From contig NZ_HF545617.1 in NCBI RefSeq assembly GCF_000723465.1, forward strand, positions 1 to 64,000: a stretch of 64,000 bases of DNA, given 5' to 3'. Of this stretch, positions 1 to 64,000 are shown in pieces; the stretch's first letter is position 1, and the number at the start of each line of letters is the position of its first letter. The DNA is from Ruminococcus bicirculans (ex Wegman et al. 2014). GTDB lineage: Bacteria > Bacillota > Clostridia > Oscillospirales > Ruminococcaceae. Below the pieces are notes generated by a model. The model was given only the letters and a program-made list of their open reading frames with translations. It made no database searches and was not told the origin of the DNA. The translations under genes and the position numbers were made by a program.

Positions 1-990
1 GTGATAATTTCATCAGTTATAATGATAAGCTTTGTGGCATTTGCACCGCAGGAATCCGCTAAGACTTATGTGAATGTTATAACAGCTTCTGCCGCTGACT
101 TGATGACAAAACCTGTTTTGATAAAAAGACAAGCGTATTCAAACAAAATAGAAGCAGGAGTAAAAAATCTCACCAGCTTTTCATCAAAGACTACATTTGA
201 GGTCTATGTAAACGGACGCTATGTAAGAAAATATACATGGCAGGCACTTAAAAAGGATAACTATATAAATATAACCAATGACGGCAAGCTTTATCTTAAA
301 GCTTCCACAAAATATAAAGTCACCGTCAAAGCGGTAAACGGCAGTGCCAAGTCAGAGTCATCGGTCCTCAACGTAAAGACAGCAGCAAAAACATACTATT
401 ATATAGATAAAAACGTTCAGCTTTATAGCTTTAAAAACGGTAGGTTCAAGAAATCCTCAAAAACAAAAGCCTCTGTGGCTGTGTCGGGTACTCTCACTAC
501 CGATAAAAATAAGCGTGTGGCAGGTCAGAGCAAGAATATCGGCGGAGCAAATTATGTCCTTATCAATGAAGGCGATCATAAGGGTAAGTACGTCAAGGTA
601 GGAAAAGGTGTGAAGCGTACACCTGAGAGAAAAGCAAGAATAAAAACAGCCGTTGATTATGCCGCAAGCATGAACGGCGGAAGATATGTCTGGGGCGGAA
701 CAAAGTATAAGGCAACGGACTGCTGTGGATTGACAATGCAAGCCTATAGAAAAGCCGGTGTTAATATGTATAACAGCGTATATTCGCAGGCGAAAATGGG
801 AAAAGCAGTGTCTTTGAAGAATATAGAAGCAGGAGACCTGATAATCTGTAATAACTATGGCCATGTAGCAATGTATATAGGCGGTGGAAAAATAGTCCAT
901 GCTATGAGTACATATTATGGGATCAGAATACAGCCTCTTGCAAATATCAAGTATTGCGGAAAGATAAACACTATCAGGAGAATACTGTAG
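1..990 (+). CDS. Secreted NlpC/P60 (C40) cell-wall peptidase, 5' end possibly cut by the window
   Basis: The C-terminal 120 residues form an NlpC/P60 domain, the family that hydrolyses peptide bonds in the peptidoglycan stem. The catalytic Cys lies in DCCGLT (C241, or C242 by the usual DCSG alignment) and the His in GHVAMYIG (H288). The N-terminus is hydrophobic and signal-like, followed by a fibronectin-III-like stretch (about residues 35-125) and a small beta-rich linker (about 130-200). The first base of the window is a GTG that could be the start, but the gene may begin upstream. The DCC in place of the usual DCS is mildly unusual. A repeat element begins just after the stop. Family call is secure; exact substrate is not. 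Confidence 0.85.
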   Translation: MIISSVIMISFVAFAPQESAKTYVNVITASAADLMTKPVLIKRQAYSNKIEAGVKNLTSFSSKTTFEVYVNGRYVRKYTWQALKKDNYINITNDGKLYLKASTKYKVTVKAVNGSAKSESSVLNVKTAAKTYYYIDKNVQLYSFKNGRFKKSSKTKASVAVSGTLTTDKNKRVAGQSKNIGGANYVLINEGDHKGKYVKVGKGVKRTPERKARIKTAVDYAASMNGGRYVWGGTKYKATDCCGLTMQAYRKAGVNMYNSVYSQAKMGKAVSLKNIEAGDLIICNNYGHVAMYIGGGKIVHAMSTYYGIRIQPLANIKYCGKINTIRRIL

Positions 991-992
991 TA

Positions 993-1180
993 AGTGAGGA
1001 GCAGAGCTAAGTGAGGAGTGAGGAGTGAGGAATGGCGGAGTCAAACCGAGCTGAACACCAACACAAAGTAGAGGAAACACCGAGCAGAGCGATCTTGCGG
1101 CATAACAAACTGTCGAATAACTGTATCGGCAAATTTTCAAATGTAAATGTAGGGGCTGGCGCCCTCGACAGCCCGATTTT
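993..1180. repeat. Intergenic repeat element, copy R1
   Basis: Tandem GTGAGGAG units lead into GTGAGGAATGGCGGAGTC, then a tail (CCGAGC.. ACCAACACAAAGTA..) shared with copies near 8118, 26291 and 40620. It ends with the palindromic module GTAGGGGCTGGCGCCCTCG near 1151-1178. It has no credible coding content. It fills the gap between the peptidase gene and the thi promoter. Confidence 0.75.
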
Positions 1181-1220
1181 GTTTGCTCGATAATACTTGC
1201 GATATCTACACAATTTTTCC

Positions 1221-1249
1221 TTGACAATCTCGCTGACCAGTGTTATAAT
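1221..1249 (+). promoter_or_regulatory. Sigma-A type promoter of the thi operon
   Basis: TTGACA at 1221-1226, a 17-base spacer and TATAAT at 1244-1249. It lies about 35 bases before the TPP aptamer, as expected for a riboswitch-controlled transcript. Confidence 0.85.
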
Positions 1250-1283
1250 AAAAAAGCAGAAAAACTGCGAAAAAATCGAATAA

Positions 1284-1376
1284 AGTTTGCAGGGGGACCC
1301 AAGCAAAAAGCTGGGTTGAGAAGGTAAAACCTGACCCTTTGAACCTGTTGGTCAATACCAGTGTAGGAAGCAATTT
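1284..1376 (+). promoter_or_regulatory. TPP (thiamine pyrophosphate) riboswitch aptamer
   Basis: The conserved TPP-aptamer blocks are present in order: a GGGGAC/GACCC closing helix, a CCCAAGC..GCTGGG stem, the TTGAGA junction, the ACCCTTTGAACCTG block, and TGGTCAATACCA followed by GTAGGAAGC. An extra small stem (AGGTAAAACCT) sits in the expected variable position. It precedes thiD, the natural target of repression by thiamine pyrophosphate. Confidence 0.95.
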
Positions 1377-1388
1377 GTGTAAATTTTA

Positions 1389-1414
1389 CCTCCTGCATTG
1401 TCAGGAGGTTTTTT
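1389..1414 (+). terminator. Rho-independent terminator of the TPP riboswitch expression platform
   Basis: CCTCCTG (1389-1395), a 6-base loop, CAGGAGG (1402-1408), then six T. The 5' arm with the following CA (1389-1397) can instead pair with TGCAGGGGG at 1288-1296 at the base of the aptamer (9 pairs, one G-U). This gives a direct antiterminator switch: ligand-bound aptamer frees the terminator. Confidence 0.9.
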
Positions 1415-1446
1415 GTTTCCCCTTTTCCATAAGAAAGGAATAAAGT

Positions 1447-2250
1447 ATGTTAAAATGTTTGTCAGTGGCAGGCTCGGATTGCTCCGGTGGCGCAGGTATA
1501 CAAGCCGACCTTAAAGCCTTCAGCGCTAATGAAACTTTCGGCATGAGCGTTATTACCTCTGTCGTCGCTGAAAATACTACCCGTGTGCTGTCTGTTTTCA
1601 ACGTACCCGTTGAGGAGATACAAAAACAGATAGACGCAGTGTTTGAGGATATCCACGTCGATGCCGTAAAACTCGGTATGCTCCCAACTGCCGAAATTAT
1701 TTCAGCAGTTGCGGATAAGCTTAATGAGTATAAACCAAGTATTATCGTCTGCGATCCCGTCATGGTCGCTACAAGCGGCGACGCTCTCTCTGAGGGCGGA
1801 ACTGTTTCCACCATGAGGGAAAAGCTCTTTCCTATAGTTACGCTCCTTACACCGAATATCCCCGAAGCCGAAGCTATCTCAGGCTTGGAGATAAAGAATG
1901 AAAACTATATGGAAAAAGCCGCAAGGATAATAATGGATATGGGCGTAAAAAACGTCCTCGTCAAAGGCGGTCATCTCACTGGCGACGCTGTGGATTATCT
2001 CTGTACCCCAGAGGGTGTTCATAAGCTTGCCTGCAAGCGTGTTGATTCGCCTAATACCCATGGCACTGGCTGTACTTTGTCATCTGCCATAACTGCAAAC
2101 CTTGCCCACGGTATGGATATGCTCTCCGCTGTAACAAAGGCGAAAAACTATATCACCGAGGCAATAGAAAAATCATTCACAGTGGGCAAAGGACATAGCC
2201 CCGTTAATCACTTTTATGACTATTACGATTTGAAAGGAACTGTTCTATGA
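1447..2250 (+). CDS. thiD: Hydroxymethylpyrimidine/phosphomethylpyrimidine kinase
   Basis: ThiD phosphorylates HMP and HMP-P to HMP-PP, the pyrimidine donor for thiamine phosphate synthase. The 267-aa length is normal for a ribokinase-fold ThiD. The N-terminal [17 protein letters not shown] substrate/nucleotide motif and the C-terminal [12 protein letters not shown] motif with the catalytic Cys/Gly-rich anion hole are both present. It is the first gene after the TPP riboswitch. Its last four bases overlap the thiC start (ATGA), so the two are probably translationally coupled. Confidence 0.95.
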
Positions 2251-3560
2251 GAAATTATAAAACTCAAATGGAAGCCGCTAAAAAGGGTATCGTTACCCCT
2301 GAAATGGAAACAGTGGCTAAGAAAGAAAATATGGACGTAAACGAGCTTATGGCTCTTGTTGCAGCAGGTCAGGTGGCGATCCCTGCCAACGTAAACCATA
2401 CTGCTCTCTCTGCCGAGGGTATCGGTAAAGGTCTTAAAACTAAGATAAACGTAAATCTCGGTATCTCAGGGGACGCTAAGAATTATGACATTGAGATGCA
2501 GAAAGTGGATATGGCTATCAAGTTCGGCGCTGAAGCTATCATGGATCTGTCAAACTACGGCAAGACCAATACATTCAGAAAAGAGCTAGTAGCAAAATCG
2601 CCTGCCATGATAGGCACTGTTCCTATGTATGACGCTATCGGCTACCTTGATAAAGACCTCCTTGAGATATCAGCTCAGGACTTTCTTAAAGTAGTAAAAG
2701 CCCATGCAGAAGAGGGCGTTGACTTTATGACTATCCACGCAGGTATCAACAGACGTGCAATCGAAGCTTTCAGACGTGAGGGAAGAAAAATGAATATCGT
2801 TTCCCGTGGCGGTTCACTGCTCTTCGCATGGATGATGATGACAGGCAATGAAAACCCATTCTTCGAGTATTATGACGAGGTGCTTGAAATACTCAGAGAG
2901 TATGACGTTACTATCTCACTTGGCGACGCACTCCGCCCGGGATGTCTTGCAGACGCCTCCGACGCCGCTCAGATCTCCGAACTTATCGAGCTTGGCAACC
3001 TCACAAAGAGAGCGTGGGAAAAGGACGTTCAGGTAATGGTAGAGGGTCCGGGTCATATGGCAATGAACGAGATCGCCGCAAATATGATAATGGAAAAGAA
3101 GATATGCCATGGTGCACCTTTCTATGTACTTGGACCTCTGGTAACAGATATCGCTCCTGGCTATGACCATATCACATCAGCTATCGGCGGAGCAATAGCC
3201 GCAGCAAGCGGTGCAGACTTCCTCTGCTATGTTACCCCTGCCGAGCATCTCAGACTTCCTGACGTTGACGACGTTAAGGAGGGCATTATCGCCAGCAAGA
3301 TAGCAGCCCATGCTGCAGATATCGCAAAGGGCGTAAAGGGTGCAAGAGATATAGACGATAAAATGGCGGCGGCACGTCACAAAATGGATTGGGACGAAAT
3401 GTTCGAGATAGCACTTGACGGTGAAAAGGCAAGAAGATTCTTTGAGCAGACCCCACCTGCCGACAGACATACCTGCTCAATGTGCGGCAAGATGTGTGCC
3501 GTTAGAACAACAAACATGATACTCGAGGGCAAAGAGGTGAAATTCTGCTCAGAGAAGTAG
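2247..3560 (+). CDS. thiC: Phosphomethylpyrimidine synthase (radical SAM)
   Basis: ThiC converts aminoimidazole ribotide into HMP-phosphate, the committed step of the pyrimidine branch of thiamine synthesis. The protein is 437 aa, the short form without the N-terminal extension of E. coli ThiC. The C-terminal cluster motif is TCSMCGKMC (C410, C413, C417), a CX2CX3C spacing rather than the CX2CX4C of the proteobacterial enzyme. Other typical blocks include [11 protein letters not shown] and [14 protein letters not shown]. It overlaps thiD by four bases. A GTAGGGG palindrome follows within about 10 bases of the stop. Confidence 0.96.
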
Positions 3561-3570
3561 AAAACTCGAT

Positions 3571-3594
3571 GTAGGGGCGAACAGCATTCGCCCG
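3571..3594. repeat. GTAGGGGCGAAC palindromic repeat module
   Basis: GTAGGGGCGAACAGCATTCG followed by CCCG can form a GGGCGAA..TTCGCCC hairpin. It belongs to the same dispersed family as copies at 5294, 14238, 14344 (inverted), 26652, 32788 and 47683. Confidence 0.75.
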
Positions 3595-3717
3595 CATGAT
3601 ATAAAAATTGAATGTCAGCTCGGCAGTTGTGCGAAAAATCGGACAATTACATGAGAGCAGATATAAAAAGAATGTAATGTGCAAGAGGAGCGTCTTGCGA
3701 ACTTTTTCATAAAAAGT

Positions 3718-3868
3718 ATTCAGCGAGGGAACCCGTGTTTCGGGGTGAGAGGGTGCAATGGAGCACCGACCGAAAATAATTTACGTCAGATCGTGAGCGG
3801 ATAGCATAGCCGCGGTCTGTGCGCCGCTGGATAACTTGCTCTTTTTCGTTCGGCGGTGCGATACGATA
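3718..3868 (+). promoter_or_regulatory. Structured 5' leader of thiW, class not identified
   Basis: The 320-base gap before thiW contains a run of pairable segments. TCGG (3740s) pairs with CCGA (about 3770) around an inner GGTGC..GCACC stem, leaving a GGTGAGA/GA internal loop that resembles a kink-turn. GCGG..CCGC follows (about 3797-3813), then GCGCCGC..GCGGTGC (about 3821-3860) next to the GGAGG ribosome site. Pieces such as GGGAACCC..GGGGTGA..CCGAA..CGTCAG..TCGTgAGCG recall the c-di-AMP (ydaO) aptamer, but spacing and context do not fit well. It is not a TPP aptamer. It may regulate thiW translation, or be chance or repeat-derived sequence. Confidence 0.4.
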
Positions 3869-3881
3869 TGGAGGAATAAAA

Positions 3882-4403
3882 ATGAAAAAGACAAACATTC
3901 ACAAATTGGTATTCGCAGCAGTATTGGTAGCCCTTGCAGTGGTAGGCTCGCTCATCTCGTTCCCTATCGGCGCTTCAAAGTGCGCACCTGTTCAGCACCT
4001 TGTAAACATAATCGGTGCAGTTTTCCTTGGACCTGCGTGGGCAGTGGGCGTTGGCTTCACAGCCGCACTTCTCAGAAATCTTCTGGGACTTGGCTCTCTC
4101 CTTGCGTTCCCAGGCTCAATGGTTGGCGCATTCGTTGCAGGTATGCTTTATAAGTACATAAAGAAGCTCCCTGCCGCTTATGTCGGCGAGCTTTTCGGCA
4201 CGTCAGTCCTCGGTGGACTTCTGGCATACCCTGTTGCAAGATTTCTCGTTGGCGCACCAGCTGCAGCAATAACAGTATATATCCTGCCTTTCTTTGTAAG
4301 CTGTGCAGGCGGTACAGTTCTTGCTATCGTTATCGTTACAGCTCTTAAAAAGGCAAAAGTATTTGATAATTTCCTTGGCTTCTCAAAGGAGGTAAGAGCA
4401 TAA
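3882..4403 (+). CDS. thiW: ThiW, thiazole-specific ECF transporter S component
   Basis: This small hydrophobic protein (173 aa from the ATG at 3882) has about five or six membrane segments. It matches the ThiW family, predicted substrate-binding subunits of energy-coupling-factor transporters for hydroxyethylthiazole. The start at 3882 is chosen because GGAGG lies eight bases upstream; the same frame stays open back to 3819 without a ribosome site. The stop overlaps the thiM start (TAATG), which supports import followed directly by phosphorylation. The ATPase and EcfT subunits are not in this window, so a shared ECF module elsewhere is implied. Confidence 0.88.
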   Translation: MKKTNIHKLVFAAVLVALAVVGSLISFPIGASKCAPVQHLVNIIGAVFLGPAWAVGVGFTAALLRNLLGLGSLLAFPGSMVGAFVAGMLYKYIKKLPAAYVGELFGTSVLGGLLAYPVARFLVGAPAAAITVYILPFFVSCAGGTVLAIVIVTALKKAKVFDNFLGFSKEVRA

Positions 4404-5221
4404 TGGGCACTATAATTGAAAGCTGTGCGAAAGCAGCAGACAAGGTAAGAGATATATGCCCTTTGGTGCATTGTATCACAAATTATGTTACTGTAAATGA
4501 CGTTGCAAACTGCATTCTCGCCATTGGCGCTTCACCTATCATGGCAGACGATATCGCAGAAGCAGCAGATATAACTTCTATCTCAAAGGCTCTCGTTATA
4601 AACATGGGTACTCTCAATGCAAGAACGGTCGAGTCAATGGTAGCTGCTGGAAAGAAAGCCAACGAGCTTGGCGTTCCTGTGGTTTTTGACCCGGTTGGAG
4701 CAGGCGCATCAAATTTCAGAAATGAAACTGCAAAGCGTATACTTGAAAATGTGAAAATAAGCATACTCAGAGGAAATCTTTCTGAAATGTCATATCTTGC
4801 AGGACTAGAAGTTTCCACAAAGGGTGTTGACACCTCGGAAGCTGACGAGAAAAACGACCCTGTTTCCGTTGCGAAAAAAACAGCCGCTAAGTATAACTGC
4901 GTTGCAGCTATCACAGGTGCGGTGGATACAATAACAGACGGAAAAAGAGTCGCAAGGATATCAAACGGTCACCCATATCTTTCAAAGGTAACAGGCACAG
5001 GCTGTATGACAACAGGACTTGTAGGCTCATTTGCAGGTGCTTGCGACGATATGTATACCGCCGCTGTAACAGGCATTGCAAGCATGGGCATAGCAGGCGA
5101 GTTCGCATATGAAAATGCTGGAGAGATAGGCTCAGGAAGCTTCCATATTTCTATCATTGACGCAATCAGCAAAATGAATAGTCAGGTATTTGCGGCTAAG
5201 GCTAAGATAGAAGAAGTTTAG
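4403..5221 (+). CDS. thiM: Hydroxyethylthiazole kinase
   Basis: ThiM phosphorylates 4-methyl-5-(2-hydroxyethyl)thiazole, the salvage route to the thiazole half of thiamine. The protein is 272 aa, normal for the family. Diagnostic blocks are HCITNYVTVNDVAN near the start, FDPVGAGASNFR in the middle and KVTGTGCMTTGL with the catalytic Cys region toward the end. It shares one base with thiW. With no thiG, thiH or thiS here, it fits a thiazole-salvage pathway. The AGGAGG inside the thiW 3' end serves as its ribosome site. Confidence 0.95.
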   Translation: MGTIIESCAKAADKVRDICPLVHCITNYVTVNDVANCILAIGASPIMADDIAEAADITSISKALVINMGTLNARTVESMVAAGKKANELGVPVVFDPVGAGASNFRNETAKRILENVKISILRGNLSEMSYLAGLEVSTKGVDTSEADEKNDPVSVAKKTAAKYNCVAAITGAVDTITDGKRVARISNGHPYLSKVTGTGCMTTGLVGSFAGACDDMYTAAVTGIASMGIAGEFAYENAGEIGSGSFHISIIDAISKMNSQVFAAKAKIEEV

Positions 5222-5238
5222 TATTGCAATATTTCAGA

Positions 5239-5266
5239 TCTAGTGGTATCATATCAATGTGATGCC
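5239..5266 (+). terminator. Imperfect hairpin after thiM, possible weak terminator
   Basis: AGTGGTATCA..TGTGATGCCACT forms a stem with G-U pairs, followed by AAATTTTA rather than a clean T run. It may attenuate or process the transcript between thiM and the next gene. A GTAGGGG-family palindrome (5294-5317) follows. Confidence 0.4.
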
Positions 5267-5293
5267 ACTAAATTTTATGTGGTGATGTTGCTT

Positions 5294-5317
5294 GCAGGGG
5301 CGAACAGTGTTCGTCCG
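5294..5317. repeat. GCAGGGGCGAAC palindromic repeat module
   Basis: GCAGGGGCGAACAGTGTTCG then TCCG: a copy of the dispersed palindrome in the short gap between thiM and the acetyltransferase gene. Confidence 0.7.
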
Positions 5318-5361
5318 TTTGCATTGCATATTATACTTTTTCATACAAAGGAGAATGAAAA

Positions 5362-5832
5362 ATGACCGTAAGATTTGCTTGTGAAAAGGATATACCGCAA
5401 ATGAACAGCCTGCTCTATCAGGTAGAGAGAGTTCATCAGCAGGGCAGACCTGACCTTTTTAAAGAGGGTGCGAAAAAGTATACTGATAACGAGCTTAAAG
5501 ATATGCTCAAGGATAAAACTAAGCCTATATTTGCCGCAGTTGATGAAAATGATGTGATGAAGGGCTACGCTTTTTGTGTGTTTCAGGAGCATAAGGGCGA
5601 CAATGTTCTCACGGATATAAAGACTTTGTATATCGACGATCTGTGCGTTGATGAAAATTGCAGAGGTCAGCATATCGGCTCGGTGCTTTACGAGGCGGTG
5701 AAGAAATTCGCTAAGGAGCAGGGCTGTTATAATGTTACTCTCAACGTGTGGGAGTGTAATCCATCGGCAAGAAAATTTTACGAAAAAGCAGGGCTGAAGC
5801 CATACAAGACAGGTATGGAAGTTATTTTATGA
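5362..5832 (+). CDS. GNAT-family N-acetyltransferase
   Basis: This 156-aa protein has the GNAT fold signature. The acetyl-CoA pyrophosphate-binding motif is CRGQHIGSVLY (Q/R-x-x-G-x-G/A type) near residue 101, and a typical WECNPSARKFYEKAGL motif follows near the C-terminus. The acceptor substrate cannot be read from sequence. The gene lies between thiM and thiE, 22 bases before thiE, and is probably co-transcribed. That position hints at thiamine metabolism but does not prove it, because GNAT genes often move between operons. The start has GGAGAATG-type Shine-Dalgarno spacing. Confidence 0.88.
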   Translation: MTVRFACEKDIPQMNSLLYQVERVHQQGRPDLFKEGAKKYTDNELKDMLKDKTKPIFAAVDENDVMKGYAFCVFQEHKGDNVLTDIKTLYIDDLCVDENCRGQHIGSVLYEAVKKFAKEQGCYNVTLNVWECNPSARKFYEKAGLKPYKTGMEVIL

Positions 5833-5854
5833 TAAAAGATAAGAGGGTAAAAAA

Positions 5855-6496
5855 ATGGACAAATCGAAAATTGACTACACGCTTTATCTCTGCACTGACC
5901 GTGGACTTATGTCCTGCGAAACTATCGAGCAGTCGGTAGAGGAGGGCGTAAAAGGCGGCTGTACAGTTATCCAGCTAAGAGAAAAGGACTGCACTTCAAG
6001 AGAGTTCTATGAGCTTGCAGTTAGAGTAAAAAAGATAACGGACAAATACAATGTGCCGCTTATCATCAACGACAGACTGGATATCGCACAGGCTGTTGAC
6101 TGTGCAGGCGTTCATCTGGGACAGAGCGATATGCCATGTGCAGTTGCAAGAAAAATCCTCGGTGAGGACAAGATAATAGGTATTTCTGCGGCAACTCTTG
6201 AAGAAGCTAAAAAAGCACAGGTAGACGGTGCAGATTACCTTGGCGTTGGTGCAATGTATGCCACCAACACAAAGACAGACGCAAGAGCTGTCACAAAGGA
6301 ACAACTTGTAGAAATAAGAGCCGCTGTGGATATTCCTATCGTAATAATAGGCGGAGTTAATCAAAAAACTGTGCCGAACTTTAAGGGTATGGGTATTGAC
6401 GGCGCTGCGGTAGTTTCTGCGGTGGTTTCTCAGCCTGATATTGAAAAGGCGGCAAAGGATCTTCGTGAGCTTTGCGAGGATTGCTTCGGAAGATAA
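5855..6496 (+). CDS. thiE: Thiamine phosphate synthase
   Basis: ThiE joins HMP-PP and hydroxyethylthiazole phosphate into thiamine monophosphate. The 213-aa TIM barrel carries the expected blocks: QLREKD near residue 40, NDRLDIAQAVDCAGVHLGQ with the Mg/pyrophosphate ligands, and GGVN / GAAVVSAV at the phosphate-binding end. It is the last thi gene; a terminator follows about 10 bases after the stop. No thiL is visible here. Confidence 0.95.
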   Translation: MDKSKIDYTLYLCTDRGLMSCETIEQSVEEGVKGGCTVIQLREKDCTSREFYELAVRVKKITDKYNVPLIINDRLDIAQAVDCAGVHLGQSDMPCAVARKILGEDKIIGISAATLEEAKKAQVDGADYLGVGAMYATNTKTDARAVTKEQLVEIRAAVDIPIVIIGGVNQKTVPNFKGMGIDGAAVVSAVVSQPDIEKAAKDLRELCEDCFGR

Positions 6497-6504
6497 GATG
6501 TTCA

Positions 6505-6536
6505 ACGGGCGGTTATTAAGATCGTCCGTTTTTTGT
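6505..6536 (+). terminator. Rho-independent terminator after thiE
   Basis: ACGGGCG, a 10-base loop, CGTCCGT (one G-U pair), then TTTTT. It closes the thi operon. Confidence 0.88.
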
Positions 6537-6591
6537 TTTGAAAAATGTATGATTTTGTTTTTCGATTTTACACAAATTATACATTGTGCTA

Positions 6592-6620
6592 TTGACGATT
6601 AAGTTAAAATCGGTTATAAT
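6592..6620 (+). promoter_or_regulatory. Sigma-A type promoter of pyk
   Basis: TTGACG at 6592-6597, a 17-base spacer and TATAAT at 6615-6620, with an AT-rich upstream region. It lies 75 bases before the pyk start. Confidence 0.85.
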
Positions 6621-6694
6621 AAATGAAAAAGCTTTGTTTTTTTGGATTAAAACGCTAATGCGTTGAAATAGTAATGTATGTTAGGAGAGTAAAA

Positions 6695-8113
6695 ATGAAA
6701 AAAACTAAGATCGTATGCACTATCGGACCTTCCACAGATGACGAAAACATTATGCGTGAGCTTATGAAAAACGGCATGGACGTTGCGAGATTCAATTTCT
6801 CACACTCTGACCACAGTGTTCATAAGGCTCGTTTTGAAACTGTATGCAAGCTAAGGGAAGAACTTGGCGTTAATATTGCAACTCTTCTTGATACAAAAGG
6901 ACCTGAGGTAAGACTTAAAAACTTTAAGGATCACAAGCCTGTTACTATCAAGGACGGCGATACATTCACACTTACCACAAGAGAAGTGGAGGGTGATGAA
7001 ACTATCTGCTCTATCACATTCCCACAGCTTCCAAAGGACGTTTCTGTAGGCACTAGAATACTTATTAATGACGGAAATATCGAGCTGAAAGCTACCAGAG
7101 TTGACAACACCGATATCGTCTGCGAAGTTATCCACGGCGGAGTTGTTTCCGACCACAAGGGTATCAACGTTCCTGACGTAAACCTTTCTATGCCTTATAT
7201 CTCTGACGCTGATATGGCTGACCTTGAATTTGGCGCAAAAATGGGATTTGACTATATCGCAGCTTCATTCGTAAGAACAGGCGCTGACGTTATTTATCTT
7301 AGAAAATTTACCCAGAGCCTTGGCTGGTTCAATCCTAGAATTATCGCTAAGATAGAAAACGCTCAGGGTGTTGCCAACATCGACGAGATCCTTGACGCTG
7401 CTGACGGAATAATGGTAGCAAGAGGAGATATGGGCGTTGAGATACCTTTCGAGCAGATACCTGCTATACAGAAAGAGCTTATCAGAAAAGCCTACAACGC
7501 AGGCAAGAACGTTATCACAGCAACTCAGATGCTGGAGTCTATGATAACAAACGCACGTCCTACAAGAGCCGAGATAACCGACGTTGCAAACGCTATATAT
7601 GACGGCTCGTCTGCTATAATGCTTTCAGGGGAAACTGCCGCAGGTAAATATCCTGTTGAGGCTGTCAAGACTATGAGCCTTATCGCAGAAACGACCGAAA
7701 AGGATATCGACTATATCTCACGTTTCAAGAAAAGAGCAGATGAGAGAAATTCATCTATCACTGACGCTATCTCACACGCTACTGTTACAACTGCCCATGA
7801 CCTTAATGCTGTAGCGATCCTGACAGTTACAAAGGGCGGAACAACAGCAAGAACGCTTTCAAAATTCCGTCCGAACTGTCCTATAATCGCACTTACAACT
7901 GACGATACAACATATCATCAGCTCAGCCTTTCATGGGGTATCAGAGCAGGCGTTATCGAAGAGAAAACAAACACTGACGAACTCATCAGACACGCTCTGG
8001 AGCGTTCTGTGGAGCTTGGCTATCTGAAGAAGGGCGACCTTGTCGTTATTACAGCAGGAGTACCGCTTGGAATGAGCGGAACGACAAATCTGCTCAAAGT
8101 CGAGAGAGCGTAG
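6695..8113 (+). CDS. pyk: Pyruvate kinase
   Basis: Pyruvate kinase converts PEP and ADP to pyruvate and ATP, the last glycolytic step, feeding the pyruvate formate-lyase locus just downstream. From the ATG at 6695 (AGGAGAG upstream) the protein is 472 aa. It begins MKKTKIVCTIGPSTDDE and contains the active-site block IIAKIENAQGVANIDEI and MVARGDMGVE. It ends soon after the allosteric C domain, without the extra PEP-utiliser domain found in Bacillus and Geobacillus pyruvate kinases. It appears to be monocistronic, followed by a repeat whose hairpin could terminate it. Confidence 0.97.
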   Translation: MKKTKIVCTIGPSTDDENIMRELMKNGMDVARFNFSHSDHSVHKARFETVCKLREELGVNIATLLDTKGPEVRLKNFKDHKPVTIKDGDTFTLTTREVEGDETICSITFPQLPKDVSVGTRILINDGNIELKATRVDNTDIVCEVIHGGVVSDHKGINVPDVNLSMPYISDADMADLEFGAKMGFDYIAASFVRTGADVIYLRKFTQSLGWFNPRIIAKIENAQGVANIDEILDAADGIMVARGDMGVEIPFEQIPAIQKELIRKAYNAGKNVITATQMLESMITNARPTRAEITDVANAIYDGSSAIMLSGETAAGKYPVEAVKTMSLIAETTEKDIDYISRFKKRADERNSSITDAISHATVTTAHDLNAVAILTVTKGGTTARTLSKFRPNCPIIALTTDDTTYHQLSLSWGIRAGVIEEKTNTDELIRHALERSVELGYLKKGDLVVITAGVPLGMSGTTNLLKVERA

Positions 8114-8117
8114 TTTT

Positions 8118-8330
8118 TAAGTGAGGAGTGAGGAGTGAGGAATGGCAGCGCCATACCGAGCAAATCACCAACCCAAAGTAAAAACATCCACGAGTGAAGC
8201 GAGCAAAATGTCTGCGGAGAGAGCCTTAATAGGAACAAGCTTACTAAGCGGTGCAGAAAAGCAATAGAAGAATTGCAAAAAAATCAATTACAAAGCGGTG
8301 TGGAGTGGAATACTCTGCACCGCTTTTGTT
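8118..8330. repeat. Intergenic repeat element, copy R2, with internal terminator-like hairpin
   Basis: It starts with tandem GTGAGGAGTGAGGAGTGAGG and GAATGGCAGCGCCATACCGAGC. A tail shared with copy R6 follows, then AGCGGTGCAG and the strong hairpin AAAGCGGTGTGGAGT..ACTCTGCACCGCTTT (about 8285-8328) followed by TG and T-rich sequence. The hairpin may serve as the pyk terminator. The rest of the gap to the pfl promoter (8331-8454) shows nothing recognisable. Confidence 0.75.
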
Positions 8331-8454
8331 GCAAAAAATGTTTGAGCTTTTTGTAGGCGATCACTTTTTTATTCAAATAATTTTCCGTGAATTGGGTAAC
8401 CGATTCTAACATATGAAAGAAGTATGGCGTAAGAGTAATATTTCTGAATGTGAC

Positions 8455-8493
8455 TTGACTTTGATTTTGAAGTATGTTATTATTTTAACATAC
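8455..8493 (+). promoter_or_regulatory. pfl promoter with overlapping Rex-like operator
   Basis: TTGACT (8455-8460), 17 bases, TATTAT (8478-8483). A perfect 8-base inverted repeat, GTATGTTA-N6-TAACATAC (8472-8493), covers the -10. Its core TGTTA-N6-TAACA matches the redox repressor Rex consensus of clostridia (TTGTTAA-N4-TTAACAA). The inferred role is repression when NADH/NAD is low and release when NADH accumulates. The rex gene is not in the window. Confidence 0.7.
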
Positions 8494-8578
8494 GAGCGGT
8501 AGTATTATTAATAGGTATGCAATACTGAATATTGAGGTAATATGTGCTGCCCGAAATCTTATGTCAGGAGAGTATAAA

Positions 8579-10657
8579 ATGGAAAGACAGTTTTATGACG
8601 AATGGGAAGGCTTTAAGCCCGGCAGATGGTCAAACACTTCTATCAATCTTCGTGATTTTATCCAGAAGAACTTCACACCATATGACGGTGACGACAGCTT
8701 CCTTACAGGCCCTACAGAAGCAACTACTAAGCTCTGGGAACAGGTAATGGAGCTTTCAAAGAAGGAGAGAGAAGCCGGCGGTGTTCTCGATATGGACACT
8801 AAGATCGTTTCTACTATCACCTCACACGGCCCTGGTTACCTTAACAAGGATCTTGAAAAGATCGTTGGTTTCCAGACTGACAAGCCTTTCAAGCGTTCTC
8901 TTCAGCCTTTCGGCGGTATCAGAATGGCTATGAATGCTTGCGAGCAGAACGGCTACACAGTTGATCCTGAAGTTGTAAAGATCTTTACTGAATATAGAAA
9001 AACTCACAATCAGGGCGTTTTTGACGCTTACACACCTGAGATGAAGCTTGCCAGACACGCTGCTATCATCACAGGTCTTCCAGACGCTTACGGCAGAGGA
9101 AGAATCATAGGCGACTACAGAAGAGTTGCTCTTTATGGTATAGACTATCTCGTTGAGGACAAGAAGGATCAGCTTGCTACTTCACTGGTAAGAATGACTT
9201 CTAAGAACATCAGACTCAGAGAAGAGCTTTCTGAGCAGATCAGAGCCCTTGGCGAACTCAAGAAGCTTGGCGAGATCTACGGCTACGATATCTCTCGTCC
9301 TGCTAAGAACGCTAAGGAAGCTATCCAGTGGCTGTACTTCGGCTACCTTGCTGCTGTTAAGGAGCAGAACGGTGCTGCTATGTCACTTGGCAGAACTTCT
9401 ACATTTATTGATATATACATCAAGAGAGATATGGACAGAGGTATCCTCACAGAGCAGGAGGCTCAGGAGCTTGTTGACCACTTCATCATGAAGCTCAGAC
9501 TTGTTAAGTTCGCTAGAACACCTGAGTATAACTCACTGTTCTCAGGCGACCCAACTTGGGTAACAGAGTCTATCGGCGGTGTTTCTATCGACGGCGTTCC
9601 AATGGTAACAAAGACTTCATTCAGATATCTCCACACACTTGAGAACCTTGGTCCTGCACCAGAGCCAAACATGACAGTTCTGTGGAGCACAAAGCTTCCT
9701 TTAAACTTCAAGAAGTTCTGTGCTAAGACTTCTATCAAGACTTCTGCTATCCAGTACGAGAACGACGACCTTATGAGAGTTACACACGGCGATGACTACG
9801 CTATCGCTTGCTGTGTATCTTCAATGAGGATCGGTAAGGAAATGCAGTTCTTCGGTGCAAGAGCTAACCTTGCTAAGTGCTTGCTTTATGCTATCAACGG
9901 CGGTGTTGACGAAAGACTTAAGATACAGGTTGGTCCTAAGTATCGTCCAGTTACAGGCGATTACCTCGATTATGATGATGTAATGGCTAAGTATGACGAT
10001 ATGATGGAGTGGCTGGCTGGTCTGTATGTAAATACACTGAACGTTATCCACTATATGCACGACAAGTATTCTTATGAGAGAGTTCAGATGGCTCTTCATG
10101 ACAGAGATGTTAAGAGATACTTCGCTACTGGTATCGCTGGTCTGTCAGTTGTTGCTGACTCACTTTCTGCTATCAAGTACGCTAAGGTAAAGTGCATCAG
10201 AGATGAGGACGGAATCGTTACAGATTACGAAGTTGAGGGCGATTTCCCTAAGTATGGCAACAACGACGAGAGAGTTGACAAGATCGCAGTTGACCTCGTT
10301 AGAACATTTATGGACAAGATCAGAAAGCACCACACATACAGAGATGGTGTTCCTACAATGTCTATCCTTACTATCACATCTAACGTTGTTTATGGTAAGA
10401 AGACTGGTTCTACACCTGACGGAAGAAAGATCGGTGTGCCTCTTGCTCCTGGTGCTAACCCAATGCACGGCAGAGATACTCACGGTGCATCTGCATCACT
10501 TTCTTCAGTTGCTAAGCTGCCATTCAGACACGCTCAGGACGGTATCTCAAACACATTCTCTATCATTCCTGACGCTCTTGGCAAGGACGACAAGGTATTC
10601 ATGGGCGACCTTGATATCGAAAGCATAGCTAAGGAGCTTAACGAAGATGGGGTTTAA
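8579..10657 (+). CDS. pflB: Pyruvate formate-lyase catalytic core lacking its glycyl-radical domain
   Basis: This is clearly formate acetyltransferase (pyruvate + CoA to formate + acetyl-CoA). The catalytic pair sits in YAIACCVSS (C411, C412; E. coli C418/C419), followed by the [10 protein letters not shown] block. From the ATG at 8579 (AGGAG upstream) it is 692 aa. The family is usually about 740-760 aa and ends with a hairpin carrying the radical Gly in RVSGYAV. Here the chain follows the family through [18 protein letters not shown], then stops after ELNEDGV, just before that domain. The missing domain is encoded separately at 10950-11201. The reading frame is otherwise intact and codon choice looks like that of a highly expressed gene, so this does not look like a decaying pseudogene. 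Confidence 0.93.
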
Positions 10658-10874
10658 TGTTAAAAAGGACGAGGACGAGGCTCAGGTAAACGAGCTTGTT
10701 GACGTCATTGACAGACTTATGATGGGCGGTCAGGGTCATCTTACGATAGACATTGACGAAACTGAAGAAGGTCTGAACGTTAAAACTTACAGCACTTCCG
10801 ATTGTGGCGGTGACGGCAAGACGGCTTGCTGTCAGCCTACAGAAGAGGACGCTGTTGACAGAGATGAAGATTAA
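10647..10874 (+). CDS. 75-aa partial look-alike of the glycyl-radical domain, no radical loop
   Basis: The start overlaps the pflB 3' end by 11 bases in the +1 frame, with AAGGAG ten bases upstream (10631-10636), so translation is probably coupled. Residues 13-37 ([20 protein letters not shown]..) resemble the first half of the glycyl-radical domain encoded next ([22 protein letters not shown]). The second half, which should carry RVSGYAV, is replaced by an acidic Cys-containing tail (C53, C61, C62). It cannot carry the radical. It may be a structural filler, a docking or protective partner for the split enzyme, or a remnant of the original C-terminus. Function is unknown. Confidence 0.75.
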
Positions 10875-10886
10875 CTCCCTATTTTA

Positions 10887-10909
10887 GAAAACGGCGGAGG
10901 TTCGTTTTC
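10887..10909 (+). other. Perfect RNA hairpin between the two small pfl genes
   Basis: GAAAACG, a 9-base loop, CGTTTTC. No T run follows directly. Its position suggests a processing or partial-termination site that sets the dose of the radical subunit relative to the core. Confidence 0.5.
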
Positions 10910-10949
10910 CACTTGTTTTCCATAAATACTAAGAAAGGAATGTAATACA

Positions 10950-11201
10950 ATGGCAAACTTTGAACCAACAGAGGCACAGATAGACAACCTTATCGGACTT
11001 CTTGACGGATATGCTGAAAAAGGCGGTCATCACCTTAATGTAAATGTACTTAACAGAGAAACTCTTCTGGACGCTCAGGCTCACCCTGAGAAGTATCCAC
11101 AGCTCACTATCAGAGTTTCAGGCTACGCTGTAAATTTTGTAAAACTTACTAAGGAGCAGCAGGACGACGTTATTTCAAGAACGTTCCACAAGAGCCTTTA
11201 A
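10950..11201 (+). CDS. Stand-alone glycyl-radical domain (GrcA-like radical subunit of PFL)
   Basis: This 83-aa protein is essentially the missing C-terminus of pyruvate formate-lyase. It reads ..[18 protein letters not shown].. then [14 protein letters not shown] with the radical Gly at position 58, and ends [17 protein letters not shown], as PFL proteins do. It has its own ribosome site (AAGGAA, nine bases before the ATG). E. coli GrcA (YfiD) is a similar free domain, but there it is a spare part for oxygen-damaged full-length PFL. Here the only PFL core in the window lacks the domain, so this subunit should be obligatory. PflA, encoded next, should install the radical. Confidence 0.92.
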
Positions 11202-11365
11202 TTTGAGCTTTGCCGCATAGAATGAGTTTCTTTGCGGATAATATGCACACGGGCGGTCGGCGTCGTCTTACATGGAACATCTTGTTTTATGTGGATGAGA
11301 GCTGCCGCTCGTTTGTTACTTTTTGTGGATAGGTGTGCGGTGATATAAATTTGTGAGCGAGCAGA

Positions 11366-11396
11366 AACGGGACGTCGAGGGCGCCGTCCCCTACAG
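11366..11396. repeat. Inverted GTAGGGG-family palindrome before pflA
   Basis: CGGGACGTCGAGGGCGCCGT followed by CCCCTAC is the reverse-strand form of the GTAGGGGCTGGCGCCCTCG module at 1151 and 40711. The rest of the 255-base gap holds no recognised signal. Confidence 0.7.
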
Positions 11397-11457
11397 AATG
11401 GTTTGTGCAGGCTGAACGGGCGTGCGTTTATGTGAAATAAAAAAGGAGGGATATCCC

Positions 11458-12201
11458 ATGGAGGGATTTATACATTCTACGGAAAGCTTTGGTACGGTGG
11501 ACGGACCGGGGATAAGGTTTGTTATTTTCTTTCAGGGCTGTCCTATGCGGTGTCTTTACTGCCACAATCCTGATACTTGGAAGATAGGCACTGGTACAAA
11601 GAGGACGGTTGAAAGTCTGCTGGCGGAATATGACTCGGTAAAAGAGTTCATGAAAAACGGCGGAATTACCTGCACGGGCGGTGAGCCTCTGGTACAAATA
11701 GACTTTGTTACGGAGCTTTTTGAAAAGGCTAAGGAAAAGGGGATACACACTTGTCTTGACAGCTCGGGCATCACTTTTACGCCTGACAGCACGGAAAAGT
11801 TTGAAAGGCTTTGCAAATGCACTGACCTTGTTATGCTGGATATCAAGCATATTGACCGTGAGGAACACAAGAAGCTTACGGGGCATTACAATGACAACAT
11901 TCTTGCGTTTGCAAAGTTTTTGTCGGAGTATGGTGTGCCTATATGGATACGTCATGTTGTTGTGCCGGGTATCACGGACAAGGAAGAATATCTTTTCAGG
12001 CTGGGTGAGTTTATCTCACAGCTCAAGACTTTGAAAGCGCTTGACGTTCTGCCTTACCACACTATGGGCAAGGTGAAGTATGAGCAGCTAGGTATAGATT
12101 ATCCTCTTGGTGACACGCCGCCTCTTGACAAGGAGGACGCTGTTAAGGCGAGAGATGTTATCATGAGAGGGCTTAAAGCGGCGTTGAAAAAGAGAAAATA
12201 G
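11458..12201 (+). CDS. pflA: Pyruvate formate-lyase activating enzyme (radical SAM)
   Basis: PflA uses a 4Fe-4S cluster and S-adenosylmethionine to abstract hydrogen from the PFL glycine. The ATG at 11458 follows AAAGGAGGG and gives 247 aa, normal for the family. The N-terminus carries TVDGPGIRF and the cluster motif CPMRCLYC (C28, C32, C35), CX3CX2C. CTGGEPL and a WIRHVVVPG block follow. Its substrate here should be the separate 83-aa radical subunit rather than a domain of PflB. It may be read through from pfl or have its own promoter, which is not obvious. A terminator follows. Confidence 0.96.
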   Translation: MEGFIHSTESFGTVDGPGIRFVIFFQGCPMRCLYCHNPDTWKIGTGTKRTVESLLAEYDSVKEFMKNGGITCTGGEPLVQIDFVTELFEKAKEKGIHTCLDSSGITFTPDSTEKFERLCKCTDLVMLDIKHIDREEHKKLTGHYNDNILAFAKFLSEYGVPIWIRHVVVPGITDKEEYLFRLGEFISQLKTLKALDVLPYHTMGKVKYEQLGIDYPLGDTPPLDKEDAVKARDVIMRGLKAALKKRK

Positions 12202-12207
12202 TATTTT

Positions 12208-12240
12208 AGACGAGTGGACTTCGGTCTGCTCGTTTTTTTG
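12208..12240 (+). terminator. Rho-independent terminator after pflA
   Basis: ACGAGTGGACTTCGGTCTGCTCGT stem-loop with a TTCG loop, then seven T. A near copy occurs after the next gene at 12967. Confidence 0.9.
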
Positions 12241-12298
12241 TGTAAAAGTATATATTTTTCTCGACAAGTTTTTGAAAATATTCTGCATATTTGGATAA

Positions 12299-12327
12299 TT
12301 GACGGCAGGCTTAAAATATGGTAAAAT
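12299..12327 (+). promoter_or_regulatory. Promoter of the DUF2798 gene
   Basis: TTGACG (12299-12304), 17 bases, TAAAAT (12322-12327). About 135 bases of leader follow, with no recognised element beyond a CAATAGAATATTG hairpin. Confidence 0.65.
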
Positions 12328-12462
12328 AAATAAGTAAGGAATACAGCAATAGAATATTGTTAGGACAGGTTTATATTGGAAACGCACATTCTCTGAATGA
12401 TAACGAACAACACAGCGTCTGCGAAAGGGCTGTAGGTTTGATATCATAAGGAGGATTTTTTT

Positions 12463-12960
12463 ATGCCAAAGAATTTGTTTCAGGAGATAGTTTTTACGGT
12501 GCTGATGGTGTTTGTGATGGTATACGCCATGATATGCTACAACATTGCACTCAACATGGGCGGAATGTCAAATGCCGTATTTCTCAAGGCTTTTCACGAG
12601 CTTGTGATAATGGCTCCGATAGCTTTTGTTCTTGACTTTTTTGCTGTGGGAAAGATAGCAAAGAAAAAGGCTTTCAGCATTGTTGATGTGAGAAAGGATA
12701 ATCCTTTTCATCTTGTGCTTGCCATATCTGTTATCTCTGTTATTTTTATGTGCCCACTCATGAGCCTTGCGGCTACGCTGCTTTTTAAGGACGCAGGCAG
12801 GGAAGTTATTGCGGTATGGTTAGAAACAACGGTTATGAATTTTCCTATGGCTCTTTGCTGGCAGCTTTTCTTTGCAGGCCCTATAGTGAGGTTTGTTTTC
12901 GGACTTATTTTCAGAGAGCGTGAACAGAAAAGCGAGGCTGTATCTGCAGCTGCGGAATAA
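12463..12960 (+). CDS. DUF2798 family membrane protein
   Basis: This 165-aa protein has four predicted membrane segments arranged as two related pairs, the pattern of DUF2798. It begins with a typical family sequence (PKNLFQEIVFTVLMVFVMVY, then AMICYNIALNMGG). The pairs are about residues 9-30 plus 45-65, and 80-102 plus 118-142. It is a single-gene unit with GGAGG upstream, its own promoter, and a terminator at 12967 nearly identical to that of pflA. Molecular function of the family is unknown. Confidence 0.85.
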   Translation: MPKNLFQEIVFTVLMVFVMVYAMICYNIALNMGGMSNAVFLKAFHELVIMAPIAFVLDFFAVGKIAKKKAFSIVDVRKDNPFHLVLAISVISVIFMCPLMSLAATLLFKDAGREVIAVWLETTVMNFPMALCWQLFFAGPIVRFVFGLIFREREQKSEAVSAAAE

Positions 12961-12966
12961 GGTTTT

Positions 12967-12998
12967 TACGAGTGGACTTCAGTCTGCTCGTTTTTTAT
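12967..12998 (+). terminator. Rho-independent terminator after the DUF2798 gene
   Basis: ACGAGTGGACTTCAGTCTGCTCGT stem-loop followed by six T, differing by one loop base from the terminator at 12208. Confidence 0.9.
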
Positions 12999-13039
12999 TT
13001 TACACTGAAAAATAAAAACTAAAAAAAGTGTTAAAAGCC

Positions 13040-13068
13040 TTTACAAAGGCAGGCGGTTGTGTTATAAT
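13040..13068 (+). promoter_or_regulatory. carA promoter
   Basis: TTTACA (13040-13045), 17 bases, TATAAT (13063-13068). Its position shows that an upstream ATG at 13028 in the carA frame is not the real start. Confidence 0.85.
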
Positions 13069-13108
13069 AGTAATCGTAAAAATTTGCGTGAAAAAGGAGG
13101 AGCTTATA

Positions 13109-14188
13109 GTGCAGAAGGCGTATCTGATTTTGGAGAACGGTACTATTTTCGAGGGTAAAAGTTTCGGCGCAGCTGGCGAAGCTATTGGCGAAATTGTTTT
13201 TACTACGGCTATGACAGGCTATCTCGAAACACTTACTGACCCTAGTTACTACGGACAGATAGTTGTTCAGACATTTCCGTTAATTGGTAACTATGGTGTT
13301 ATTCCTGAGGATTTTGAAAGTGAATGTCCTCATGTTAAAGCTTATATTGTTAGAGATTGGTGTCAAGAGCCTAGCAACTTCCGTTGTGAGGGTGATCTTG
13401 ACACTTTTTTAAAGCAGCATAACATCGTTGGTCTTTACGGTATCGACACTCGTCAGCTCACAAAAATAGTTCGTGAGTCGGGTGTTATGAACGGAAAGAT
13501 CGTTCCTGAGGGTTCAAGCTTCGGCTTGACAGATCTGAAGAACTACACGATAGTTGAGGCTGTAAAGAACACGACTTGCTCGGAGGAAAAGACATTCGAG
13601 CCTGAGGGAGAGGTCAAGAGAAAGGTAGTGCTTTACGATTTTGGTGCAAAGCACAACATTGGAAGAGAGCTTGTTAAGAGGGGCTGTGAGGTAACTGTCG
13701 TTCCTGCATACACAAAGGCAGAGAGGATAAAGGAGCTTGCACCTGACGGCATAATGCTTTCAAATGGTCCTGGAGATCCTGCGGAGAATGTGGAGATAAT
13801 CGAGGAGCTTAAAAAGCTTTCTGAGATGAAGATACCTACTTTTGGAATTTGTTTGGGTCATCAGCTTTTGGCGCTTGCACATGGTGCGATGACACACAAG
13901 CTGAAGTATGGTCACAGAGGTGCGAACCAGCCTGCTGAGAACACTGAAACAGGCAGAGTTTACATAACATCACAGAACCATGGATATGCAGTAGAAAACG
14001 ATTCGCTCCCTGAGGGTGAAGCAAAGGTGCTTTATGTAAATGCCAATGACGGCACTTGTGAGGGTATCAGATATCTCAACGAGCCTGCATTTTCTGTACA
14101 GTTCCACCCAGAGGCTTGTGGTGGTCCGCATGATACTGACTTCTTGTTTGATGAGTTTATTGAGCTCATTGACACTAACAAGAAGTAA
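13109..14188 (+). CDS. carA: Carbamoyl phosphate synthase small (glutaminase) subunit
   Basis: CarA hydrolyses glutamine and passes ammonia to CarB for carbamoyl phosphate, used for pyrimidines and arginine. The GTG at 13109 follows AAAAAGGAGGAG and gives 359 aa, the normal length, starting QKAYLILENGTIFEGKSFG. The C-terminal class I amidotransferase has the nucleophile Cys in GICLGHQL and the catalytic His in QFHPEACGG. carB follows, but only after a 321-base gap that holds repeat sequence, unusual for this tightly coupled pair. Confidence 0.96.
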   Translation: MQKAYLILENGTIFEGKSFGAAGEAIGEIVFTTAMTGYLETLTDPSYYGQIVVQTFPLIGNYGVIPEDFESECPHVKAYIVRDWCQEPSNFRCEGDLDTFLKQHNIVGLYGIDTRQLTKIVRESGVMNGKIVPEGSSFGLTDLKNYTIVEAVKNTTCSEEKTFEPEGEVKRKVVLYDFGAKHNIGRELVKRGCEVTVVPAYTKAERIKELAPDGIMLSNGPGDPAENVEIIEELKKLSEMKIPTFGICLGHQLLALAHGAMTHKLKYGHRGANQPAENTETGRVYITSQNHGYAVENDSLPEGEAKVLYVNANDGTCEGIRYLNEPAFSVQFHPEACGGPHDTDFLFDEFIELIDTNKK

Positions 14189-14237
14189 GCTCTGATTTTT
14201 TGAAGTATAGAAATTATTGATCTCAGTTTCTGCAACA

Positions 14238-14470
14238 GTAGGGGCGAACAGTGTTCGCCCGTGGCTGACGGAATGTGTTTGATATGACTATTGTAGTGTT
14301 CATTATTCGAGCGGCTTTTATATGGGGCGGTCGTGATAGTGAACGGGCGAACGCTGTTCGCCCCTACATTATGTTTTACTGAGGTCGTTAAGCTTTAACA
14401 CAGAGGGCTGCTGGGTGCGGTTTTCGAGAGTGTGAGAAGGGATAACTCCTCACTCCTCACTCCTCACTTT
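14238..14470. repeat. Repeat cluster inserted between carA and carB (copy R3)
   Basis: A GTAGGGGCGAACAGTGTTCG palindrome at 14238-14261 and an inverted copy at 14344-14367 (CGGGCGAACGCTGTTCGCCC) can pair into a long hairpin. The inverse of the tandem GTGAGGAG unit (CTCCTCACTCCTCACTCCTC) lies at 14447-14468. No gene is visible. The gap separates two subunits of one enzyme and ends about 40 bases before carB. Confidence 0.75.
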
Positions 14471-14509
14471 CAGTGTTTCCCTAAACTTTTCAGAAAGGAT
14501 TGAATTTAA

Positions 14510-17500
14510 GTGCCTTTAAATAAAGATATAAAGCGAGTTCTCGTTATCGGCTCGGGTCCTATCGTTATCGGTCAGGCCGCTGAGTTTGACTATGCAGGTA
14601 CACAGGCTTGCCGTGCGCTCAAGCAGGAGGGTCTGGAGGTTATTCTTATAAACTCTAACCCTGCTACTATCATGACGGACAATGCTATGGCTGACAAGAT
14701 ATACATTGAGCCGCTTACTCTTGAAACTGTTAAGAGAGTTATCAAAAAAGAACGCCCTGACAGCCTGCTTTCTACCCTTGGCGGTCAGACGGGTCTTACG
14801 CTTTCTATGCAGCTTGCTAAGGAGGGATTCCTTGACAAGTATAATGTTAAGCTTCTTGGTGCTAACCCTGAAACTATCGATAAGGCTGAGGACAGACAGA
14901 TGTTCAAGGACACTATGGAGTCTATCGGTCAGCCATGTATCCCTTCAAAGGTCGTTAATACTGTTGAGGACGCTGTAGACTTCGCTAATCAGCCTGGTAT
15001 CGGTTATCCTCTTATCATCAGACCTGCTTTTACACTTGGCGGTACAGGCGGCGGTATAGTTAATGATGAAGAAGAACTGAAAGAGATCACAAGAAATGGT
15101 CTTTATCTTTCACCTATCACTCAGGTGCTTGTTGAGAAATGTATCGCAGGCTGGAAAGAGATAGAGTTCGAGGTAATGAGAGACGCTAAGGGCAACGTTA
15201 TCACGGTTTGCTCAATGGAGAACTTTGACCCTGTTGGTGTTCACACAGGCGACTCTATCGTTATCGCTCCTGCTGTTACGCTGGCTGATAAGGAATATCA
15301 GATGCTCCGTTCTGCGGCTTTGAAGATAATCGATACTCTTAAAGTAGAGGGTGGCTGTAACTGTCAGTTCGCTCTTAACCCTGATAGCTTCGAGTATGCT
15401 GTTATCGAGGTAAACCCTAGAGTTTCACGTTCTTCCGCACTTGCTTCTAAGGCGACCGGTTATCCTATCGCTAAGGTCGCAGCTCAGATAGCTATAGGAT
15501 ATACTCTTGACGAGATAAAGAATGCTGTAACAGGCAAGACTTATGCTTGCTTTGAGCCTGCCCTTGACTATGTTGTTGTTAAGCTCCCTAAGTGGCCTTT
15601 CGACAAGTTCGTTTATGCTAAGCGTGAGCTTGGTACACAGATGAAGGCTACTGGTGAAGTTATGGCAATCGGCTCAACTTTTGAGCAGGCTATAATGAAG
15701 GCTGTAAGAGGAGCTGAGATAGGTCATGACTGCCTTATCTCACCTAAGATGCTTGACCTTGATGACAAGACTATCCATGACAGACTTTCTGACTGCACAG
15801 ACGAAAGACTTTTCGTTGTATACGAGGCTCTCAGACGTGGCGTTTCTGTTGATGAGATACACAGCATCTCTAAGATAGACGAGTGGTTTCTCTACAAGCT
15901 CTGCAAGCTTATCGACATGGAAAAGACACTCAAAAATGACTTCAACGAGGAAACTTATCTTGAAGCTAAGAAGATAGGCTATACTGATAAGGTCATTGAG
16001 AAGATAACCGGCAAGAAGATAGAAAAGCCTGTTCATGCTGTATTTAAAATGGTTGATACCTGTGCGGCTGAGTTTGCGGCTATGACACCTTACTTCTACT
16101 CAACATATGACAACGAGGACGAGGCAAGCGAGTTCATTGCAAACAGAGGTCATGACAGAAAGACTGTTATAGTATTCGGTTCAGGTCCTATCAGAATAGG
16201 TCAGGGTATCGAGTTCGACTATGCGTCTGTTCACTGCGTATGGGCTTTGAAAGAAAAGGGATATGACGTTGTTATCGTAAACAACAACCCTGAGACAGTT
16301 TCAACTGACTTTGATACTGCTGACAGACTTTATTTCGAGCCTCTTACCGACGAGGACGTTATGAACATCATCAGAGTTGAGAAGCCTGTCGGCGTTGTTG
16401 TGGCATTCGGCGGACAGACTGCTATCAAGCTTACAAAGCATATGGCTGAACATGGTGTAAACATTCTTGGTACTCCTCCTGACGCTATCGACGCTGCTGA
16501 GGACAGAGAGAGATTTGACGAGCTGCTTGAACAGCTGAAAATAAAGAGACCTCAGGGCTTCACTGTTATGACTTGTGACGAGGCTCTTGAAGTTGCAAAT
16601 AAGATACATTATCCTGTTCTTATGAGACCTTCTTACGTTCTCGGCGGACAGAACATGATAATCGCATTCAACGATGACGATATCAAGGAATACATGGCTA
16701 TCATTCTCGACCAGGGAATAGAGAACCCTGTACTTATAGACAAGTATCTTATGGGCACTGAGCTTGAGATAGACGCTATCTGTGACGGCGAGGATATTCT
16801 TATCCCTGGTATCATGGAGCATATCGAGAGAACAGGTATCCACTCAGGCGACTCTATTGCGGTTTATCCTGCATGGAATGTTTCTGACAGCTTGATAAAC
16901 AGAATTATCGAATGCTCAAAGAAGCTTGCTATCGCACTTAACACAAAGGGTCTTGTAAATATTCAGTATATTGCATACCATGACGAGATATATGTTATCG
17001 AGGTAAACCCACGTTCTTCAAGAACTATCCCTTATATCTCTAAGGTAACGGGCGTTCCTATGGTAGACCTTGCAACTAAGTGTATGCTGGGCGAAAAGCT
17101 CAAGGACATGGGCTACGGCACTGGCCTTTACAGAAATTCACCATATGTTGCCGTTAAAGTTCCTGTATTCTCATTCGAGAAGCTTATCGGCGTTGACAAC
17201 CACCTTGGACCTGAGATGAAGTCAACAGGTGAGGTGCTTGCAGTTTCTAATTCTCTTGAAGAGTCACTGTATAAGGGTCTTACTGCTGCGGGCTACAAGC
17301 TTGGCAAGAAGGGCGGAGTATTCATCACTGTCAGAGATTCTGACAAGGGCGAGATACCACAGACAGCTAAGATGTTCGCTGACCTTGGATTTAAGATATA
17401 CGCTACAAACGGCACTGCTAAGGTGCTTCACGAGCACGGCATTGACGCTGAGGTAGTGGCAAAGATACACGAGAACGAGGACAACAACACTCTCACACTT

Positions 17501-18565
17501 ATCGAGAGCGGAAAGATAGCTTATGTTATCTCAACTTCTTCAAAGGGAAGAATACCTACAAGAGATTCTGTTAAGATAAGAAGAAAGACTGTTGAGTGGA
17601 ACATTCCTTGTCTGACTTCTATCGACACTGCAAACGCTATTGCGGCATCTATCAGAAGTAAATACACTGAGTCAACTACTGAGATAGTTGATATCAACAA
17701 CATGAGAACTGAAAAGCAGACATTTGAGTTCACTAAGATGCAGGGCTGCGGCAATGACTACATCTACTTCAACTGCTTTGACCAGAGAATAGACAATCCT
17801 GAGGGCCTGGCACTCAATCTGTCTGACAGACACTTCGGTATCGGCGGTGACGGTGTTATCCTTATCTGCCGTTCAAAGGTCGCAGACGCTAAGATGAGAA
17901 TGTTCAATCTTGACGGTTCTGAAGGCAAGATGTGCGGAAACGGTATCAGATGCGTTGCTAAGTTCATGAGAGATAACGGCATTGTTGACAAGGACGAAAT
18001 GACTATCGAAACACTTTCGGGTATCATGACAGTTTCACTTATCCGTCACTACGGTGAGGTAAGCGGTGCTACTGTAAACATGGGCAAGGCTATTCTTGCT
18101 CCTCACCTTGTTCCTGTTGAACTTGAGCCTGACGAGAACGGCAGGGTAGTTGACAGAAAGGTGAACATTGCAGGAAATGACTACAACATCACCTGCGTTT
18201 CAATGGGCAACCCACACGCTGTTGTATTCATGAACAATGTTGACAGCCTTGACATTGACAAGGTAGGTCCTGAGTTCGAGCATGACAAGATATTCCCTGA
18301 GAGAGTGAACGCTGAGTTTATCAAGGTGATCGATGACCACACACTCAAGATGAGAGTATGGGAGAGAGGCTCCGGCGAAACTTGGGCTTGCGGCACCGGT
18401 GCTTGTGCAGCAGCAGTTGCGGCTGTTCTTAACGGATTCTGCAAAAAGGACGAGGAGATATCTGTTATACTTAAGGGAGGCACTCTTAAGATAAGATACA
18501 CAGACGAGGCTGTATATCTTACAGGCGACGCTGTAACAGTATTTTCAGGTCACATCGTAATGTAA
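14510..18565 (+). CDS. CarB-DapF fusion: carbamoyl phosphate synthase large subunit joined to diaminopimelate epimerase
   Basis: One uninterrupted 1351-aa frame starts at GTG 14510 (AAAGGATTG upstream). Residues 1 to about 1065 are a complete CarB: two synthetase halves with ATP-grasp folds (RPAFTLGGTGGGI and RPSYVLGGQNM) and a C-terminal MGS-like regulatory domain from about 933. Residues about 1070-1351 are a complete DapF, which converts LL- to meso-diaminopimelate. It starts FTKMQGCGNDY and has both catalytic Cys, NGIRC (C1148) and ACGTGA (C1294). There is no linker beyond about ten residues. An ATG at residue 1065 might be the ancestral dapF start but has no ribosome site. dapL follows, so the DapF half is in pathway context. 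A missed stop codon is the main alternative. Confidence 0.93.
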   Translation: MPLNKDIKRVLVIGSGPIVIGQAAEFDYAGTQACRALKQEGLEVILINSNPATIMTDNAMADKIYIEPLTLETVKRVIKKERPDSLLSTLGGQTGLTLSMQLAKEGFLDKYNVKLLGANPETIDKAEDRQMFKDTMESIGQPCIPSKVVNTVEDAVDFANQPGIGYPLIIRPAFTLGGTGGGIVNDEEELKEITRNGLYLSPITQVLVEKCIAGWKEIEFEVMRDAKGNVITVCSMENFDPVGVHTGDSIVIAPAVTLADKEYQMLRSAALKIIDTLKVEGGCNCQFALNPDSFEYAVIEVNPRVSRSSALASKATGYPIAKVAAQIAIGYTLDEIKNAVTGKTYACFEPALDYVVVKLPKWPFDKFVYAKRELGTQMKATGEVMAIGSTFEQAIMKAVRGAEIGHDCLISPKMLDLDDKTIHDRLSDCTDERLFVVYEALRRGVSVDEIHSISKIDEWFLYKLCKLIDMEKTLKNDFNEETYLEAKKIGYTDKVIEKITGKKIEKPVHAVFKMVDTCAAEFAAMTPYFYSTYDNEDEASEFIANRGHDRKTVIVFGSGPIRIGQGIEFDYASVHCVWALKEKGYDVVIVNNNPETVSTDFDTADRLYFEPLTDEDVMNIIRVEKPVGVVVAFGGQTAIKLTKHMAEHGVNILGTPPDAIDAAEDRERFDELLEQLKIKRPQGFTVMTCDEALEVANKIHYPVLMRPSYVLGGQNMIIAFNDDDIKEYMAIILDQGIENPVLIDKYLMGTELEIDAICDGEDILIPGIMEHIERTGIHSGDSIAVYPAWNVSDSLINRIIECSKKLAIALNTKGLVNIQYIAYHDEIYVIEVNPRSSRTIPYISKVTGVPMVDLATKCMLGEKLKDMGYGTGLYRNSPYVAVKVPVFSFEKLIGVDNHLGPEMKSTGEVLAVSNSLEESLYKGLTAAGYKLGKKGGVFITVRDSDKGEIPQTAKMFADLGFKIYATNGTAKVLHEHGIDAEVVAKIHENEDNNTLTLIESGKIAYVISTSSKGRIPTRDSVKIRRKTVEWNIPCLTSIDTANAIAASIRSKYTESTTEIVDINNMRTEKQTFEFTKMQGCGNDYIYFNCFDQRIDNPEGLALNLSDRHFGIGGDGVILICRSKVADAKMRMFNLDGSEGKMCGNGIRCVAKFMRDNGIVDKDEMTIETLSGIMTVSLIRHYGEVSGATVNMGKAILAPHLVPVELEPDENGRVVDRKVNIAGNDYNITCVSMGNPHAVVFMNNVDSLDIDKVGPEFEHDKIFPERVNAEFIKVIDDHTLKMRVWERGSGETWACGTGACAAAVAAVLNGFCKKDEEISVILKGGTLKIRYTDEAVYLTGDAVTVFSGHIVM

Positions 18566-18593
18566 ATTTCGCAGCGGACACTGCGTTAAAAAA

Positions 18594-18630
18594 GCGGCAG
18601 CCGCAGAGCGTTTTGAATGTGCTTTGCGGC
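18594..18630 (+). other. Strong stem-loop between carB-dapF and dapL
   Basis: CAGCCGCAGAGC, an 11-base loop, GCTTTGCGGCTG (one G-U pair), then a T-poor tail (TGTGCGTTTTAT). A smaller GACCC..GGGTC hairpin lies at 18651-18670. It could be a partial terminator or attenuator before dapL. Confidence 0.55.
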
Positions 18631-18695
18631 TGTGTGCGTTTTATAAGTTTGACCCGTGAAACTTCGGGTCGCAAAAATGAAAAGGAGTTGGAATT

Positions 18696-19901
18696 ATGCC
18701 AAGTATAAACGAAAATTTTCTCAAGCTGGAAAAGAATTATCTTTTTATAAACATTGCCAAGAAGGTAAAGGCCTTCACTGAGGCACACCCTGAGGCTGAC
18801 ATTATCAGAATGGGTATCGGCGACGTTACTCAGCCTATCGCAAAGTGCGTTGTTGAGGCAATGAAAAAGGGCGCTGACGAAATGGGCGTCAAGGAAACAT
18901 TCAAGGGCTATGAGGACAGCGGTGCAGGATATGACTTCCTGAAAGAGGCTGTTGCAGGCTACTACAAGAGCTTCGGTGTTGACATTCCTGCTGACGATAT
19001 CAGGATAAACGACGGTGCAAAGTCTGACTGCGGAAACATTGTTGACATTTTCGGTGACGACAATGTAGTGCTTATCACAGACCCTGCATATCCTGTTTAT
19101 GTTGACACGAACCTTATGAACGGCAGAAAGGTAATTTATGCTGATTCAAACGAGGAGAACAACTTTGCGGCAATGCCTGACGAGAACGTAAAGTGCGACA
19201 TTATTTATCTTTGCTCACCTAACAATCCAACGGGTTCTGTTTACACTAAGGAGCAGCTTAAAGTTTGGATAGACTATGCAAAGAAGAACAACGCTATCAT
19301 CATTTATGATTCTGCATACGAGGCATTCATTACAGAAAAGGACGTACCAAGAAGTATTTTTGCTGTTGAGGGTGCAAAGGAATGTGCTATCGAGATGTGC
19401 TCACTTTCAAAGACAGCAGGCTTCACAGGTATGAGATGCGGATATACAGTTATCCCACACGAGCTTGTTGTTAAGGCATCTGACGGCAGCGAAGTTTCTA
19501 TCGCTCAGCTTTGGGGCAGACGTGAAGGCTCAAAGTTCAACGGTGTATCATATCCTGTTCAGTGTGCTGCTGCGGCTGTATTCACTGAGGAGGGTCAGAA
19601 GCAGACAAGAGCAAACATTGAATACTATCAGAACAACGCAAAGGTAATGGCTTCCACACTTGACGAGCTTGGTATTAAGTACACAGGCGGCAAGAACTCG
19701 CCATACATCTGGCTGAAATGCCCTAACAACATGGGTTCTTGGGAGTTCTTTGATTATCTTCTTGAGAATGCAAATGTTGTTGGCACACCTGGCGCAGGTT
19801 TTGGCAAGAATGGCGAAGGCTGGTTCAGACTTACTGCTTTTGGTGATAAGGACAGAACTGTTGAGGCTATGGAGAGAATAAAGAAGCTGCTTTCTAAGTA
19901 G
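18696..19901 (+). CDS. dapL: LL-diaminopimelate aminotransferase
   Basis: DapL makes LL-diaminopimelate directly from tetrahydrodipicolinate, bypassing the succinylase or acetylase steps. Its product is the substrate of DapF, encoded just upstream. The 401-aa class I/II PLP aminotransferase matches the family length. It has GAKSDCGN, the NNPTGSVY block and the PLP-lysine motif SLSKTAGFTGMR. AAAGGAG lies upstream of the ATG. The stop codon's last base is already the first base of a repeat element. Confidence 0.96.
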   Translation: MPSINENFLKLEKNYLFINIAKKVKAFTEAHPEADIIRMGIGDVTQPIAKCVVEAMKKGADEMGVKETFKGYEDSGAGYDFLKEAVAGYYKSFGVDIPADDIRINDGAKSDCGNIVDIFGDDNVVLITDPAYPVYVDTNLMNGRKVIYADSNEENNFAAMPDENVKCDIIYLCSPNNPTGSVYTKEQLKVWIDYAKKNNAIIIYDSAYEAFITEKDVPRSIFAVEGAKECAIEMCSLSKTAGFTGMRCGYTVIPHELVVKASDGSEVSIAQLWGRREGSKFNGVSYPVQCAAAAVFTEEGQKQTRANIEYYQNNAKVMASTLDELGIKYTGGKNSPYIWLKCPNNMGSWEFFDYLLENANVVGTPGAGFGKNGEGWFRLTAFGDKDRTVEAMERIKKLLSK

Positions 19902-20178
19902 TGAGGAGTTAGGAATTATTCTTGCTTTTACTCTGATATTCTCGGATAGGTTTTATATGATTTTAAAAGGGCGGTTTTGACCGCTCTTTTTTTTGTTCGC
20001 AAATTCTACCGTCGCAAAATCGCTTCGCTCTTTGCGTGGTGGGGTTGTAAAATGAGATAGTAAAAGCGGTGCAGATTTTTTACTCCGACACCGCTTTGTT
20101 ATTTGCTTTAGTTTGTGTTTCTTCTACTTGGTAGTGGCTCTTTGCTAGGTTTGGCTATGCCAATCCTCACTCCTCACT
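19901..20178. repeat. Repeat element R4 with inverted termini
   Basis: It runs from GTGAGGAGTTAGGAATTATT at the dapL stop to the inverse terminus CCAATCCTCACTCCTCAC. Inside are a block shared with R5 (CTCTGATATTCTCGGATAGG), a GGGCGGTTTTGACCGCTC hairpin with a T8 run (19967-19993), and the AAAGCGGTGCAGA..ACTCCGACACCGCTTT hairpin (about 20058-20097). It looks like a small non-autonomous mobile element or MITE-like unit. Confidence 0.7.
19967..19993 (+). terminator. Terminator after dapL, inside repeat R4
   Basis: AGGGCGGTTTTGACCGCTCT stem-loop followed by a run of T. The repeat appears to bring its own terminator. Confidence 0.8.
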
Positions 20179-20182
20179 TAGC

Positions 20183-21001
20183 CTACACCTTTATTCTTCG
20201 ATACTCTCCCGGAGTCATATTTTCATACCGTTTGAATACCACGGAGAAATAAGATCCGTCCTGAAAGCCCGTTTCATCTGATATCTCGCCTATGGTCTTG
20301 TTGGAATACACAAGCAGATCCTTTGCGTGCTGTACCCTTACTTGCGCAAGATACTCCATAGGTCTGAGCTGAAAATTTTTCTTAAAAAGTCTGCATAAGT
20401 GCTGCTCGGATACTCCTGCGATTTTTGCAAGCTCGTTAAGCTTTATTTGCTCCGGATAATGCTCTTCAATATACTGCAATACGTCTGCCAGGGCAACAGA
20501 TTGTGCGGTATAAAATGACGAGAGCCTGTTATCAGCTATTTTACGATATTCTATAAGAAAGTCGTAAAGCTGTGCTGAAGCGTAATGATTGCCATAAAGC
20601 TTATCACTTTTCAGAGTATAATAGATGCGTGTTATGATACGGCGTAATCTGTCCATATCTACCCCTTGAATGGCGGTGAACTTATTAAGCTTCCACTGCT
20701 CCAAGAGGGGAATGACCTGTGAGCCGGAAAAGGCTATCCAATCCAGATACCACGCATCGCTTAGCGCATGATACTCATGAGGACAGAATGGGGGGATATA
20801 GAAAACAGTATCGGGCGGTATTTTTGTGGTTTCTCCGTTTATTATGACCTCGCCCTCCCCTGAGCGTGACAAAAATATTTGTGGGTACTCGTAGCCATCT
20901 GCACGTTTTATTGGAAACTGCCAGCTTTCAAGTCCCAGACCTACCACATAAAAGGGCAGGTTTTTTTCGTCGCCTATGACGGGATATATCTGTTTGTACA
21001 T
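20183..21001 (-). CDS. AraC-family transcriptional regulator
   Basis: This 272-aa protein has an N-terminal cupin-like sensor (about residues 15-110, with PPDTVFYIPPFCPHEYHAL) and a C-terminal double helix-turn-helix (about 170-270). The latter ends with the family signature ETGFQDGSYFSVVFKRYENM and TPGEYRR. AraC proteins of this architecture usually sense a sugar or cell-wall fragment and activate a nearby operon. No sugar genes are adjacent, and the target is unknown. It is transcribed convergently to dapL, with repeat R4 between. Its own promoter lies at 21031-21059. Confidence 0.9.
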   Translation of the reverse strand: MYKQIYPVIGDEKNLPFYVVGLGLESWQFPIKRADGYEYPQIFLSRSGEGEVIINGETTKIPPDTVFYIPPFCPHEYHALSDAWYLDWIAFSGSQVIPLLEQWKLNKFTAIQGVDMDRLRRIITRIYYTLKSDKLYGNHYASAQLYDFLIEYRKIADNRLSSFYTAQSVALADVLQYIEEHYPEQIKLNELAKIAGVSEQHLCRLFKKNFQLRPMEYLAQVRVQHAKDLLVYSNKTIGEISDETGFQDGSYFSVVFKRYENMTPGEYRRIKV

Positions 21002-21030
21002 TATTCTGCACCCCCAATTTACATATCTTT

Positions 21031-21059
21031 ATAATACCACTGGGTTTGGGGTTTGTCAA
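21031..21059 (-). promoter_or_regulatory. Promoter of the AraC-family gene
   Basis: Read on the minus strand: TTGACA (21059-21054), 17 bases, TATTAT (21036-21031), about 30 bases before the ATG. Confidence 0.75.
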
Positions 21060-21066
21060 GATAAAA

Positions 21067-21423
21067 CTATTCTTTTGCCGAGCTTTTAAAGAAAAGCGAA
21101 AAGATAAAGGCGAATGTCATGGCTGCAGTTATGCCTGCGGCGGAGGCGGTAAGTCCCCCTGTGAAAATGCCTAGGAAGCCTATTTTATCTATCTGTTCAC
21201 GGACACCGTTATAGAGAAGATAGCCGAAGCCCGTGAGAGGGACAGTTGCGCCACAGCCTGAGAGGTCTATAAGTGGCTTATAAAGTCCCAGCGCACCTAG
21301 AAGCACGCCGCCTGTGACGTATGCCACCAGTATTCGTGCGGGGGTCAGTTTTGTGAAGTCCATAAGCACCTGTCCTATGGCACAAAAAAGACCTCCTATA
21401 AGAAAAGCCCATAGATAGTCCAT
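21067..21423 (-). CDS. spoVAE: Stage V sporulation protein AE (SpoVAEb type)
   Basis: From the ATG at 21423 (AGGAG upstream) the 118-aa protein is almost wholly hydrophobic, with about four membrane segments. It matches SpoVAEb, a subunit of the spore inner-membrane channel that moves dipicolinic acid. Typical blocks are LIGGLFCAIGQVLMD near the N-terminus and GCGATVPLTGFGY in the middle. It overlaps the spoVAD stop (TAATG), so the pair is coupled. spoVAC, which usually precedes spoVAD, is absent. The frame extends 39 bases upstream inside spoVAD, but the internal ATG has the better ribosome site. Confidence 0.9.
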   Translation of the reverse strand: MDYLWAFLIGGLFCAIGQVLMDFTKLTPARILVAYVTGGVLLGALGLYKPLIDLSGCGATVPLTGFGYLLYNGVREQIDKIGFLGIFTGGLTASAAGITAAMTFAFIFSLFFKSSAKE

Positions 21424-22439
21424 TAGTTTGCTCCTTTCATATCTTTTTCCCCTGACAGCCACACGAGATGTGAGATAGAGGGGATAGATTCCCCTTGCTG
21501 ATTTACTGTTGGTGACATTAGCGCACCCGTGGCAGCAAAGAGGATATTTTTTATTTCACCTGCACGGAGCTTCGGGAGAAAATAGCCGCACAGAACGCTT
21601 CCTGCACAGCCACAGCCGCTTCCCCCTGCGTGGATATCCTGCTCGTCAAAGTCATAGAGCATCATACCGCAATCTTTATGATTGTCACGGATATTTATAT
21701 TTTCACGCTCGAAAAGCTCACAGAGAATACGGCTTCCAACTTTGCCAAGGTCGCCTGTGACGATATAATCGAAGTCGGAGGGGGTCATGCCTGTGTCGGT
21801 GAAAAATGTGCTTATGGTGGAAAAGGCTGCAGGTGCCATGGCTGCACCCATGTTGTTGGCGTCGCTCACGCCCAAGTCAACTATTTTTCCGATAGTACAG
21901 CCCCTGATGTAGGGGGGCTTGTCCGAGGGGGCAACCACCAATGAGCCTGAGGCTGTGGCTGTCCACTGAGATGTGGGAGTACGCTGTCCACCGTAGTTGA
22001 GGGGAAAGCGGTACTGTCTTTCAGCGGTGCAGAAGTGGGAAGATGTGACCGCCATTGCTTTTTTTGCCAGGTCGTTGTCAACGAAAAGAGAGGCGAGGAG
22101 AAGTCCCTCCGCCATGGTGGAGCAGGCTCCGTAAATGCCGAGAAAGGGCATTTCAAAGGCTCTTACTCCATAGGTAGTGCCGACACACTGATTTAGCAGG
22201 TCACCGCCGAAAAGCACGTCTATATCCTCGGGAGAGAGGGCGGCTTTATCCAAAGCGTGAAGCACTGCCTGCTTTTGAAGCTGACTTTCGCCCTTTTCAA
22301 AGCTATCTGTGGATAAATAGGGATCGTCATTTATTTTGTCAAAATAGTCGCCCAAAGGTCCTTCGTTTTCTTTCTTGCCGCCTATGGCTGCGAAAGAGAT
22401 GACAGAGGGTGAGGTTTTCATAAGCTTAGTGGCTTTCAT
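21423..22439 (-). CDS. spoVAD: Stage V sporulation protein AD
   Basis: SpoVAD has a thiolase-like fold and binds dipicolinic acid in the spore inner membrane. From the ATG at 22439 (AGGAG upstream) it is 338 aa, a normal length. Recognisable blocks are the early FAAIGGKKENEGPLGDYFD, the GIYGACSTMAEGL motif around the thiolase-like Cys, and GSGCGCAGSVLCGY. It heads a two-gene minus-strand unit with spoVAE. No spoVAC or spoVAB lies upstream, where a divergent membrane gene begins. A clear sigma-G promoter was not found. Confidence 0.93.
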   Translation of the reverse strand: MKATKLMKTSPSVISFAAIGGKKENEGPLGDYFDKINDDPYLSTDSFEKGESQLQKQAVLHALDKAALSPEDIDVLFGGDLLNQCVGTTYGVRAFEMPFLGIYGACSTMAEGLLLASLFVDNDLAKKAMAVTSSHFCTAERQYRFPLNYGGQRTPTSQWTATASGSLVVAPSDKPPYIRGCTIGKIVDLGVSDANNMGAAMAPAAFSTISTFFTDTGMTPSDFDYIVTGDLGKVGSRILCELFERENINIRDNHKDCGMMLYDFDEQDIHAGGSGCGCAGSVLCGYFLPKLRAGEIKNILFAATGALMSPTVNQQGESIPSISHLVWLSGEKDMKGAN

Positions 22440-22576
22440 TTTATCACTCCTATTGATGAATATCGTCATTTGATGTTATTTTCTACATTGCAGATGAAAA
22501 TATGCAAAAAAAGTTTGGCATTTTAAACGTAAACTTAAAACTATCTTAAAATAAGCTTGTTTTGATCTCAAAATCG

Positions 22577-22605
22577 TTGACATATTCACAAAAAAAAGAT
22601 ATAAT
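22577..22605 (+). promoter_or_regulatory. Promoter of the DUF975 gene
   Basis: TTGACA (22577-22582), 17 bases, TATAAT (22600-22605), in the divergent region with spoVAD. Confidence 0.82.
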
Positions 22606-22694
22606 TAAATAGTCGATTTATTGTTGATTATGTAGTGTTTTGTTAAGTGGTATGTGTGAAGGGAGGATATGTCCCGTCGGGGGCATAGTTTTAA

Positions 22695-23948
22695 ATGAAG
22701 AAAAATGAAGATATGCCGGTGGTCATAAAGCTTGACCGAAAAAAAATAAAGCATTCGGCTAAAGGCAGGGTGAAGCGAAATTATATCGCCTGCATAGCAG
22801 TGTGCTTCATAATGGTATTTATTGCAGGAGAATATGGCTCGACCACGCAGAATGTGTCAAGCTATGATAATTCTCACGTTGCTGATCTTAAATATGACGC
22901 CGAAGATAAGGAAGAGATCATTGAGGATATGGTTAAAAATGATCTTACGGCAGAGCAGGTCAGTGACAAGTGGCAGATAGACAATCCTGACGCTGTAAAA
23001 AAGTGGCTGGACGCTTATAAAAAAAACGGAGTTGACGGGCTAAATTCAAAGGAAGTCACGTTCTTTGGTTCATCAAACGACACTTCTAATCTGGAAGCAC
23101 TGGCAGACGCTTTTTCTTTTAGCCGAAATGCAAAGGAAAAGGCACAGACCTATCTTAATGACAGGCTCAATAATTTTACAGCCTCTGCTTCGGTTTATTT
23201 TGACAGTGCAACAAACTCTAATTCCTATCAGTTTTCATTGCTTACGGCGATAATGAATGTTTTAGGAAAAAAATCCACATGGGATACTATAGTTTCATTC
23301 GTGTATTTTATTTTCCAGTTGATGTTCACCATATTCATAGTGAATGTGCTTTGGGTATGTGAGAGAAGATTTTTCCTTGAAAATCACACATACAAGAAAA
23401 CGAAGATAGGCAGACTAGGCTTTCTTTTCCGCGAGAGAACGCTTCACCCCGCAAGGACTATGTTTGTAACCAGCATATATCAGACCTTATGGGCATTTAC
23501 TATCGTGGGATATCCTATAAAACATTATGCCTATTCAATGGTGCCGTTCATATGTGCGGAAAACCCTAACATCAAGACGAGAAAGGCAATAAAGCTTTCT
23601 ATCGCCATGACTAGGGGATACAAGTGGCAGCTTTTCAAGGTGGATCTTTCTATGATAGGCTGGACACTGCTTTCGAGCATATCTTTCGGTGCGGTGGGAG
23701 TATTCTGGTCTAACCCATACACAACTGCAATAGACGCAGAGGTGTATTTACAGCTAAGGCGTGAGGCTATCAAGAACAAGATAGAGGGCTATGAGGAGCT
23801 TAATGACAAGCTGCTTGACCTTGACCTTCTGGAAGAGCTTATGGCTGAGGAAGCTGCACAAAAGGGCGAAAATCCTGACATTGTTAGAAGCATACCGATA
23901 TGCACGATAAAAGTGCCTGAAAATAATGAGAATGGGGGCGGTGAATAA
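22695..23948 (+). CDS. DUF975 family integral membrane protein
   Basis: This 417-aa protein has a membrane segment at about residues 28-46, a long extracytoplasmic or soluble region (about 50-190), then a DUF975-type membrane core. The core blocks are PFICAENPNIKTRKAIKLS, SIAMTRGYKWQLFKVDLS, IGWTLLSSISFG and NPYTTAIDAEVYLQLR. A helix-turn-helix-like stretch (LTAEQVSDKWQIDNPDAVKK) lies in the inserted region, which is larger than in most family members. The C-terminus is acidic. It overlaps the next membrane gene by one base (TAATG). Function is unknown. Confidence 0.82.
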   Translation: MKKNEDMPVVIKLDRKKIKHSAKGRVKRNYIACIAVCFIMVFIAGEYGSTTQNVSSYDNSHVADLKYDAEDKEEIIEDMVKNDLTAEQVSDKWQIDNPDAVKKWLDAYKKNGVDGLNSKEVTFFGSSNDTSNLEALADAFSFSRNAKEKAQTYLNDRLNNFTASASVYFDSATNSNSYQFSLLTAIMNVLGKKSTWDTIVSFVYFIFQLMFTIFIVNVLWVCERRFFLENHTYKKTKIGRLGFLFRERTLHPARTMFVTSIYQTLWAFTIVGYPIKHYAYSMVPFICAENPNIKTRKAIKLSIAMTRGYKWQLFKVDLSMIGWTLLSSISFGAVGVFWSNPYTTAIDAEVYLQLRREAIKNKIEGYEELNDKLLDLDLLEELMAEEAAQKGENPDIVRSIPICTIKVPENNENGGGE

Positions 23949-24697
23949 TGGAGAGAACGCTGACGCTTGACGATCTGCGGGAATTTGAGCAATACCCCGG
24001 TCTTGCGGTAGACAGAAAGGCGCATTTCAGCCGATTTGCCAACAAGACTATAGTTCACCGTGACTATCACAGAAACTATACACTAATGACGTATATACTG
24101 CTGTTTTTCATATTCGCATTTATAGGCTGGATATGGGAAGTGGGCATACACATCGTTGAGGACGGAGTTTTCGTCAATCGAGGAACCATGTTTGGTCCAT
24201 GGCTTCCTATATATGGTTTTGGCGGTGTGTGCGGTATCATACTGCTGAAGCGGTTCATAGACCACCATGTGGCGACTTTTTTCCTTGTTGTGGGGTTATG
24301 CTCGGTGGTCGAATACGTAACGAGCTGGTATCTTGAAACGTTCAAGCACATGAAATATTGGGATTACACGGGATATTTCTGCAACATCAATGGCAGGATA
24401 TGTCTTGAGGGAGCGTTGATATTTGGCTTTGCAGGCTGTGCAGGAATATACATCATGGCACCGTTTTTTGATGATCTTTTGAAGAAGATACCATTCAAGG
24501 CAAGGTTTGCGGCGTGCGTGATACTTGTTGTATTATTCTGTTGTGACGCTGTTTACTCAAAGGCTAATCCTAATCAGGGCAAGGGCATAACTGATTATGC
24601 GGCTTACAATCTGCCTTTTCACAGGGTCGTGGTTAGTGAGGAGCTAGGAGTTAGGAGTGAGGAATTATTATTGCTACACTCTGATATTCTCGGATAG
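23948..24697 (+). CDS. PF06541-type (CmpB-like) membrane protein with repeat-encoded C-terminus
   Basis: This 249-aa protein has about five membrane segments. It carries the family pattern FIGWIWEVG, VNRGTMFGPWLPIYGFGG and GRICLEGALIFGF. PF06541 is named putative ABC transporter permease, but its real role is unclear. It overlaps the DUF975 gene by one base and is probably co-transcribed. The last 20 or so residues (VVSEELGVRSEELLLLHS..) are translated from the start of repeat R5. The element has therefore replaced or extended the native end. Confidence 0.85.
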   Translation: MERTLTLDDLREFEQYPGLAVDRKAHFSRFANKTIVHRDYHRNYTLMTYILLFFIFAFIGWIWEVGIHIVEDGVFVNRGTMFGPWLPIYGFGGVCGIILLKRFIDHHVATFFLVVGLCSVVEYVTSWYLETFKHMKYWDYTGYFCNINGRICLEGALIFGFAGCAGIYIMAPFFDDLLKKIPFKARFAACVILVVLFCCDAVYSKANPNQGKGITDYAAYNLPFHRVVVSEELGVRSEELLLLHSDILG

Positions 24698-24877
24698 GTT
24701 TGATATGATTTTTAGAAGGGCGGTTTTTGACCGTCCCTACGGATTTTTTGGGGATAGAAAAGCGGTGCAGAGTTTTCACTCCGACACCGCTTTATCTTTT
24801 GTTCTTTATTTAGTGCTTGTGATTTACTCGGTTTGGCTATGCCATTCCTCAGTCCTCACTCCTCATTCCTCATTTAA
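24632..24877. repeat. Repeat element R5 with inverted termini
   Basis: It starts GTGAGGAGCTAGGAGTTAGG inside the 3' end of the preceding gene and ends with CTCACTCCTCATTCCTCAT at the mazF stop. The interior matches R4: CTCTGATATTCTCGGATAGG, a GGGCGGTTTTTGACCGTCCC hairpin, and AAAGCGGTGCAGAGT..ACTCCGACACCGCTTT. Its right half is an inverted near copy of R6 at 26291, so mazF and mrp lie between inverted repeats. Confidence 0.75.
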
Positions 24878-25225
24878 TTAGAGTTTTAATCCAAAGCTTA
24901 TTGATAATGCCGAATTTACTGCGGACATGGAGCTTACGTCAAGTGTTCCCATTTTCTCCTTTAGCCTTTTCTTGTCCAATGTACGGATCTGTTCCAACAA
25001 TACCACGGAATCTTTCGCTAGTCCGCAGGTGCCGCCGCCAACTTCTATATGTGTCGGCAGTTTCGCTTTATCAAGGCGGCTCGTTATTGCCGCTGCTATC
25101 ACTGTGGGTGAATGCTTATTGCCTATGTCATTTTGTACTATCAGCACCGGTCGCATACCGCCTTGCTCTGAGCCTACCACTGGGCTGAGATCTGCATAAT
25201 ATATATCGCCCCTGTGTACAGTCAC
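24878..25225 (-). CDS. MazF/PemK-family endoribonuclease toxin, no antitoxin next to it
   Basis: MazF toxins cut mRNA at short sequence motifs. This 115-aa protein matches the EndoA/NdoA type of Firmicutes, with [19 protein letters not shown], the RPVLIVQND catalytic block, and [18 protein letters not shown]. The start is a GTG at 25225 with AGGAG ten bases upstream. The 250 bases upstream hold a promoter but no MazE-like ORF, and repeat R5 lies directly downstream. The antitoxin may be elsewhere or lost, or the protein may have become a regulated RNase. Confidence 0.93.
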
Positions 25226-25312
25226 TTGTAAACACTCCTATTCTATGGGCTTTCGCCTTGATTTGCAGGCTTTTGCTCCTGCTTGTTCCTATTATTGCCT
25301 TATTATCGGGGT

Positions 25313-25341
25313 ATTATACCAAAGTATCTATTTTGTTACAA
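25313..25341 (-). promoter_or_regulatory. Promoter of mazF
   Basis: Minus strand: TTGTAA (25341-25336), 17 bases, TATAAT (25318-25313). A GCAGG..CCTGC hairpin lies in the leader. Confidence 0.7.
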
Positions 25342-25400
25342 GGTGCAGGGCTGTTTTATTTTATGCGGCAGCAGTGCTTTGGGTGAAAAGTCAGTATTGG

Positions 25401-25429
25401 TTGACTTTTCACGGTCAAAGTGATATACT
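25401..25429 (+). promoter_or_regulatory. Promoter of the Mrp-family gene
   Basis: TTGACT (25401-25406), 17 bases, TATACT (25424-25429), divergent from the mazF promoter. Confidence 0.8.
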
Positions 25430-25474
25430 TAACATAGTAAATAAAGGCGTAAATGCCTTGAAAGGAATGATTCT

Positions 25475-26290
25475 ATGAGCGAAGGCTGCACACATGATTG
25501 CGAAAACTGTGCTTCAAAATGCTCTGATAAAAAGAGCTTGAAAGAGGAGCTTAATGCTGCGAGCTCTGTGAAAAAGGTATATGCAGTAATGAGTGGAAAG
25601 GGTGGCGTAGGCAAGTCTTTGGTAACGAGTATGCTTGCAGTAACGGCACAAAGACGTGGTTTTAAGACCGCTGTGCTGGACGCTGACATAACAGGCCCGT
25701 CTATACCGACAGCGTTTAATATCCACGAGAGAGCTAATACCAATATGTATGGCATTATCCCTGCGGTGAGCAAGACCGGTATTGAGATAATGAGCCTTAA
25801 TCTGCTTCTTGAAAATGAAACTGACCCTGTTGTATGGCGTGGCCCTGTTATTGCAGGCGCAGTGAAGCAGTTTTGGACAGATGTGGCATGGAACGACGTT
25901 GACGTGATGTTTATAGATATGCCACCAGGAACAGGTGATGTGCCGCTGACAGTTTTTCAATCCATTAAGGTTGACGGCATAGTTATCGTCACATCGCCAC
26001 AGGAATTGGTTTCCATGATAGTCGAGAAAGCGGTGCATATGGCGGATATGATGAAAGTACCGGTGCTTGGAATAGTGGAGAATATGTCATATTTTGAGTG
26101 TCCTGATTGTGGAAAGAAGCATAATATCTATGGTGAGAGCCATGTGGACGAAGCGGCAGTGAAGTTTGGTATCGACGCTGTGGCGAAAATGCCTATAGAC
26201 CCGAAGTTTGCGAAAGCTTGCGATAACGGTGAGATAGAAGAAGTCGAGGGCGGCTGGCTGGATTCCATTGCGGATAAACTTCTCGGTTAA
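25475..26290 (+). CDS. Mrp/NBP35-family P-loop ATPase (iron-sulfur cluster carrier type)
   Basis: Mrp/ApbC proteins bind and transfer Fe-S clusters with ATP hydrolysis. The 271-aa protein has the deviant Walker A motif SGKGGVGKS near residue 40, a DADITGPSIP switch region, and DMPPGTGD. It also has the C-terminal CPDC pair that carries the bridging cluster in this family. The short N-terminal Cys-rich segment (CTHDCENCASKC) is typical of clostridial members. It is a single gene with its own promoter, followed by repeat R6. Confidence 0.92.
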   Translation: MSEGCTHDCENCASKCSDKKSLKEELNAASSVKKVYAVMSGKGGVGKSLVTSMLAVTAQRRGFKTAVLDADITGPSIPTAFNIHERANTNMYGIIPAVSKTGIEIMSLNLLLENETDPVVWRGPVIAGAVKQFWTDVAWNDVDVMFIDMPPGTGDVPLTVFQSIKVDGIVIVTSPQELVSMIVEKAVHMADMMKVPVLGIVENMSYFECPDCGKKHNIYGESHVDEAAVKFGIDAVAKMPIDPKFAKACDNGEIEEVEGGWLDSIADKLLG

Positions 26291-26575
26291 AGTGAGAAGT
26301 GAGGAGTGAGGAATGGCATAGCCAAACCGAGTAAATCACAAGCATAAAGTAAAAGTCAACACCGAGCGTAGCGAGCAAAAGGTCCAGGGGCACGCCCCTG
26401 GTCAGGGTCAAGGGGTGAAACCCATTGTGGGTACAGGGCAAAGCCCTGTCGGAGTTTGAGGCAGAGCCTCAATAGGCGCAAGCCTACAAAAGCGGTGCAG
26501 AAAAGCAATAGAAGAAAAACAAACTAAAAGCAAAATCAAAGCGGTGTCGGAGTAAAAAAACTCTGCACCGCTTTT
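26291..26575. repeat. Repeat element R6, longest copy, containing a mini-hairpin array
   Basis: It starts GTGAGAAGTGAGGAGTGAGG, then AATGGCATAGCCAAACCGAG, the inverse of the R5 right end with few differences. A run of small hairpins (26384-26486) follows, then AGCGGTGCAG and AAAGCGGTGTCGGAGT..ACTCTGCACCGCTTT (about 26537-26574). A GTAGGGG-family palindrome (GGGCGAACAGAGTTCGCCTG) lies at 26653-26672. The 500-base gap to pgm has no gene. Confidence 0.75.
26384..26486. repeat. Array of five compact stem-loops within R6
   Basis: In order: CCAGGGGcacgCCCCTGG (26384-26401), GGGTgaaACCC (26413-26423), CAGGGCaaaGCCCTG (26434-26448), GAGGCagaGCCTC (26458-26470) and TAGGCgcaaGCCTA (26473-26486). All are short perfect stems with 3-4-base loops. 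A degenerate version of the last two may be present in R2 around 8213-8250. Confidence 0.75.
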
Positions 26576-26742
26576 TCTATCCCATAGCACAACGTAAAAT
26601 CCGCAAAGAGCGTAGCGATTTTGCGGCACAGCGAATTTGTCTGAAACTCTGTATGGGCGAACAGAGTTCGCCTGTGGGTGCGGAGTAGCGTTATATTTAG
26701 AATTGTAGAGGTTGGCGTTTATCAGAAGTTATGGTAAAAAAC

Positions 26743-26775
26743 GCAGAAAAAAAGCAGGCGGAAACCGCCTGCTTT
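26743..26775 (-). terminator. Rho-independent terminator of pgm
   Basis: On the minus strand AGCAGGCGGTTTCCGCCTGC is followed by seven T. It lies about 20 bases beyond the pgm stop. Confidence 0.92.
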
Positions 26776-26793
26776 CGCTATATTCAGTAATTA

Positions 26794-28512
26794 TTAGAAA
26801 CCAAGAATGCCCTTGAAATCTTCAATAAGCTTTTCTTCCTGTGCTTCTGCATCAGCTCTTGTGTCGCCGATAGTTGTGTAGTATGCCTTGATCTTTGGCT
26901 CTGTGCCGGAAGGTCTGATTATTACACTTGCACCCTGCTCAAGCTTGAATGCGATAACATCTGACTTTGGAAGTGTAAGAACTGTCTTTGCGCCTGTTTC
27001 AAGGTTTGTTTCCTCAGATGCAAGATAATCTGCTATGTCTACTACCTTGAGTCCGCCAATAGCCTTAGGTGGATTAGCTCTCAGATCTGTCATGATCTCC
27101 TTCATTCTCTCCATTCCGCTTGCACCCTCGCACTGGAATGACTTCTGGCTGTGGAGATAGTTTCCGTACTTCTTGTACATATCTTCTCTTGCCTGAAGCA
27201 GTGAAATGCCCTTTGTTCTGTAGAATGCTGCCATTTCACAAATGAGCATTGAGCCTACTACTGCGTCCTTATCTCTTACATATGAGCCTGCAAGATAACC
27301 ATAACTCTCTTCAAATCCGAAGATATATCTGTCGTCCTGTCCCTCTTTCTCAAGGAAACCGATCTGCTCGCCGATAAACTTGAAGCCTGTGAGAACTTCT
27401 CTAAGCTCTACATTGTACTCTGCTGCTATCTTCTTGCATATGTCTGTTGTTACGATAGTCTTAACAGCTACAGGGTTCTTTGGCATTGTGCCAAGGGCTG
27501 TTCTTTCCTGGCAAATATATTTGAGGAGCATTGCACCTACTTCGTTTCCGCTGAACAGTACATAGTTGCCCTCTGGGTCAGGTACTGCGATACCAACTCT
27601 GTCACAGTCTGGGTCTGTTGCAAGAAGAAGATCAGGCTTTACTGTCTTGCAAAGCTCAAGTCCCTTTGCAAGGGCTTCCTTTATCTCAGGGTTAGGGAAT
27701 GGACAGGTAGGGAAGTTTCCGTCAGGATTTTCCTGCTCAGGTACTACTGTTACTTCCTTTATGCCTATCTTCTTAAGGATAGCTCTTACAGGCTTGTTTC
27801 CTGTGCCGTTGAGCGGTGTGTATACTACCTTCAGACCGCTGTCTGCTACGAGGTCAGTATGTACGCCCTGCTGTGCTACCTTGTCAAGATACTTGTCGAT
27901 AACTTCCTGCTTGATGTATTCGATCTTGCCTGACTTGATACCGTCCTCAAAGTCCATTACCTTTGCACCGCCGAACATCTCAACTGCGTTGATCTTGCCG
28001 ATAACTGTGTTTGCAACATCGAGTGTGATCTGACAGCCGTCCTCGCCGTAAACCTTGTAACCATTGTACTTTGCAGGATTGTGTGATGCAGTTATAACGA
28101 TACCTGCCTGACATTTAAGCTCTCTTACAGCCCAAGAAAGCATTGGAGTCGGCATAAGCTCTGAATAGATGTATACCTTTATGCCGTTTGCAGCCAGAAC
28201 CGCAGCAGCTTCCTTTGCGAACTTGTCAGACTTGATACGGCTGTCATATGCGATAGCTACGCTGCCGTTTTCAAATGCGCCGTTTACATAGTCTGCAAGA
28301 CCCTGTGTTGCACGTCTGATAGTGTAAACATTAAGTCTGTATGCGCCTGCACCGATAACTCCTCTGAGTCCGCCTGTGCCAAATTCAAGATCTCTGTAAA
28401 ATCTGTCCTGGATCGCAGCCTCGTCGCCCTCGATAGATTTGAGTTCTGTCTGGAGATCAGGATCGTCAACAGCCTTTTCACACCAAAGCTTGTAAAGTTC
28501 CATTTCTGTCAT
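26794..28512 (-). CDS. Phosphoglucomutase / phosphomannomutase
   Basis: Alpha-D-phosphohexomutases interconvert hexose 1- and 6-phosphates, linking glycolysis to glycogen and envelope precursors. The 572-aa protein matches the long PgcA-type enzyme. It has the catalytic phosphoserine loop TASHNPAKYNGYK, the Mg loop ATDPDCDRVG, the sugar loop GFEESYGYL and the phosphate loop IRPSGTEPKIK. The start at 28512 has GAGGTGAT upstream; an alternative ATG is nine bases in. It is monocistronic on the minus strand with a clear promoter and terminator. pgi, a related function, lies 1.6 kb away on the other strand. Confidence 0.95.
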   Translation of the reverse strand: MTEMELYKLWCEKAVDDPDLQTELKSIEGDEAAIQDRFYRDLEFGTGGLRGVIGAGAYRLNVYTIRRATQGLADYVNGAFENGSVAIAYDSRIKSDKFAKEAAAVLAANGIKVYIYSELMPTPMLSWAVRELKCQAGIVITASHNPAKYNGYKVYGEDGCQITLDVANTVIGKINAVEMFGGAKVMDFEDGIKSGKIEYIKQEVIDKYLDKVAQQGVHTDLVADSGLKVVYTPLNGTGNKPVRAILKKIGIKEVTVVPEQENPDGNFPTCPFPNPEIKEALAKGLELCKTVKPDLLLATDPDCDRVGIAVPDPEGNYVLFSGNEVGAMLLKYICQERTALGTMPKNPVAVKTIVTTDICKKIAAEYNVELREVLTGFKFIGEQIGFLEKEGQDDRYIFGFEESYGYLAGSYVRDKDAVVGSMLICEMAAFYRTKGISLLQAREDMYKKYGNYLHSQKSFQCEGASGMERMKEIMTDLRANPPKAIGGLKVVDIADYLASEETNLETGAKTVLTLPKSDVIAFKLEQGASVIIRPSGTEPKIKAYYTTIGDTRADAEAQEEKLIEDFKGILGF

Positions 28513-28569
28513 TGTTAAATCACCTCATATAAATATTTCGCTTATAAAATATACATTTCTATAGAATAC

Positions 28570-28598
28570 ATTATAGCACACTCCCATATTTATTTCAA
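28570..28598 (-). promoter_or_regulatory. Promoter of pgm
   Basis: Minus strand: TTGAAA (28598-28593), 17 bases, TATAAT (28575-28570). Confidence 0.82.
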
Positions 28599-28732
28599 GA
28601 GTTGTAACAGTTATTTAACAAATTCCTGCAACTATTTACAAATGAGTTTCCTGAAACTTTTCGGGACATAATGCTAATTTCGGGACAGGGTGAATATAAA
28701 TATAAAAATAGTATATGTGAGAGGTGGAAAAT

Positions 28733-29941
28733 GTGAAAATATTAAGGAAAATATGCTCGGCAGTGTTATGTGCGGCGGTGGCAGTGTTTATGGTGTGTTC
28801 GCTGGCGGAGGGGAAAGAAAAAGCAGGTGCGCTGTCAGCGGAGGACTTTGTGCCTGCGGACACTGTGGCGGTGAGCGATATCATAGAGGGGCTTACGGCT
28901 AGGTCTGCAGTGGTGACGGAGATGACCACAGGCAGGGTGCTTTTTGAGAAAGAGCCGCAGGTACAGTGTGAGTGCGGTCACTATGCGAAGCTCATGGTGC
29001 TTTTGCTCACAGCAGAAAAGATAGACAGCGGTGAGCTTTCCATGAGCGACACGTCAGTGGTGTCGGAGTATGCCAACTCTCAGCAGGGAAGCCAGATATG
29101 GCTTGACAAGGGAGAGAAGATATCTGTGGAGGAGCTTATAAAATCAGTGTCGGCAGGCAATGCAAACGACGGCTGTGCGGCGCTTGCGGAAAAGGTGGCA
29201 GGCTCGGCAGACAAGGCGGTGGAGCTTATGAACAGCCGTGCGAAAATGCTTGGCATGAATGGCACTGTTTACACTGATTGTACTGGCATGGGAGAGGGCA
29301 ATGTTACAACAGCAAAGGACACGGCTTTGCTTTGTTCGGAACTTGCAAAATACAAAAATCTCACTCCTTACCTTACCTGCTGGCTTGACACTGTGAGAGA
29401 CGGCAAGGCGGAGCTTGTAAATCTTAATAGGCTTGTGCGTACTTACAAGGGCGTAACAGGCATGAAAGCGTGGGGAAGTGAAAAGGCTGGGAGCTGTATT
29501 GCGGCAACGGCTGAAAAAGGGGATATGTCAGTATGCGTAGTGCTTAACGGCTGCGATTCGCAGGAGGATATGAATGCTGAGGCGAAGAAACTTCTGAACT
29601 TGGCGTTCGATACATATGAGATATACACCCCTGAACTTCCTGAGGATATGGTAAAGGAAACTGTGGTGTGCGGAGGAGAGGAGCTTTCTGTGGAGCTTGC
29701 TCCCAAGGGGCTTTATCCTATAGTTATACCGAGGGGAACATATCGTATGGTGGAGTGCGATTTTACGGCAGAGGAGAAGCTTGACGCACCTGTGAAAAAT
29801 GGCGAAACTGCGGGAGAAATAAGATACACCATGGGCGGCGAGGTGATATTAGAGGGAAAGATAGTCGCCTGCAAAGATGTGAAGAAAATGAATTTTATCT
29901 GCGGCATAAAAAAGCTTGTGTACAATTTGCTGAGTATGTAA
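28733..29941 (+). CDS. DacF/PBP5-like protein with all three catalytic motifs altered
   Basis: The fold is that of D-alanyl-D-alanine carboxypeptidase (peptidase S11) with a C-terminal beta domain, and a signal peptide spans about residues 1-26. The overall alignment to DacF is good (GSQIWLDKGEKISVEELIKS, LMNSRAKMLGM). The catalytic SxxK is replaced by HYAK (H83-K86), the SxN by NAN (N143-N145), and KTG by KAW (K245-W247). It should therefore be unable to act as a serine peptidase and is probably a pseudoenzyme. GTG 28733 is preferred because GAGGTGG lies five bases before it; GTG 28724 is nine bases upstream. About 402 aa, apparently intact. Confidence 0.85.
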   Translation: MKILRKICSAVLCAAVAVFMVCSLAEGKEKAGALSAEDFVPADTVAVSDIIEGLTARSAVVTEMTTGRVLFEKEPQVQCECGHYAKLMVLLLTAEKIDSGELSMSDTSVVSEYANSQQGSQIWLDKGEKISVEELIKSVSAGNANDGCAALAEKVAGSADKAVELMNSRAKMLGMNGTVYTDCTGMGEGNVTTAKDTALLCSELAKYKNLTPYLTCWLDTVRDGKAELVNLNRLVRTYKGVTGMKAWGSEKAGSCIAATAEKGDMSVCVVLNGCDSQEDMNAEAKKLLNLAFDTYEIYTPELPEDMVKETVVCGGEELSVELAPKGLYPIVIPRGTYRMVECDFTAEEKLDAPVKNGETAGEIRYTMGGEVILEGKIVACKDVKKMNFICGIKKLVYNLLSM

Positions 29942-29991
29942 TATTATATTTGTTTAAAATGTACAAAAGATGATTTCGCTTTATAAAACTC

Positions 29992-30020
29992 TTGAAATGT
30001 TCACAAAAATATAGTATAAT
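29992..30020 (+). promoter_or_regulatory. Promoter of pgi
   Basis: TTGAAA (29992-29997), 17 bases, TATAAT (30015-30020). Confidence 0.85.
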
Positions 30021-30095
30021 TTATCTAGTATTAACGGAGAAACGTGTTTTATGGTATCACGCTCTCCGACAGGTAAGGAAAGGAAATGAAGGATA

Positions 30096-31427
30096 ATGTC
30101 ATTAAAGCTTAACACAAAGTATCTTGAGGGTTTTGTAAGTGAACATGAATACGAGGGTATGGCTGCGCAGGTAACTGCAGCTCATAACACTCTGGTGAAC
30201 AGAAACGGTCTGGGAAATGATTTTCTCGGCTGGGTAACACTCCCTGAGGATTATGATAAGGAAGAATTTGCAAGAATCAAGGCTGCTGCCGCAAGAATAA
30301 AGGAAAAGTGCGATGTTCTCATCGTTATCGGTATCGGCGGTTCTTATCTTGGTGCAAGAGCTGCTATCGAGCTGCTCAAGTCGCCATTCTACAACAATCT
30401 TAAGAAGGATACTCCTGACATCTATTTTGTCGGAAACAATATCAGCTCGGCTTACCTTAACGAGGTGCTTTCAATTTGCGAGGGCAGAGATATCTGCGTA
30501 AACGTAATTTCAAAGTCGGGCACAACAACTGAGCCTGCACTTGCTTTCAGAATTTTCAAGAAGCTTCTTGAAGATAAGTATGGCAAGGAAGAGGCTAAGA
30601 CAAGAATTTTTGCCACAACTGACAAGGCTAAGGGTACTCTTAAGCAGCTTTCTGACGAAGAGGGCTACGAGACATTCGTTGTTCCTGATGACGTTGGCGG
30701 AAGATTTTCAGTTCTCACAGCAGTTGGCCTTCTCCCTATCGCAGCAGCAGGCTGTGATATCGACAAGCTCATGGCTGGTGCAAGAGAGGGTATGAAGAAG
30801 TATTCTGCTGATGATAACAACGATTGCTATAAGTATGCAGCACTTAGAAACATTCTCTACAGAAAAGGCAAGAGCGTTGAGATGCTCGTTTCATATGACC
30901 CTTCATTCACAATGATGGGCGAGTGGTTCAAGCAGTTGTTCGGCGAGAGCGAGGGCAAGGACGATAAGGGTATATTCCCATCTGCCGCTACTTTCTCTAC
31001 AGACCTGCACTCACTTGGTCAGTTCATTCAGGACGGCTCAAAACTTATGTTTGAGACAGTTATGCACATCAAGACACCAAAGAGCGACCTGTTCTTGGAG
31101 CCTGACAAGGATAATCTTGACGGACTTAACTTCCTCACAAATCAGAATATGTCAGTTGTAAATGAAAAGGCATATCAGGGTACTATCCTTGCTCACACTG
31201 AGGGCGGCGTTCCTAATATCGTTATAGATGTTGATAAGCTCGATGAGGAAAACCTTGGCGAGATGATCTACTTCTTTGAGAAGGCTTGTGCTATCTCAGG
31301 TTATATGCTTGGCGTAAACCCATTCAATCAGCCGGGCGTTGAGAGCTACAAGAAGAATATGTTCGCTCTTCTCGGCAAGCCGGGTTATGAGTCACAGAAG
31401 GCTGAACTCGAGGCTAAGCTGGGCTAA
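30096..31427 (+). CDS. pgi: Glucose-6-phosphate isomerase
   Basis: Pgi interconverts glucose 6-phosphate and fructose 6-phosphate. The 443-aa protein is the compact Firmicutes form. Typical blocks are [43 protein letters not shown] and GQFIQDGS, and QPGVESYK carries the catalytic Lys near the end. It has its own promoter. AAAGGAAAT lies upstream of the ATG. A hairpin-prone region (31438-31490) follows the stop. Confidence 0.96.
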
Positions 31428-31437
31428 TATCCTAAAG

Positions 31438-31495
31438 GCAGAACAAAAGGAAATTTTGAGCGTTTCCCCTTTGGGGGTCTGCTCTTAAAATAAAT
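31438..31495 (+). terminator. Imperfect hairpin after pgi
   Basis: GCAGA..TCTGC (outer) with AAAGG-AAA..TTTCC-CCTTT inside, followed by TCTTAAAATAAA. This is a possible weak terminator or a processed leader of the next gene. Confidence 0.35.
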
Positions 31496-31523
31496 GCTTT
31501 AATAAGCGGAACGGAGAGTTTAT

Positions 31524-31928
31524 ATGATTAATTTGATTCCAGGTAAAAAGGGCACAGGCAAGACTAAGATACTTGTTGATTCTATCAAGAAGGCTGCTGA
31601 AAATGCTACAGGCAACGTTGTTTGCATCGAAAGAGGTATGCAGCTTACCTATGACCTTCCTCATAATGTAAGATTGGCTGACGCTGAAGAATACGGTATC
31701 AACAGCTTTGACAGCTTCTATGGCTTTGTTGCAGGTCTGATGGCTGGCAACTATGACATTCAGGAAGTTTTCGTTGACGGTATCCTGAAGATCGGCGGCA
31801 GAGATTATGACGCTCTTGGCAATATGCTTGAAAAGGTAGCAGTTCTCACAAAGGACGTAAACGTTACTTTCACAGTATCTGCTGACGTTGATGAGCTGCC
31901 TGCAAAGGTAAAGGCTTTCATCAAGTAA
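31524..31928 (+). CDS. Small P-loop protein, conserved hypothetical
   Basis: This 134-aa protein starts with a Walker A motif, PGKKGTGKTKIL (residues 6-17). It also has a possible Walker B-like hydrophobic strand ending in acid (QEVFVDGILK), but lacks the length and second domain of a full ATPase. I do not recognise the family by name; similar short ATP-binding proteins occur next to pgi in related genomes only as far as I can infer. The GGAGAG upstream is good. It may be co-transcribed with pgi. Its role is unknown. Confidence 0.7.
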   Translation: MINLIPGKKGTGKTKILVDSIKKAAENATGNVVCIERGMQLTYDLPHNVRLADAEEYGINSFDSFYGFVAGLMAGNYDIQEVFVDGILKIGGRDYDALGNMLEKVAVLTKDVNVTFTVSADVDELPAKVKAFIK

Positions 31929-31988
31929 GGCTTTGCGCTTCGTTTATTGGTATTTTGATAGCAAAAACGAAAAAATTGAAAAAAAGTA

Positions 31989-32017
31989 TTGACAAATCAC
32001 GTTTCTCAGGTTATAAT
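31989..32017 (+). promoter_or_regulatory. Promoter of yceD-rpmF
   Basis: TTGACA (31989-31994), 17 bases, TATAAT (32012-32017). Confidence 0.87.
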
Positions 32018-32044
32018 GGAATTTGTGATGTTTGAGGTGCAAGT

Positions 32045-32488
32045 ATGAATGTACAGTTGAAGGAACTTTTCGATATAATCGGAGAGCGAAAAACGATCGA
32101 TTATTCCATAACAGCAGACAAGCTGTCGGAGTATGGCGGATATTCTTTTGCATCGCCCGTTGCGGTAACAGGTGAGATAGAGAACAGGGCAGGGGTGGTA
32201 ACGCTCAGGTTCAAGACTGTTTTTACTATGGATCACACCTGTGACAGATGTCTAAAGGAGTTCAGCAGGGAGTATGTTTATGACTTTGAACACACTCTGG
32301 TGAGAAGTGTTCAAAGCGACAGAGACGATTATGTGGTCTGCGAGAACAATGCTCTTGATCTGGACGAATTAGCTATTTCAGATTTGTTGTTACAGCTGCC
32401 TACAAAAATTCTTTGCAGGGATGACTGCAAGGGTTTGTGTTACGTTTGCGGACAGGATTTGAATGAGGGCAAATGTAACTGCTCTTGA
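32045..32488 (+). CDS. DUF177 (YceD) family protein
   Basis: YceD-family proteins are encoded just before rpmF across bacteria and in plants, and have been linked to 23S rRNA processing or accumulation. This 147-aa member has the central HTCDRCLKEF motif and a C-terminal Cys pattern, CRDDCKGLCYVCGQDLNEGK then CNC, that probably binds metal. It lies 52 bases before rpmF on the same transcript, a highly conserved pairing that supports the call. The exact biochemical role is not settled. Confidence 0.88.
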   Translation: MNVQLKELFDIIGERKTIDYSITADKLSEYGGYSFASPVAVTGEIENRAGVVTLRFKTVFTMDHTCDRCLKEFSREYVYDFEHTLVRSVQSDRDDYVVCENNALDLDELAISDLLLQLPTKILCRDDCKGLCYVCGQDLNEGKCNCS

Positions 32489-32540
32489 CGGGAAATAGCT
32501 GAACAGACTATAATGATTTTACTGACGAGGAGGTGCCAGA

Positions 32541-32723
32541 ATGGCAGTACCAAAGAGAAAAGTATCCAAGGCTAGACGTGACAAGAGACGTTCAGCAGTT
32601 TGGAAGCTTGACGCACCTGCACTTTGTAAATGTTCTAACTGCGGTGAGCTTACTTCACCACACAAGGTTTGCAAGAATTGCGGTTATTATAAGGGCGTAG
32701 AGGTTATCAAGAAGGAAGCATAA
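32541..32723 (+). CDS. rpmF: Large ribosomal subunit protein bL32
   Basis: At 60 aa it is the normal size. It begins AVPKRKVSKARRDKRRSAVW and has the zinc-ribbon form with four Cys (CSNC...CKNC), so it is the C+ paralogue type that needs zinc. AGGAGGTG lies upstream. It is second in the yceD-rpmF unit. A strong terminator follows. No zinc-independent C- paralogue is seen in the window. Confidence 0.97.
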   Translation: MAVPKRKVSKARRDKRRSAVWKLDAPALCKCSNCGELTSPHKVCKNCGYYKGVEVIKKEA

Positions 32724-32740
32724 TTTTTGATAAGCACATA

Positions 32741-32774
32741 GAGCAGAATGGCTTAGGCCGTTCTGCTCTTTTTT
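32741..32774 (+). terminator. Rho-independent terminator after rpmF
   Basis: GAGCAGAATGGC, TTAG loop, GCCGTTCTGCTC, then TTTTTT. A near-perfect 12-base stem. Confidence 0.95.
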
Positions 32775-32787
32775 GTTGTAGCAGTGA

Positions 32788-32818
32788 AAAAGGCGGGCAA
32801 ACGCTGTTCACTGCTACA
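32788..32818. repeat. Degenerate GTAGGGG-family palindrome
   Basis: TAGCAGTG..GGGCAAACGCTGTTCACTGCTAC: a diverged copy with the same GCGAAC/GTTCGC logic, between rpmF and der. Confidence 0.5.
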
Positions 32819-32867
32819 TATTTGCAGTAAAAATCTATGGAATGTGGGTGCTGTATTTCTTGTATGG

Positions 32868-32897
32868 TTGACAAAACGTGAGAAATTGTGTTATACT
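32868..32897 (+). promoter_or_regulatory. Promoter of der
   Basis: TTGACA (32868-32873), 18 bases, TATACT (32892-32897). Confidence 0.8.
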
Positions 32898-32944
32898 ATA
32901 CGATGTATCAATGTGCAAATTTATATGAAATGAGGTCGATATAT

Positions 32945-34276
32945 ATGTCATTGCCGATCGTTGCGATAGTGGGCAGACCTAATGTTGGTAAGTCTACTCT
33001 TTTTAATAAGCTTATCGGTCAAAGACTTTCTATAGTTGAAGATACTCCTGGCGTCACAAGAGATAGGATATATGCAAAGTGCGAATGGCTCGGACACGAG
33101 TTCATGCTGGTTGACACGGGCGGAATCGAGCCTGAGTCTGATGATATTATCCTTGCTCAGATGCGCAGACAGGCGGAGCTTGCTATACTGAAAGCTGATG
33201 TCACCATTCTTGTGACAGACCTTAAATGCGGAGTTACTGCTACTGATTATGAGGTGGCACAGATGCTTTTGAAATCGGGCAAGCCTATCGTGCTTTGCGT
33301 GAACAAGGTGGATAATGTGGGCGAACCGCCTATGGAGCTGTATGAGTTCTATAATCTCGGTTTGGGCGAACCGTTTCCTGTTTCTTCTGTTCATGGTCAC
33401 GGAACGGGCGACCTCCTTGACGAGGTGCTGAAATATCTTCCGGATGAAAATGAAGAGGACGATGACGATGATTCGATAAAGGTCGCTGTTATCGGCAAGC
33501 CTAACGTTGGAAAGTCCTCTATAATAAACAAGATATGCGGTGAGGAACGTGTTATCGTGTCAAATATTGCAGGCACTACCCGTGACGCTACTGACTCGGT
33601 TGTGGAAAATGAAAAGGGCAAGTTCGTTTTCATAGATACGGCTGGTATCAGACGTAAGTCAAAGGTGCTGGAGACTATTGAGAAATACTCTGTGCTGAGG
33701 GCTTATATGGCTGTTGACAGAGCCGATGTTGCTGTTATCGTTATTGACGCAACTGTGGGCTTTACTGAGCAGGATTCAAAGGTGGCAGGCTATGCTCACG
33801 AAAAGGGCAAGGCTTGCGTTGTTGCGGTGAACAAGTGGGACGCTATCGAGAAAGAAACTAACACCATGAACGACTTCCAGAAAAAGCTTCAGGACGATTT
33901 CAGCTTTATGAGCTATGTGCCTTTTGTGTTCATCTCTGCAAAAACAGGTCTGAGAATGGACAAGCTTTTTGATACTATCAAGTTCGTTGCAGAGCAGAAC
34001 TCTATTAGAATACCGACAGGAAGACTTAACGATGTTCTCGCATATGCTACCCAGAGGGTACAGCCACCGTCTGACAAGGGCAGAAGGCTGAAGATATACT
34101 ACATGACGCAGGTTTCTACCAAACCGCCTACATTCGTGTTTTTTGTAAACAGAGCCGATCTGTATCATTTTTCCTATCAGCGTTATATTGAAAATCAGAT
34201 AAGAGAGACCTTCGGACTTGAAGGCACGCCTATCGTTTTCAAGATAAGAGAGCGTGACAAGGACGACGTTAAATAA
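32945..34276 (+). CDS. der: Ribosome biogenesis GTPase Der (EngA)
   Basis: Der has two tandem GTPase domains and a KH-like C-terminal domain and acts in 50S subunit maturation. From the ATG at 32945 (GAGG upstream) it is 443 aa. G1 motifs are GRPNVGKST near residue 9 and GKPNVGKSS near 184; each half has DTGG/DTAG, and NKVD/NKWD follow. The frame is open back to 32888, but that start would lie inside the promoter. It heads a unit with plsY, gpsA and yjbQ. Confidence 0.97.
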   Translation: MSLPIVAIVGRPNVGKSTLFNKLIGQRLSIVEDTPGVTRDRIYAKCEWLGHEFMLVDTGGIEPESDDIILAQMRRQAELAILKADVTILVTDLKCGVTATDYEVAQMLLKSGKPIVLCVNKVDNVGEPPMELYEFYNLGLGEPFPVSSVHGHGTGDLLDEVLKYLPDENEEDDDDDSIKVAVIGKPNVGKSSIINKICGEERVIVSNIAGTTRDATDSVVENEKGKFVFIDTAGIRRKSKVLETIEKYSVLRAYMAVDRADVAVIVIDATVGFTEQDSKVAGYAHEKGKACVVAVNKWDAIEKETNTMNDFQKKLQDDFSFMSYVPFVFISAKTGLRMDKLFDTIKFVAEQNSIRIPTGRLNDVLAYATQRVQPPSDKGRRLKIYYMTQVSTKPPTFVFFVNRADLYHFSYQRYIENQIRETFGLEGTPIVFKIRERDKDDVK

Positions 34277-34294
34277 AATTCTGGAGGTTATTTT

Positions 34295-34954
34295 GTGGAC
34301 ATATTTTTAAGTCTGGCATTCACTATAATTTTTTCCTATCTTTTCGGAAGTCTTAATTCTGCCATAATCGTGTGCAGAGTTTTAAAGCATAAGGATATCC
34401 GTGATTACGGAAGCAACAACGCAGGTTTGACCAATGTTCTGAGAGTGTTCGGAAAAGGGCCTGCGGCGGCAACGCTGTTGTGCGACCTTGCAAAGGGCGT
34501 GCTTGCGGTAGTTATCTGCCGACTTGTGGTGACAAACAGTTTCGGCGTGACTTTTTTTCATGACGATAAATTTATCGGATATCTTGCGGGCTTTTTTGTA
34601 ATGCTTGGACATATTTTCCCGGTATTCTATGGTTTTCACGGTGGAAAGGGCGTTCTTATTGCGGCAACGACCCTTATCGCTATCGACCCGCTGACCTGTG
34701 CTTTCTCGGTGGCTGTTTTCGCTATCGTGCTTGCGGCAACAAAATATGTGTCTGTGGGTTCTATATGCGCCGCTATCGCATATCCTGTTTTTACGCCTAT
34801 CGTTCAGCTTTTTATCATCAAGGGCGACGGCGTTCTTGCAAATACTCTTATGGCAACGGCTATCGGTCTGCTTATCATTTATATGCACAGACCTAATATC
34901 AAACGCCTTATGAACGGCACCGAAAACAAATTCGGGAGCAAGAAAAAGGCGTAA
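34295..34954 (+). CDS. plsY: Glycerol-3-phosphate acyltransferase PlsY
   Basis: PlsY transfers acyl from acyl-phosphate to glycerol 3-phosphate, the first step of phospholipid synthesis. The 219-aa membrane protein has the three family motifs: FGSLNSA, GSNNAGLTNVLR, and GHIFPVFYGFHGGKG. It starts with GTG at 34295 after CTGGAGG. It lies 18 bases after der and 13 before gpsA, whose product makes its glycerol 3-phosphate substrate. Confidence 0.95.
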   Translation: MDIFLSLAFTIIFSYLFGSLNSAIIVCRVLKHKDIRDYGSNNAGLTNVLRVFGKGPAAATLLCDLAKGVLAVVICRLVVTNSFGVTFFHDDKFIGYLAGFFVMLGHIFPVFYGFHGGKGVLIAATTLIAIDPLTCAFSVAVFAIVLAATKYVSVGSICAAIAYPVFTPIVQLFIIKGDGVLANTLMATAIGLLIIYMHRPNIKRLMNGTENKFGSKKKA

Positions 34955-34967
34955 GGGAGGTTTTATT

Positions 34968-35972
34968 ATGGCAGATATTACTATACTCGGTTCAGGCGGA
35001 TTTGGTCTTGCACTGGCAATAATGTGCGACAATGCAGGGCATAAAGTAACAGTATGGTCAAAGTTTCAGGACGAGATAGATGCTATCAAGAGAACGGGCG
35101 AGCTTAAAGCAAAGCTCCCTGGCGTTCAGGTGAACAAGACTATCGAGCTTACAACGGATATAAGCTGTGTTAAGAATAAAGACATGGTGATACTTGGCAT
35201 ACCTTCACCTTTCCTCAGAGAGGTCTGCGAAAGCGTTGTGCCTTATCTTGAAAGCAGAACGATAGTTGTGAACACGGCAAAGGGTCTTGAGGGCGGAAGC
35301 CTTAAAACTATGTGCTGTGTGGCGAAAGAGTGCTTTCCGAACAATCATGTTGCGGTGCTTACCGGTCCGTCACACGCAGAGGAAGTGGCAAGAAAAGTTC
35401 CCACCACTGTTGTTACTGCTTCTGACGACAGGGAGGTTTCATATTATATACAGAACACTCTTTCTAACGATACGTTCAGAGTGTATGTTAATGATGACGT
35501 TATGGGCTGCGAGATAGGCGGTTCGCTGAAAAACGTCATTGCTTTGGCGGCAGGCGTTTGCGACGGCCTTGGACTTGGAGACAACACAAAGGCTGCACTT
35601 ATGACAAGGGGTATCAGAGAGATATCACGTCTTGGAGTTGCAATGGGCGCAAAGCTTGAAACCTTTGGTGGACTTAGCGGCATAGGCGACCTTATCGTTA
35701 CCTGCTGTTCAATGCACAGCAGAAACCGCCGTGCGGGTATCCTCATAGGCAAGGGAGTTACCCCTGAGGAGGCTGTAAGACAGGTCGGCACTGTTGAGGG
35801 CTATGTATGTACCAAAAACGCATGGGAGCTTTCAAAGAGAATGGGAATTGAAATGCCTATCACAGAACAGCTTGCAAAGGTGCTTTTTGAGGGTGAGCCT
35901 GCGGCTAACGCTATCAAAAATCTTATGGGCAGACCGAACAGAAATGAAACTGAGTCAACTTTTCTGAGTTAG
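34968..35972 (+). CDS. gpsA: Glycerol-3-phosphate dehydrogenase [NAD(P)+]
   Basis: GpsA reduces dihydroxyacetone phosphate to sn-glycerol 3-phosphate. At 334 aa it is the usual length. It has the N-terminal dinucleotide motif GSGGFGLALA, the catalytic-Lys block CEIGGSLKNVIALAAG, the GDLIVTCCSMHSRNRRAG region, and the GPSHAEEVA block. GGGAGG lies upstream. It follows plsY in the der operon and supplies its substrate. Confidence 0.97.
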   Translation: MADITILGSGGFGLALAIMCDNAGHKVTVWSKFQDEIDAIKRTGELKAKLPGVQVNKTIELTTDISCVKNKDMVILGIPSPFLREVCESVVPYLESRTIVVNTAKGLEGGSLKTMCCVAKECFPNNHVAVLTGPSHAEEVARKVPTTVVTASDDREVSYYIQNTLSNDTFRVYVNDDVMGCEIGGSLKNVIALAAGVCDGLGLGDNTKAALMTRGIREISRLGVAMGAKLETFGGLSGIGDLIVTCCSMHSRNRRAGILIGKGVTPEEAVRQVGTVEGYVCTKNAWELSKRMGIEMPITEQLAKVLFEGEPAANAIKNLMGRPNRNETESTFLS

Positions 35973-36001
35973 GAAAGCGACCGTTGAAAGGACGGATACA
36001 T

Positions 36002-36397
36002 ATGCTTAAAAGATACACTATCAAGACAGAACGCAGAGGGCTTTACAACATCACGAGCTATGTAAGGCAGGCTGTCACAGAATCAGGGGTGCAAAGCGGC
36101 ATTGCTGTGGTGTTCTGTCCCCACACCACGGCGGCGATAACCATAAATGAGAATGCCGACCCCGACGTAAAAACTGATCTTCTTTACGCTTTGGAGGAAA
36201 CATTTCCGAACAGACCGCAGTTCCGTCACGCTGAAGGAAACTCTGACGCTCATATGAAGTCAAGCTGTGTTGGTGCTTCGGAAACTGTTATCATCGACGA
36301 TAACGAGCTTCTTCTCGGCACTTGGCAGGGTATCTATTTCGCTGAGTTTGACGGACCGAGAACAAGAAACTTTTTTGTGAAGATAATAAAGGGCTGA
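36002..36397 (+). CDS. YjbQ family protein (UPF0047)
   Basis: This 131-aa protein matches the UPF0047/YjbQ family, small trimeric proteins with a metal-binding His cluster. Members have weak thiamine phosphate synthase activity in some reports, but their real role is uncertain. Blocks are FCPHTTAAITINENADPDV, HAEGNSDAHMKSS and GTWQGIYFAEFDGPR. The ATG at 36002 is chosen over an upstream TTG at 35984. It is the last gene of the der unit. Confidence 0.9.
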   Translation: MLKRYTIKTERRGLYNITSYVRQAVTESGVQSGIAVVFCPHTTAAITINENADPDVKTDLLYALEETFPNRPQFRHAEGNSDAHMKSSCVGASETVIIDDNELLLGTWQGIYFAEFDGPRTRNFFVKIIKG

Positions 36398-36414
36398 TTT
36401 TGGCGTTTTTCCTC

Positions 36415-36443
36415 TTTACAATCTGCTGAAAATATTGTATAAT
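36415..36443 (+). promoter_or_regulatory. Promoter of pyrH
   Basis: TTTACA (36415-36420), 17 bases, TATAAT (36438-36443). Confidence 0.83.
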
Positions 36444-36491
36444 TAATATGGATAATTCCAACGAAATATGTGTTAAGGAGTGCTTTGAAAT

Positions 36492-37196
36492 ATGGAACCT
36501 AAATATAAGAGAATATTGCTCAAATTAAGCGGTGAGGCTCTCGCAGGCGATAAGAAGATAGGTCTTGACTATGACGTTATCACATCATTTGGCAAGAGCA
36601 TAAAAAAATGTGTTGACGCCGGCGTTGAGGTAGGTATCGTTGTAGGCGGCGGCAATTTCTGGAGAGGCAGATCAAGCGGTGCAATGGACAGAACAAGAGC
36701 CGACCATATCGGTATGCTGGCAACTGCTATGAACGCACTTGCTGTTGCGGACGGCCTTGAGAACTGCGGTCTTGAAGTGAGAGTACAGACAGCTATTTCT
36801 ATGCCACAGGTGGCTGAGCCTTACATCAGAAACAAGGCTATGCGTCATTTTGAAAAGGGCAGAGTGGTTATCTTCGGCTGTGGCACTGGTAACCCGTTCT
36901 TCTCAACTGATACGGCTGCGGCACTGAGAGCGGCTGAGATAGAGGCTGACATATTCTTTAAGGCTACCATGGTAGACGGTGTTTATGACAAGGATCCTCA
37001 CAAGTATCCTGACGCTGTTAAGTATGACACACTTACATTTGCTGATATCCTTGCAAAGGGTCTGCAGGTAATGGACTCAACTGCTGCGGCAATGTGTAAG
37101 GACAACAATATCCCGATACTCGTTTTCGATCTTGCAAGACCTGACAATATCTATGACGCTTGCATGGGCGAAAATATAGGCACTCTCGTAAAATAA
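36492..37196 (+). CDS. pyrH: UMP kinase
   Basis: PyrH phosphorylates UMP to UDP in pyrimidine nucleotide synthesis. It is 234 aa. It carries the amino-acid-kinase fold blocks [12 protein letters not shown] at the N-terminus, [10 protein letters not shown] for phosphate binding and [17 protein letters not shown] for UMP and ATP contacts. It heads the conserved pyrH-frr-uppS-cdsA-dxr run; rpsB and tsf, which usually precede it, are not adjacent here. Confidence 0.97.
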
Positions 37197-37226
37197 TAAA
37201 GATAATCAAGAAAGGATCGTTTGAAT

Positions 37227-37781
37227 ATGAAACAGATCAAGGAAAATGCTAAGACAAAAATGGAGAAATCCATAAACGTTATGCTTTCGGACTTTGCAGG
37301 CATCAGAGCAGGCAGAGCTAATCCGTCTGTACTCAACAAAGTCCAGGTAGAATATTATGGCGCAATGACTCCTGTTACACAGATGGCGGCGGTTTCTGTT
37401 GCTGAGGCAAGAGTGCTTGTTATACAGCCATGGGATAAGTCAACTCTCAAGCCTATCGAAAAGGCTATCCAGGCTTCTGATATCGGCATCAATCCACAGA
37501 ATGACGGCTCTGTTATAAGACTTACTTTCCCACAGCTCACTGAGGACAGACGTAAGGAGCTTGTTAAGGATATCAAGAAAATGGGCGAGGAGTGCAAGGT
37601 CGCTATCCGTTCTATCAGACGTGACGCAATGGAAAAGTTCAAGGCAATGAAGAAGAACAACGAGATCACAGAGGACGATCTTAAGGACTGCGAGGACGAG
37701 ATCCAGAAGCTTACTGACAGGTTCGTTAAGGAAGTTGACGGTCACGTTGCCGAAAAGGAAAAAGAGATACTCTCTATCTAA
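37227..37781 (+). CDS. frr: Ribosome recycling factor
   Basis: RRF splits post-termination ribosomes with EF-G. From the ATG at 37227 (GAAAGGATC upstream) it is 184 aa, the standard size. It has the family blocks DFAGIRAGRANPSVL, PWDKSTLKPIEKAI, LTEDRRKELVKDIKKMGEE and AIRSIRRDAMEK. It lies 30 bases after pyrH. uppS begins three bases after its stop. Confidence 0.97.
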   Translation: MKQIKENAKTKMEKSINVMLSDFAGIRAGRANPSVLNKVQVEYYGAMTPVTQMAAVSVAEARVLVIQPWDKSTLKPIEKAIQASDIGINPQNDGSVIRLTFPQLTEDRRKELVKDIKKMGEECKVAIRSIRRDAMEKFKAMKKNNEITEDDLKDCEDEIQKLTDRFVKEVDGHVAEKEKEILSI

Positions 37782-37784
37782 GCC

Positions 37785-38516
37785 ATGGCGAATAATGAGA
37801 AGATAAGCCTTGGAGAGAACGTGTCTGTGCCTGTTCATGTGGGCGTTATAATGGACGGCAACGGCAGGTGGGCGAAAAAGAGAGGCTTGCCCCGAAAGTT
37901 CGGACACAGAGAGGGCGCAAAGACCTTTCGTGCCATAACAAGACACGCCAAGGCGCTTGGAATACAGTATATAACTTACTATGCGTTTTCTACCGAGAAC
38001 TGGAAAAGACCTAAGGACGAGGTAGACGCAATTATGGATCTTTTTGAAAAGTATCTTGACGAGGTCAGGGACTTTATCGAGGAGAATATCAGGGTGCGCT
38101 TTATAGGCGACAGAACAAGGCTCAGCGAAAATCTGCAAAGGAAAATGGCTTCCGTTGAGGAGGACTCAAAGGACTTTGACTCTATGACCCTTGTGCTTGC
38201 TATCAACTACGGCGGCAGGGACGAGATTTGCCATGCGGCTAAGACATTGGCTCAGCAGGTGAAAGAAGGCAAGCTGGAGCCTGAGGATATCACAATGGAT
38301 ATGATAGAGAGAAATCTCTACACTGAGGAGATACCTCCTGTTGACCTTGTTATAAGACCTAGCGGAGAGCAAAGATTGTCAAACTTTATGATATGGCAGG
38401 CGGCTTACGCGGAGTTCTATTACACAAATATCCTATGGCCTGACTTCAAAGGCAGCGACCTTGACAAGGCTGTTATCGCATACAGCGAAAGAAACAGAAG
38501 ATTTGGAGGGGTGTAA
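37785..38516 (+). CDS. uppS: Isoprenyl (undecaprenyl) diphosphate synthase
   Basis: UppS makes the C55 lipid carrier for peptidoglycan. The 243-aa cis-prenyltransferase has the active-site MDGNGRWAKKRGLPRKFGHR block, with the catalytic Asp and phosphate-binding Arg, TYYAFSTENWKRP, and LVIRPSGEQRLSNFM near the C-terminus. It lies three bases after frr and four before cdsA, in the order usual for Firmicutes. Confidence 0.96.
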   Translation: MANNEKISLGENVSVPVHVGVIMDGNGRWAKKRGLPRKFGHREGAKTFRAITRHAKALGIQYITYYAFSTENWKRPKDEVDAIMDLFEKYLDEVRDFIEENIRVRFIGDRTRLSENLQRKMASVEEDSKDFDSMTLVLAINYGGRDEICHAAKTLAQQVKEGKLEPEDITMDMIERNLYTEEIPPVDLVIRPSGEQRLSNFMIWQAAYAEFYYTNILWPDFKGSDLDKAVIAYSERNRRFGGV

Positions 38517-38519
38517 AAA

Positions 38520-39350
38520 ATGTCTACCCGTATTAAATCTGCGGCAGTTGCCATTGTTATCGCAGTGATACTGCTTATCGCACACGGAACGTTCCTGTTC
38601 AACATTGCGGTGGGCGCAATTTCTGCACTTGCAATATATGAGATATTCAGGGCGACAAAAATGACAGAGCATAAGTATCAGACCATTGCCTGCTGTGCGT
38701 TTGCCTTTGTGGACGCTTTCATGCCTGTGTTCTACAGACACGGCTGGCTGTACTTTTTCAGCTACAAGCTTTATATGGGGCTTTTCGTTATAGCAATGTG
38801 TCTGCTTTATCTTAAAGAGCATACAAAATTCCAGTATACAGAGTTTTTCTTCATGCTGGGCGTGGGCATACTTCTGCCGTATTCATTCTCAACTTTGGTC
38901 ACAATGGCAGGCTTGGGCGGCAAGGGCGTGTTTATGATAGTTCTTACTCTTGCAGCGGCTTGGCTGGCTGACAGCGGTGCTTATTTTGCAGGAACTTTCT
39001 TCGGCAAAACAAAGCTTTGCCCTGAGATAAGCCCTAAGAAAACTGTGGAGGGCCTTATAGGCGGCGTTATCTCAAATGGTATTCTTATGCTTATAATAAG
39101 CCTGTTCTATCAGTTCGTGCTTAAAGGCGAGCCTATCCATTATCTTGGTGTTCTAATCGCAGGTATGCTTGCGGCTCTTATTGGACTTGTGGGCGACCTT
39201 ACAGCTTCGGTGATAAAAAGACAGACAGGTATAAAGGACTATGGCAACATAATGCCGGGTCACGGTGGAATAATGGATCGCTTTGACAGCGTTCTGCTCG
39301 TTGCACCTTTTATGTACTATATGTTCACACAGGGGCTTATACTTAAATAG
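38520..39350 (+). CDS. cdsA: Phosphatidate cytidylyltransferase
   Basis: CdsA makes CDP-diacylglycerol, the branch point of phospholipid synthesis. The 276-aa protein has eight or so membrane segments. Its C-terminal family signature, SVIKRQTGIKDYGNIMPGHG then GIMDRFDS, is complete. It follows uppS closely. A possible weak terminator-like GGGG..CCCC hairpin lies after the stop (39366-39394). Confidence 0.96.
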   Translation: MSTRIKSAAVAIVIAVILLIAHGTFLFNIAVGAISALAIYEIFRATKMTEHKYQTIACCAFAFVDAFMPVFYRHGWLYFFSYKLYMGLFVIAMCLLYLKEHTKFQYTEFFFMLGVGILLPYSFSTLVTMAGLGGKGVFMIVLTLAAAWLADSGAYFAGTFFGKTKLCPEISPKKTVEGLIGGVISNGILMLIISLFYQFVLKGEPIHYLGVLIAGMLAALIGLVGDLTASVIKRQTGIKDYGNIMPGHGGIMDRFDSVLLVAPFMYYMFTQGLILK

Positions 39351-39474
39351 AAAATTATGACTTTTAGGGGCAGGCTTAGGCTTACCCCTTTTAAGCGTTA
39401 TTAAGGCAACACCGCTTGCAAACCATCTTTATGCGGAATTGCCTGAATTTATTTTATATGATGAGGGACAATAA

Positions 39475-40620
39475 ATGAAAACAATGACCATACTCGGTTC
39501 AACGGGTTCTATAGGCACGCAGGCATTAGAAGTGGCTGCAAAGCATAATATTAAAGTAAAGGCGCTTGCGGCAAATTCTGACGTTGAAAAGCTTGCGGCT
39601 CAGTCAAAAGAGCTTATGCCTGAGCGTGTGTGTATCTACCGTGAGGACAAAAAGGCAGAGCTTGAAAAGCTTCTCAGTGGCACTGGCATAAAAATATCCA
39701 CAGGCATGGATGGACTTAAAGAGATAGCAAGAATGGACGGTGTCGATATCATGCTCAACTCAGTCGTTGGCATGGTGGGTCTTGTGCCAACCCTTACGGC
39801 TATCGAAAAAGGCACTGACATTGCCCTTGCAAATAAGGAAACACTTGTGGCAGGCGGTGAGCTTGTTATAAAGGCGGCTGCTGAAAAGGGAGTGAAGATA
39901 TATCCTGTTGACAGCGAACATTCGGCTATCTTTCAGTGCCTGCAGGGAAACGAGGGCAACAAGCTCAAAGGGATAATCCTTACTGCTTCGGGCGGACCAT
40001 TCTTCGGCAAAACAAAGTCTGACCTAGAGGGCGTGACAGTTGAGCAGGCTTTAAACCACCCTAATTGGTCAATGGGCAGAAAGATAACCATTGACTCTGC
40101 TACGCTTATGAACAAGGGTCTTGAATTTATCGAAGCAATGTGGCTTTTCAAGCTCAGACCTGAGCAAATAGAGATAGTTGTCCATAGACAGAGCGTTGTA
40201 CATTCAGCGGTGGAGTATGAGGATAATTCTGTTATCGCTCAGCTTGGCGTGCCTGATATGAAAATACCCATACAGTATGCTCTGCTTTATCCTGAAAGAG
40301 TGGAATGTGATGTGAAAAAGCTGTCCCTTACAGACTATGGAAAGCTCACTTTCGAGAAGCCTGACTATGATACGTTCGATTGTCTTAGGGCTTGTATAAA
40401 GGCTGTCACTATCGGTGGAAATCTTCCTGCGGCAGTGAATGGAGCGAATGAGGAAGCCGTTGCGGCTTTTCTTGACGGCAGGATAGATTTTCTTGACATT
40501 GGTAGAATAGTAATGAGCGTTTGCGACAGCACCCCACGAAAAGAGATAAAATGTGTGGAAGATGTGCTGGAAGCGGATAGAAAGGCTAGGGAGAGAGCGA
40601 AGGAGCTTATCGGAGCTTAG
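39475..40620 (+). CDS. dxr: 1-deoxy-D-xylulose 5-phosphate reductoisomerase
   Basis: Dxr converts DXP to MEP, the committed step of the non-mevalonate isoprenoid pathway whose later enzyme IspG is encoded downstream. It is 381 aa. It has the NADPH-binding TILGSTGSIGTQALEV at the N-terminus, ANKETLVAGGELV, PVDSEHSAIFQCLQG with metal-binding acids, and the ASGGPFFGKT / NHPNWSMGRKITIDSATLMN loop. It ends in a GAGC sequence that merges into repeat R7 right at the stop. Confidence 0.97.
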   Translation: MKTMTILGSTGSIGTQALEVAAKHNIKVKALAANSDVEKLAAQSKELMPERVCIYREDKKAELEKLLSGTGIKISTGMDGLKEIARMDGVDIMLNSVVGMVGLVPTLTAIEKGTDIALANKETLVAGGELVIKAAAEKGVKIYPVDSEHSAIFQCLQGNEGNKLKGIILTASGGPFFGKTKSDLEGVTVEQALNHPNWSMGRKITIDSATLMNKGLEFIEAMWLFKLRPEQIEIVVHRQSVVHSAVEYEDNSVIAQLGVPDMKIPIQYALLYPERVECDVKKLSLTDYGKLTFEKPDYDTFDCLRACIKAVTIGGNLPAAVNGANEEAVAAFLDGRIDFLDIGRIVMSVCDSTPRKEIKCVEDVLEADRKARERAKELIGA

Positions 40621-40876
40621 TGAGGAGCGGCTTTTAAGTGAGGAGTGAGGAATGGCAAAGCCATACCGAGCAAAGCGATTTTGCGGCAACATAAACTATC
40701 CCGAATATTTGTAGGGGCTGGCGCCCTCGACAGCCCGCTCGGAGGAGCGAGGTTTGAATTATCCAGAGCTTATGTAGAAAACATTATGTGGATAACACAA
40801 ATGAGATTGTAGACGAAATGTCGGAGGGGTCGGGACGTCGGATTTATGCAAAGCAGAAATTACGCCGCTCCCCTAC
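40620..40876. repeat. Repeat cluster R7 between dxr and rseP
   Basis: GTGAGGAGCGGC and GTGAGGAGTGAGGAATGGCA at the dxr stop, the CCATACCGAGC tail, then the GTAGGGGCTGGCGCCCTCGA module (40711-40737). A split inverse module, GGGACGTCGG..GCTCCCCTAC (40832-40876), follows. No gene lies here. It interrupts a gene block usually contiguous in Firmicutes. Confidence 0.7.
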
Positions 40877-40939
40877 AGAAAATAAATTACAACAGCATTA
40901 GTAAATCAAACGCACAGAGTGTTCATGCGAGGTAAAAAA

Positions 40940-41980
40940 ATGAGTATATTATTTGCAATATTGATCTTTGAAGCTATCATAATAATACACGAGCTTGGTC
41001 ACTTTATTGCGGCGAAAGCCAGCGGAGTAAAGGTCAACGAGTTCGCTATTGGCATGGGTCCTGCCATTATCAAAAAGAAAAAGGGCGATACCCTTTACGC
41101 TTGGCGTGTGTTTCCCATAGGTGGCTATTGTGCCATGGAGGGCGAGGATAACGGAAGCGAGGACGGCGGTGCGTTTTGTAATAAAAGCCTGCCAAAAAGA
41201 ATGCTTATCGTGGTGGCAGGCGTTATAATGAATCTTGTGCTTGGATATATTACCCTTTGTATCAGCACCGCAAGGTCTGACGGTATCGCAACCACCACTA
41301 TATCGTGGTTTGAGGATAACGCTATGTCCCAATCGACCGGCTTGCAGATAGGCGACGAGATAATCGAGGTCAACGGCATGAGGATTTTCACTACTATGGA
41401 TATGTCCTATCAGTTTGGAAACGATGAGGACGGCAAGTTCGATATGGTGGTGAAGCGTGACGGAAAAAAAGTGGAGCTTAAAGACGTCACCTTTGCAACG
41501 AACGATAATACCATGCACATTGATTTCAAGGTCGCACCAAAAGCTGTGACCGTCGGCTCTGTGATAACTCAGTCTTTTAAGCAGGGCTGTACTGACGGCA
41601 GACTTATCTATATCTCATTTGCAGACCTTATAAGAGGAAAGTATTCCATAAAAGACCTCAGCGGTCCTGTGGGTATCGTTGATACTATCGACAATGTTAT
41701 CGACAGTGAAAGGGACAGCCAGTCAGGCAAGATAGACTGGTCGTCACTTATTGACACAATGTTGTCGCTGGGTGCGTTCATGACCATAAATATCGGCATT
41801 TTCAATCTCTTGCCATTGCCTGCACTTGACGGCGGAAGACTTTTGTTTCTTATTATCGAAGCGGTACGCCGTAAGCCTGTCAAGCCTGAGCATGAGGGAA
41901 TGGTACACGCTATCGGTATGGCGGCTCTGTTGCTTCTTATGGTAGTGGTGACAGTGAGCGATATCATCAAGCTTGTTTAA
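40940..41980 (+). CDS. rseP: Site-2 intramembrane metalloprotease RseP
   Basis: RseP/RasP cleaves transmembrane segments of anti-sigma factors and leftover signal peptides. From the ATG at 40940 (GAGG upstream) it is 346 aa. The zinc site HELGH is at residues 17-21 in the first membrane helix. A PDZ domain spans about 115-200, and the second metal-binding block NLLPLPALDGGRLLF is near the end. It lies 14 bases before ispG, the usual order. Confidence 0.95.
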   Translation: MSILFAILIFEAIIIIHELGHFIAAKASGVKVNEFAIGMGPAIIKKKKGDTLYAWRVFPIGGYCAMEGEDNGSEDGGAFCNKSLPKRMLIVVAGVIMNLVLGYITLCISTARSDGIATTTISWFEDNAMSQSTGLQIGDEIIEVNGMRIFTTMDMSYQFGNDEDGKFDMVVKRDGKKVELKDVTFATNDNTMHIDFKVAPKAVTVGSVITQSFKQGCTDGRLIYISFADLIRGKYSIKDLSGPVGIVDTIDNVIDSERDSQSGKIDWSSLIDTMLSLGAFMTINIGIFNLLPLPALDGGRLLFLIIEAVRRKPVKPEHEGMVHAIGMAALLLLMVVVTVSDIIKLV

Positions 41981-41994
41981 AGGAGGAACTGTTT

Positions 41995-43047
41995 ATGTCA
42001 GGTGAAAATAAGAGAAACGTAAGACCTGTCAAGGTGGGGGGACTTGTCCTTGACGGCAAAAAGATATATATTCAATCAATGCTCAATGTGCCGTCTACGG
42101 ACATAGAAGGCTCTGTTAAGCAGGCTGTGGAGCTTGAAAAAGCTGGCTGTGAAATAGTAAGAGCGGCTATACCAAACATGGAAGCCGTTAAGCTTATCCC
42201 TGCTATCAAAGAGAAGATCTCTATCCCTCTTGTGGCGGATATCCACTTTGACTATCGCCTTGCCATTGCGGCGGCGGAAGTTGGTATCGACAAGATAAGG
42301 ATTAACCCCGGAAATATCGGCTCTATGGATAGGGTAAAAGCGGTGGTTAAAGCCTGTCGTGAAAGAAATATCCCTATCAGGATAGGTGTGAATGGCGGCT
42401 CTCTGGAAAAGGAGTTGCTTGCGAAATACGGTTCGCCAACTGCGGAGGCTCTTGTGGAAAGCGCAATGGGTCATGTGAGAATTTTGGAGCAGTGCGACTT
42501 TGAGGATATCGTTATTTCTATAAAGTCATCAGACGTGCCGACTATGATAAAGGCATACAGACTGTGTGCACAGACCTGTAATTATCCTCTGCACCTTGGA
42601 GTAACTGAGGCTGGCACCGAGAGAATGGGTCTTATAAAATCATCTATCGGTATAGGTTCGCTTCTGTGCGACGGCATAGGCGAAACTATAAGAGTTTCAC
42701 TTACAGACGAGCCTGTAAAAGAGATATACGCCGCAAAGGATATTTTAAAGGCTATCGGCAAGAGTGGCGGAGTAAGGATAGTTTCCTGCCCTACCTGCGG
42801 AAGAACTAGGATAGACCTTATAGGTCTTGCCAAAAAGGTTGAGGAGGCCACCAAGGATATAGACAAGGATATCAAGATAGCCGTTATGGGCTGTGTTGTG
42901 AACGGCATAGGCGAGTCGGGCAACGCTGATATCGGCATTGCAGGCGGTGACGGCTGTGCGGTGATATTCAGCCACGGTGAAAAGCTCAGAAAGGTATCAG
43001 AGGAGGAGGCTTTGCCTGCGCTTCTGGCGGAAATAGAAAAACTTTAA
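41995..43047 (+). CDS. ispG: 4-hydroxy-3-methylbut-2-enyl diphosphate synthase
   Basis: IspG is a 4Fe-4S enzyme that makes HMBPP from MEcPP in isoprenoid synthesis. It is 350 aa, the short bacterial form. It has IQSMLNVPSTDI near the start, DIHFDYRLAIAA, and cluster ligands in SCPTCGRTRIDL and VMGCVVNGIGE. AAAGGAGGA lies upstream. It is followed 15 bases later by polC. Confidence 0.97.
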   Translation: MSGENKRNVRPVKVGGLVLDGKKIYIQSMLNVPSTDIEGSVKQAVELEKAGCEIVRAAIPNMEAVKLIPAIKEKISIPLVADIHFDYRLAIAAAEVGIDKIRINPGNIGSMDRVKAVVKACRERNIPIRIGVNGGSLEKELLAKYGSPTAEALVESAMGHVRILEQCDFEDIVISIKSSDVPTMIKAYRLCAQTCNYPLHLGVTEAGTERMGLIKSSIGIGSLLCDGIGETIRVSLTDEPVKEIYAAKDILKAIGKSGGVRIVSCPTCGRTRIDLIGLAKKVEEATKDIDKDIKIAVMGCVVNGIGESGNADIGIAGGDGCAVIFSHGEKLRKVSEEEALPALLAEIEKL

Positions 43048-43062
43048 AAGGATATACCATAA

Positions 43063-46000
43063 ATGAATACATACACCATTGAAAGCTTCTTTGAGAACTA
43101 TAAGGAGCTTATACCCTCTGTGATAGAAAAGGGCAGGATATTAAGGCTGGGCTATAACGAAGAAAACGGCACTTTTACCTGTCAGGCGGCTTTTGACAAG
43201 CTGGTGCCTTTTGACAGCACAGTGGAATTTGAAATGAAAATGAGGGCGGCTCTAGGAGCAGGAAAGTTTATTTTGCAGCTCAAATATACCCCTGATATGC
43301 TTTGTGCGGAGTATTTTCCTGAGCTTTGCAAGTTTCTTAAAAGCAGATTTCCTCTTGTGAACGGCTTTTTTGACAACGCTGAGGCTGTTTATGAAAACGG
43401 CATTTTCACCGTGGATATAAAACACGGAGGCGAAGCGTTGCTGAAAAAGGCGGGCATAGAAACGGCTTTTCCTGCGCTCACCATGGAGCTTTTTTCCGTA
43501 AGGGCGGATATAAGGCTCACAGGTGTGCTTGAAACTGATATGGAAGAGCATCAGCGTGAGCAGGAGGAGTTTTTGAACTCCCTCCCTGTGCCGAAAATAG
43601 ACCCTGCACAGCCTGAGAAAAAGGCGGCTGTTACCACTAATACTGCAAGCGGTGCTTCTGTGGATTTCCGAACTGCAAATGTGGACTTCACAAGGTTCTC
43701 GCTTCTGTGTGATGACGCTCTTGTGCTTATGGGCGCGCCAATATCAGGAAACGAGCAGGTGATGCAGATGAAAGATATCCCTGCGGATTACCGTGGACGT
43801 GTGGTGGTCTGGGGCGATATTTTCGGACCTGTGGAAACAAAGGAAACAAAGTCGGGTATGCTTATAGCACACCTGAATTTTACCGACTATACTTCCTCAA
43901 ACTCTATAAAGTTCATAGGCTCAAACAAGAATTTCAGAAACATGAAAGGCTTGAAAAGGGCAGTGCTTGAGGCAATGCTTGAACACCTTAAGGCAGGCAA
44001 GACCATACTTGTGGCAGGTGAGATAGAGGAGGACGATTTTGACCACTCTATAAACATCAAGCCTGACAGCATTATGGTCGTAAAGCGTGAAAAGGAAAAG
44101 GATACCTGCGAGCATAAGCGTGTGGAGCTTCATTGCCATACCAATATGTCTATGATGGACGCTCTCACTCCTGCGGGCAAGCTTGTGGAAAGAGCCTATT
44201 CATGGGGACACAAAGCACTTGCCATAACAGACCACGGTGTCGTTCAGGGCTATCCTGACGCCGGAAATACCTGTATCGGCATACGCAAGGGTGGCGGTGA
44301 CTTCAAGGTGCTTTACGGCATAGAGTCATACGAGGTCAATAATGACGAAAAGATATTCCGTGGAACGGACAAGCGTGAGCTTACAGACGAGATAATCTGC
44401 TTTGACCTTGAAACTACGGGTACAAATCCTAATGAAGATAGGATCATCGAGATAGGCGCTGTCAAGCTGAGAGATCTTGAAGTTGTGGACAAGCTCGATA
44501 TTTTCGTAAACCCTGAAAGACCTATCCCTGAGTTTATCTCAAACCTCACCCACATCACTGACGATATGGTAAAGGACGGTGCAAGCGAAAGGGAAGCTCT
44601 CCTTAAATTCAAGGAGTTTATAGGTGACGACCCTGTTCTTGTGGCGCACAATTCTCAGTTCGATACGGGCTTTATATCCGCCTGCGCAAAAAGACAGGGC
44701 ATCGAGATAAAATATTCTTCTATAGACACCGTGCCAATGTCGCAGATAATGCTTCCGGAGCTTGAAAAGCATAAACTCAACTATGTGGCGGAGCATTTCG
44801 GACTTGGGGATTTTCAGCACCACCGTGGCTGTGATGACGCAGAGGTGCTTGCAGGGATATTCATAAGGCTGTCGAAAATGCTCATGGAGCAGTATCCTCT
44901 GATTCTTATAACAGTGGATATGCTCAACAGTTTGCTTGCAAATGAAAATCAGGTGCTTGCAAAGCCGACTTATCACCAAATTATTATCGTAAGAAATAAC
45001 ACGGGTCTGAAAAATCTGTATAGGCTTATATCAGACTCCAATCTTAAATATTTCAAAAGACGTCCGAGAATACCAAAATCTGAGCTTGTAAGACACCGTG
45101 AGGGTCTTATCCTCGGTAGTGCCTGCGAGCGTGGCGAGGTCATTCAGGCTTATCTCGAGGGCAGAAACTATGATGAGATCAAGCAGATAGCAAGCTTTTA
45201 TGACTATCTGGAGATACAGCCTGACGGAAACAACAAATTTATGCTCACCACCGAAAAGCCTCCTTATGACAGGATACACACAGCGGAGGATATAAAGGAT
45301 ATAAACCGCTTTATTGTAAAACTTGGTGAGGACTTGGGCATACCCGTCTGCGCAACAGGCGACGTGCATTTCATGGACAAGACCGACGCACAGTTCAGGT
45401 CGGTGATACAGGCTTCAATGGGCTTCCCTGACGCCGATACTCAGCCTCCTTTGTATCTTAAGACCACAAACCAAATGCTTGACGAGCTGAGCTATCTTGG
45501 CGAGGAAAAGGCGTTTGAGGTCGTTGTAACGAATACAAACAACGTGGCTGATATGGTAGACCCTGACCTGAAAGCGTTTCCGAACGGTACTTATACGCCT
45601 TTTATCGAAGGCTCGGTTTATCAGCTTCAGTATATATGCTGGAAGAAATGCTGTTCCATTTACGGCGACTGTGACCCTGAAACTATAGAAGTTCCGGAGG
45701 GCGAGGACGTTGACGTATCAAAATATTTTGAGGGACACATTCCAGACCTTGTTTTCAAAAGACTTAAAAGAGAGCTTGACTCTATTATCAAGCACGGATT
45801 TGCAGTTCTTTACATGATATCTCAGAAGCTTGTTGCCAACTCCAACGAGAATGGCTATCAGGTAGGTTCAAGAGGCTCGGTAGGTTCGTCCTTCGTTGCC
45901 TCCATGTCAGGTATCTCTGAGGTAAACCCTCTTGTGCCACACTATGTCTGTCTTAACTGCCACCACAGCGAGTTCATTACAGACGGCTCGGTAGGCTCAG

Positions 46001-47541
46001 GCTTTGACCTGCCGCCGAAAAACTGTCCTGTGTGCGGAGAGAATATGCACCGTGACGGACACGATATCCCATTTGAAACGTTCCTTGGCTTTGACGGCGA
46101 TAAAGCCCCTGATATCGACCTTAACTTCTCAGGTGACTATCAGGCAAAGGCGCATAAATATACGGAAGTTCTTTTCGGTGAGGACCATGTGTTCAAAGCC
46201 GGTACTATCGGCATGATACAGGAAAAGACAGCTTTCGGATATGTTATGAAATATCTTGACGAGCGTGGAAAAACAGTGCCAAAGGCTGAGATAGAAAGAC
46301 TTAAACTTGGCTGCTGCGGCATAAAGAGAACGACCTCTCAGCACCCGGGTGGAATGGTCGTTATCCCTAGCGACTATGAGGTCTATGACTTCACACCTGT
46401 TCAGCACCCTGCGGAAAAAGTGGACTCTGACATGGTAACTACCCACTTCGACTTCCATTCTCTCCACGATACTATCCTGAAGCTTGATGAGCTTGGTCAC
46501 GATAACCCGACAATGTATAAGTATCTGGAAATGTTCACAGGACGAGATATCCTCGATTGCCCCATGTCTGACCCTGCGGTCTATTCGCTGTTCACTTCCC
46601 CTGAGTCACTTGGAGTGACGGAGGAGGATATAATGTGTCAGACGGGAACGCTCGGTATACCTGAAATGGGTACGCCGTTCGTAAGACAAATGCTTCTTGA
46701 CTGTCAGCCGAAAAACTTCTCTGACCTTTTGCAGATATCAGGACTTTCACACGGCACTGACGTATGGCTCGGCAACGCACAGGAGCTTATCAAAAACGGA
46801 ACCTGCGATATCTCAAATGTTATCGGTACTCGTGACAGTATCATGACATATCTGCTTTATCATGGCGTTGAGCCAAAGCTGTCATTTAAGATAATGGAGA
46901 TAACCCGTAAGGGAAAAGCTCCGAAACTGCTCACAGAGGAAATGAAAGAGAATATGCGTCAGCATGACGTTCCGGAGTGGTATATCGACAGTTGTTTGAA
47001 GATAAAATATATGTTCCCGAAAGCCCATGCGGCGGCTTATGTTACGGCAGCTATAAGACTTTGTTGGTTCAAGGTGCATGAGCCGCTTGCGTTCTATGCA
47101 ACTTATTTTACGGTCAAGGGCGAGGATTTTGACGCAGAGATCGCTCTCAAGGGAAAATATATCGTCAGAAGCAAGATAGAAGAAATAAAGAATAAACCAA
47201 AAGACGAGGTGTCGGGTAAGGACAGCGGTGTGCTTGAAATTCTCATGCTTGTGAATGAAATGCTCAGCCGTGGATATGACTTTTTGCCTGTAAACATCAA
47301 AAAATCTCACGCAACTATCTATCAGATAGAGGACGGCAAGATAAGGCTTCCGTTCTGTTCACTTAACGGAGTGGGCGAGTCTGCGGCGATAAGCATTTAC
47401 GAAAAGGCGCAGAACGGCGAGTTTATCTCTATCGAGGAGTTCCAACAGCAGAGCGGAGTGTCCAAATCTGTTATCGAAACTCTGGAGAAAAACGGAGCTT
47501 TCGGCGATATGCCTAAATCTAACCAGATATCGTTGTTCTGA
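43063..47541 (+). CDS. polC: DNA polymerase III alpha subunit, PolC type
   Basis: PolC is the main replicative polymerase of low-GC Gram-positives. The 1492-aa protein has domains in the right order: an N-terminal tau-binding and OB region (about 1-350), and a PHP domain starting [13 protein letters not shown] (first His 357). That is interrupted by a DnaQ-type 3'-5' exonuclease beginning [14 protein letters not shown] (D448, E450). The PHP remainder, a zinc-finger-like CLNCHH..CPVC segment, the palm with [12 protein letters not shown], and the finger/HhH region follow. It ends QISLF, a beta-clamp-binding-like tail. It is last in the rseP-ispG-polC unit. Confidence 0.97.
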
Positions 47542-47583
47542 TAGTTACTATGCACAATTTCATACTTTGCCCTTGTAACACTA

Positions 47584-47612
47584 TTGACAAACAAGGGCGG
47601 GTATGATAAAAT
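47584..47612 (+). promoter_or_regulatory. Probable promoter of the his operon
   Basis: TTGACA (47584-47589), 17 bases, TAAAAT (47607-47612). The 180-base leader after it holds a CTTTACT..AGTAAG hairpin and a degenerate repeat module. No T-box specifier or T-box sequence was seen. Confidence 0.65.
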
Positions 47613-47682
47613 TATTTATGTTGATACTATGCTATCACTTTACTATGATAAAGTAAGTAAAGGCGTTACATAACAACATAGA

Positions 47683-47705
47683 AAGCGGGACGTCGTCCCC
47701 CTACA
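47683..47705. repeat. Short GTAGGGG-family palindrome, inverted, in the his leader
   Basis: GCGGGACGTCGTCCCCCTAC: a trimmed inverse of the module seen at 11366 and 40832. Confidence 0.55.
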
Positions 47706-47795
47706 ATTCACTTAAATGTGTGTTTATGCGGATATTTATTCAAGCGTCAACATAAAAAGTACAATCTATAATTTATATACAGGAAGGGAAAGTGT

Positions 47796-48995
47796 ATGAA
47801 AAGATATGATCTTATAACCCCTGAGGGTACGAGAGATCTGCTGTTTGAGGGCTGTCTGGCACGAAGAATGGTGGAGGACAGGCTGTCAAAGCTGTTTGAG
47901 GGCTTTGGCTACAGCGAGGTGGTAACACCGGGAATAGAGTTTTACGATTTGTTTATGGGAAGCTCGAGAAACTTCCAGCAGGAGAGCCTTTATAAGCTCA
48001 CAGACTCAAAGGGCAGACTTATCGTTATGCGTCCTGATTCCACGATACCCATAGCAAGACTTGCTTCCACAAGATTAAAGGGAGCAAAGCTTCCCCTTAG
48101 ACTATACTACAATCAGAGCATTTTTGAAAATAACTCCCTGCTCAAAGGACGTTCAGACGAGGTAGTTCAGGCAGGTATCGAGCTTATTGGCGGAGAAAAT
48201 TCCAAGAGAGCAGATTACGAGGTGCTATGCACTGCTGTTGAAGCCCTTTCAAGCTTTGATAAGGAGAACTTCAGACTTGAGATAGGTCATATCGGCTATT
48301 TCAAGGAGCTTGTGGCTCAGCTTGACGTTGACGACGCAGTAAGAGAGGAGATAAGACTTCTTATCTCTGCAAAGAACTATCCTGCACTTAACGATATCCT
48401 TGACGAGGTGGGCGACAATCAGGTCACAAACGCGCTCAGACAGCTCCCAAGACTTTTCGGAGGTGTTGAGGTGTTCGACAAAGCTGCTGATATTTATACT
48501 GACGATAAGATAACAGGCATACTTTATAACCTTAAAGAGGTCTACACCAGACTTTCAAGCCTTGGTTATGAGGGCAAGATATCTGTTGACCTTGGCATCG
48601 TGAGTCATGCGGATTACTACACAGGCATTGTGTTCAAGGGCTATCTTTCAGAGGTCGGTCAGTCGGTGCTTAAAGGCGGAAGATATGACAGACTTCTAGC
48701 AGAGTTCGGTAACGATTGCCCGGCGGTGGGCTTCGGCATAAGCGTTGACTCTGTTGCAAGACATATCGAAAAGCTAGGCGGAGCACCAAAACTCAGAACT
48801 CCTGACGCAGTTGTGTTTGGTGAAAAGGGCTACGTGGTGGAAGCCATGGAATATGCTCAGACGCTTGTAAGAGAGGGTCTGACAGTTGAAAATTCGCTTT
48901 TCAACACCCTCGATGAAACAAAGGCTTACGCAAAGTCAAAGGGAATAAAGAAGCTTGTGGTCGTTGGCAGCGAGATAACAGAGCTTGATATATAA
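47796..48995 (+). CDS. hisZ: ATP phosphoribosyltransferase regulatory subunit
   Basis: HisZ is a paralogue of histidyl-tRNA synthetase that forms a complex with short HisG and makes it active and histidine-sensitive. The 399-aa protein has the HisRS-like core with TPEGTRDL near the N-terminus, RPDSTIPIARLA and GGRYDRLLAEFG, but lacks the anticodon-binding domain of a true synthetase. It heads the his operon, directly before hisG, which is in the short form that needs it. Confidence 0.94.
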   Translation: MKRYDLITPEGTRDLLFEGCLARRMVEDRLSKLFEGFGYSEVVTPGIEFYDLFMGSSRNFQQESLYKLTDSKGRLIVMRPDSTIPIARLASTRLKGAKLPLRLYYNQSIFENNSLLKGRSDEVVQAGIELIGGENSKRADYEVLCTAVEALSSFDKENFRLEIGHIGYFKELVAQLDVDDAVREEIRLLISAKNYPALNDILDEVGDNQVTNALRQLPRLFGGVEVFDKAADIYTDDKITGILYNLKEVYTRLSSLGYEGKISVDLGIVSHADYYTGIVFKGYLSEVGQSVLKGGRYDRLLAEFGNDCPAVGFGISVDSVARHIEKLGGAPKLRTPDAVVFGEKGYVVEAMEYAQTLVREGLTVENSLFNTLDETKAYAKSKGIKKLVVVGSEITELDI

Positions 48996-49014
48996 GTTTG
49001 GAGGATAAGTTAAA

Positions 49015-49650
49015 ATGAACAGACCCCTTAGGATAGCTCTTACAAAGGGCAGACTTGAAAAGGATACAGTCGGTCTTTTAGAGAAGATAGGCTATGACTG
49101 TACCGCAATAAGAGAAAAGGGAAGAAAGCTTATTCTTCCTGTACCTGACGGAAACCTTGAAGTTGTGCTTGCAAAGGCGAACGACGTTATCACATACGTT
49201 GAGCATGGCGTGTGCGATATGGGCGTTGTTGGCAAGGACACTATCATGGAAATGCAGGGCAAGTTCTTTGAGCTTGTTGATATCGGCTTCGGCAGATGTA
49301 AATTTGCACTTGCCACAAAGAAAGGCTCAAAGTTCTACGGCGGATTTGATGTCAAGACAGTTGCAACAAAATACCCTAACATCACAAGAAGATTTTTTGA
49401 AGCAAAGGGAATGGACGTTGACATCATCAAGATAGAAGGCTCAGTTGAGCTTGCACCGCTCCTTGAGCTTGCAGACGGTATCGTTGATATCGTTGAAACA
49501 GGCACGACACTTAAAGAAAACGGTCTTGAAGTCATCGAGGACGTTTGCCCTATCTCTGCAAGGCTTATCGTAAATATGGTAAGCATGAAAATGCGCCAGC
49601 AGGAGATCGAGAATTTTGTAAAGCTTGTTGAAGAAAATATCGACAAGTAG
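49015..49650 (+). CDS. hisG: ATP phosphoribosyltransferase, short form
   Basis: HisG condenses ATP with PRPP, the first step of histidine synthesis. At 211 aa it is the short form without the C-terminal histidine-binding domain, consistent with the HisZ gene 19 bases upstream. It begins LRIALTKGRLEKD and has the PRPP-binding DIVETGTTLKENGL block. GGAGG lies upstream. Confidence 0.96.
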   Translation: MNRPLRIALTKGRLEKDTVGLLEKIGYDCTAIREKGRKLILPVPDGNLEVVLAKANDVITYVEHGVCDMGVVGKDTIMEMQGKFFELVDIGFGRCKFALATKKGSKFYGGFDVKTVATKYPNITRRFFEAKGMDVDIIKIEGSVELAPLLELADGIVDIVETGTTLKENGLEVIEDVCPISARLIVNMVSMKMRQQEIENFVKLVEENIDK

Positions 49651-49679
49651 TTTATATAAACGGAAAGGACAGTATTGAA

Positions 49680-50969
49680 ATGGCTGAAATAAAGAAGATT
49701 TTTGTCAACGGCAAAGACGAGGTAGAGTTTTTCAAGCAGCTTGAAAAGAGAAGTGGCGAAACAAATAAGAAGGTCACAGCCGTTGTTAATGAAATAATCG
49801 AAACTGTCAGAGAGGGTGGCGACAACGCTGTAAAGGCTTATACAGAAAAGTTTGACGGCAAGCTCCCAGAGTATTATGAAGTTCCAAGAGATGTTATAAA
49901 TGATGCTCTCACTGAAGCCGATCAGGACTTTGTTGACGCAATGCTCAACGCAGTTGCGAACATCACAGATTTTCACCAAAGACAGAAGTCACAGAGCTTT
50001 ATAAACGCTAAGGATAACGGCTGTATACTTGGTCAGAAGGTAAGAGGACTTAACAGAGTTGGTCTTTATGTTCCGGGCGGCACAGCAGCTTATCCGTCAA
50101 GCGTGCTTATGAATGCAGTTCCTGCAAAGATAGCAGGCGTTAAGGAGATAATCATGGTGACTCCACCGCTCAAAGACGGCACACCAAATAAGGATATTCT
50201 TGTGGCAGCAGCTCTCTGCGGAGTTGACAGAGTGTTCATGAGCGGAGGCGCACAGGCTATTGCTGCCCTTGCCTACGGCACAGAGGAGATACCAAAGGTT
50301 GATAAGATAGTAGGCCCTGGAAACATCTATGTTGCAACAGCTAAGAAGCTTCTTTATGGTGTTGTTGATATCGACATGGTGGCAGGTCCGAGCGAGATAC
50401 TTGTTATGGCTGACGAAAAGGCTAACCCTAAGTTCATTGCCGCAGACCTTATGTCACAGGCTGAGCATGACAAGCTTGCTTCCGCTATCCTTGTTACAAC
50501 AAGCGAGAGCATTGCAGACAGAACTATCGAAGAGATAAACAGACAGGTGCAGAGCCTTTCAAGAAAAGAGATAATCGAAAGCTCTCTTGAAAATTACGGT
50601 GCTATCCTTATCTGCAATACAAAGGACGAAGCTTGCGACCTTGCAAACAGATTTGCTCCTGAGCACCTTGAAGTGCTTTTTGAAAACCCTATGGAGTATC
50701 TTGGCAGACTTGATAATGCAGGTTCAATATTCCTTGGTCAGTATGCTTCAGAGCCGCTTGGCGACTACTATGCAGGCCCTAACCACGTTCTTCCAACAAG
50801 CGGCACAGCTAGATTCTTCTCACCTCTGTCAGTAAACAGCTTTGAGAAGCGTTCAAGCTTTACATATTACACTGAGGACGCTCTCAGAGAAGCAAAGGAC
50901 GATATCGTTCTTATTGCAGAAAAAGAGGGTCTGACGGCTCACGCAAATGCAATAAAGGTAAGATTTTAA
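49680..50969 (+). CDS. hisD: Histidinol dehydrogenase
   Basis: HisD oxidises histidinol to histidine in two NAD-dependent steps. The 429-aa zinc enzyme has GLYVPGGTAAYPSSVLMN, the GPGNIYVATAKK block, MVAGPSEILV, SQAEHDKLA with zinc-site residues, and NHVLPTSGTARF. It follows hisG by 29 bases and ends about 18 bases before hisB. Confidence 0.97.
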   Translation: MAEIKKIFVNGKDEVEFFKQLEKRSGETNKKVTAVVNEIIETVREGGDNAVKAYTEKFDGKLPEYYEVPRDVINDALTEADQDFVDAMLNAVANITDFHQRQKSQSFINAKDNGCILGQKVRGLNRVGLYVPGGTAAYPSSVLMNAVPAKIAGVKEIIMVTPPLKDGTPNKDILVAAALCGVDRVFMSGGAQAIAALAYGTEEIPKVDKIVGPGNIYVATAKKLLYGVVDIDMVAGPSEILVMADEKANPKFIAADLMSQAEHDKLASAILVTTSESIADRTIEEINRQVQSLSRKEIIESSLENYGAILICNTKDEACDLANRFAPEHLEVLFENPMEYLGRLDNAGSIFLGQYASEPLGDYYAGPNHVLPTSGTARFFSPLSVNSFEKRSSFTYYTEDALREAKDDIVLIAEKEGLTAHANAIKVRF

Positions 50970-50987
50970 GCGGTAAAGGTGATGAAA

Positions 50988-51566
50988 ATGCGTACAGCGG
51001 AGATAAAAAGAAAAACTAAGGAAACTGACATAGAAGTGTTTGTAAAGCTGGACGGTGAGGGCAAGGTAAGTGTAAACACAGGCATAGGCTTTTTTGACCA
51101 TATTCTCACAGCCCTTGGAGTACACAGCGGAATAGACATGGACGTTGAGTGCACAGGCGACCTTTATGTTGACGGACACCACACAGTTGAGGACGTTGGC
51201 ATATGCTTGGGCAAAGCCTTTGCGGAAGCATTGGGCGACAAAGCAGGCATTGCAAGATATGGCTCGGCTTTCGTGCCAATGGACGAAGCGCTGGCATTCT
51301 GCTCGCTGGATATAAGCGGCAGACCTTTCCTTGCGTTCAATGCTGAGTTCCATGACGACAGGATAGGACAGTATGACACCTGCCTGACGGAGGAATTTTT
51401 CAGAGCCTTTGCATTCAACTCAGGCATAACACTGCATATCCGTGAGGAGTACGGCAAGAACGACCACCATATTGCAGAAGCAATGTACAAGGCAGTGGCT
51501 CACGCTTTGAAGGACGCTGTAAAAATAACAGGAACAGGAGTTTTATCCACCAAAGGAGTGCTTTAA
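50988..51566 (+). CDS. hisB: Imidazoleglycerol-phosphate dehydratase
   Basis: This monofunctional HisB dehydrates imidazole glycerol phosphate. From the ATG at 50988 (AAAGGTG upstream, and a normal family N-terminus RTAEIKRKTKETDI) it is 192 aa. Mn-binding His motifs are present twice: FFDHILTALGVHSG then DGHHTVEDVGI, and later ..GKNDHHIAEAMYKA. An ATG nine bases upstream is in frame. The hisH ATG directly follows the stop. Confidence 0.96.
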   Translation: MRTAEIKRKTKETDIEVFVKLDGEGKVSVNTGIGFFDHILTALGVHSGIDMDVECTGDLYVDGHHTVEDVGICLGKAFAEALGDKAGIARYGSAFVPMDEALAFCSLDISGRPFLAFNAEFHDDRIGQYDTCLTEEFFRAFAFNSGITLHIREEYGKNDHHIAEAMYKAVAHALKDAVKITGTGVLSTKGVL

Positions 51567-52181
51567 ATGATAGCAATAATCGACTACGGTGCAGGCAATA
51601 TATTCTCTGTAAAAAACGCTCTGGACTATCTTGGCTTTGAGAACAAGCTCACAGACAAAAAAGAAGATATCGAAAAAGCCGACGCAATTATACTCCCGGG
51701 AGTGGGAGCGTTCCCATGGGCGATGAATATGCTCGGTCTCAGCGGTCTTATCGATACTATCAAGGAGCAGGCTAAAATAAAGCCTTTCCTTGGCATATGC
51801 CTTGGAATGCAGCTTCTTTTCGAGAAAAGCTATGAGTTCGAGGAGTGCAAGGGTCTTGGCCTTATCGGCGGCTATGTTGACAAGATAAACGAGCCTGACC
51901 TCGTTATCCCGCACATGGGCTGGAACAAGCTTGTGTATAACCACGATTGTCCTCTTTTTGACGGTCTGGGCGACGATGAGTATGTTTATTTCGTACACTC
52001 ATACAAGGCTTTCTGCGATAATAAAAATCTGTATGCCTACTGCGAATACGGCTCAAAAGTCCCTGCGGTGGTATCAGACGGAAGATATATATTCGGCTGT
52101 CAGTTCCACCCTGAGAAGAGTGGAAAAACCGGTCTTAAAATACTTGAAAACTTTGCGAAAATGTCACAGGAGGTAAAATAA
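51567..52181 (+). CDS. hisH: Imidazole glycerol phosphate synthase, glutaminase subunit
   Basis: HisH releases ammonia from glutamine for HisF. The 204-aa class I amidotransferase has the nucleophile in [12 protein letters not shown], and the His-Glu pair in [11 protein letters not shown] near the C-terminus. It sits between hisB and hisF with one base before the hisF ATG. In most his operons hisA lies in this gap; here there is none. Confidence 0.97.
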
Positions 52182-52182
52182 T

Positions 52183-52938
52183 ATGCTTGCAAAAAGAATT
52201 ATACCATGCCTTGATGTGCGTGACGGAAAGGTAGTAAAGGGAGTAAATTTCGAGGGCATAAAAGAAGTCGGTGACCCTGTTGAATGTGCATATGAATACA
52301 ATCTTCAGGGTGCAGACGAGATAGTTTTCTATGACATAACAGCCTCCCACGAGGGCAGAGGCGTTATGCTTGACGTTGTTCGTGAAACAGCCAAAAAGGT
52401 ATTTGTACCGCTCACTGTTGGAGGCGGTATCAAAACTGTTGACGATATAAGAGATACTCTCCGTGCAGGCGCAGACAAGGTGTCTGTGAACTCTCAGGCA
52501 GTGCAGAATCCTCAGCTTATAAAAGACGGCGCGGATATTTTCGGCTGTCAGTGCATCTGCGTTGGCGTTGACGCAAAGAAGGTCGGCGACAACAAGTGGA
52601 CGGTCTACATCAACGGCGGAAGAGTGGATATGCGAATGGATCTTATCGACTGGGTGAAAAAGTGCGAACAGCTTGGTGCAGGTGAGATATGCCTGAACTC
52701 TATCGACACAGACGGTGTAAGGGGCGGCTTTGACCTGCCAATGCTGAAAGCTGTGTGCAGTGCTGTAAAGATACCTGTTATCGCAAGCGGCGGAGCAGGA
52801 AAGCTTTCAGACTTTGCTGACGCTTTCCTTGAAACTGATTGCTCAGCGGCTCTTGCGGCAAGCCTTTTCCATTTCAAAGAGCTGACAGTACAGCAGGTAA
52901 AGGACGATTGCAGGAGCAAGGGAATTATCGTGAGGTGA
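52183..52938 (+). CDS. hisF: Imidazole glycerol phosphate synthase, cyclase subunit
   Basis: HisF uses ammonia from HisH to form the imidazole ring. The 251-aa TIM barrel has the HisF-specific start [20 protein letters not shown] with the catalytic Asp, the [10 protein letters not shown] loop, [15 protein letters not shown] with the second catalytic Asp, and [12 protein letters not shown]. These show it is HisF and not HisA. It is followed five bases later by the SdpI-like gene. Confidence 0.97.
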
Positions 52939-52943
52939 GCATA

Positions 52944-53321
52944 ATGATTGTTTTCAATATCGTATTTACTTTGTTTATACCAGTGCTTATGATATTGTGC
53001 GGCTATCTGATGTATAAGCATACACCGAAAGATATCAACTGCTTGGTGGGCTATCGCACTGCTATGTCAATGAAAAATCAGGAAACGTGGGATTTTGCCC
53101 ACAATTATTGCGGACGTCTGTGGGTAAAGGTCGGAGCGGTCATGACGATAATTTCGGCATTGGTCTGTGTTCCATATTTCTTTATGAGCAGCGGCAAGGC
53201 GACTGTGATAATGTGCATAGCTGAAGTGATACAGGTGGTATTTTTGTGCTGGACGATAGTACCAACAGAACGAGCACTCAAAGATAATTTCGACCAAGAC
53301 GGCAACAGAAAGGACAAATAA
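52944..53321 (+). CDS. SdpI-like small membrane protein inside the his operon
   Basis: This 125-aa protein has three or four membrane segments. Its central block [26 protein letters not shown] is the signature of the SdpI/YhfL (DUF3784-related SdpI) family; B. subtilis SdpI gives immunity to the SdpC killing peptide. The ATG at 52944 has GAGGTGAG upstream. The stop overlaps the hisI start (TAATG), so it is co-translated with histidine genes. No SdpC-like toxin gene is nearby. Its role in this setting is unknown. Confidence 0.82.
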
Positions 53322-53674
53322 TGAACCCAATAAAAGTTGATATAAACGATCTGGACAAATACTTTGTAAAAAGCGAGCTTACACCTGCTATCGCATTTGA
53401 TGTGGATACAAAAACGGTGCTCATGCTTGCTTATATGAATAAGGAGAGCTTGAAAAAAACACTTGAAACAGGCTATACATGGTATTGGAGCAGATCAAGA
53501 CAGGAATATTGGAACAAGGGTGCAACAAGCGGTCATCTGCAAAAGGTGGTTTCTATCTATGCGGACTGCGATAACGATACCCTGCTTATTAACGTAAAGC
53601 AGACAGGTGCAGCCTGCCATACAGGCTCATATAGCTGCTTTTTCAATGAGATATATAATACGGAGGAAGAATAA
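53321..53674 (+). CDS. hisI: Phosphoribosyl-AMP cyclohydrolase
   Basis: HisI opens the purine ring of phosphoribosyl-AMP. The 117-aa zinc enzyme has [35 protein letters not shown], and the metal-binding [20 protein letters not shown] block. It overlaps the SdpI-like gene by one base. HisE, often fused to it, is separate and starts two bases after its stop. Confidence 0.96.
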
Positions 53675-53675
53675 A

Positions 53676-54014
53676 ATGACAGTTTATCAGGAAATTTTCG
53701 AGGTAATAAAACAGCGCAAGGCAGACTATGAAGCAGGCAAGGCGCAGGAGAACAGCTACACAGCTTATCTTTTTGACAAGGGCGTAGACAAGATTTGCAA
53801 AAAGGTGGGCGAAGAGGCTACAGAAACAGTTATCGCTGCCAAAAATGGTGACAATGACGAGCTGAAAAATGAAATAAACGATCTTCTCTATCACGTTATG
53901 GTGCTTGCGGCAAATCAGGGACTTGAGTGGTCTGACGTGGAAAAGGTACTTGACGAGAGAAACGAAAAAATAGGCAATCTGAAGAAATTTCATCAGGTAG
54001 ACAAGAACACCTGA
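53676..54014 (+). CDS. hisE: Phosphoribosyl-ATP pyrophosphatase
   Basis: HisE removes pyrophosphate from phosphoribosyl-ATP, the second step of the pathway. From the ATG at 53676 (CGGAGGAAG upstream) it is 112 aa. It has the MazG-like all-alpha blocks SYTAYLFDKGVDKICKKVGE, EATETVIAAKNGD and NEINDLLYHVMVL. A longer frame starting inside hisI is not used. It ends the his operon; a strong terminator follows. Confidence 0.95.
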   Translation: MTVYQEIFEVIKQRKADYEAGKAQENSYTAYLFDKGVDKICKKVGEEATETVIAAKNGDNDELKNEINDLLYHVMVLAANQGLEWSDVEKVLDERNEKIGNLKKFHQVDKNT

Positions 54015-54028
54015 TTATGTGTAACCAA

Positions 54029-54059
54029 AGGCTCTGCGTTCATGCGCAGGGCTTTTTTT
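54029..54059 (+). terminator. Rho-independent terminator of the his operon
   Basis: GCTCTGCG, loop, CGCAGGGC, then seven T. Confidence 0.92.
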
Positions 54060-54166
54060 GCTTTATGAGAGGATTTTCAGAAATTTAAGCACACAAAAGC
54101 CTTTTGCCGAATAGAATATAGCGAAGTAAAAAAACTTCCATGATTTGATTTATAGGAGGACTTACT

Positions 54167-54931
54167 ATGAGCGATTTTAACGGCAAACCTTTCAAGGAAG
54201 CAATGTGTATCGAGGCAATGCGTGTGTTTGATTCATGCTCGTCACAGGATTGTCTGGAGGATCTTGCGTTTACATTCAGCCAGGCAGACCAGACCGTGAT
54301 AAACGCTGCGGCGTATATCAAAAGCACTTGTATCGACGTGACAGACGTAAGCTTTGCAATATCTCCGGTGGCATTCAACCACGGCTTTTATGCAGTTGAC
54401 GTTACTTACACATTCAGGGCGCAGATAGAAGCATATGAAGCGGCAGGCGCAGCTCCGACAGTTGTCTACGGCACCTCATCATTCACGAAAAAAGTTATTC
54501 TTTTCGGCAGCGACGGCGGCACACAGAGATTTTCTACCTGCGAGCCGAACCAGATCGTCACCACCTCGCCTACAAGCGGCTGCTCATGCTGTTGCTGCAC
54601 AGCGGCAATGCCTTGCGCTTCTGTGAGCGTAGCAGCACCAATGTGTCTTGACGCAAAGCTTGTCGCAGAGCCTGCACCAAGCGAGGTAAAGAACGTTCTT
54701 ATAACTATCGGACTTTTCGCTATCATTCAGTTGTCAAGACCTGTGCCTATAATGGTGCCTGTATATGATTACTGCGTACCTGGCAAGGAGTGTTCCACAA
54801 ACAGCGATAGCCCATGCGAGATGTTTGAAAAGATAGCATTCCCGACAGTAGAATTTTTCCCAAGAGGACTTGAAGAACCCCACTGCAAGGAAGAAAATGA
54901 TACAGAGGGTCAGGGCGAAGCTCAGGGATAA
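54167..54931 (+). CDS. Cys-rich conserved hypothetical protein
   Basis: This 254-aa protein without signal peptide begins MSDFNGKPFKEAMCIEAMRV and has repeated DSCSSQDCLEDL and FNHGFYAVDVTYTFR blocks. A striking SGCSCCCCTAAMPC cluster lies near the middle, and C-terminal Cys residues are spread through an acidic tail. I recall similar Clostridia proteins with a MSDFNGK..EAMCI start but cannot name the family. The Cys clusters suggest metal binding or a cross-linked structural (for example coat-like) role. GGAGG lies upstream. It is a single gene with terminators on both sides. Confidence 0.7.
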   Translation: MSDFNGKPFKEAMCIEAMRVFDSCSSQDCLEDLAFTFSQADQTVINAAAYIKSTCIDVTDVSFAISPVAFNHGFYAVDVTYTFRAQIEAYEAAGAAPTVVYGTSSFTKKVILFGSDGGTQRFSTCEPNQIVTTSPTSGCSCCCCTAAMPCASVSVAAPMCLDAKLVAEPAPSEVKNVLITIGLFAIIQLSRPVPIMVPVYDYCVPGKECSTNSDSPCEMFEKIAFPTVEFFPRGLEEPHCKEENDTEGQGEAQG

Positions 54932-54942
54932 TATGTGATCTA

Positions 54943-54970
54943 TGGGGGCGGAGTTTTCTGCCCCTTTTTG
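54943..54970 (+). terminator. Rho-independent terminator after the Cys-rich gene
   Basis: GGGGGCGGAGTTTTCTGCCCC stem-loop followed by TTTTTGTTTT. Confidence 0.85.
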
Positions 54971-55011
54971 TTTTGCAAAGCAACCTGTTTGGCTCTTCGC
55001 TCCCAAAACGC

Positions 55012-55040
55012 TTGACAAGAAGCCTTAAAAGATTTATAAT
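55012..55040 (+). promoter_or_regulatory. Promoter of miaB
   Basis: TTGACA (55012-55017), 17 bases, TATAAT (55035-55040). This excludes longer in-frame miaB starts upstream. Confidence 0.87.
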
Positions 55041-55074
55041 TAAAAGGAATGTACGAAATGAAATGAGGATATCA

Positions 55075-56475
55075 ATGACTGAGAATTTTTCGGAAATAAT
55101 AAATGAGGAAACCGCTTCGCAGAAGCTGCTCCAATGGTCTGGTGAATACGAAAGAACTTGCGGTCACAAGCCGCTTGCCCTTATCCATTCATACGGCTGT
55201 CAGCAAAACGTCAGCGACGGTGAGAAAATAAAAGGTATGCTCTCAAAGGTGGGCTATGAGTTCACGTCCGACGTGAACGAGGCTCAGCTTATATTGTATA
55301 ACACCTGTGCGGTAAGAGAAAATGCCGAGGACAAGGTGTTCGGCAAACTTGGCGACCTTAAACATCTCAAAGAAAACAATCCCGAGCTTATTATAGGTAT
55401 CTGCGGCTGTATGGCTCAGCAGAAGCACGTTGCCGAGAAGATAAAAAAGACCTATCGTCAGGTGGACTTGGTGTTCGGAACATTTGCCTATAACGATATG
55501 TATAATATGCTATGGGAGATAATATCAAAGCATGACAGGATTTTCAATCTGTCAGAAAATCATGTTGACATAAACGAGGATTTCTTGCAACTTCGTGACG
55601 ATAAGATAAGAGCGTTCGTGCCTATCATGTATGGCTGCAACAATTTCTGCACCTATTGCATAGTGCCTTACGTCAGGGGCAGAGAGCGCAGCAGAAAGCC
55701 TGAGTCCGTTATCGCAGAGGTAAGAGCACTTGTGAAAAACGGCTATAAGGAAATAACCCTGCTTGGTCAGAACGTTAATTCATACAGTTATGGTTTTCCT
55801 GAGCTTTTGAGAGAGCTTGACAAGATAGAGGGCGATTTCCGCATAAGATTTATGTCAAGCCACCCAAAGGACGCAAGCCATGAGCTTATTGACGCTATAC
55901 TTGAATGCAAAAAGGTGTGCAAGCATTTGCATCTTCCTGTGCAGGCAGGCTCAGACAGGATACTAAAGCTTATGAATCGCCGCTATACCACGGCGGATTA
56001 TCTGAAAATAATCGACTATGCCAGAAGCAAAGACCCTGAGTTTTCATTCACAACAGACCTTATCGTTGGCTTTCCAAGTGAAACATACGAGGAGTTCTGC
56101 GAAACCAAGGAGCTTATCAAAAAGGTAAAGTACGATAATATCTATTCTTTTGTGTATTCAAGACGAAGCGGCACAAAGGCTGCCGAAATGGAGGATCACA
56201 TCTCAGACAAGCAGAAGGGTCTGTGGCTGAGAGAACTGCTTTTGGAGCAGAGAGAGGTGTCAACAGCGTGGCTTTCTAGATTTGTGGGAAGAACTGTAAC
56301 CGTGCTGCCAACAGGCGAAGGCAGAACTGGCGCTGATTATCTCACAGGCAAGAGCGACGAGGATATGATCGTCGAGGTGAAAGCGGATAAAAAATATATC
56401 GGTAAATTCATTCAGGTTCGCATAACAAAAGCAATGAACTGGGCTTTGAGAGGCGAGCTTGTTGAAGATAAATAA
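55075..56475 (+). CDS. miaB: tRNA-2-methylthio-N6-dimethylallyladenosine synthase
   Basis: MiaB adds the methylthio group to i6A37 in tRNA, acting after MiaA (encoded 6 kb downstream). From the ATG at 55075 (GAGG upstream) it is 466 aa. It has an N-terminal UPF0004 domain with Cys ligands in SYGCQQNVSDGE, NTCAVRENAEDK and GCMAQ, the radical SAM motif CNNFCTYC, and a C-terminal TRAM domain. It heads the miaB-ylbF-mutS run. Confidence 0.96.
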   Translation: MTENFSEIINEETASQKLLQWSGEYERTCGHKPLALIHSYGCQQNVSDGEKIKGMLSKVGYEFTSDVNEAQLILYNTCAVRENAEDKVFGKLGDLKHLKENNPELIIGICGCMAQQKHVAEKIKKTYRQVDLVFGTFAYNDMYNMLWEIISKHDRIFNLSENHVDINEDFLQLRDDKIRAFVPIMYGCNNFCTYCIVPYVRGRERSRKPESVIAEVRALVKNGYKEITLLGQNVNSYSYGFPELLRELDKIEGDFRIRFMSSHPKDASHELIDAILECKKVCKHLHLPVQAGSDRILKLMNRRYTTADYLKIIDYARSKDPEFSFTTDLIVGFPSETYEEFCETKELIKKVKYDNIYSFVYSRRSGTKAAEMEDHISDKQKGLWLRELLLEQREVSTAWLSRFVGRTVTVLPTGEGRTGADYLTGKSDEDMIVEVKADKKYIGKFIQVRITKAMNWALRGELVEDK

Positions 56476-56511
56476 CAGCGAAAGCTGAATAATATTTAAA
56501 GGAGAATTAAC

Positions 56512-56922
56512 ATGGATGTAATTGAAATGACAAGAAAGCTTGGACAGGCTATTCAGGAAGACGAGAGATACAAGGCTTATATGGAGGCTTGTTCTATCAA
56601 TGATACAGATGTTGAGATACAGAACAAAATAGGCGAGTTCAATCAGCTCCGTTCACAGCTCAGCGTTGAGATGCAGAAGCCTGATAAGGACGGCGAGAAG
56701 ATGACAGCACTTGATACTCAGATCAGAGAGCTTTATGACGAGATCATGGCTATGCCTAAGATGATCGCATTTAACGAAGCTAAAGAAGTCATGGATAAGC
56801 TTCTCGGCTCTGTAAACTATATCATCTCAATGGCTGCAAACGGCGAAGACCCAATGACTTGCCCGGAGGAAGCTCCTCATAGCTGTTCAGGAAGCTGTGC
56901 ATCATGCGGCGGCTGTCACTAA
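56512..56922 (+). CDS. YlbF/YmcA-family protein with C-terminal Cys cluster
   Basis: This 136-aa mostly helical protein matches the YlbF/YmcA family. In B. subtilis YmcA (RicA) and YlbF (RicF) act with YaaT (RicT) to guide RNase Y and mRNA maturation, and the complex binds 4Fe-4S clusters. ymcA lies next to miaB there too, so this is probably the YmcA/RicA counterpart. It ends in a Cys-rich tail, CPEEAPHSCSGSCASCGGCH, with five Cys that could ligate such a cluster. AAAGGAG lies upstream. Confidence 0.82.
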   Translation: MDVIEMTRKLGQAIQEDERYKAYMEACSINDTDVEIQNKIGEFNQLRSQLSVEMQKPDKDGEKMTALDTQIRELYDEIMAMPKMIAFNEAKEVMDKLLGSVNYIISMAANGEDPMTCPEEAPHSCSGSCASCGGCH

Positions 56923-56950
56923 GACAGTATCAAAAAACGAATAACAGTCA

Positions 56951-56996
56951 GGGGGAGCTTATCCCCCGTCTGCCCGAATCTGAAGACCACTTCAGA
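56951..56996 (+). other. Two perfect hairpins between ylbF and mutS
   Basis: GGGGGA-gctta-TCCCCC (56951-56967) and TCTGAAG-acca-CTTCAGA (56979-56996). The second sits inside a weaker TGCCC..GGGGC stem. No T run follows, so these may be processing or attenuation structures rather than a terminator. Confidence 0.5.
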
Positions 56997-57060
56997 CTGG
57001 GGCGGATAATTTCTATAGGGATATGTGCGTGGATAAATATATGAAACGGAGTGAGTTTGA

Positions 57061-59676
57061 GTGGAAACCAAAGATATAGATTTTTCAAAGCTGTCACCAA
57101 TGATGAAGCAGTATTTTGAAGTAAAGAACAAATATAAAAACCATATACTGTTCTACAGACTGGGAGATTTTTATGAAATGTTCTTTGATGACGCTATCAT
57201 TGCGTCAAGAGAGCTTGAGCTTACTTTGACAGGTCGTGACTGCGGACTAGAGGAAAGAGCGCCTATGTGCGGTGTGCCTCACCACGCCTGCGACGTTTAT
57301 CTGAAAAAGCTTATTGAAAAAGGCTACAATGTGGCTATCTGCGAGCAGACCATGGACCCTGCCATGTGCAAGGGTATAGTGCCGAGAGAGGTCATAAGAG
57401 TAGTCACCCCTGGTACGCTCATCGAAAGCAGTATGCTTGATGAAACGTCCAACAACTATATCTGTGCATTTTATATGAGAGCCAAGGAAAGCGCATTGTG
57501 CCTTGCGGATATTTCCACAGGCGAGGTGCATCTGTTTGAGTTTGAGGGCAAGGAAATGACAAGCTCGGCTATAAATGAGCTGTCGAGATTTTCACCTGCG
57601 GAGATTCTTATAAATGACGCTTTTCTTTCAAATAAAGAGCTTTCAAGCTTCATAAGAGAAAAGCTCAAGACCAGCGTTCAACTTTTGGAGGAGAACGATT
57701 TTTCCCCTGAGATACATACAGAAGAGGTGCTGAAACAGTTTTCCACAAACAGCCTTGAATCTATCGGCGTAAAGCCTGACACAGTTGCAGCCTTTGCGGT
57801 GTGCGGACTTTTTGCATACATACACGATACACAGAAAGCACTGGTGGGCAGATTTTCCGAGATAATAAAGCATGACGCCGACCCTATCATGACTATCGGC
57901 TTCACTGCAAGAAGAAATCTGGAACTTACAGAAACTCTCAGAAATAAAGAGAAAAAAGGCTCGCTCCTGTGGGTGCTCGACCATACCAAAACTTCCATGG
58001 GCAAGCGTATGCTAAAATCCTTCCTGGAACAGCCCCTTGTCAATCCTGCAAAGATAATCGACAGACTTGACGCTGTTGAACAGCTCACAATGAAGCCTGT
58101 TGAACTTGGAGAGCTAAAAGAGATACTGGGAGGAGTCTATGACCTTGAAAGACTCATGACAAGGGTAATGTATAAGACCGCTACCCCTAGAGATCTTAAA
58201 TCACTGTCGCTGACAGCACTTAAACTCCCTGAGATAAAGGAGCTTCTCAAAGGTTTTGATTCAAAGCTTCTTGCAAACTGCAACAATAAAATATCCACCC
58301 TTGAAGCTATCTCAAACCTTGTTGAGAACGCCATTGTTGACGAACCGCCTGTTAATGTCAAGGACGGCAACGTTATCAAAGACGGCTTCAACGAACAGCT
58401 TGACGGACTGAGAAATATAATCTCAGGAGGCAAGGGTATAATTGATGATATTGCAGAGCGTGAAAGAGAAAAAACGGGTATCAAAAATCTGAAAATAGGC
58501 TATAACCGAGTTTTCGGATATTATATCGAGGTAACAAAGTCTTACTATGACCTTGTGCCTGACAACTATATAAGAAAACAGACCCTTGCCAACTGCGAGC
58601 GTTTTATCACGGACGAGCTTAAAGTCGCAGAGAACACTATTCTCGGTGCAAGCGATAAGATAGCAACTCTTGAGCAGGAGATATTTGCGGAGATAAGAGA
58701 TTTTGCAGCCACACAGCTTAGACTTGTGCAGGAAACTGCCACAGCAGTGGCGCAGATAGACGTGCTTTGCTCGTTTGCAACTGCGGCGGTGAACAATAAC
58801 TATACAAAGCCTGAGATAGCCATTGACGGCATTATTGATATCAAAAACGGCAGACACCCCGTTGTTGAGCTTATGCAGAAAGATGAGGTTTTCGTGCCTA
58901 ACGACACATATCTTGATCTTACAAGCAACAGAATGGCAGTCATAACAGGTCCGAATATGTCAGGTAAATCAACTTATATGCGTCAGGTTGCTCTTATCAC
59001 CCTTATGGCGCAGATAGGTTGCTTTGTACCTGCGGACTATGCAAAAATATCTGTGGTCGACCAGATTTTCACAAGAATAGGCGCTTCTGATGACCTTACC
59101 GCAGGTCAGTCTACCTTCATGGTGGAAATGAGCGAGGTTGCAGATATCGTAAAGCACGCCACAAAAAACAGCCTTGTTATCCTCGATGAGGTGGGCAGAG
59201 GTACTTCAACCTTTGACGGAATCTCCATTGCAAGGGCAGTGTCGGAGTATATCTCCACCAACAGATCAATGGGCTGCAAGACCCTGTTTGCAACACACTA
59301 TCATGAGCTTATAAGCCTTGAAAAAGAGCTCGAGGGCGTGAGAAATTTCTCCGTCGCAGTAAAGCGTCAGGGGGATAGTATCAAGTTCCTTAGAAAGATA
59401 GTTCCGGGCGGAGTTGACGAAAGCTACGGCATAGAAGTTGCAAAGCTTGCGGGTCTGCCAAACAAGATAATAAACAGAGCCAAAGAGCTTCTCGAACAGC
59501 TTGAAGCGGAAAACAAAAAGGCAAGACTTGCCGCTCAGCAGATAGAAAGCGACCAGATATCCTTTGACAAAATAAGCGACAGCATCGTTACCGACAGACT
59601 TAGAAAAACCAACATAGACGAAATGACCGACAGCGAGCTTAGAGATTTTGTGAAAGACTTGCTGAGATATGTTTAG
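57061..59676 (+). CDS. mutS: DNA mismatch repair protein MutS
   Basis: MutS recognises mismatches and recruits MutL. The 871-aa protein starts with GTG at 57061 (GGAGTGAG upstream). It has the mismatch-wedge motif LGDFYEMFFDDA (Phe and Glu), connector and lever domains, and the ABC-type ATPase with TGPNMSGKSTYMRQ, STFMVEMSE, LDEVGRGTSTFDG and ATHYHEL. It is typical MutS1 rather than MutS2. mutL follows after one small gene. Confidence 0.97.
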   Translation: METKDIDFSKLSPMMKQYFEVKNKYKNHILFYRLGDFYEMFFDDAIIASRELELTLTGRDCGLEERAPMCGVPHHACDVYLKKLIEKGYNVAICEQTMDPAMCKGIVPREVIRVVTPGTLIESSMLDETSNNYICAFYMRAKESALCLADISTGEVHLFEFEGKEMTSSAINELSRFSPAEILINDAFLSNKELSSFIREKLKTSVQLLEENDFSPEIHTEEVLKQFSTNSLESIGVKPDTVAAFAVCGLFAYIHDTQKALVGRFSEIIKHDADPIMTIGFTARRNLELTETLRNKEKKGSLLWVLDHTKTSMGKRMLKSFLEQPLVNPAKIIDRLDAVEQLTMKPVELGELKEILGGVYDLERLMTRVMYKTATPRDLKSLSLTALKLPEIKELLKGFDSKLLANCNNKISTLEAISNLVENAIVDEPPVNVKDGNVIKDGFNEQLDGLRNIISGGKGIIDDIAEREREKTGIKNLKIGYNRVFGYYIEVTKSYYDLVPDNYIRKQTLANCERFITDELKVAENTILGASDKIATLEQEIFAEIRDFAATQLRLVQETATAVAQIDVLCSFATAAVNNNYTKPEIAIDGIIDIKNGRHPVVELMQKDEVFVPNDTYLDLTSNRMAVITGPNMSGKSTYMRQVALITLMAQIGCFVPADYAKISVVDQIFTRIGASDDLTAGQSTFMVEMSEVADIVKHATKNSLVILDEVGRGTSTFDGISIARAVSEYISTNRSMGCKTLFATHYHELISLEKELEGVRNFSVAVKRQGDSIKFLRKIVPGGVDESYGIEVAKLAGLPNKIINRAKELLEQLEAENKKARLAAQQIESDQISFDKISDSIVTDRLRKTNIDEMTDSELRDFVKDLLRYV

Positions 59677-59685
59677 GTGAGCGTT

Positions 59686-60039
59686 ATGAAAAAGTGGTAT
59701 GACGAGGAGTACGAGTTTGAAATAGAGGTCACTGGATTTCTCCATGGCGACCATACTGAAAGATATTGCCGAAACGGCGAGGAGATAGGGGATAAATATT
59801 TCTGTACCTATGGCTGTCCTGTGAATAAGAACGGCTATGGCATTTGCAGTAAAACAATGATGATGCTTTATCCCATTATGGAAGCTGTCCGCAGCGGCGG
59901 CGATATGACTAAGATAGGCGGCGACAGCAAATATACAAAAACTATCGTCTGTCCTGACGGCTGTGTCATGTTCCGCTTGACAGCAAAGCCGACAGGCAAG
60001 GAGAATTTTCATACAGGCGGCTTTTGGAAAGAGCCATAG
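59686..60039 (+). CDS. TIGR04076 family protein
   Basis: This small protein (117 aa from the ATG at 59686, AGGTGAG upstream; a GTG at 59677 is an alternative) has a Cys-rich pattern (RYCRNGEEIG, CTYGCPVNKNGYGIC, CPDGCVMFRL). It resembles the TIGR04076 family of unknown function. It lies directly after mutS and overlaps the mutL upstream region, with 14 bases before the mutL ATG. Cys spacing suggests metal binding. No repair role is known. Confidence 0.72.
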   Translation: MKKWYDEEYEFEIEVTGFLHGDHTERYCRNGEEIGDKYFCTYGCPVNKNGYGICSKTMMMLYPIMEAVRSGGDMTKIGGDSKYTKTIVCPDGCVMFRLTAKPTGKENFHTGGFWKEP

Positions 60040-60053
60040 AAAAGGATAGAAAA

Positions 60054-62132
60054 ATGTCAGAAATAAAAGTTCTGAGCAAGGAAGTTTCCGAACTTATTGC
60101 GGCAGGCGAGGTAATAGACAGACCTGCTTCAATAATAAAGGAGCTTCTTGAAAACGCAATAGACGCAGGTGCGAACGTCATCACCGTTGAGATAAAAAAC
60201 GGTGGCCGCACCTATATAAGAGTGACGGATAACGGCAAGGGTATCTCAAAAGATGATCTGCCTATAGCCTTTCTTCGTCATGCAACAAGTAAGATATCAG
60301 TAAAAAATGACCTTGACAGTATTATGACCCTCGGCTTCAGAGGTGAAGCACTTGCTTCTATCTGTGCCGTATCCAAGGTAGACGTGCTTACGAAACGTCC
60401 CGAGGAGGATTACGGTACACATTATGTTATCGAGGGCGCAGTGGAAAAGACCTGCGAAGAGTGCGGCTGTCCTGACGGCACGACTTTCGTTGTCAGGGAT
60501 ATTTTCTATAATGTTCCTGCAAGACTAAAGTTTCTGAAAAAGGACGTTTCAGAGGGCAATTTTGCCGCAGACCTTGTTACAAAGCTTACCCTTTCACACC
60601 CTGAGATATCATTCAAGTTCATCAGGGATAATAAAGTTGAGATATTGACCGCAGGGGACGGCAAAATATATTCCGTAGTTTATTCAGTTTATGGCAGAGA
60701 TTTTGCAAACTCCATGCTTGAAGTTGACTATACATGGCAGGGTATGCACATAACAGGCTTCACTGTGAAGCCTCTGTCTGCAAAGCCTAACAGACGTTTT
60801 CAGAATTTCTTTGTGAACAAAAGATATGTGAAATCAAGGGCTTGTGCGGCAGCACTTGAAGAAGCCTACAGAAATCTTCTTATGACGGGAAAATTCCCAG
60901 CTTGTGTGCTTTATATTGATATCCCACCGAATACCATAGATGTGAACGTCCACCCTACTAAAATAGAAGTGCGTTTTTCAGACGAAAAGCTTATGCACGA
61001 GGCTGTGTTCTTTGCGGTGAAAAATTCCCTTATGAAGAATGACAGACCTAATGAGATGCACCTTGAAAACAAGCGTAATTTCACCGATAGAGAGCTTTTT
61101 GATATACCTAAAAAGGATAACAGCGTTCAGCTTAAATTCGCCATGGAGGATAATAGTCAAAAGCCTGCCGTTCAAAAGGCTGAGATACCTGCCCAAAAGC
61201 CGCAGACAGAGAAGCAGTACGAAAATTCGTACAGCTATCAGAAGCCTGCACCAACGCTTAAAACTGTGGAGAGCAGGAGCATTACGCCTGAGGAGAAAGA
61301 AAAACTCAGCGGCAGTGACGATATGTTTCTTGCAAGCCTTGAACAGCCTGCAAAGAGAGAAACAGCTATCACAGAGCTTTCAGGCCCTGAGCCGAAGCCC
61401 CATAAGGTGACAGTGGAGGAGATAAACAAGGCGATAAGCGAGATACCTCTCCCCGAAGAGCCGGAGGAGCAGAGCGGAGAAGCTTTCAAGTTTATCGACG
61501 CTCAAAGCTTCACAAAGAAAAAGCCTGTTTCCGTTATCGTGGAGGAGAAAGAGCCTGAAAAGCCGAAGCCTGTTGTGGTGGGCGAGCTTTTCAAGACCTA
61601 TGTTGTGGCACAGGTGGGCGACGAAATGATACTTATGGATAAGCATGCCGCCCATGAGAGATATATTTTCGAGAAGATAAAAAGCGACGCCGAACAGCTT
61701 GAAACGCAAATGTTCCTGGAGCCTATCATGGTGTTGCTTTCCTATGACGAGTATGACGCTCTCACCGCAAACCTCGATAAGGTGTCACAGCTTGGCTTTG
61801 AGATAGAGCCGGACGTTGCGCCAACTGTTGCAGTAAAGGGCGTGCCTATCATTCTTGGTGACGATAACCCTGCGGATATAATCAGCGAACTTGCAAAGAA
61901 TTTTATCGAGAATAAACTCAATCCGCAAATAGAGCTTTTTGACGACCTCTACCATTCTATCGCCTGCAAAGCGGCAATAAAGGCGAACGATACCAACAGC
62001 GGAATAGAATTGCAGGCGCTCGTGAACGCCGTTTATGGTCAGGAAAATATCAGATATTGCCCTCATGGCAGACCTGTTATGATAACCCTCACCAAAAGAG
62101 ATATCGAAAAGCAGTTCAGACGAGTTCTATAA
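60054..62132 (+). CDS. mutL: DNA mismatch repair protein MutL
   Basis: MutL links MutS to strand processing. From the ATG at 60054 (AAAAGGAT upstream) it is 692 aa. The N-terminal GHKL ATPase has ELLENAIDAGAN, DNGKGISKDD, FRGEALASI and GTTF. A variable acidic linker lies at about 340-510. The C-terminal domain has DKHAAHERY, the DQHA(X)2E-type endonuclease motif region, and CPHGRPVMI. It therefore looks like an endonuclease-type MutL, as expected where MutH is absent. It ends three bases before the open frame of miaA. Confidence 0.97.
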   Translation: MSEIKVLSKEVSELIAAGEVIDRPASIIKELLENAIDAGANVITVEIKNGGRTYIRVTDNGKGISKDDLPIAFLRHATSKISVKNDLDSIMTLGFRGEALASICAVSKVDVLTKRPEEDYGTHYVIEGAVEKTCEECGCPDGTTFVVRDIFYNVPARLKFLKKDVSEGNFAADLVTKLTLSHPEISFKFIRDNKVEILTAGDGKIYSVVYSVYGRDFANSMLEVDYTWQGMHITGFTVKPLSAKPNRRFQNFFVNKRYVKSRACAAALEEAYRNLLMTGKFPACVLYIDIPPNTIDVNVHPTKIEVRFSDEKLMHEAVFFAVKNSLMKNDRPNEMHLENKRNFTDRELFDIPKKDNSVQLKFAMEDNSQKPAVQKAEIPAQKPQTEKQYENSYSYQKPAPTLKTVESRSITPEEKEKLSGSDDMFLASLEQPAKRETAITELSGPEPKPHKVTVEEINKAISEIPLPEEPEEQSGEAFKFIDAQSFTKKKPVSVIVEEKEPEKPKPVVVGELFKTYVVAQVGDEMILMDKHAAHERYIFEKIKSDAEQLETQMFLEPIMVLLSYDEYDALTANLDKVSQLGFEIEPDVAPTVAVKGVPIILGDDNPADIISELAKNFIENKLNPQIELFDDLYHSIACKAAIKANDTNSGIELQALVNAVYGQENIRYCPHGRPVMITLTKRDIEKQFRRVL

Positions 62133-62153
62133 AAAATGCAGGAGGCGAAAGCT

Positions 62154-63098
62154 ATGGAAAATAAAATACCTCTCCTTGTCATTGCAGGGCCTACCGCCAG
62201 CGGAAAGACCGCCTGCGCAGTGGAGCTTGCAAAGATATATGACGGTGAGATAGTTTCCGCAGACTCTATGCAGATATATAAGGGTCTGAGCATCGCCACT
62301 GCCAAGCCTACCAAAGAGGAAATGCAGGGCGTGCCACATTATCTTATAGATTTTCTCGAGCCTGAGCAGGCTTTTTCCGTGGCAGATTATGTGAAGCTCG
62401 CAGGTGAGCGTATCAGAGAGATACACAGCCGTGGCAAAGTTCCTATTCTCTGCGGGGGAACAGGACTATATATAAGCTCACTTGTGAACAACGTGATCTT
62501 TGACGATACCGAAACGGACGGCTCAGTCAGAAAACGTCTTGAGGAGGAAGCCAAGACGCTGGGCGGTCACGCTTTGTGGGAAAGGCTCAGAGAGGTCGAT
62601 CCCGAAACTGCGGAGAAAGTCCATGAGAACAACCTGCCAAGAGTCATACGAGGACTTGAAGTCTTTGAAACTACAGGTATACCGCTTTCACAGCATAAGG
62701 TGAACAGCCGTCGTGAGAAGTCGCCATATAACGCCTGCATTATCGGTCTTACAGCTTCCGACAGACAGTATCTCTATGACCGTATAAACCGCCGTGTTGA
62801 TGTAATGGTGGAAAACGGGCTTATAGAGGAGTGCAGAGCCTTTTATGACAGCTTTACCCCTGCTACAGCTTATCAGGCGATAGGCTATAAGGAGCTCGTG
62901 CCGTATTTTGAAGGCAAAGCTGAGCTTTGTGAATGCCTCGACAAAATCAAACAGGAAAGCCGTCATTATGCCAAAAGACAGCTTACCTGGTTTAGACGAG
63001 TTGACGGAATTCAGTGGGTGGAAACAGATAAATTTGATAGTTTTCAAAAAATTATAGAAAATATCAAAAATATTATAGCCAAATCGGAAATTATGTGA
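62154..63098 (+). CDS. miaA: tRNA dimethylallyltransferase
   Basis: MiaA adds the dimethylallyl group to A37 of tRNAs, giving the substrate for MiaB. The ATG at 62154 follows AGGAGG and gives 314 aa. It has the P-loop AGPTASGKTACAVELA, DSMQIYKGLSIATAKP, PHYLIDFLEP and the AIGYKELVPYF block. It sits between mutL and hfq, the classical mutL-miaA-hfq order. Confidence 0.96.
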   Translation: MENKIPLLVIAGPTASGKTACAVELAKIYDGEIVSADSMQIYKGLSIATAKPTKEEMQGVPHYLIDFLEPEQAFSVADYVKLAGERIREIHSRGKVPILCGGTGLYISSLVNNVIFDDTETDGSVRKRLEEEAKTLGGHALWERLREVDPETAEKVHENNLPRVIRGLEVFETTGIPLSQHKVNSRREKSPYNACIIGLTASDRQYLYDRINRRVDVMVENGLIEECRAFYDSFTPATAYQAIGYKELVPYFEGKAELCECLDKIKQESRHYAKRQLTWFRRVDGIQWVETDKFDSFQKIIENIKNIIAKSEIM

Positions 63099-63171
63099 TA
63101 TAATATAATTTGAAAGATTTTATAGTAAAAAAAGCAATACATTGCTGTAAAAATTTTTAGGAGTGTTATTT

Positions 63172-63414
63172 ATGAATAAGAATCTTAATCTTCAGGACGT
63201 TATACTCAACCAGATCAGAAAAGACAAGATAGCGTCAACTTTTATCCTTATGAACGGCTACCAGTTCAAAGGTGTTGTAAAGGGCTTTGACAGCTATGTT
63301 GTAGTTCTCGATTGCGAGGGCAAGCAGAACATAGTTTATAAGCATGCTATCTCAACTATCGTTCCGTCAAGATATATCAATGTTCTTGACGCCGCAGGCA
63401 ATTCAGATATTTAA
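63172..63414 (+). CDS. hfq: RNA chaperone Hfq
   Basis: Hfq hexamers help small RNAs pair with mRNAs. From the ATG at 63172 (TAGGAG upstream) it is 80 aa. The Sm1 region has [12 protein letters not shown] and VFLxNG-like [16 protein letters not shown]; the Sm2 signature is [11 protein letters not shown] (proteobacterial YKHAISTVVP). A TATAAT-like sequence at 63099-63104 could give it its own promoter, but no good -35 is seen. Confidence 0.95.
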
Positions 63415-63428
63415 GAGGGCAGTAAAAA

Positions 63429-64000
63429 ATGAATTCTCTGACCGTTAAAATACTTACCGGTCTGCTTTCTGTGCTGATAATCACAACTATCGGCAGTCAG
63501 ATATACAGTGCACTTACAGAGCGTCATGATACCGAGGAAGCTGTGCTTGTTACTATCAATGAGGATATTGCTTTTAAGGGTGTTATAATCAGAGATGAAA
63601 AGGTGGTCACCTATGACGGCGGCGGAGTTTTGGATTATACCTATTCCGACGGCAGTAAAATATCTGTTGGCAATACCATAGCGTCAGTTTATTCTTCTGA
63701 GGACGCTGTTACAGCGAAAAACAAGATAAAGATACTTGAAAGCGAGATAGCCGCCCTTGAAAGAGCACAAAATCCGGGTACAACGAATTATGTTCAGCCT
63801 GAAACGCTCAAAAGCAAGATAGATAAGGAATATAAGGAGCTTCTCTCATATTCTTCCCAGGATAATTTCTCTGAGTTTGCAAAAACAAGAGAGGATATGT
63901 CCCTTGTGATGAATATTTATAATATCGTCACAAAGACCGAGAAGAGCTATGACGAAAGGATAAGCCAGCTTCAGGCGAAAGTCAAGGAGCTGGAGGAACA
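63429..64000 (+). CDS. HlyD-like membrane-anchored protein, truncated by the window end
   Basis: The frame starts at ATG 63429, 15 bases after hfq, and is still open at 64000. The visible 190 residues have one N-terminal membrane segment (about 8-26) and a short biotinyl-lipoyl-like region (DIAFKGVIIRDEKVV.. GGVLDYTYSDGSKISVGNTI). A long coiled coil (about 98-190, rich in KIKILESEIAALERA-type heptads) follows. This is the layout of HlyD/periplasmic-adaptor-like proteins of Clostridia. Partner transporter and function cannot be seen. Confidence 0.75.
   Translation, partial: MNSLTVKILTGLLSVLIITTIGSQIYSALTERHDTEEAVLVTINEDIAFKGVIIRDEKVVTYDGGGVLDYTYSDGSKISVGNTIASVYSSEDAVTAKNKIKILESEIAALERAQNPGTTNYVQPETLKSKIDKEYKELLSYSSQDNFSEFAKTREDMSLVMNIYNIVTKTEKSYDERISQLQAKVKELEE

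Follow-up and report, generated by a model that had tools for sequence, protein, structure and literature searches.

A pyruvate formate-lyase encoded as a catalytic core and a separate glycyl-radical subunit in Ruminococcus bicirculans and other anaerobes

Is a pyruvate formate-lyase (PFL) gene that stops just short of its glycyl-radical domain a damaged gene, or is it one part of an enzyme that is normally made in pieces? This question is raised by a locus of Ruminococcus bicirculans in the window, the stretch of 64,000 nucleotides (contig NZ_HF545617.1, positions 1 to 64,000) that was analysed here. In the available sections of a specialist paper of October 2025 (PMC12590467), PFL is counted among the majority of glycyl radical enzymes that are homodimers of one polypeptide. 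The original prediction proposed that the core and a small radical subunit are encoded separately and that the two-part enzyme is the normal state. The features of the locus are listed in Table 1.

Table 1. Features of the split PFL locus, with coordinates in the window
Feature	Coordinates	Strand	Remarks
PFL catalytic core (PflB core), 692 aa	8579..10657	+	IACCVS adjacent active-site cysteines; end corresponds to about residue 681 of E. coli PFL
ORF2, 75 aa	10647..10874	+	radical-subunit-like first part, then cysteine-bearing tail (14 protein letters not shown), acidic end
Free glycyl-radical subunit, GrcA3 type, 83 aa	10950..11201	+	RVSGYAV, Gly58
PflA, radical-SAM PFL-activating enzyme, 247 aa	11458..12201	+	
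Ribosome-binding site of core, AGGAG	8566..8570	+	sequence reading
Ribosome-binding site of ORF2, AAGGAG, inside core gene	10631..10636	+	sequence reading
Ribosome-binding site of radical subunit, AAAGGA	10934..10939	+	sequence reading

Rereading of the core gene upheld the prediction that the PFL frame ends at 692 aa, short of the radical domain. The open frame runs from 8561 to 10657, and the ATG at 8579 is the start with a good ribosome site. The translation from 8561 (698 aa) scored 1135 bits against the formate C-acetyltransferase model TIGR01255 (equivalog cut-off 994). The match spans model positions 1–667 of 744, so the radical end is the only part missing from the core. The adjacent catalytic cysteines (C418/C419 of E. 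coli) are present, and the IACCVS motif was kept in 129 of the 135 compared cores, split and full-length together. The glycyl-radical motif is absent from the core polypeptide and sits in the separate gene. As predicted, this 83-aa gene has its own ribosome site and encodes the missing domain, covering TIGR01255 positions 663–744. Aligned with E. coli PFL from the PDB, the core extends up to residue 681, and the 83-aa protein covers residues 679–758. The latter belongs to GrcA3 (NCBIfam NF038360, 165.6 bits, cut-off 158), and all 41 aligned GrcA3 relatives matched this model at E up to 1e-25. PflA was above the TIGR02493 cut-off (304.2 bits vs 231.75). The enzyme resembles E. coli PflB (TIGR01255; PDB 1h16) in its core sequence, cysteine pair, RVSGYAV loop and PflA, but consists of two polypeptides, divided close to residue 680, and has a tail with cysteines or ORF2 in addition. 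The interval between the core and the radical gene, given as 290 bases in the original prediction, is mostly coding, because ORF2, which had been overlooked, lies there; its start overlaps the core stop by 11 bases.

The 83-aa protein could be a spare part similar to GrcA/YfiD (TIGR04365; PDB 6owr), which is likewise a small free PFL-type glycyl-radical domain. GrcA3 would then repair oxygen-cut PFL, and the window core would be a full-length PFL broken by mutation or assembly error. The NCBIfam family name, "autonomous glycyl radical cofactor GrcA3", agrees with such a role, as does the alignment of residues 24–83 with YfiD. Only these residues align; therefore the stretch TNLAGLMDGYF (E. coli 683–693), which the 83-aa protein contains and which is taken to be a helix, has no match in YfiD. 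The window protein is also shorter (83 aa vs 127), lacks the N-terminal half, and scored below the TIGR04365 cut-off of 170 (100.7 bits, model positions 66–126 of 126 only). Its gene differs further from that of GrcA/YfiD in adjoining a core with no radical domain of its own.

A full-length PFL elsewhere in the genome was searched for and none was found. The genome (2.97 Mb, 2 contigs) contains one PF02901 match, which is the split core. Its four PF01228 matches are the two halves of the split PFL and two anaerobic ribonucleotide reductases (NrdD). This genome (G000) has no intact PFL, with a radical domain of its own, that would need repair. Among 53 split genomes counted, some of them incomplete, 34 had no PF02901 match besides the split core: 20 of 24 in the bacterium's own family, 6 of 12 named genomes (picked from 76) and 8 of 17 others. 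Completeness of these 34 was at least 90% for 21 and lower (57–88%) for 7, and 6 had no figure. The 53 genomes hold 38 further PF02901 matches by row, and one of the 23 examined was a PFL, that of Claveliimonas bilis (1020 bits vs the window core). The 19 other fetched matches gave 34–130 bits against the window core, and L009, L011 and L051 gave E values of 4e-18 to 6e-24, both as expected of other glycyl radical enzymes. Claveliimonas bilis (L155) has the split and a full-length PFL in one species, which speaks for a spare part and would allow both forms to be compared within one cell. With an identical split point at 116 loci and low dN/dS in the tested pairs, the spare-part reading is considered very improbable. 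The name NF038360 speaks of an autonomous cofactor, while the present evidence points to a constitutive subunit.

The spread of the split was investigated by comparing 116 split-core loci with 19 full-length PFLs. The same split point was found at all 116, so the split is conserved in relatives, and the alternative of a sequencing frameshift in the window, raised with the original prediction, is contradicted. The free radical gene was present at 113 of these loci, and the contigs of the other three end 66–234 bases past the core. The own-family search gave PF02901 matches in 106 of 148 genomes. The own-family loci read, from part of these 106 genomes, comprised 24 split and 13 full-length PFLs plus other glycyl radical enzymes. 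Named genomes were scanned with the window core, and the best 80 loci comprised 76 split (73 with the free radical gene) and 4 full-length PFLs; this ratio is uninformative on frequency, since the 80 loci were kept for their closeness to a split core. Of 295 genomes from the order, 20 had GrcA3 above the cut-off, in every case in a frame of 81–152 aa; in the phylum sample, 2 of 398 genomes had it. Both samples were drawn evenly and include the window genome, and both counts are lower bounds because the cut-off is strict. All 17 further order-level GrcA3 loci had pflA and a free GrcA3 together with a core; the core of L150 is partial, and later counts were made without this locus.

According to their record titles, the loci with the split belong to Ruminococcus (including R. 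albus), Blautia, Lacrimispora, Catonella, Claveliimonas, Massilimicrobiota, Olsenella, Gastranaerophilales, spirochaetes and others. Many of the carriers are animal-gut anaerobes by the same titles. Single titles may be wrong, since many split loci are metagenome-assembled. A 4.6-kb contig titled Muribaculaceae (L075) groups with Melainabacteria and is probably wrongly binned. At L154 (G342), a free 79-aa GrcA-like frame adjoins a pflA-like frame at the contig end; it scored 120.5 bits, under the GrcA3 cut-off, and has HHINVNI instead of HHLNVNV.

Selection on the three genes was estimated from dN/dS in 13 close pairs chosen by the author. The ratio was 0.016–0.095 for the core (11 pairs with a value), 0–0.088 for GrcA3 (10 values) and 0.007–0.153 for ORF2, plus one pair at 0.45 (10 values). 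These values point to purifying selection; ORF2 mostly evolves faster than its neighbours, yet is constrained. For the window ORF2, the ratio was unobtainable in both pairs tried because synonymous change was saturated. Gene decay or sequencing error was ruled out by the recurrence at 116 loci together with the low dN/dS in the pairs tested.

Stop read-through or a frameshift at the end of the core could in principle also yield a fused PFL. The overlap of ORF2 with the core stop in the window is compatible with this, and GrcA3 is in frame with the core at 33 of 112 loci. This fraction hardly differs from the one third that chance alone would give, and the core stops are mixed (TAA 84, TGA 17, TAG 12; n = 113). 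Shine-Dalgarno-like letters precede the GrcA3 start in 101 of 112 loci, a raw count without a chance control; L043 was grouped in this survey with the loci without ORF2. A frameshift into ORF2 alone would give no active enzyme, since ORF2 lacks the glycyl loop. Read-through was dismissed on the chance-level frame, the mixed stops and the ribosome-site letters, and a fused product is regarded as extremely improbable.

The history of the split was studied with a tree of 81 cores selected by the author from 135 (668 columns, re-trimmed, mixture model). The tree came from a quick search without bootstraps and was midpoint-rooted, with an SH-aLRT of 78 at the outermost fork. The split/full label required two changes. 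The branch joining 69 split and 3 nested full-length rows had an SH-aLRT of 98, as did the branch of the three nested rows (L131, G401 and G376). With a root among the outer full-length rows, the two changes would be one split and one re-fusion. In the nested full-length proteins, the core is joined to the next part by 6–7 residues with no cysteine there. Full-length PFLs inside the split clade (L152, L153 and L131) are apparent re-fusions without the cysteine tail. An earlier tree (135 rows, LG+G4) required three label changes and placed two Anoxybacillus rows, one Bacillus coagulans record and G062, all four full-length, inside Gastranaerophilales with an SH-aLRT of 86. This tree was rougher, with some rows badly trimmed (431 residues) and a tool warning of meeting long branches. 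Both trees exclude the partial core of L150 and L006–L016, L028 and L051, which are loci for other glycyl radical enzymes.

The two-part PFL is a stable architecture of many anaerobes, given the recurrence at 116 loci, the tree with two label changes, and the sole copy in 34 of 53 genomes. The proposal that the two-part enzyme is the normal state agrees with the sole PF02901 match here, the recurrence of the split and an 81-core tree that fits a single origin. It is highly probable that the radical domain of PFL moved to its own gene, most simply once, in the ancestor of a large group of anaerobes, and that the parts assemble and work as PFL.

The two-part description is right for the core and the radical subunit but incomplete, because ORF2 was overlooked, and with it the cysteine tail that 113 of the 115 assessable split loci carry. 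The profile of 41 of the 57 ORF2s collected by script was compared with that of 41 of 113 GrcA3s by using hhalign. Similarity was significant (probability 95.7%, E 9.8e-9) over 30 columns only, as for a paralogue of the radical domain. The window ORF2 and window GrcA3 alone gave E 5e-4. Sixteen of the 41 ORF2s matched NF038360 at E up to 0.01, and one matched Pfam Gly_radical. ORF2 has no RVSGY glycyl loop and carries the cysteine tail in its stead. Across the 41 tails, one Cys and a Pro never vary, and at least 90% keep the second Cys. ORF2 had no named family of its own in Pfam or NCBIfam and no PDB match. ORF2 and the cysteine tail are the least known part of the split PFL.

The cysteines occur in two forms. 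At 58 of the 116 split loci, ORF2 is present and the core end has no cysteine; 57 of these were found by script and one (L043) by eye, as its motif is ACAVIN and not ACxxP. At 55 loci there is no ORF2, and at least two cysteines stand on the core's own end. Two split loci (L041 and L081) have neither, and the contig of L105 ends too soon for the tail to be assessed. No cysteine was found at the junction in any of the 19 full-length PFLs. ORF2 tails align with the in-line tails, with C766, C771, P774 and T775 invariant in 23 chosen rows; shorter in-line tails (GCC, CGC) occur in other lineages. L041 and L081 stand close together in the tree, and CPSCANIPN is present on the cores of the related L029 and L090. 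The tail is thus dispensable though tied to the split. A three-state label (full-length, with ORF2, without ORF2), which puts the tail-less L041 and L081 among the in-line tails, required 11 changes on the 81-core tree. The ORF2 and in-line forms have therefore replaced each other repeatedly.

E. coli work on truncated PFL offers a comparison. According to the parts of PMC8683613 available, truncated E. coli PFL with YfiD, once activated, had activity equal to the wild type. Binding of YfiD to the truncated core was undetectable in that account, and activation was 32-fold below that of the oxygen-cut form. The bare split may therefore need something more. The tail may occupy or guard the active-site opening left by the missing domain, so that the catalytic Cys pair stays reduced up to the docking of the radical subunit. 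This is a tentative reading; we lean towards it, but recruitment and redox sensing come close behind.

It is possible, if somewhat doubtful, that the tail or ORF2 chiefly recruits the radical subunit, as a counterpart of E. coli residues 696–733 and not as a redox guard. These residues are needed for YfiD binding and are called a recognition element by the authors, in the same partial text (PMC8683613). The first part of ORF2 also resembles the first 35 residues of the radical subunit (about E. coli 679–713). Against recruitment, 55 of the 115 assessable loci have the cysteine-bearing core end only. With no ORF2 at these loci, the cysteines, and not the ORF2 domain, are common to both forms.

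Binding of a metal, or oxygen sensing by a thiol switch that controls assembly with the radical subunit, is an unlikely role for the tail. Two conserved cysteines with variable spacing would suit it. Just two conserved cysteines were taken as too few for a single-chain cluster, and no iron-sulfur family match was reported for ORF2. To our knowledge, the small subunits of benzylsuccinate synthase and 4-hydroxyphenylacetate decarboxylase are not pieces of a radical domain. They are like ORF2 in being accessory to glycyl radical enzymes, one of them affecting the radical domain, but differ in binding [4Fe-4S] clusters, as stated in the available sections of PMC12590467; such clusters in accessory subunits also lend the metal-binding role some support. 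The guarding role, which we prefer, is one element of a wider picture: a single old fission giving a three-part enzyme, a swappable radical part, and a mimic of the radical domain, with a dithiol in place of the glycyl loop, that holds the vacated socket and keeps the cysteines reduced up to the arrival of another radical subunit. Taken as a whole, this picture is rather unlikely.

The working of the two-part enzyme can be proposed by analogy with ordinary PFL. The core with its Cys pair and the GrcA3-type subunit would assemble as obligate partners. With the small subunit docked on the core, PflA would place the radical on the subunit's Gly58. The radical would then move to the Cys pair, and pyruvate would be cleaved as in ordinary PFL. 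The radical-bearing part may act as an exchangeable cofactor-protein that is replaced after oxygen damage, and so may be the cheap subunit that the original prediction supposed. The natural split enzyme looks like the truncated-PFL/YfiD idea of E. coli made permanent. In vivo, an E. coli strain with PflB G734A and GrcA had an intermediate formate level, as given in the accessible portion of PMC12338860.

Another radical reaction, with formate no longer made from pyruvate, was also considered. In the part of PMC6776011 available, a study with R. albus 7, formate was listed for each of the three cultures as BDL, taken here to mean below detection. High flux is therefore not to be assumed. In R. 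albus KH2T6 the only PF02901 match is the split core, and the formate study used another strain, R. albus 7. The core scores above the formate C-acetyltransferase equivalog cut-off even without the radical end, the Cys pair is kept throughout most cores as noted above, and an activase of the PFL type is present. A different reaction is thus most unlikely.

The original prediction knew of no described obligate two-part PFL. None was found in the titles and abstract starts searched, which were those of open-licence PMC papers, nor in the available sections of PMC11528403, PMC12288474 and PMC13252398; PMC6378601 contained none of the PFL terms sought. The novelty is nevertheless incomplete, since NCBIfam has the GrcA3 model and two PDB chains exist. 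The chains 38la_A and 38lb_A ("Formate acetyltransferase") are PFL cores with no radical domain in the chain. Judged from the chain sequence, they look like free-standing cores, and their ends may be natural or engineered. The tail of 38lb_A holds ECDMC after LGK, and 38la_A ends in LGKED. No GrcA3-like chain of 38la or 38lb was found among the 34 PDB matches of the 83-aa protein. The split is possibly known to others, because NCBI names GrcA3 and these two entries look like free-standing cores. Accessory subunits of other glycyl radical enzymes may be unrecognised, according to the available sections of PMC12590467.

Many anaerobes have a two-part PFL together with one more conserved feature, for which no dedicated named family was found in the libraries searched. 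Under the names "formate C-acetyltransferase" and "autonomous glycyl radical cofactor" given to the families, one enzyme is cast as an enzyme and a repair part. The split PFL is a natural test bed for glycyl-radical loading, exchange and oxygen protection.

The surroundings of the genes were also read. A pyruvate kinase gene (6674–8113, same strand; TIGR01064, 570.6 bits, cut-off 306.4) lies directly upstream of the PFL genes. A weak terminator-like hairpin is located at 10887–10909, between ORF2 and the radical gene, and could set the expression of the radical subunit. The scanned region contained 5 terminator-like sites, compared with a shuffle mean of 2.7.
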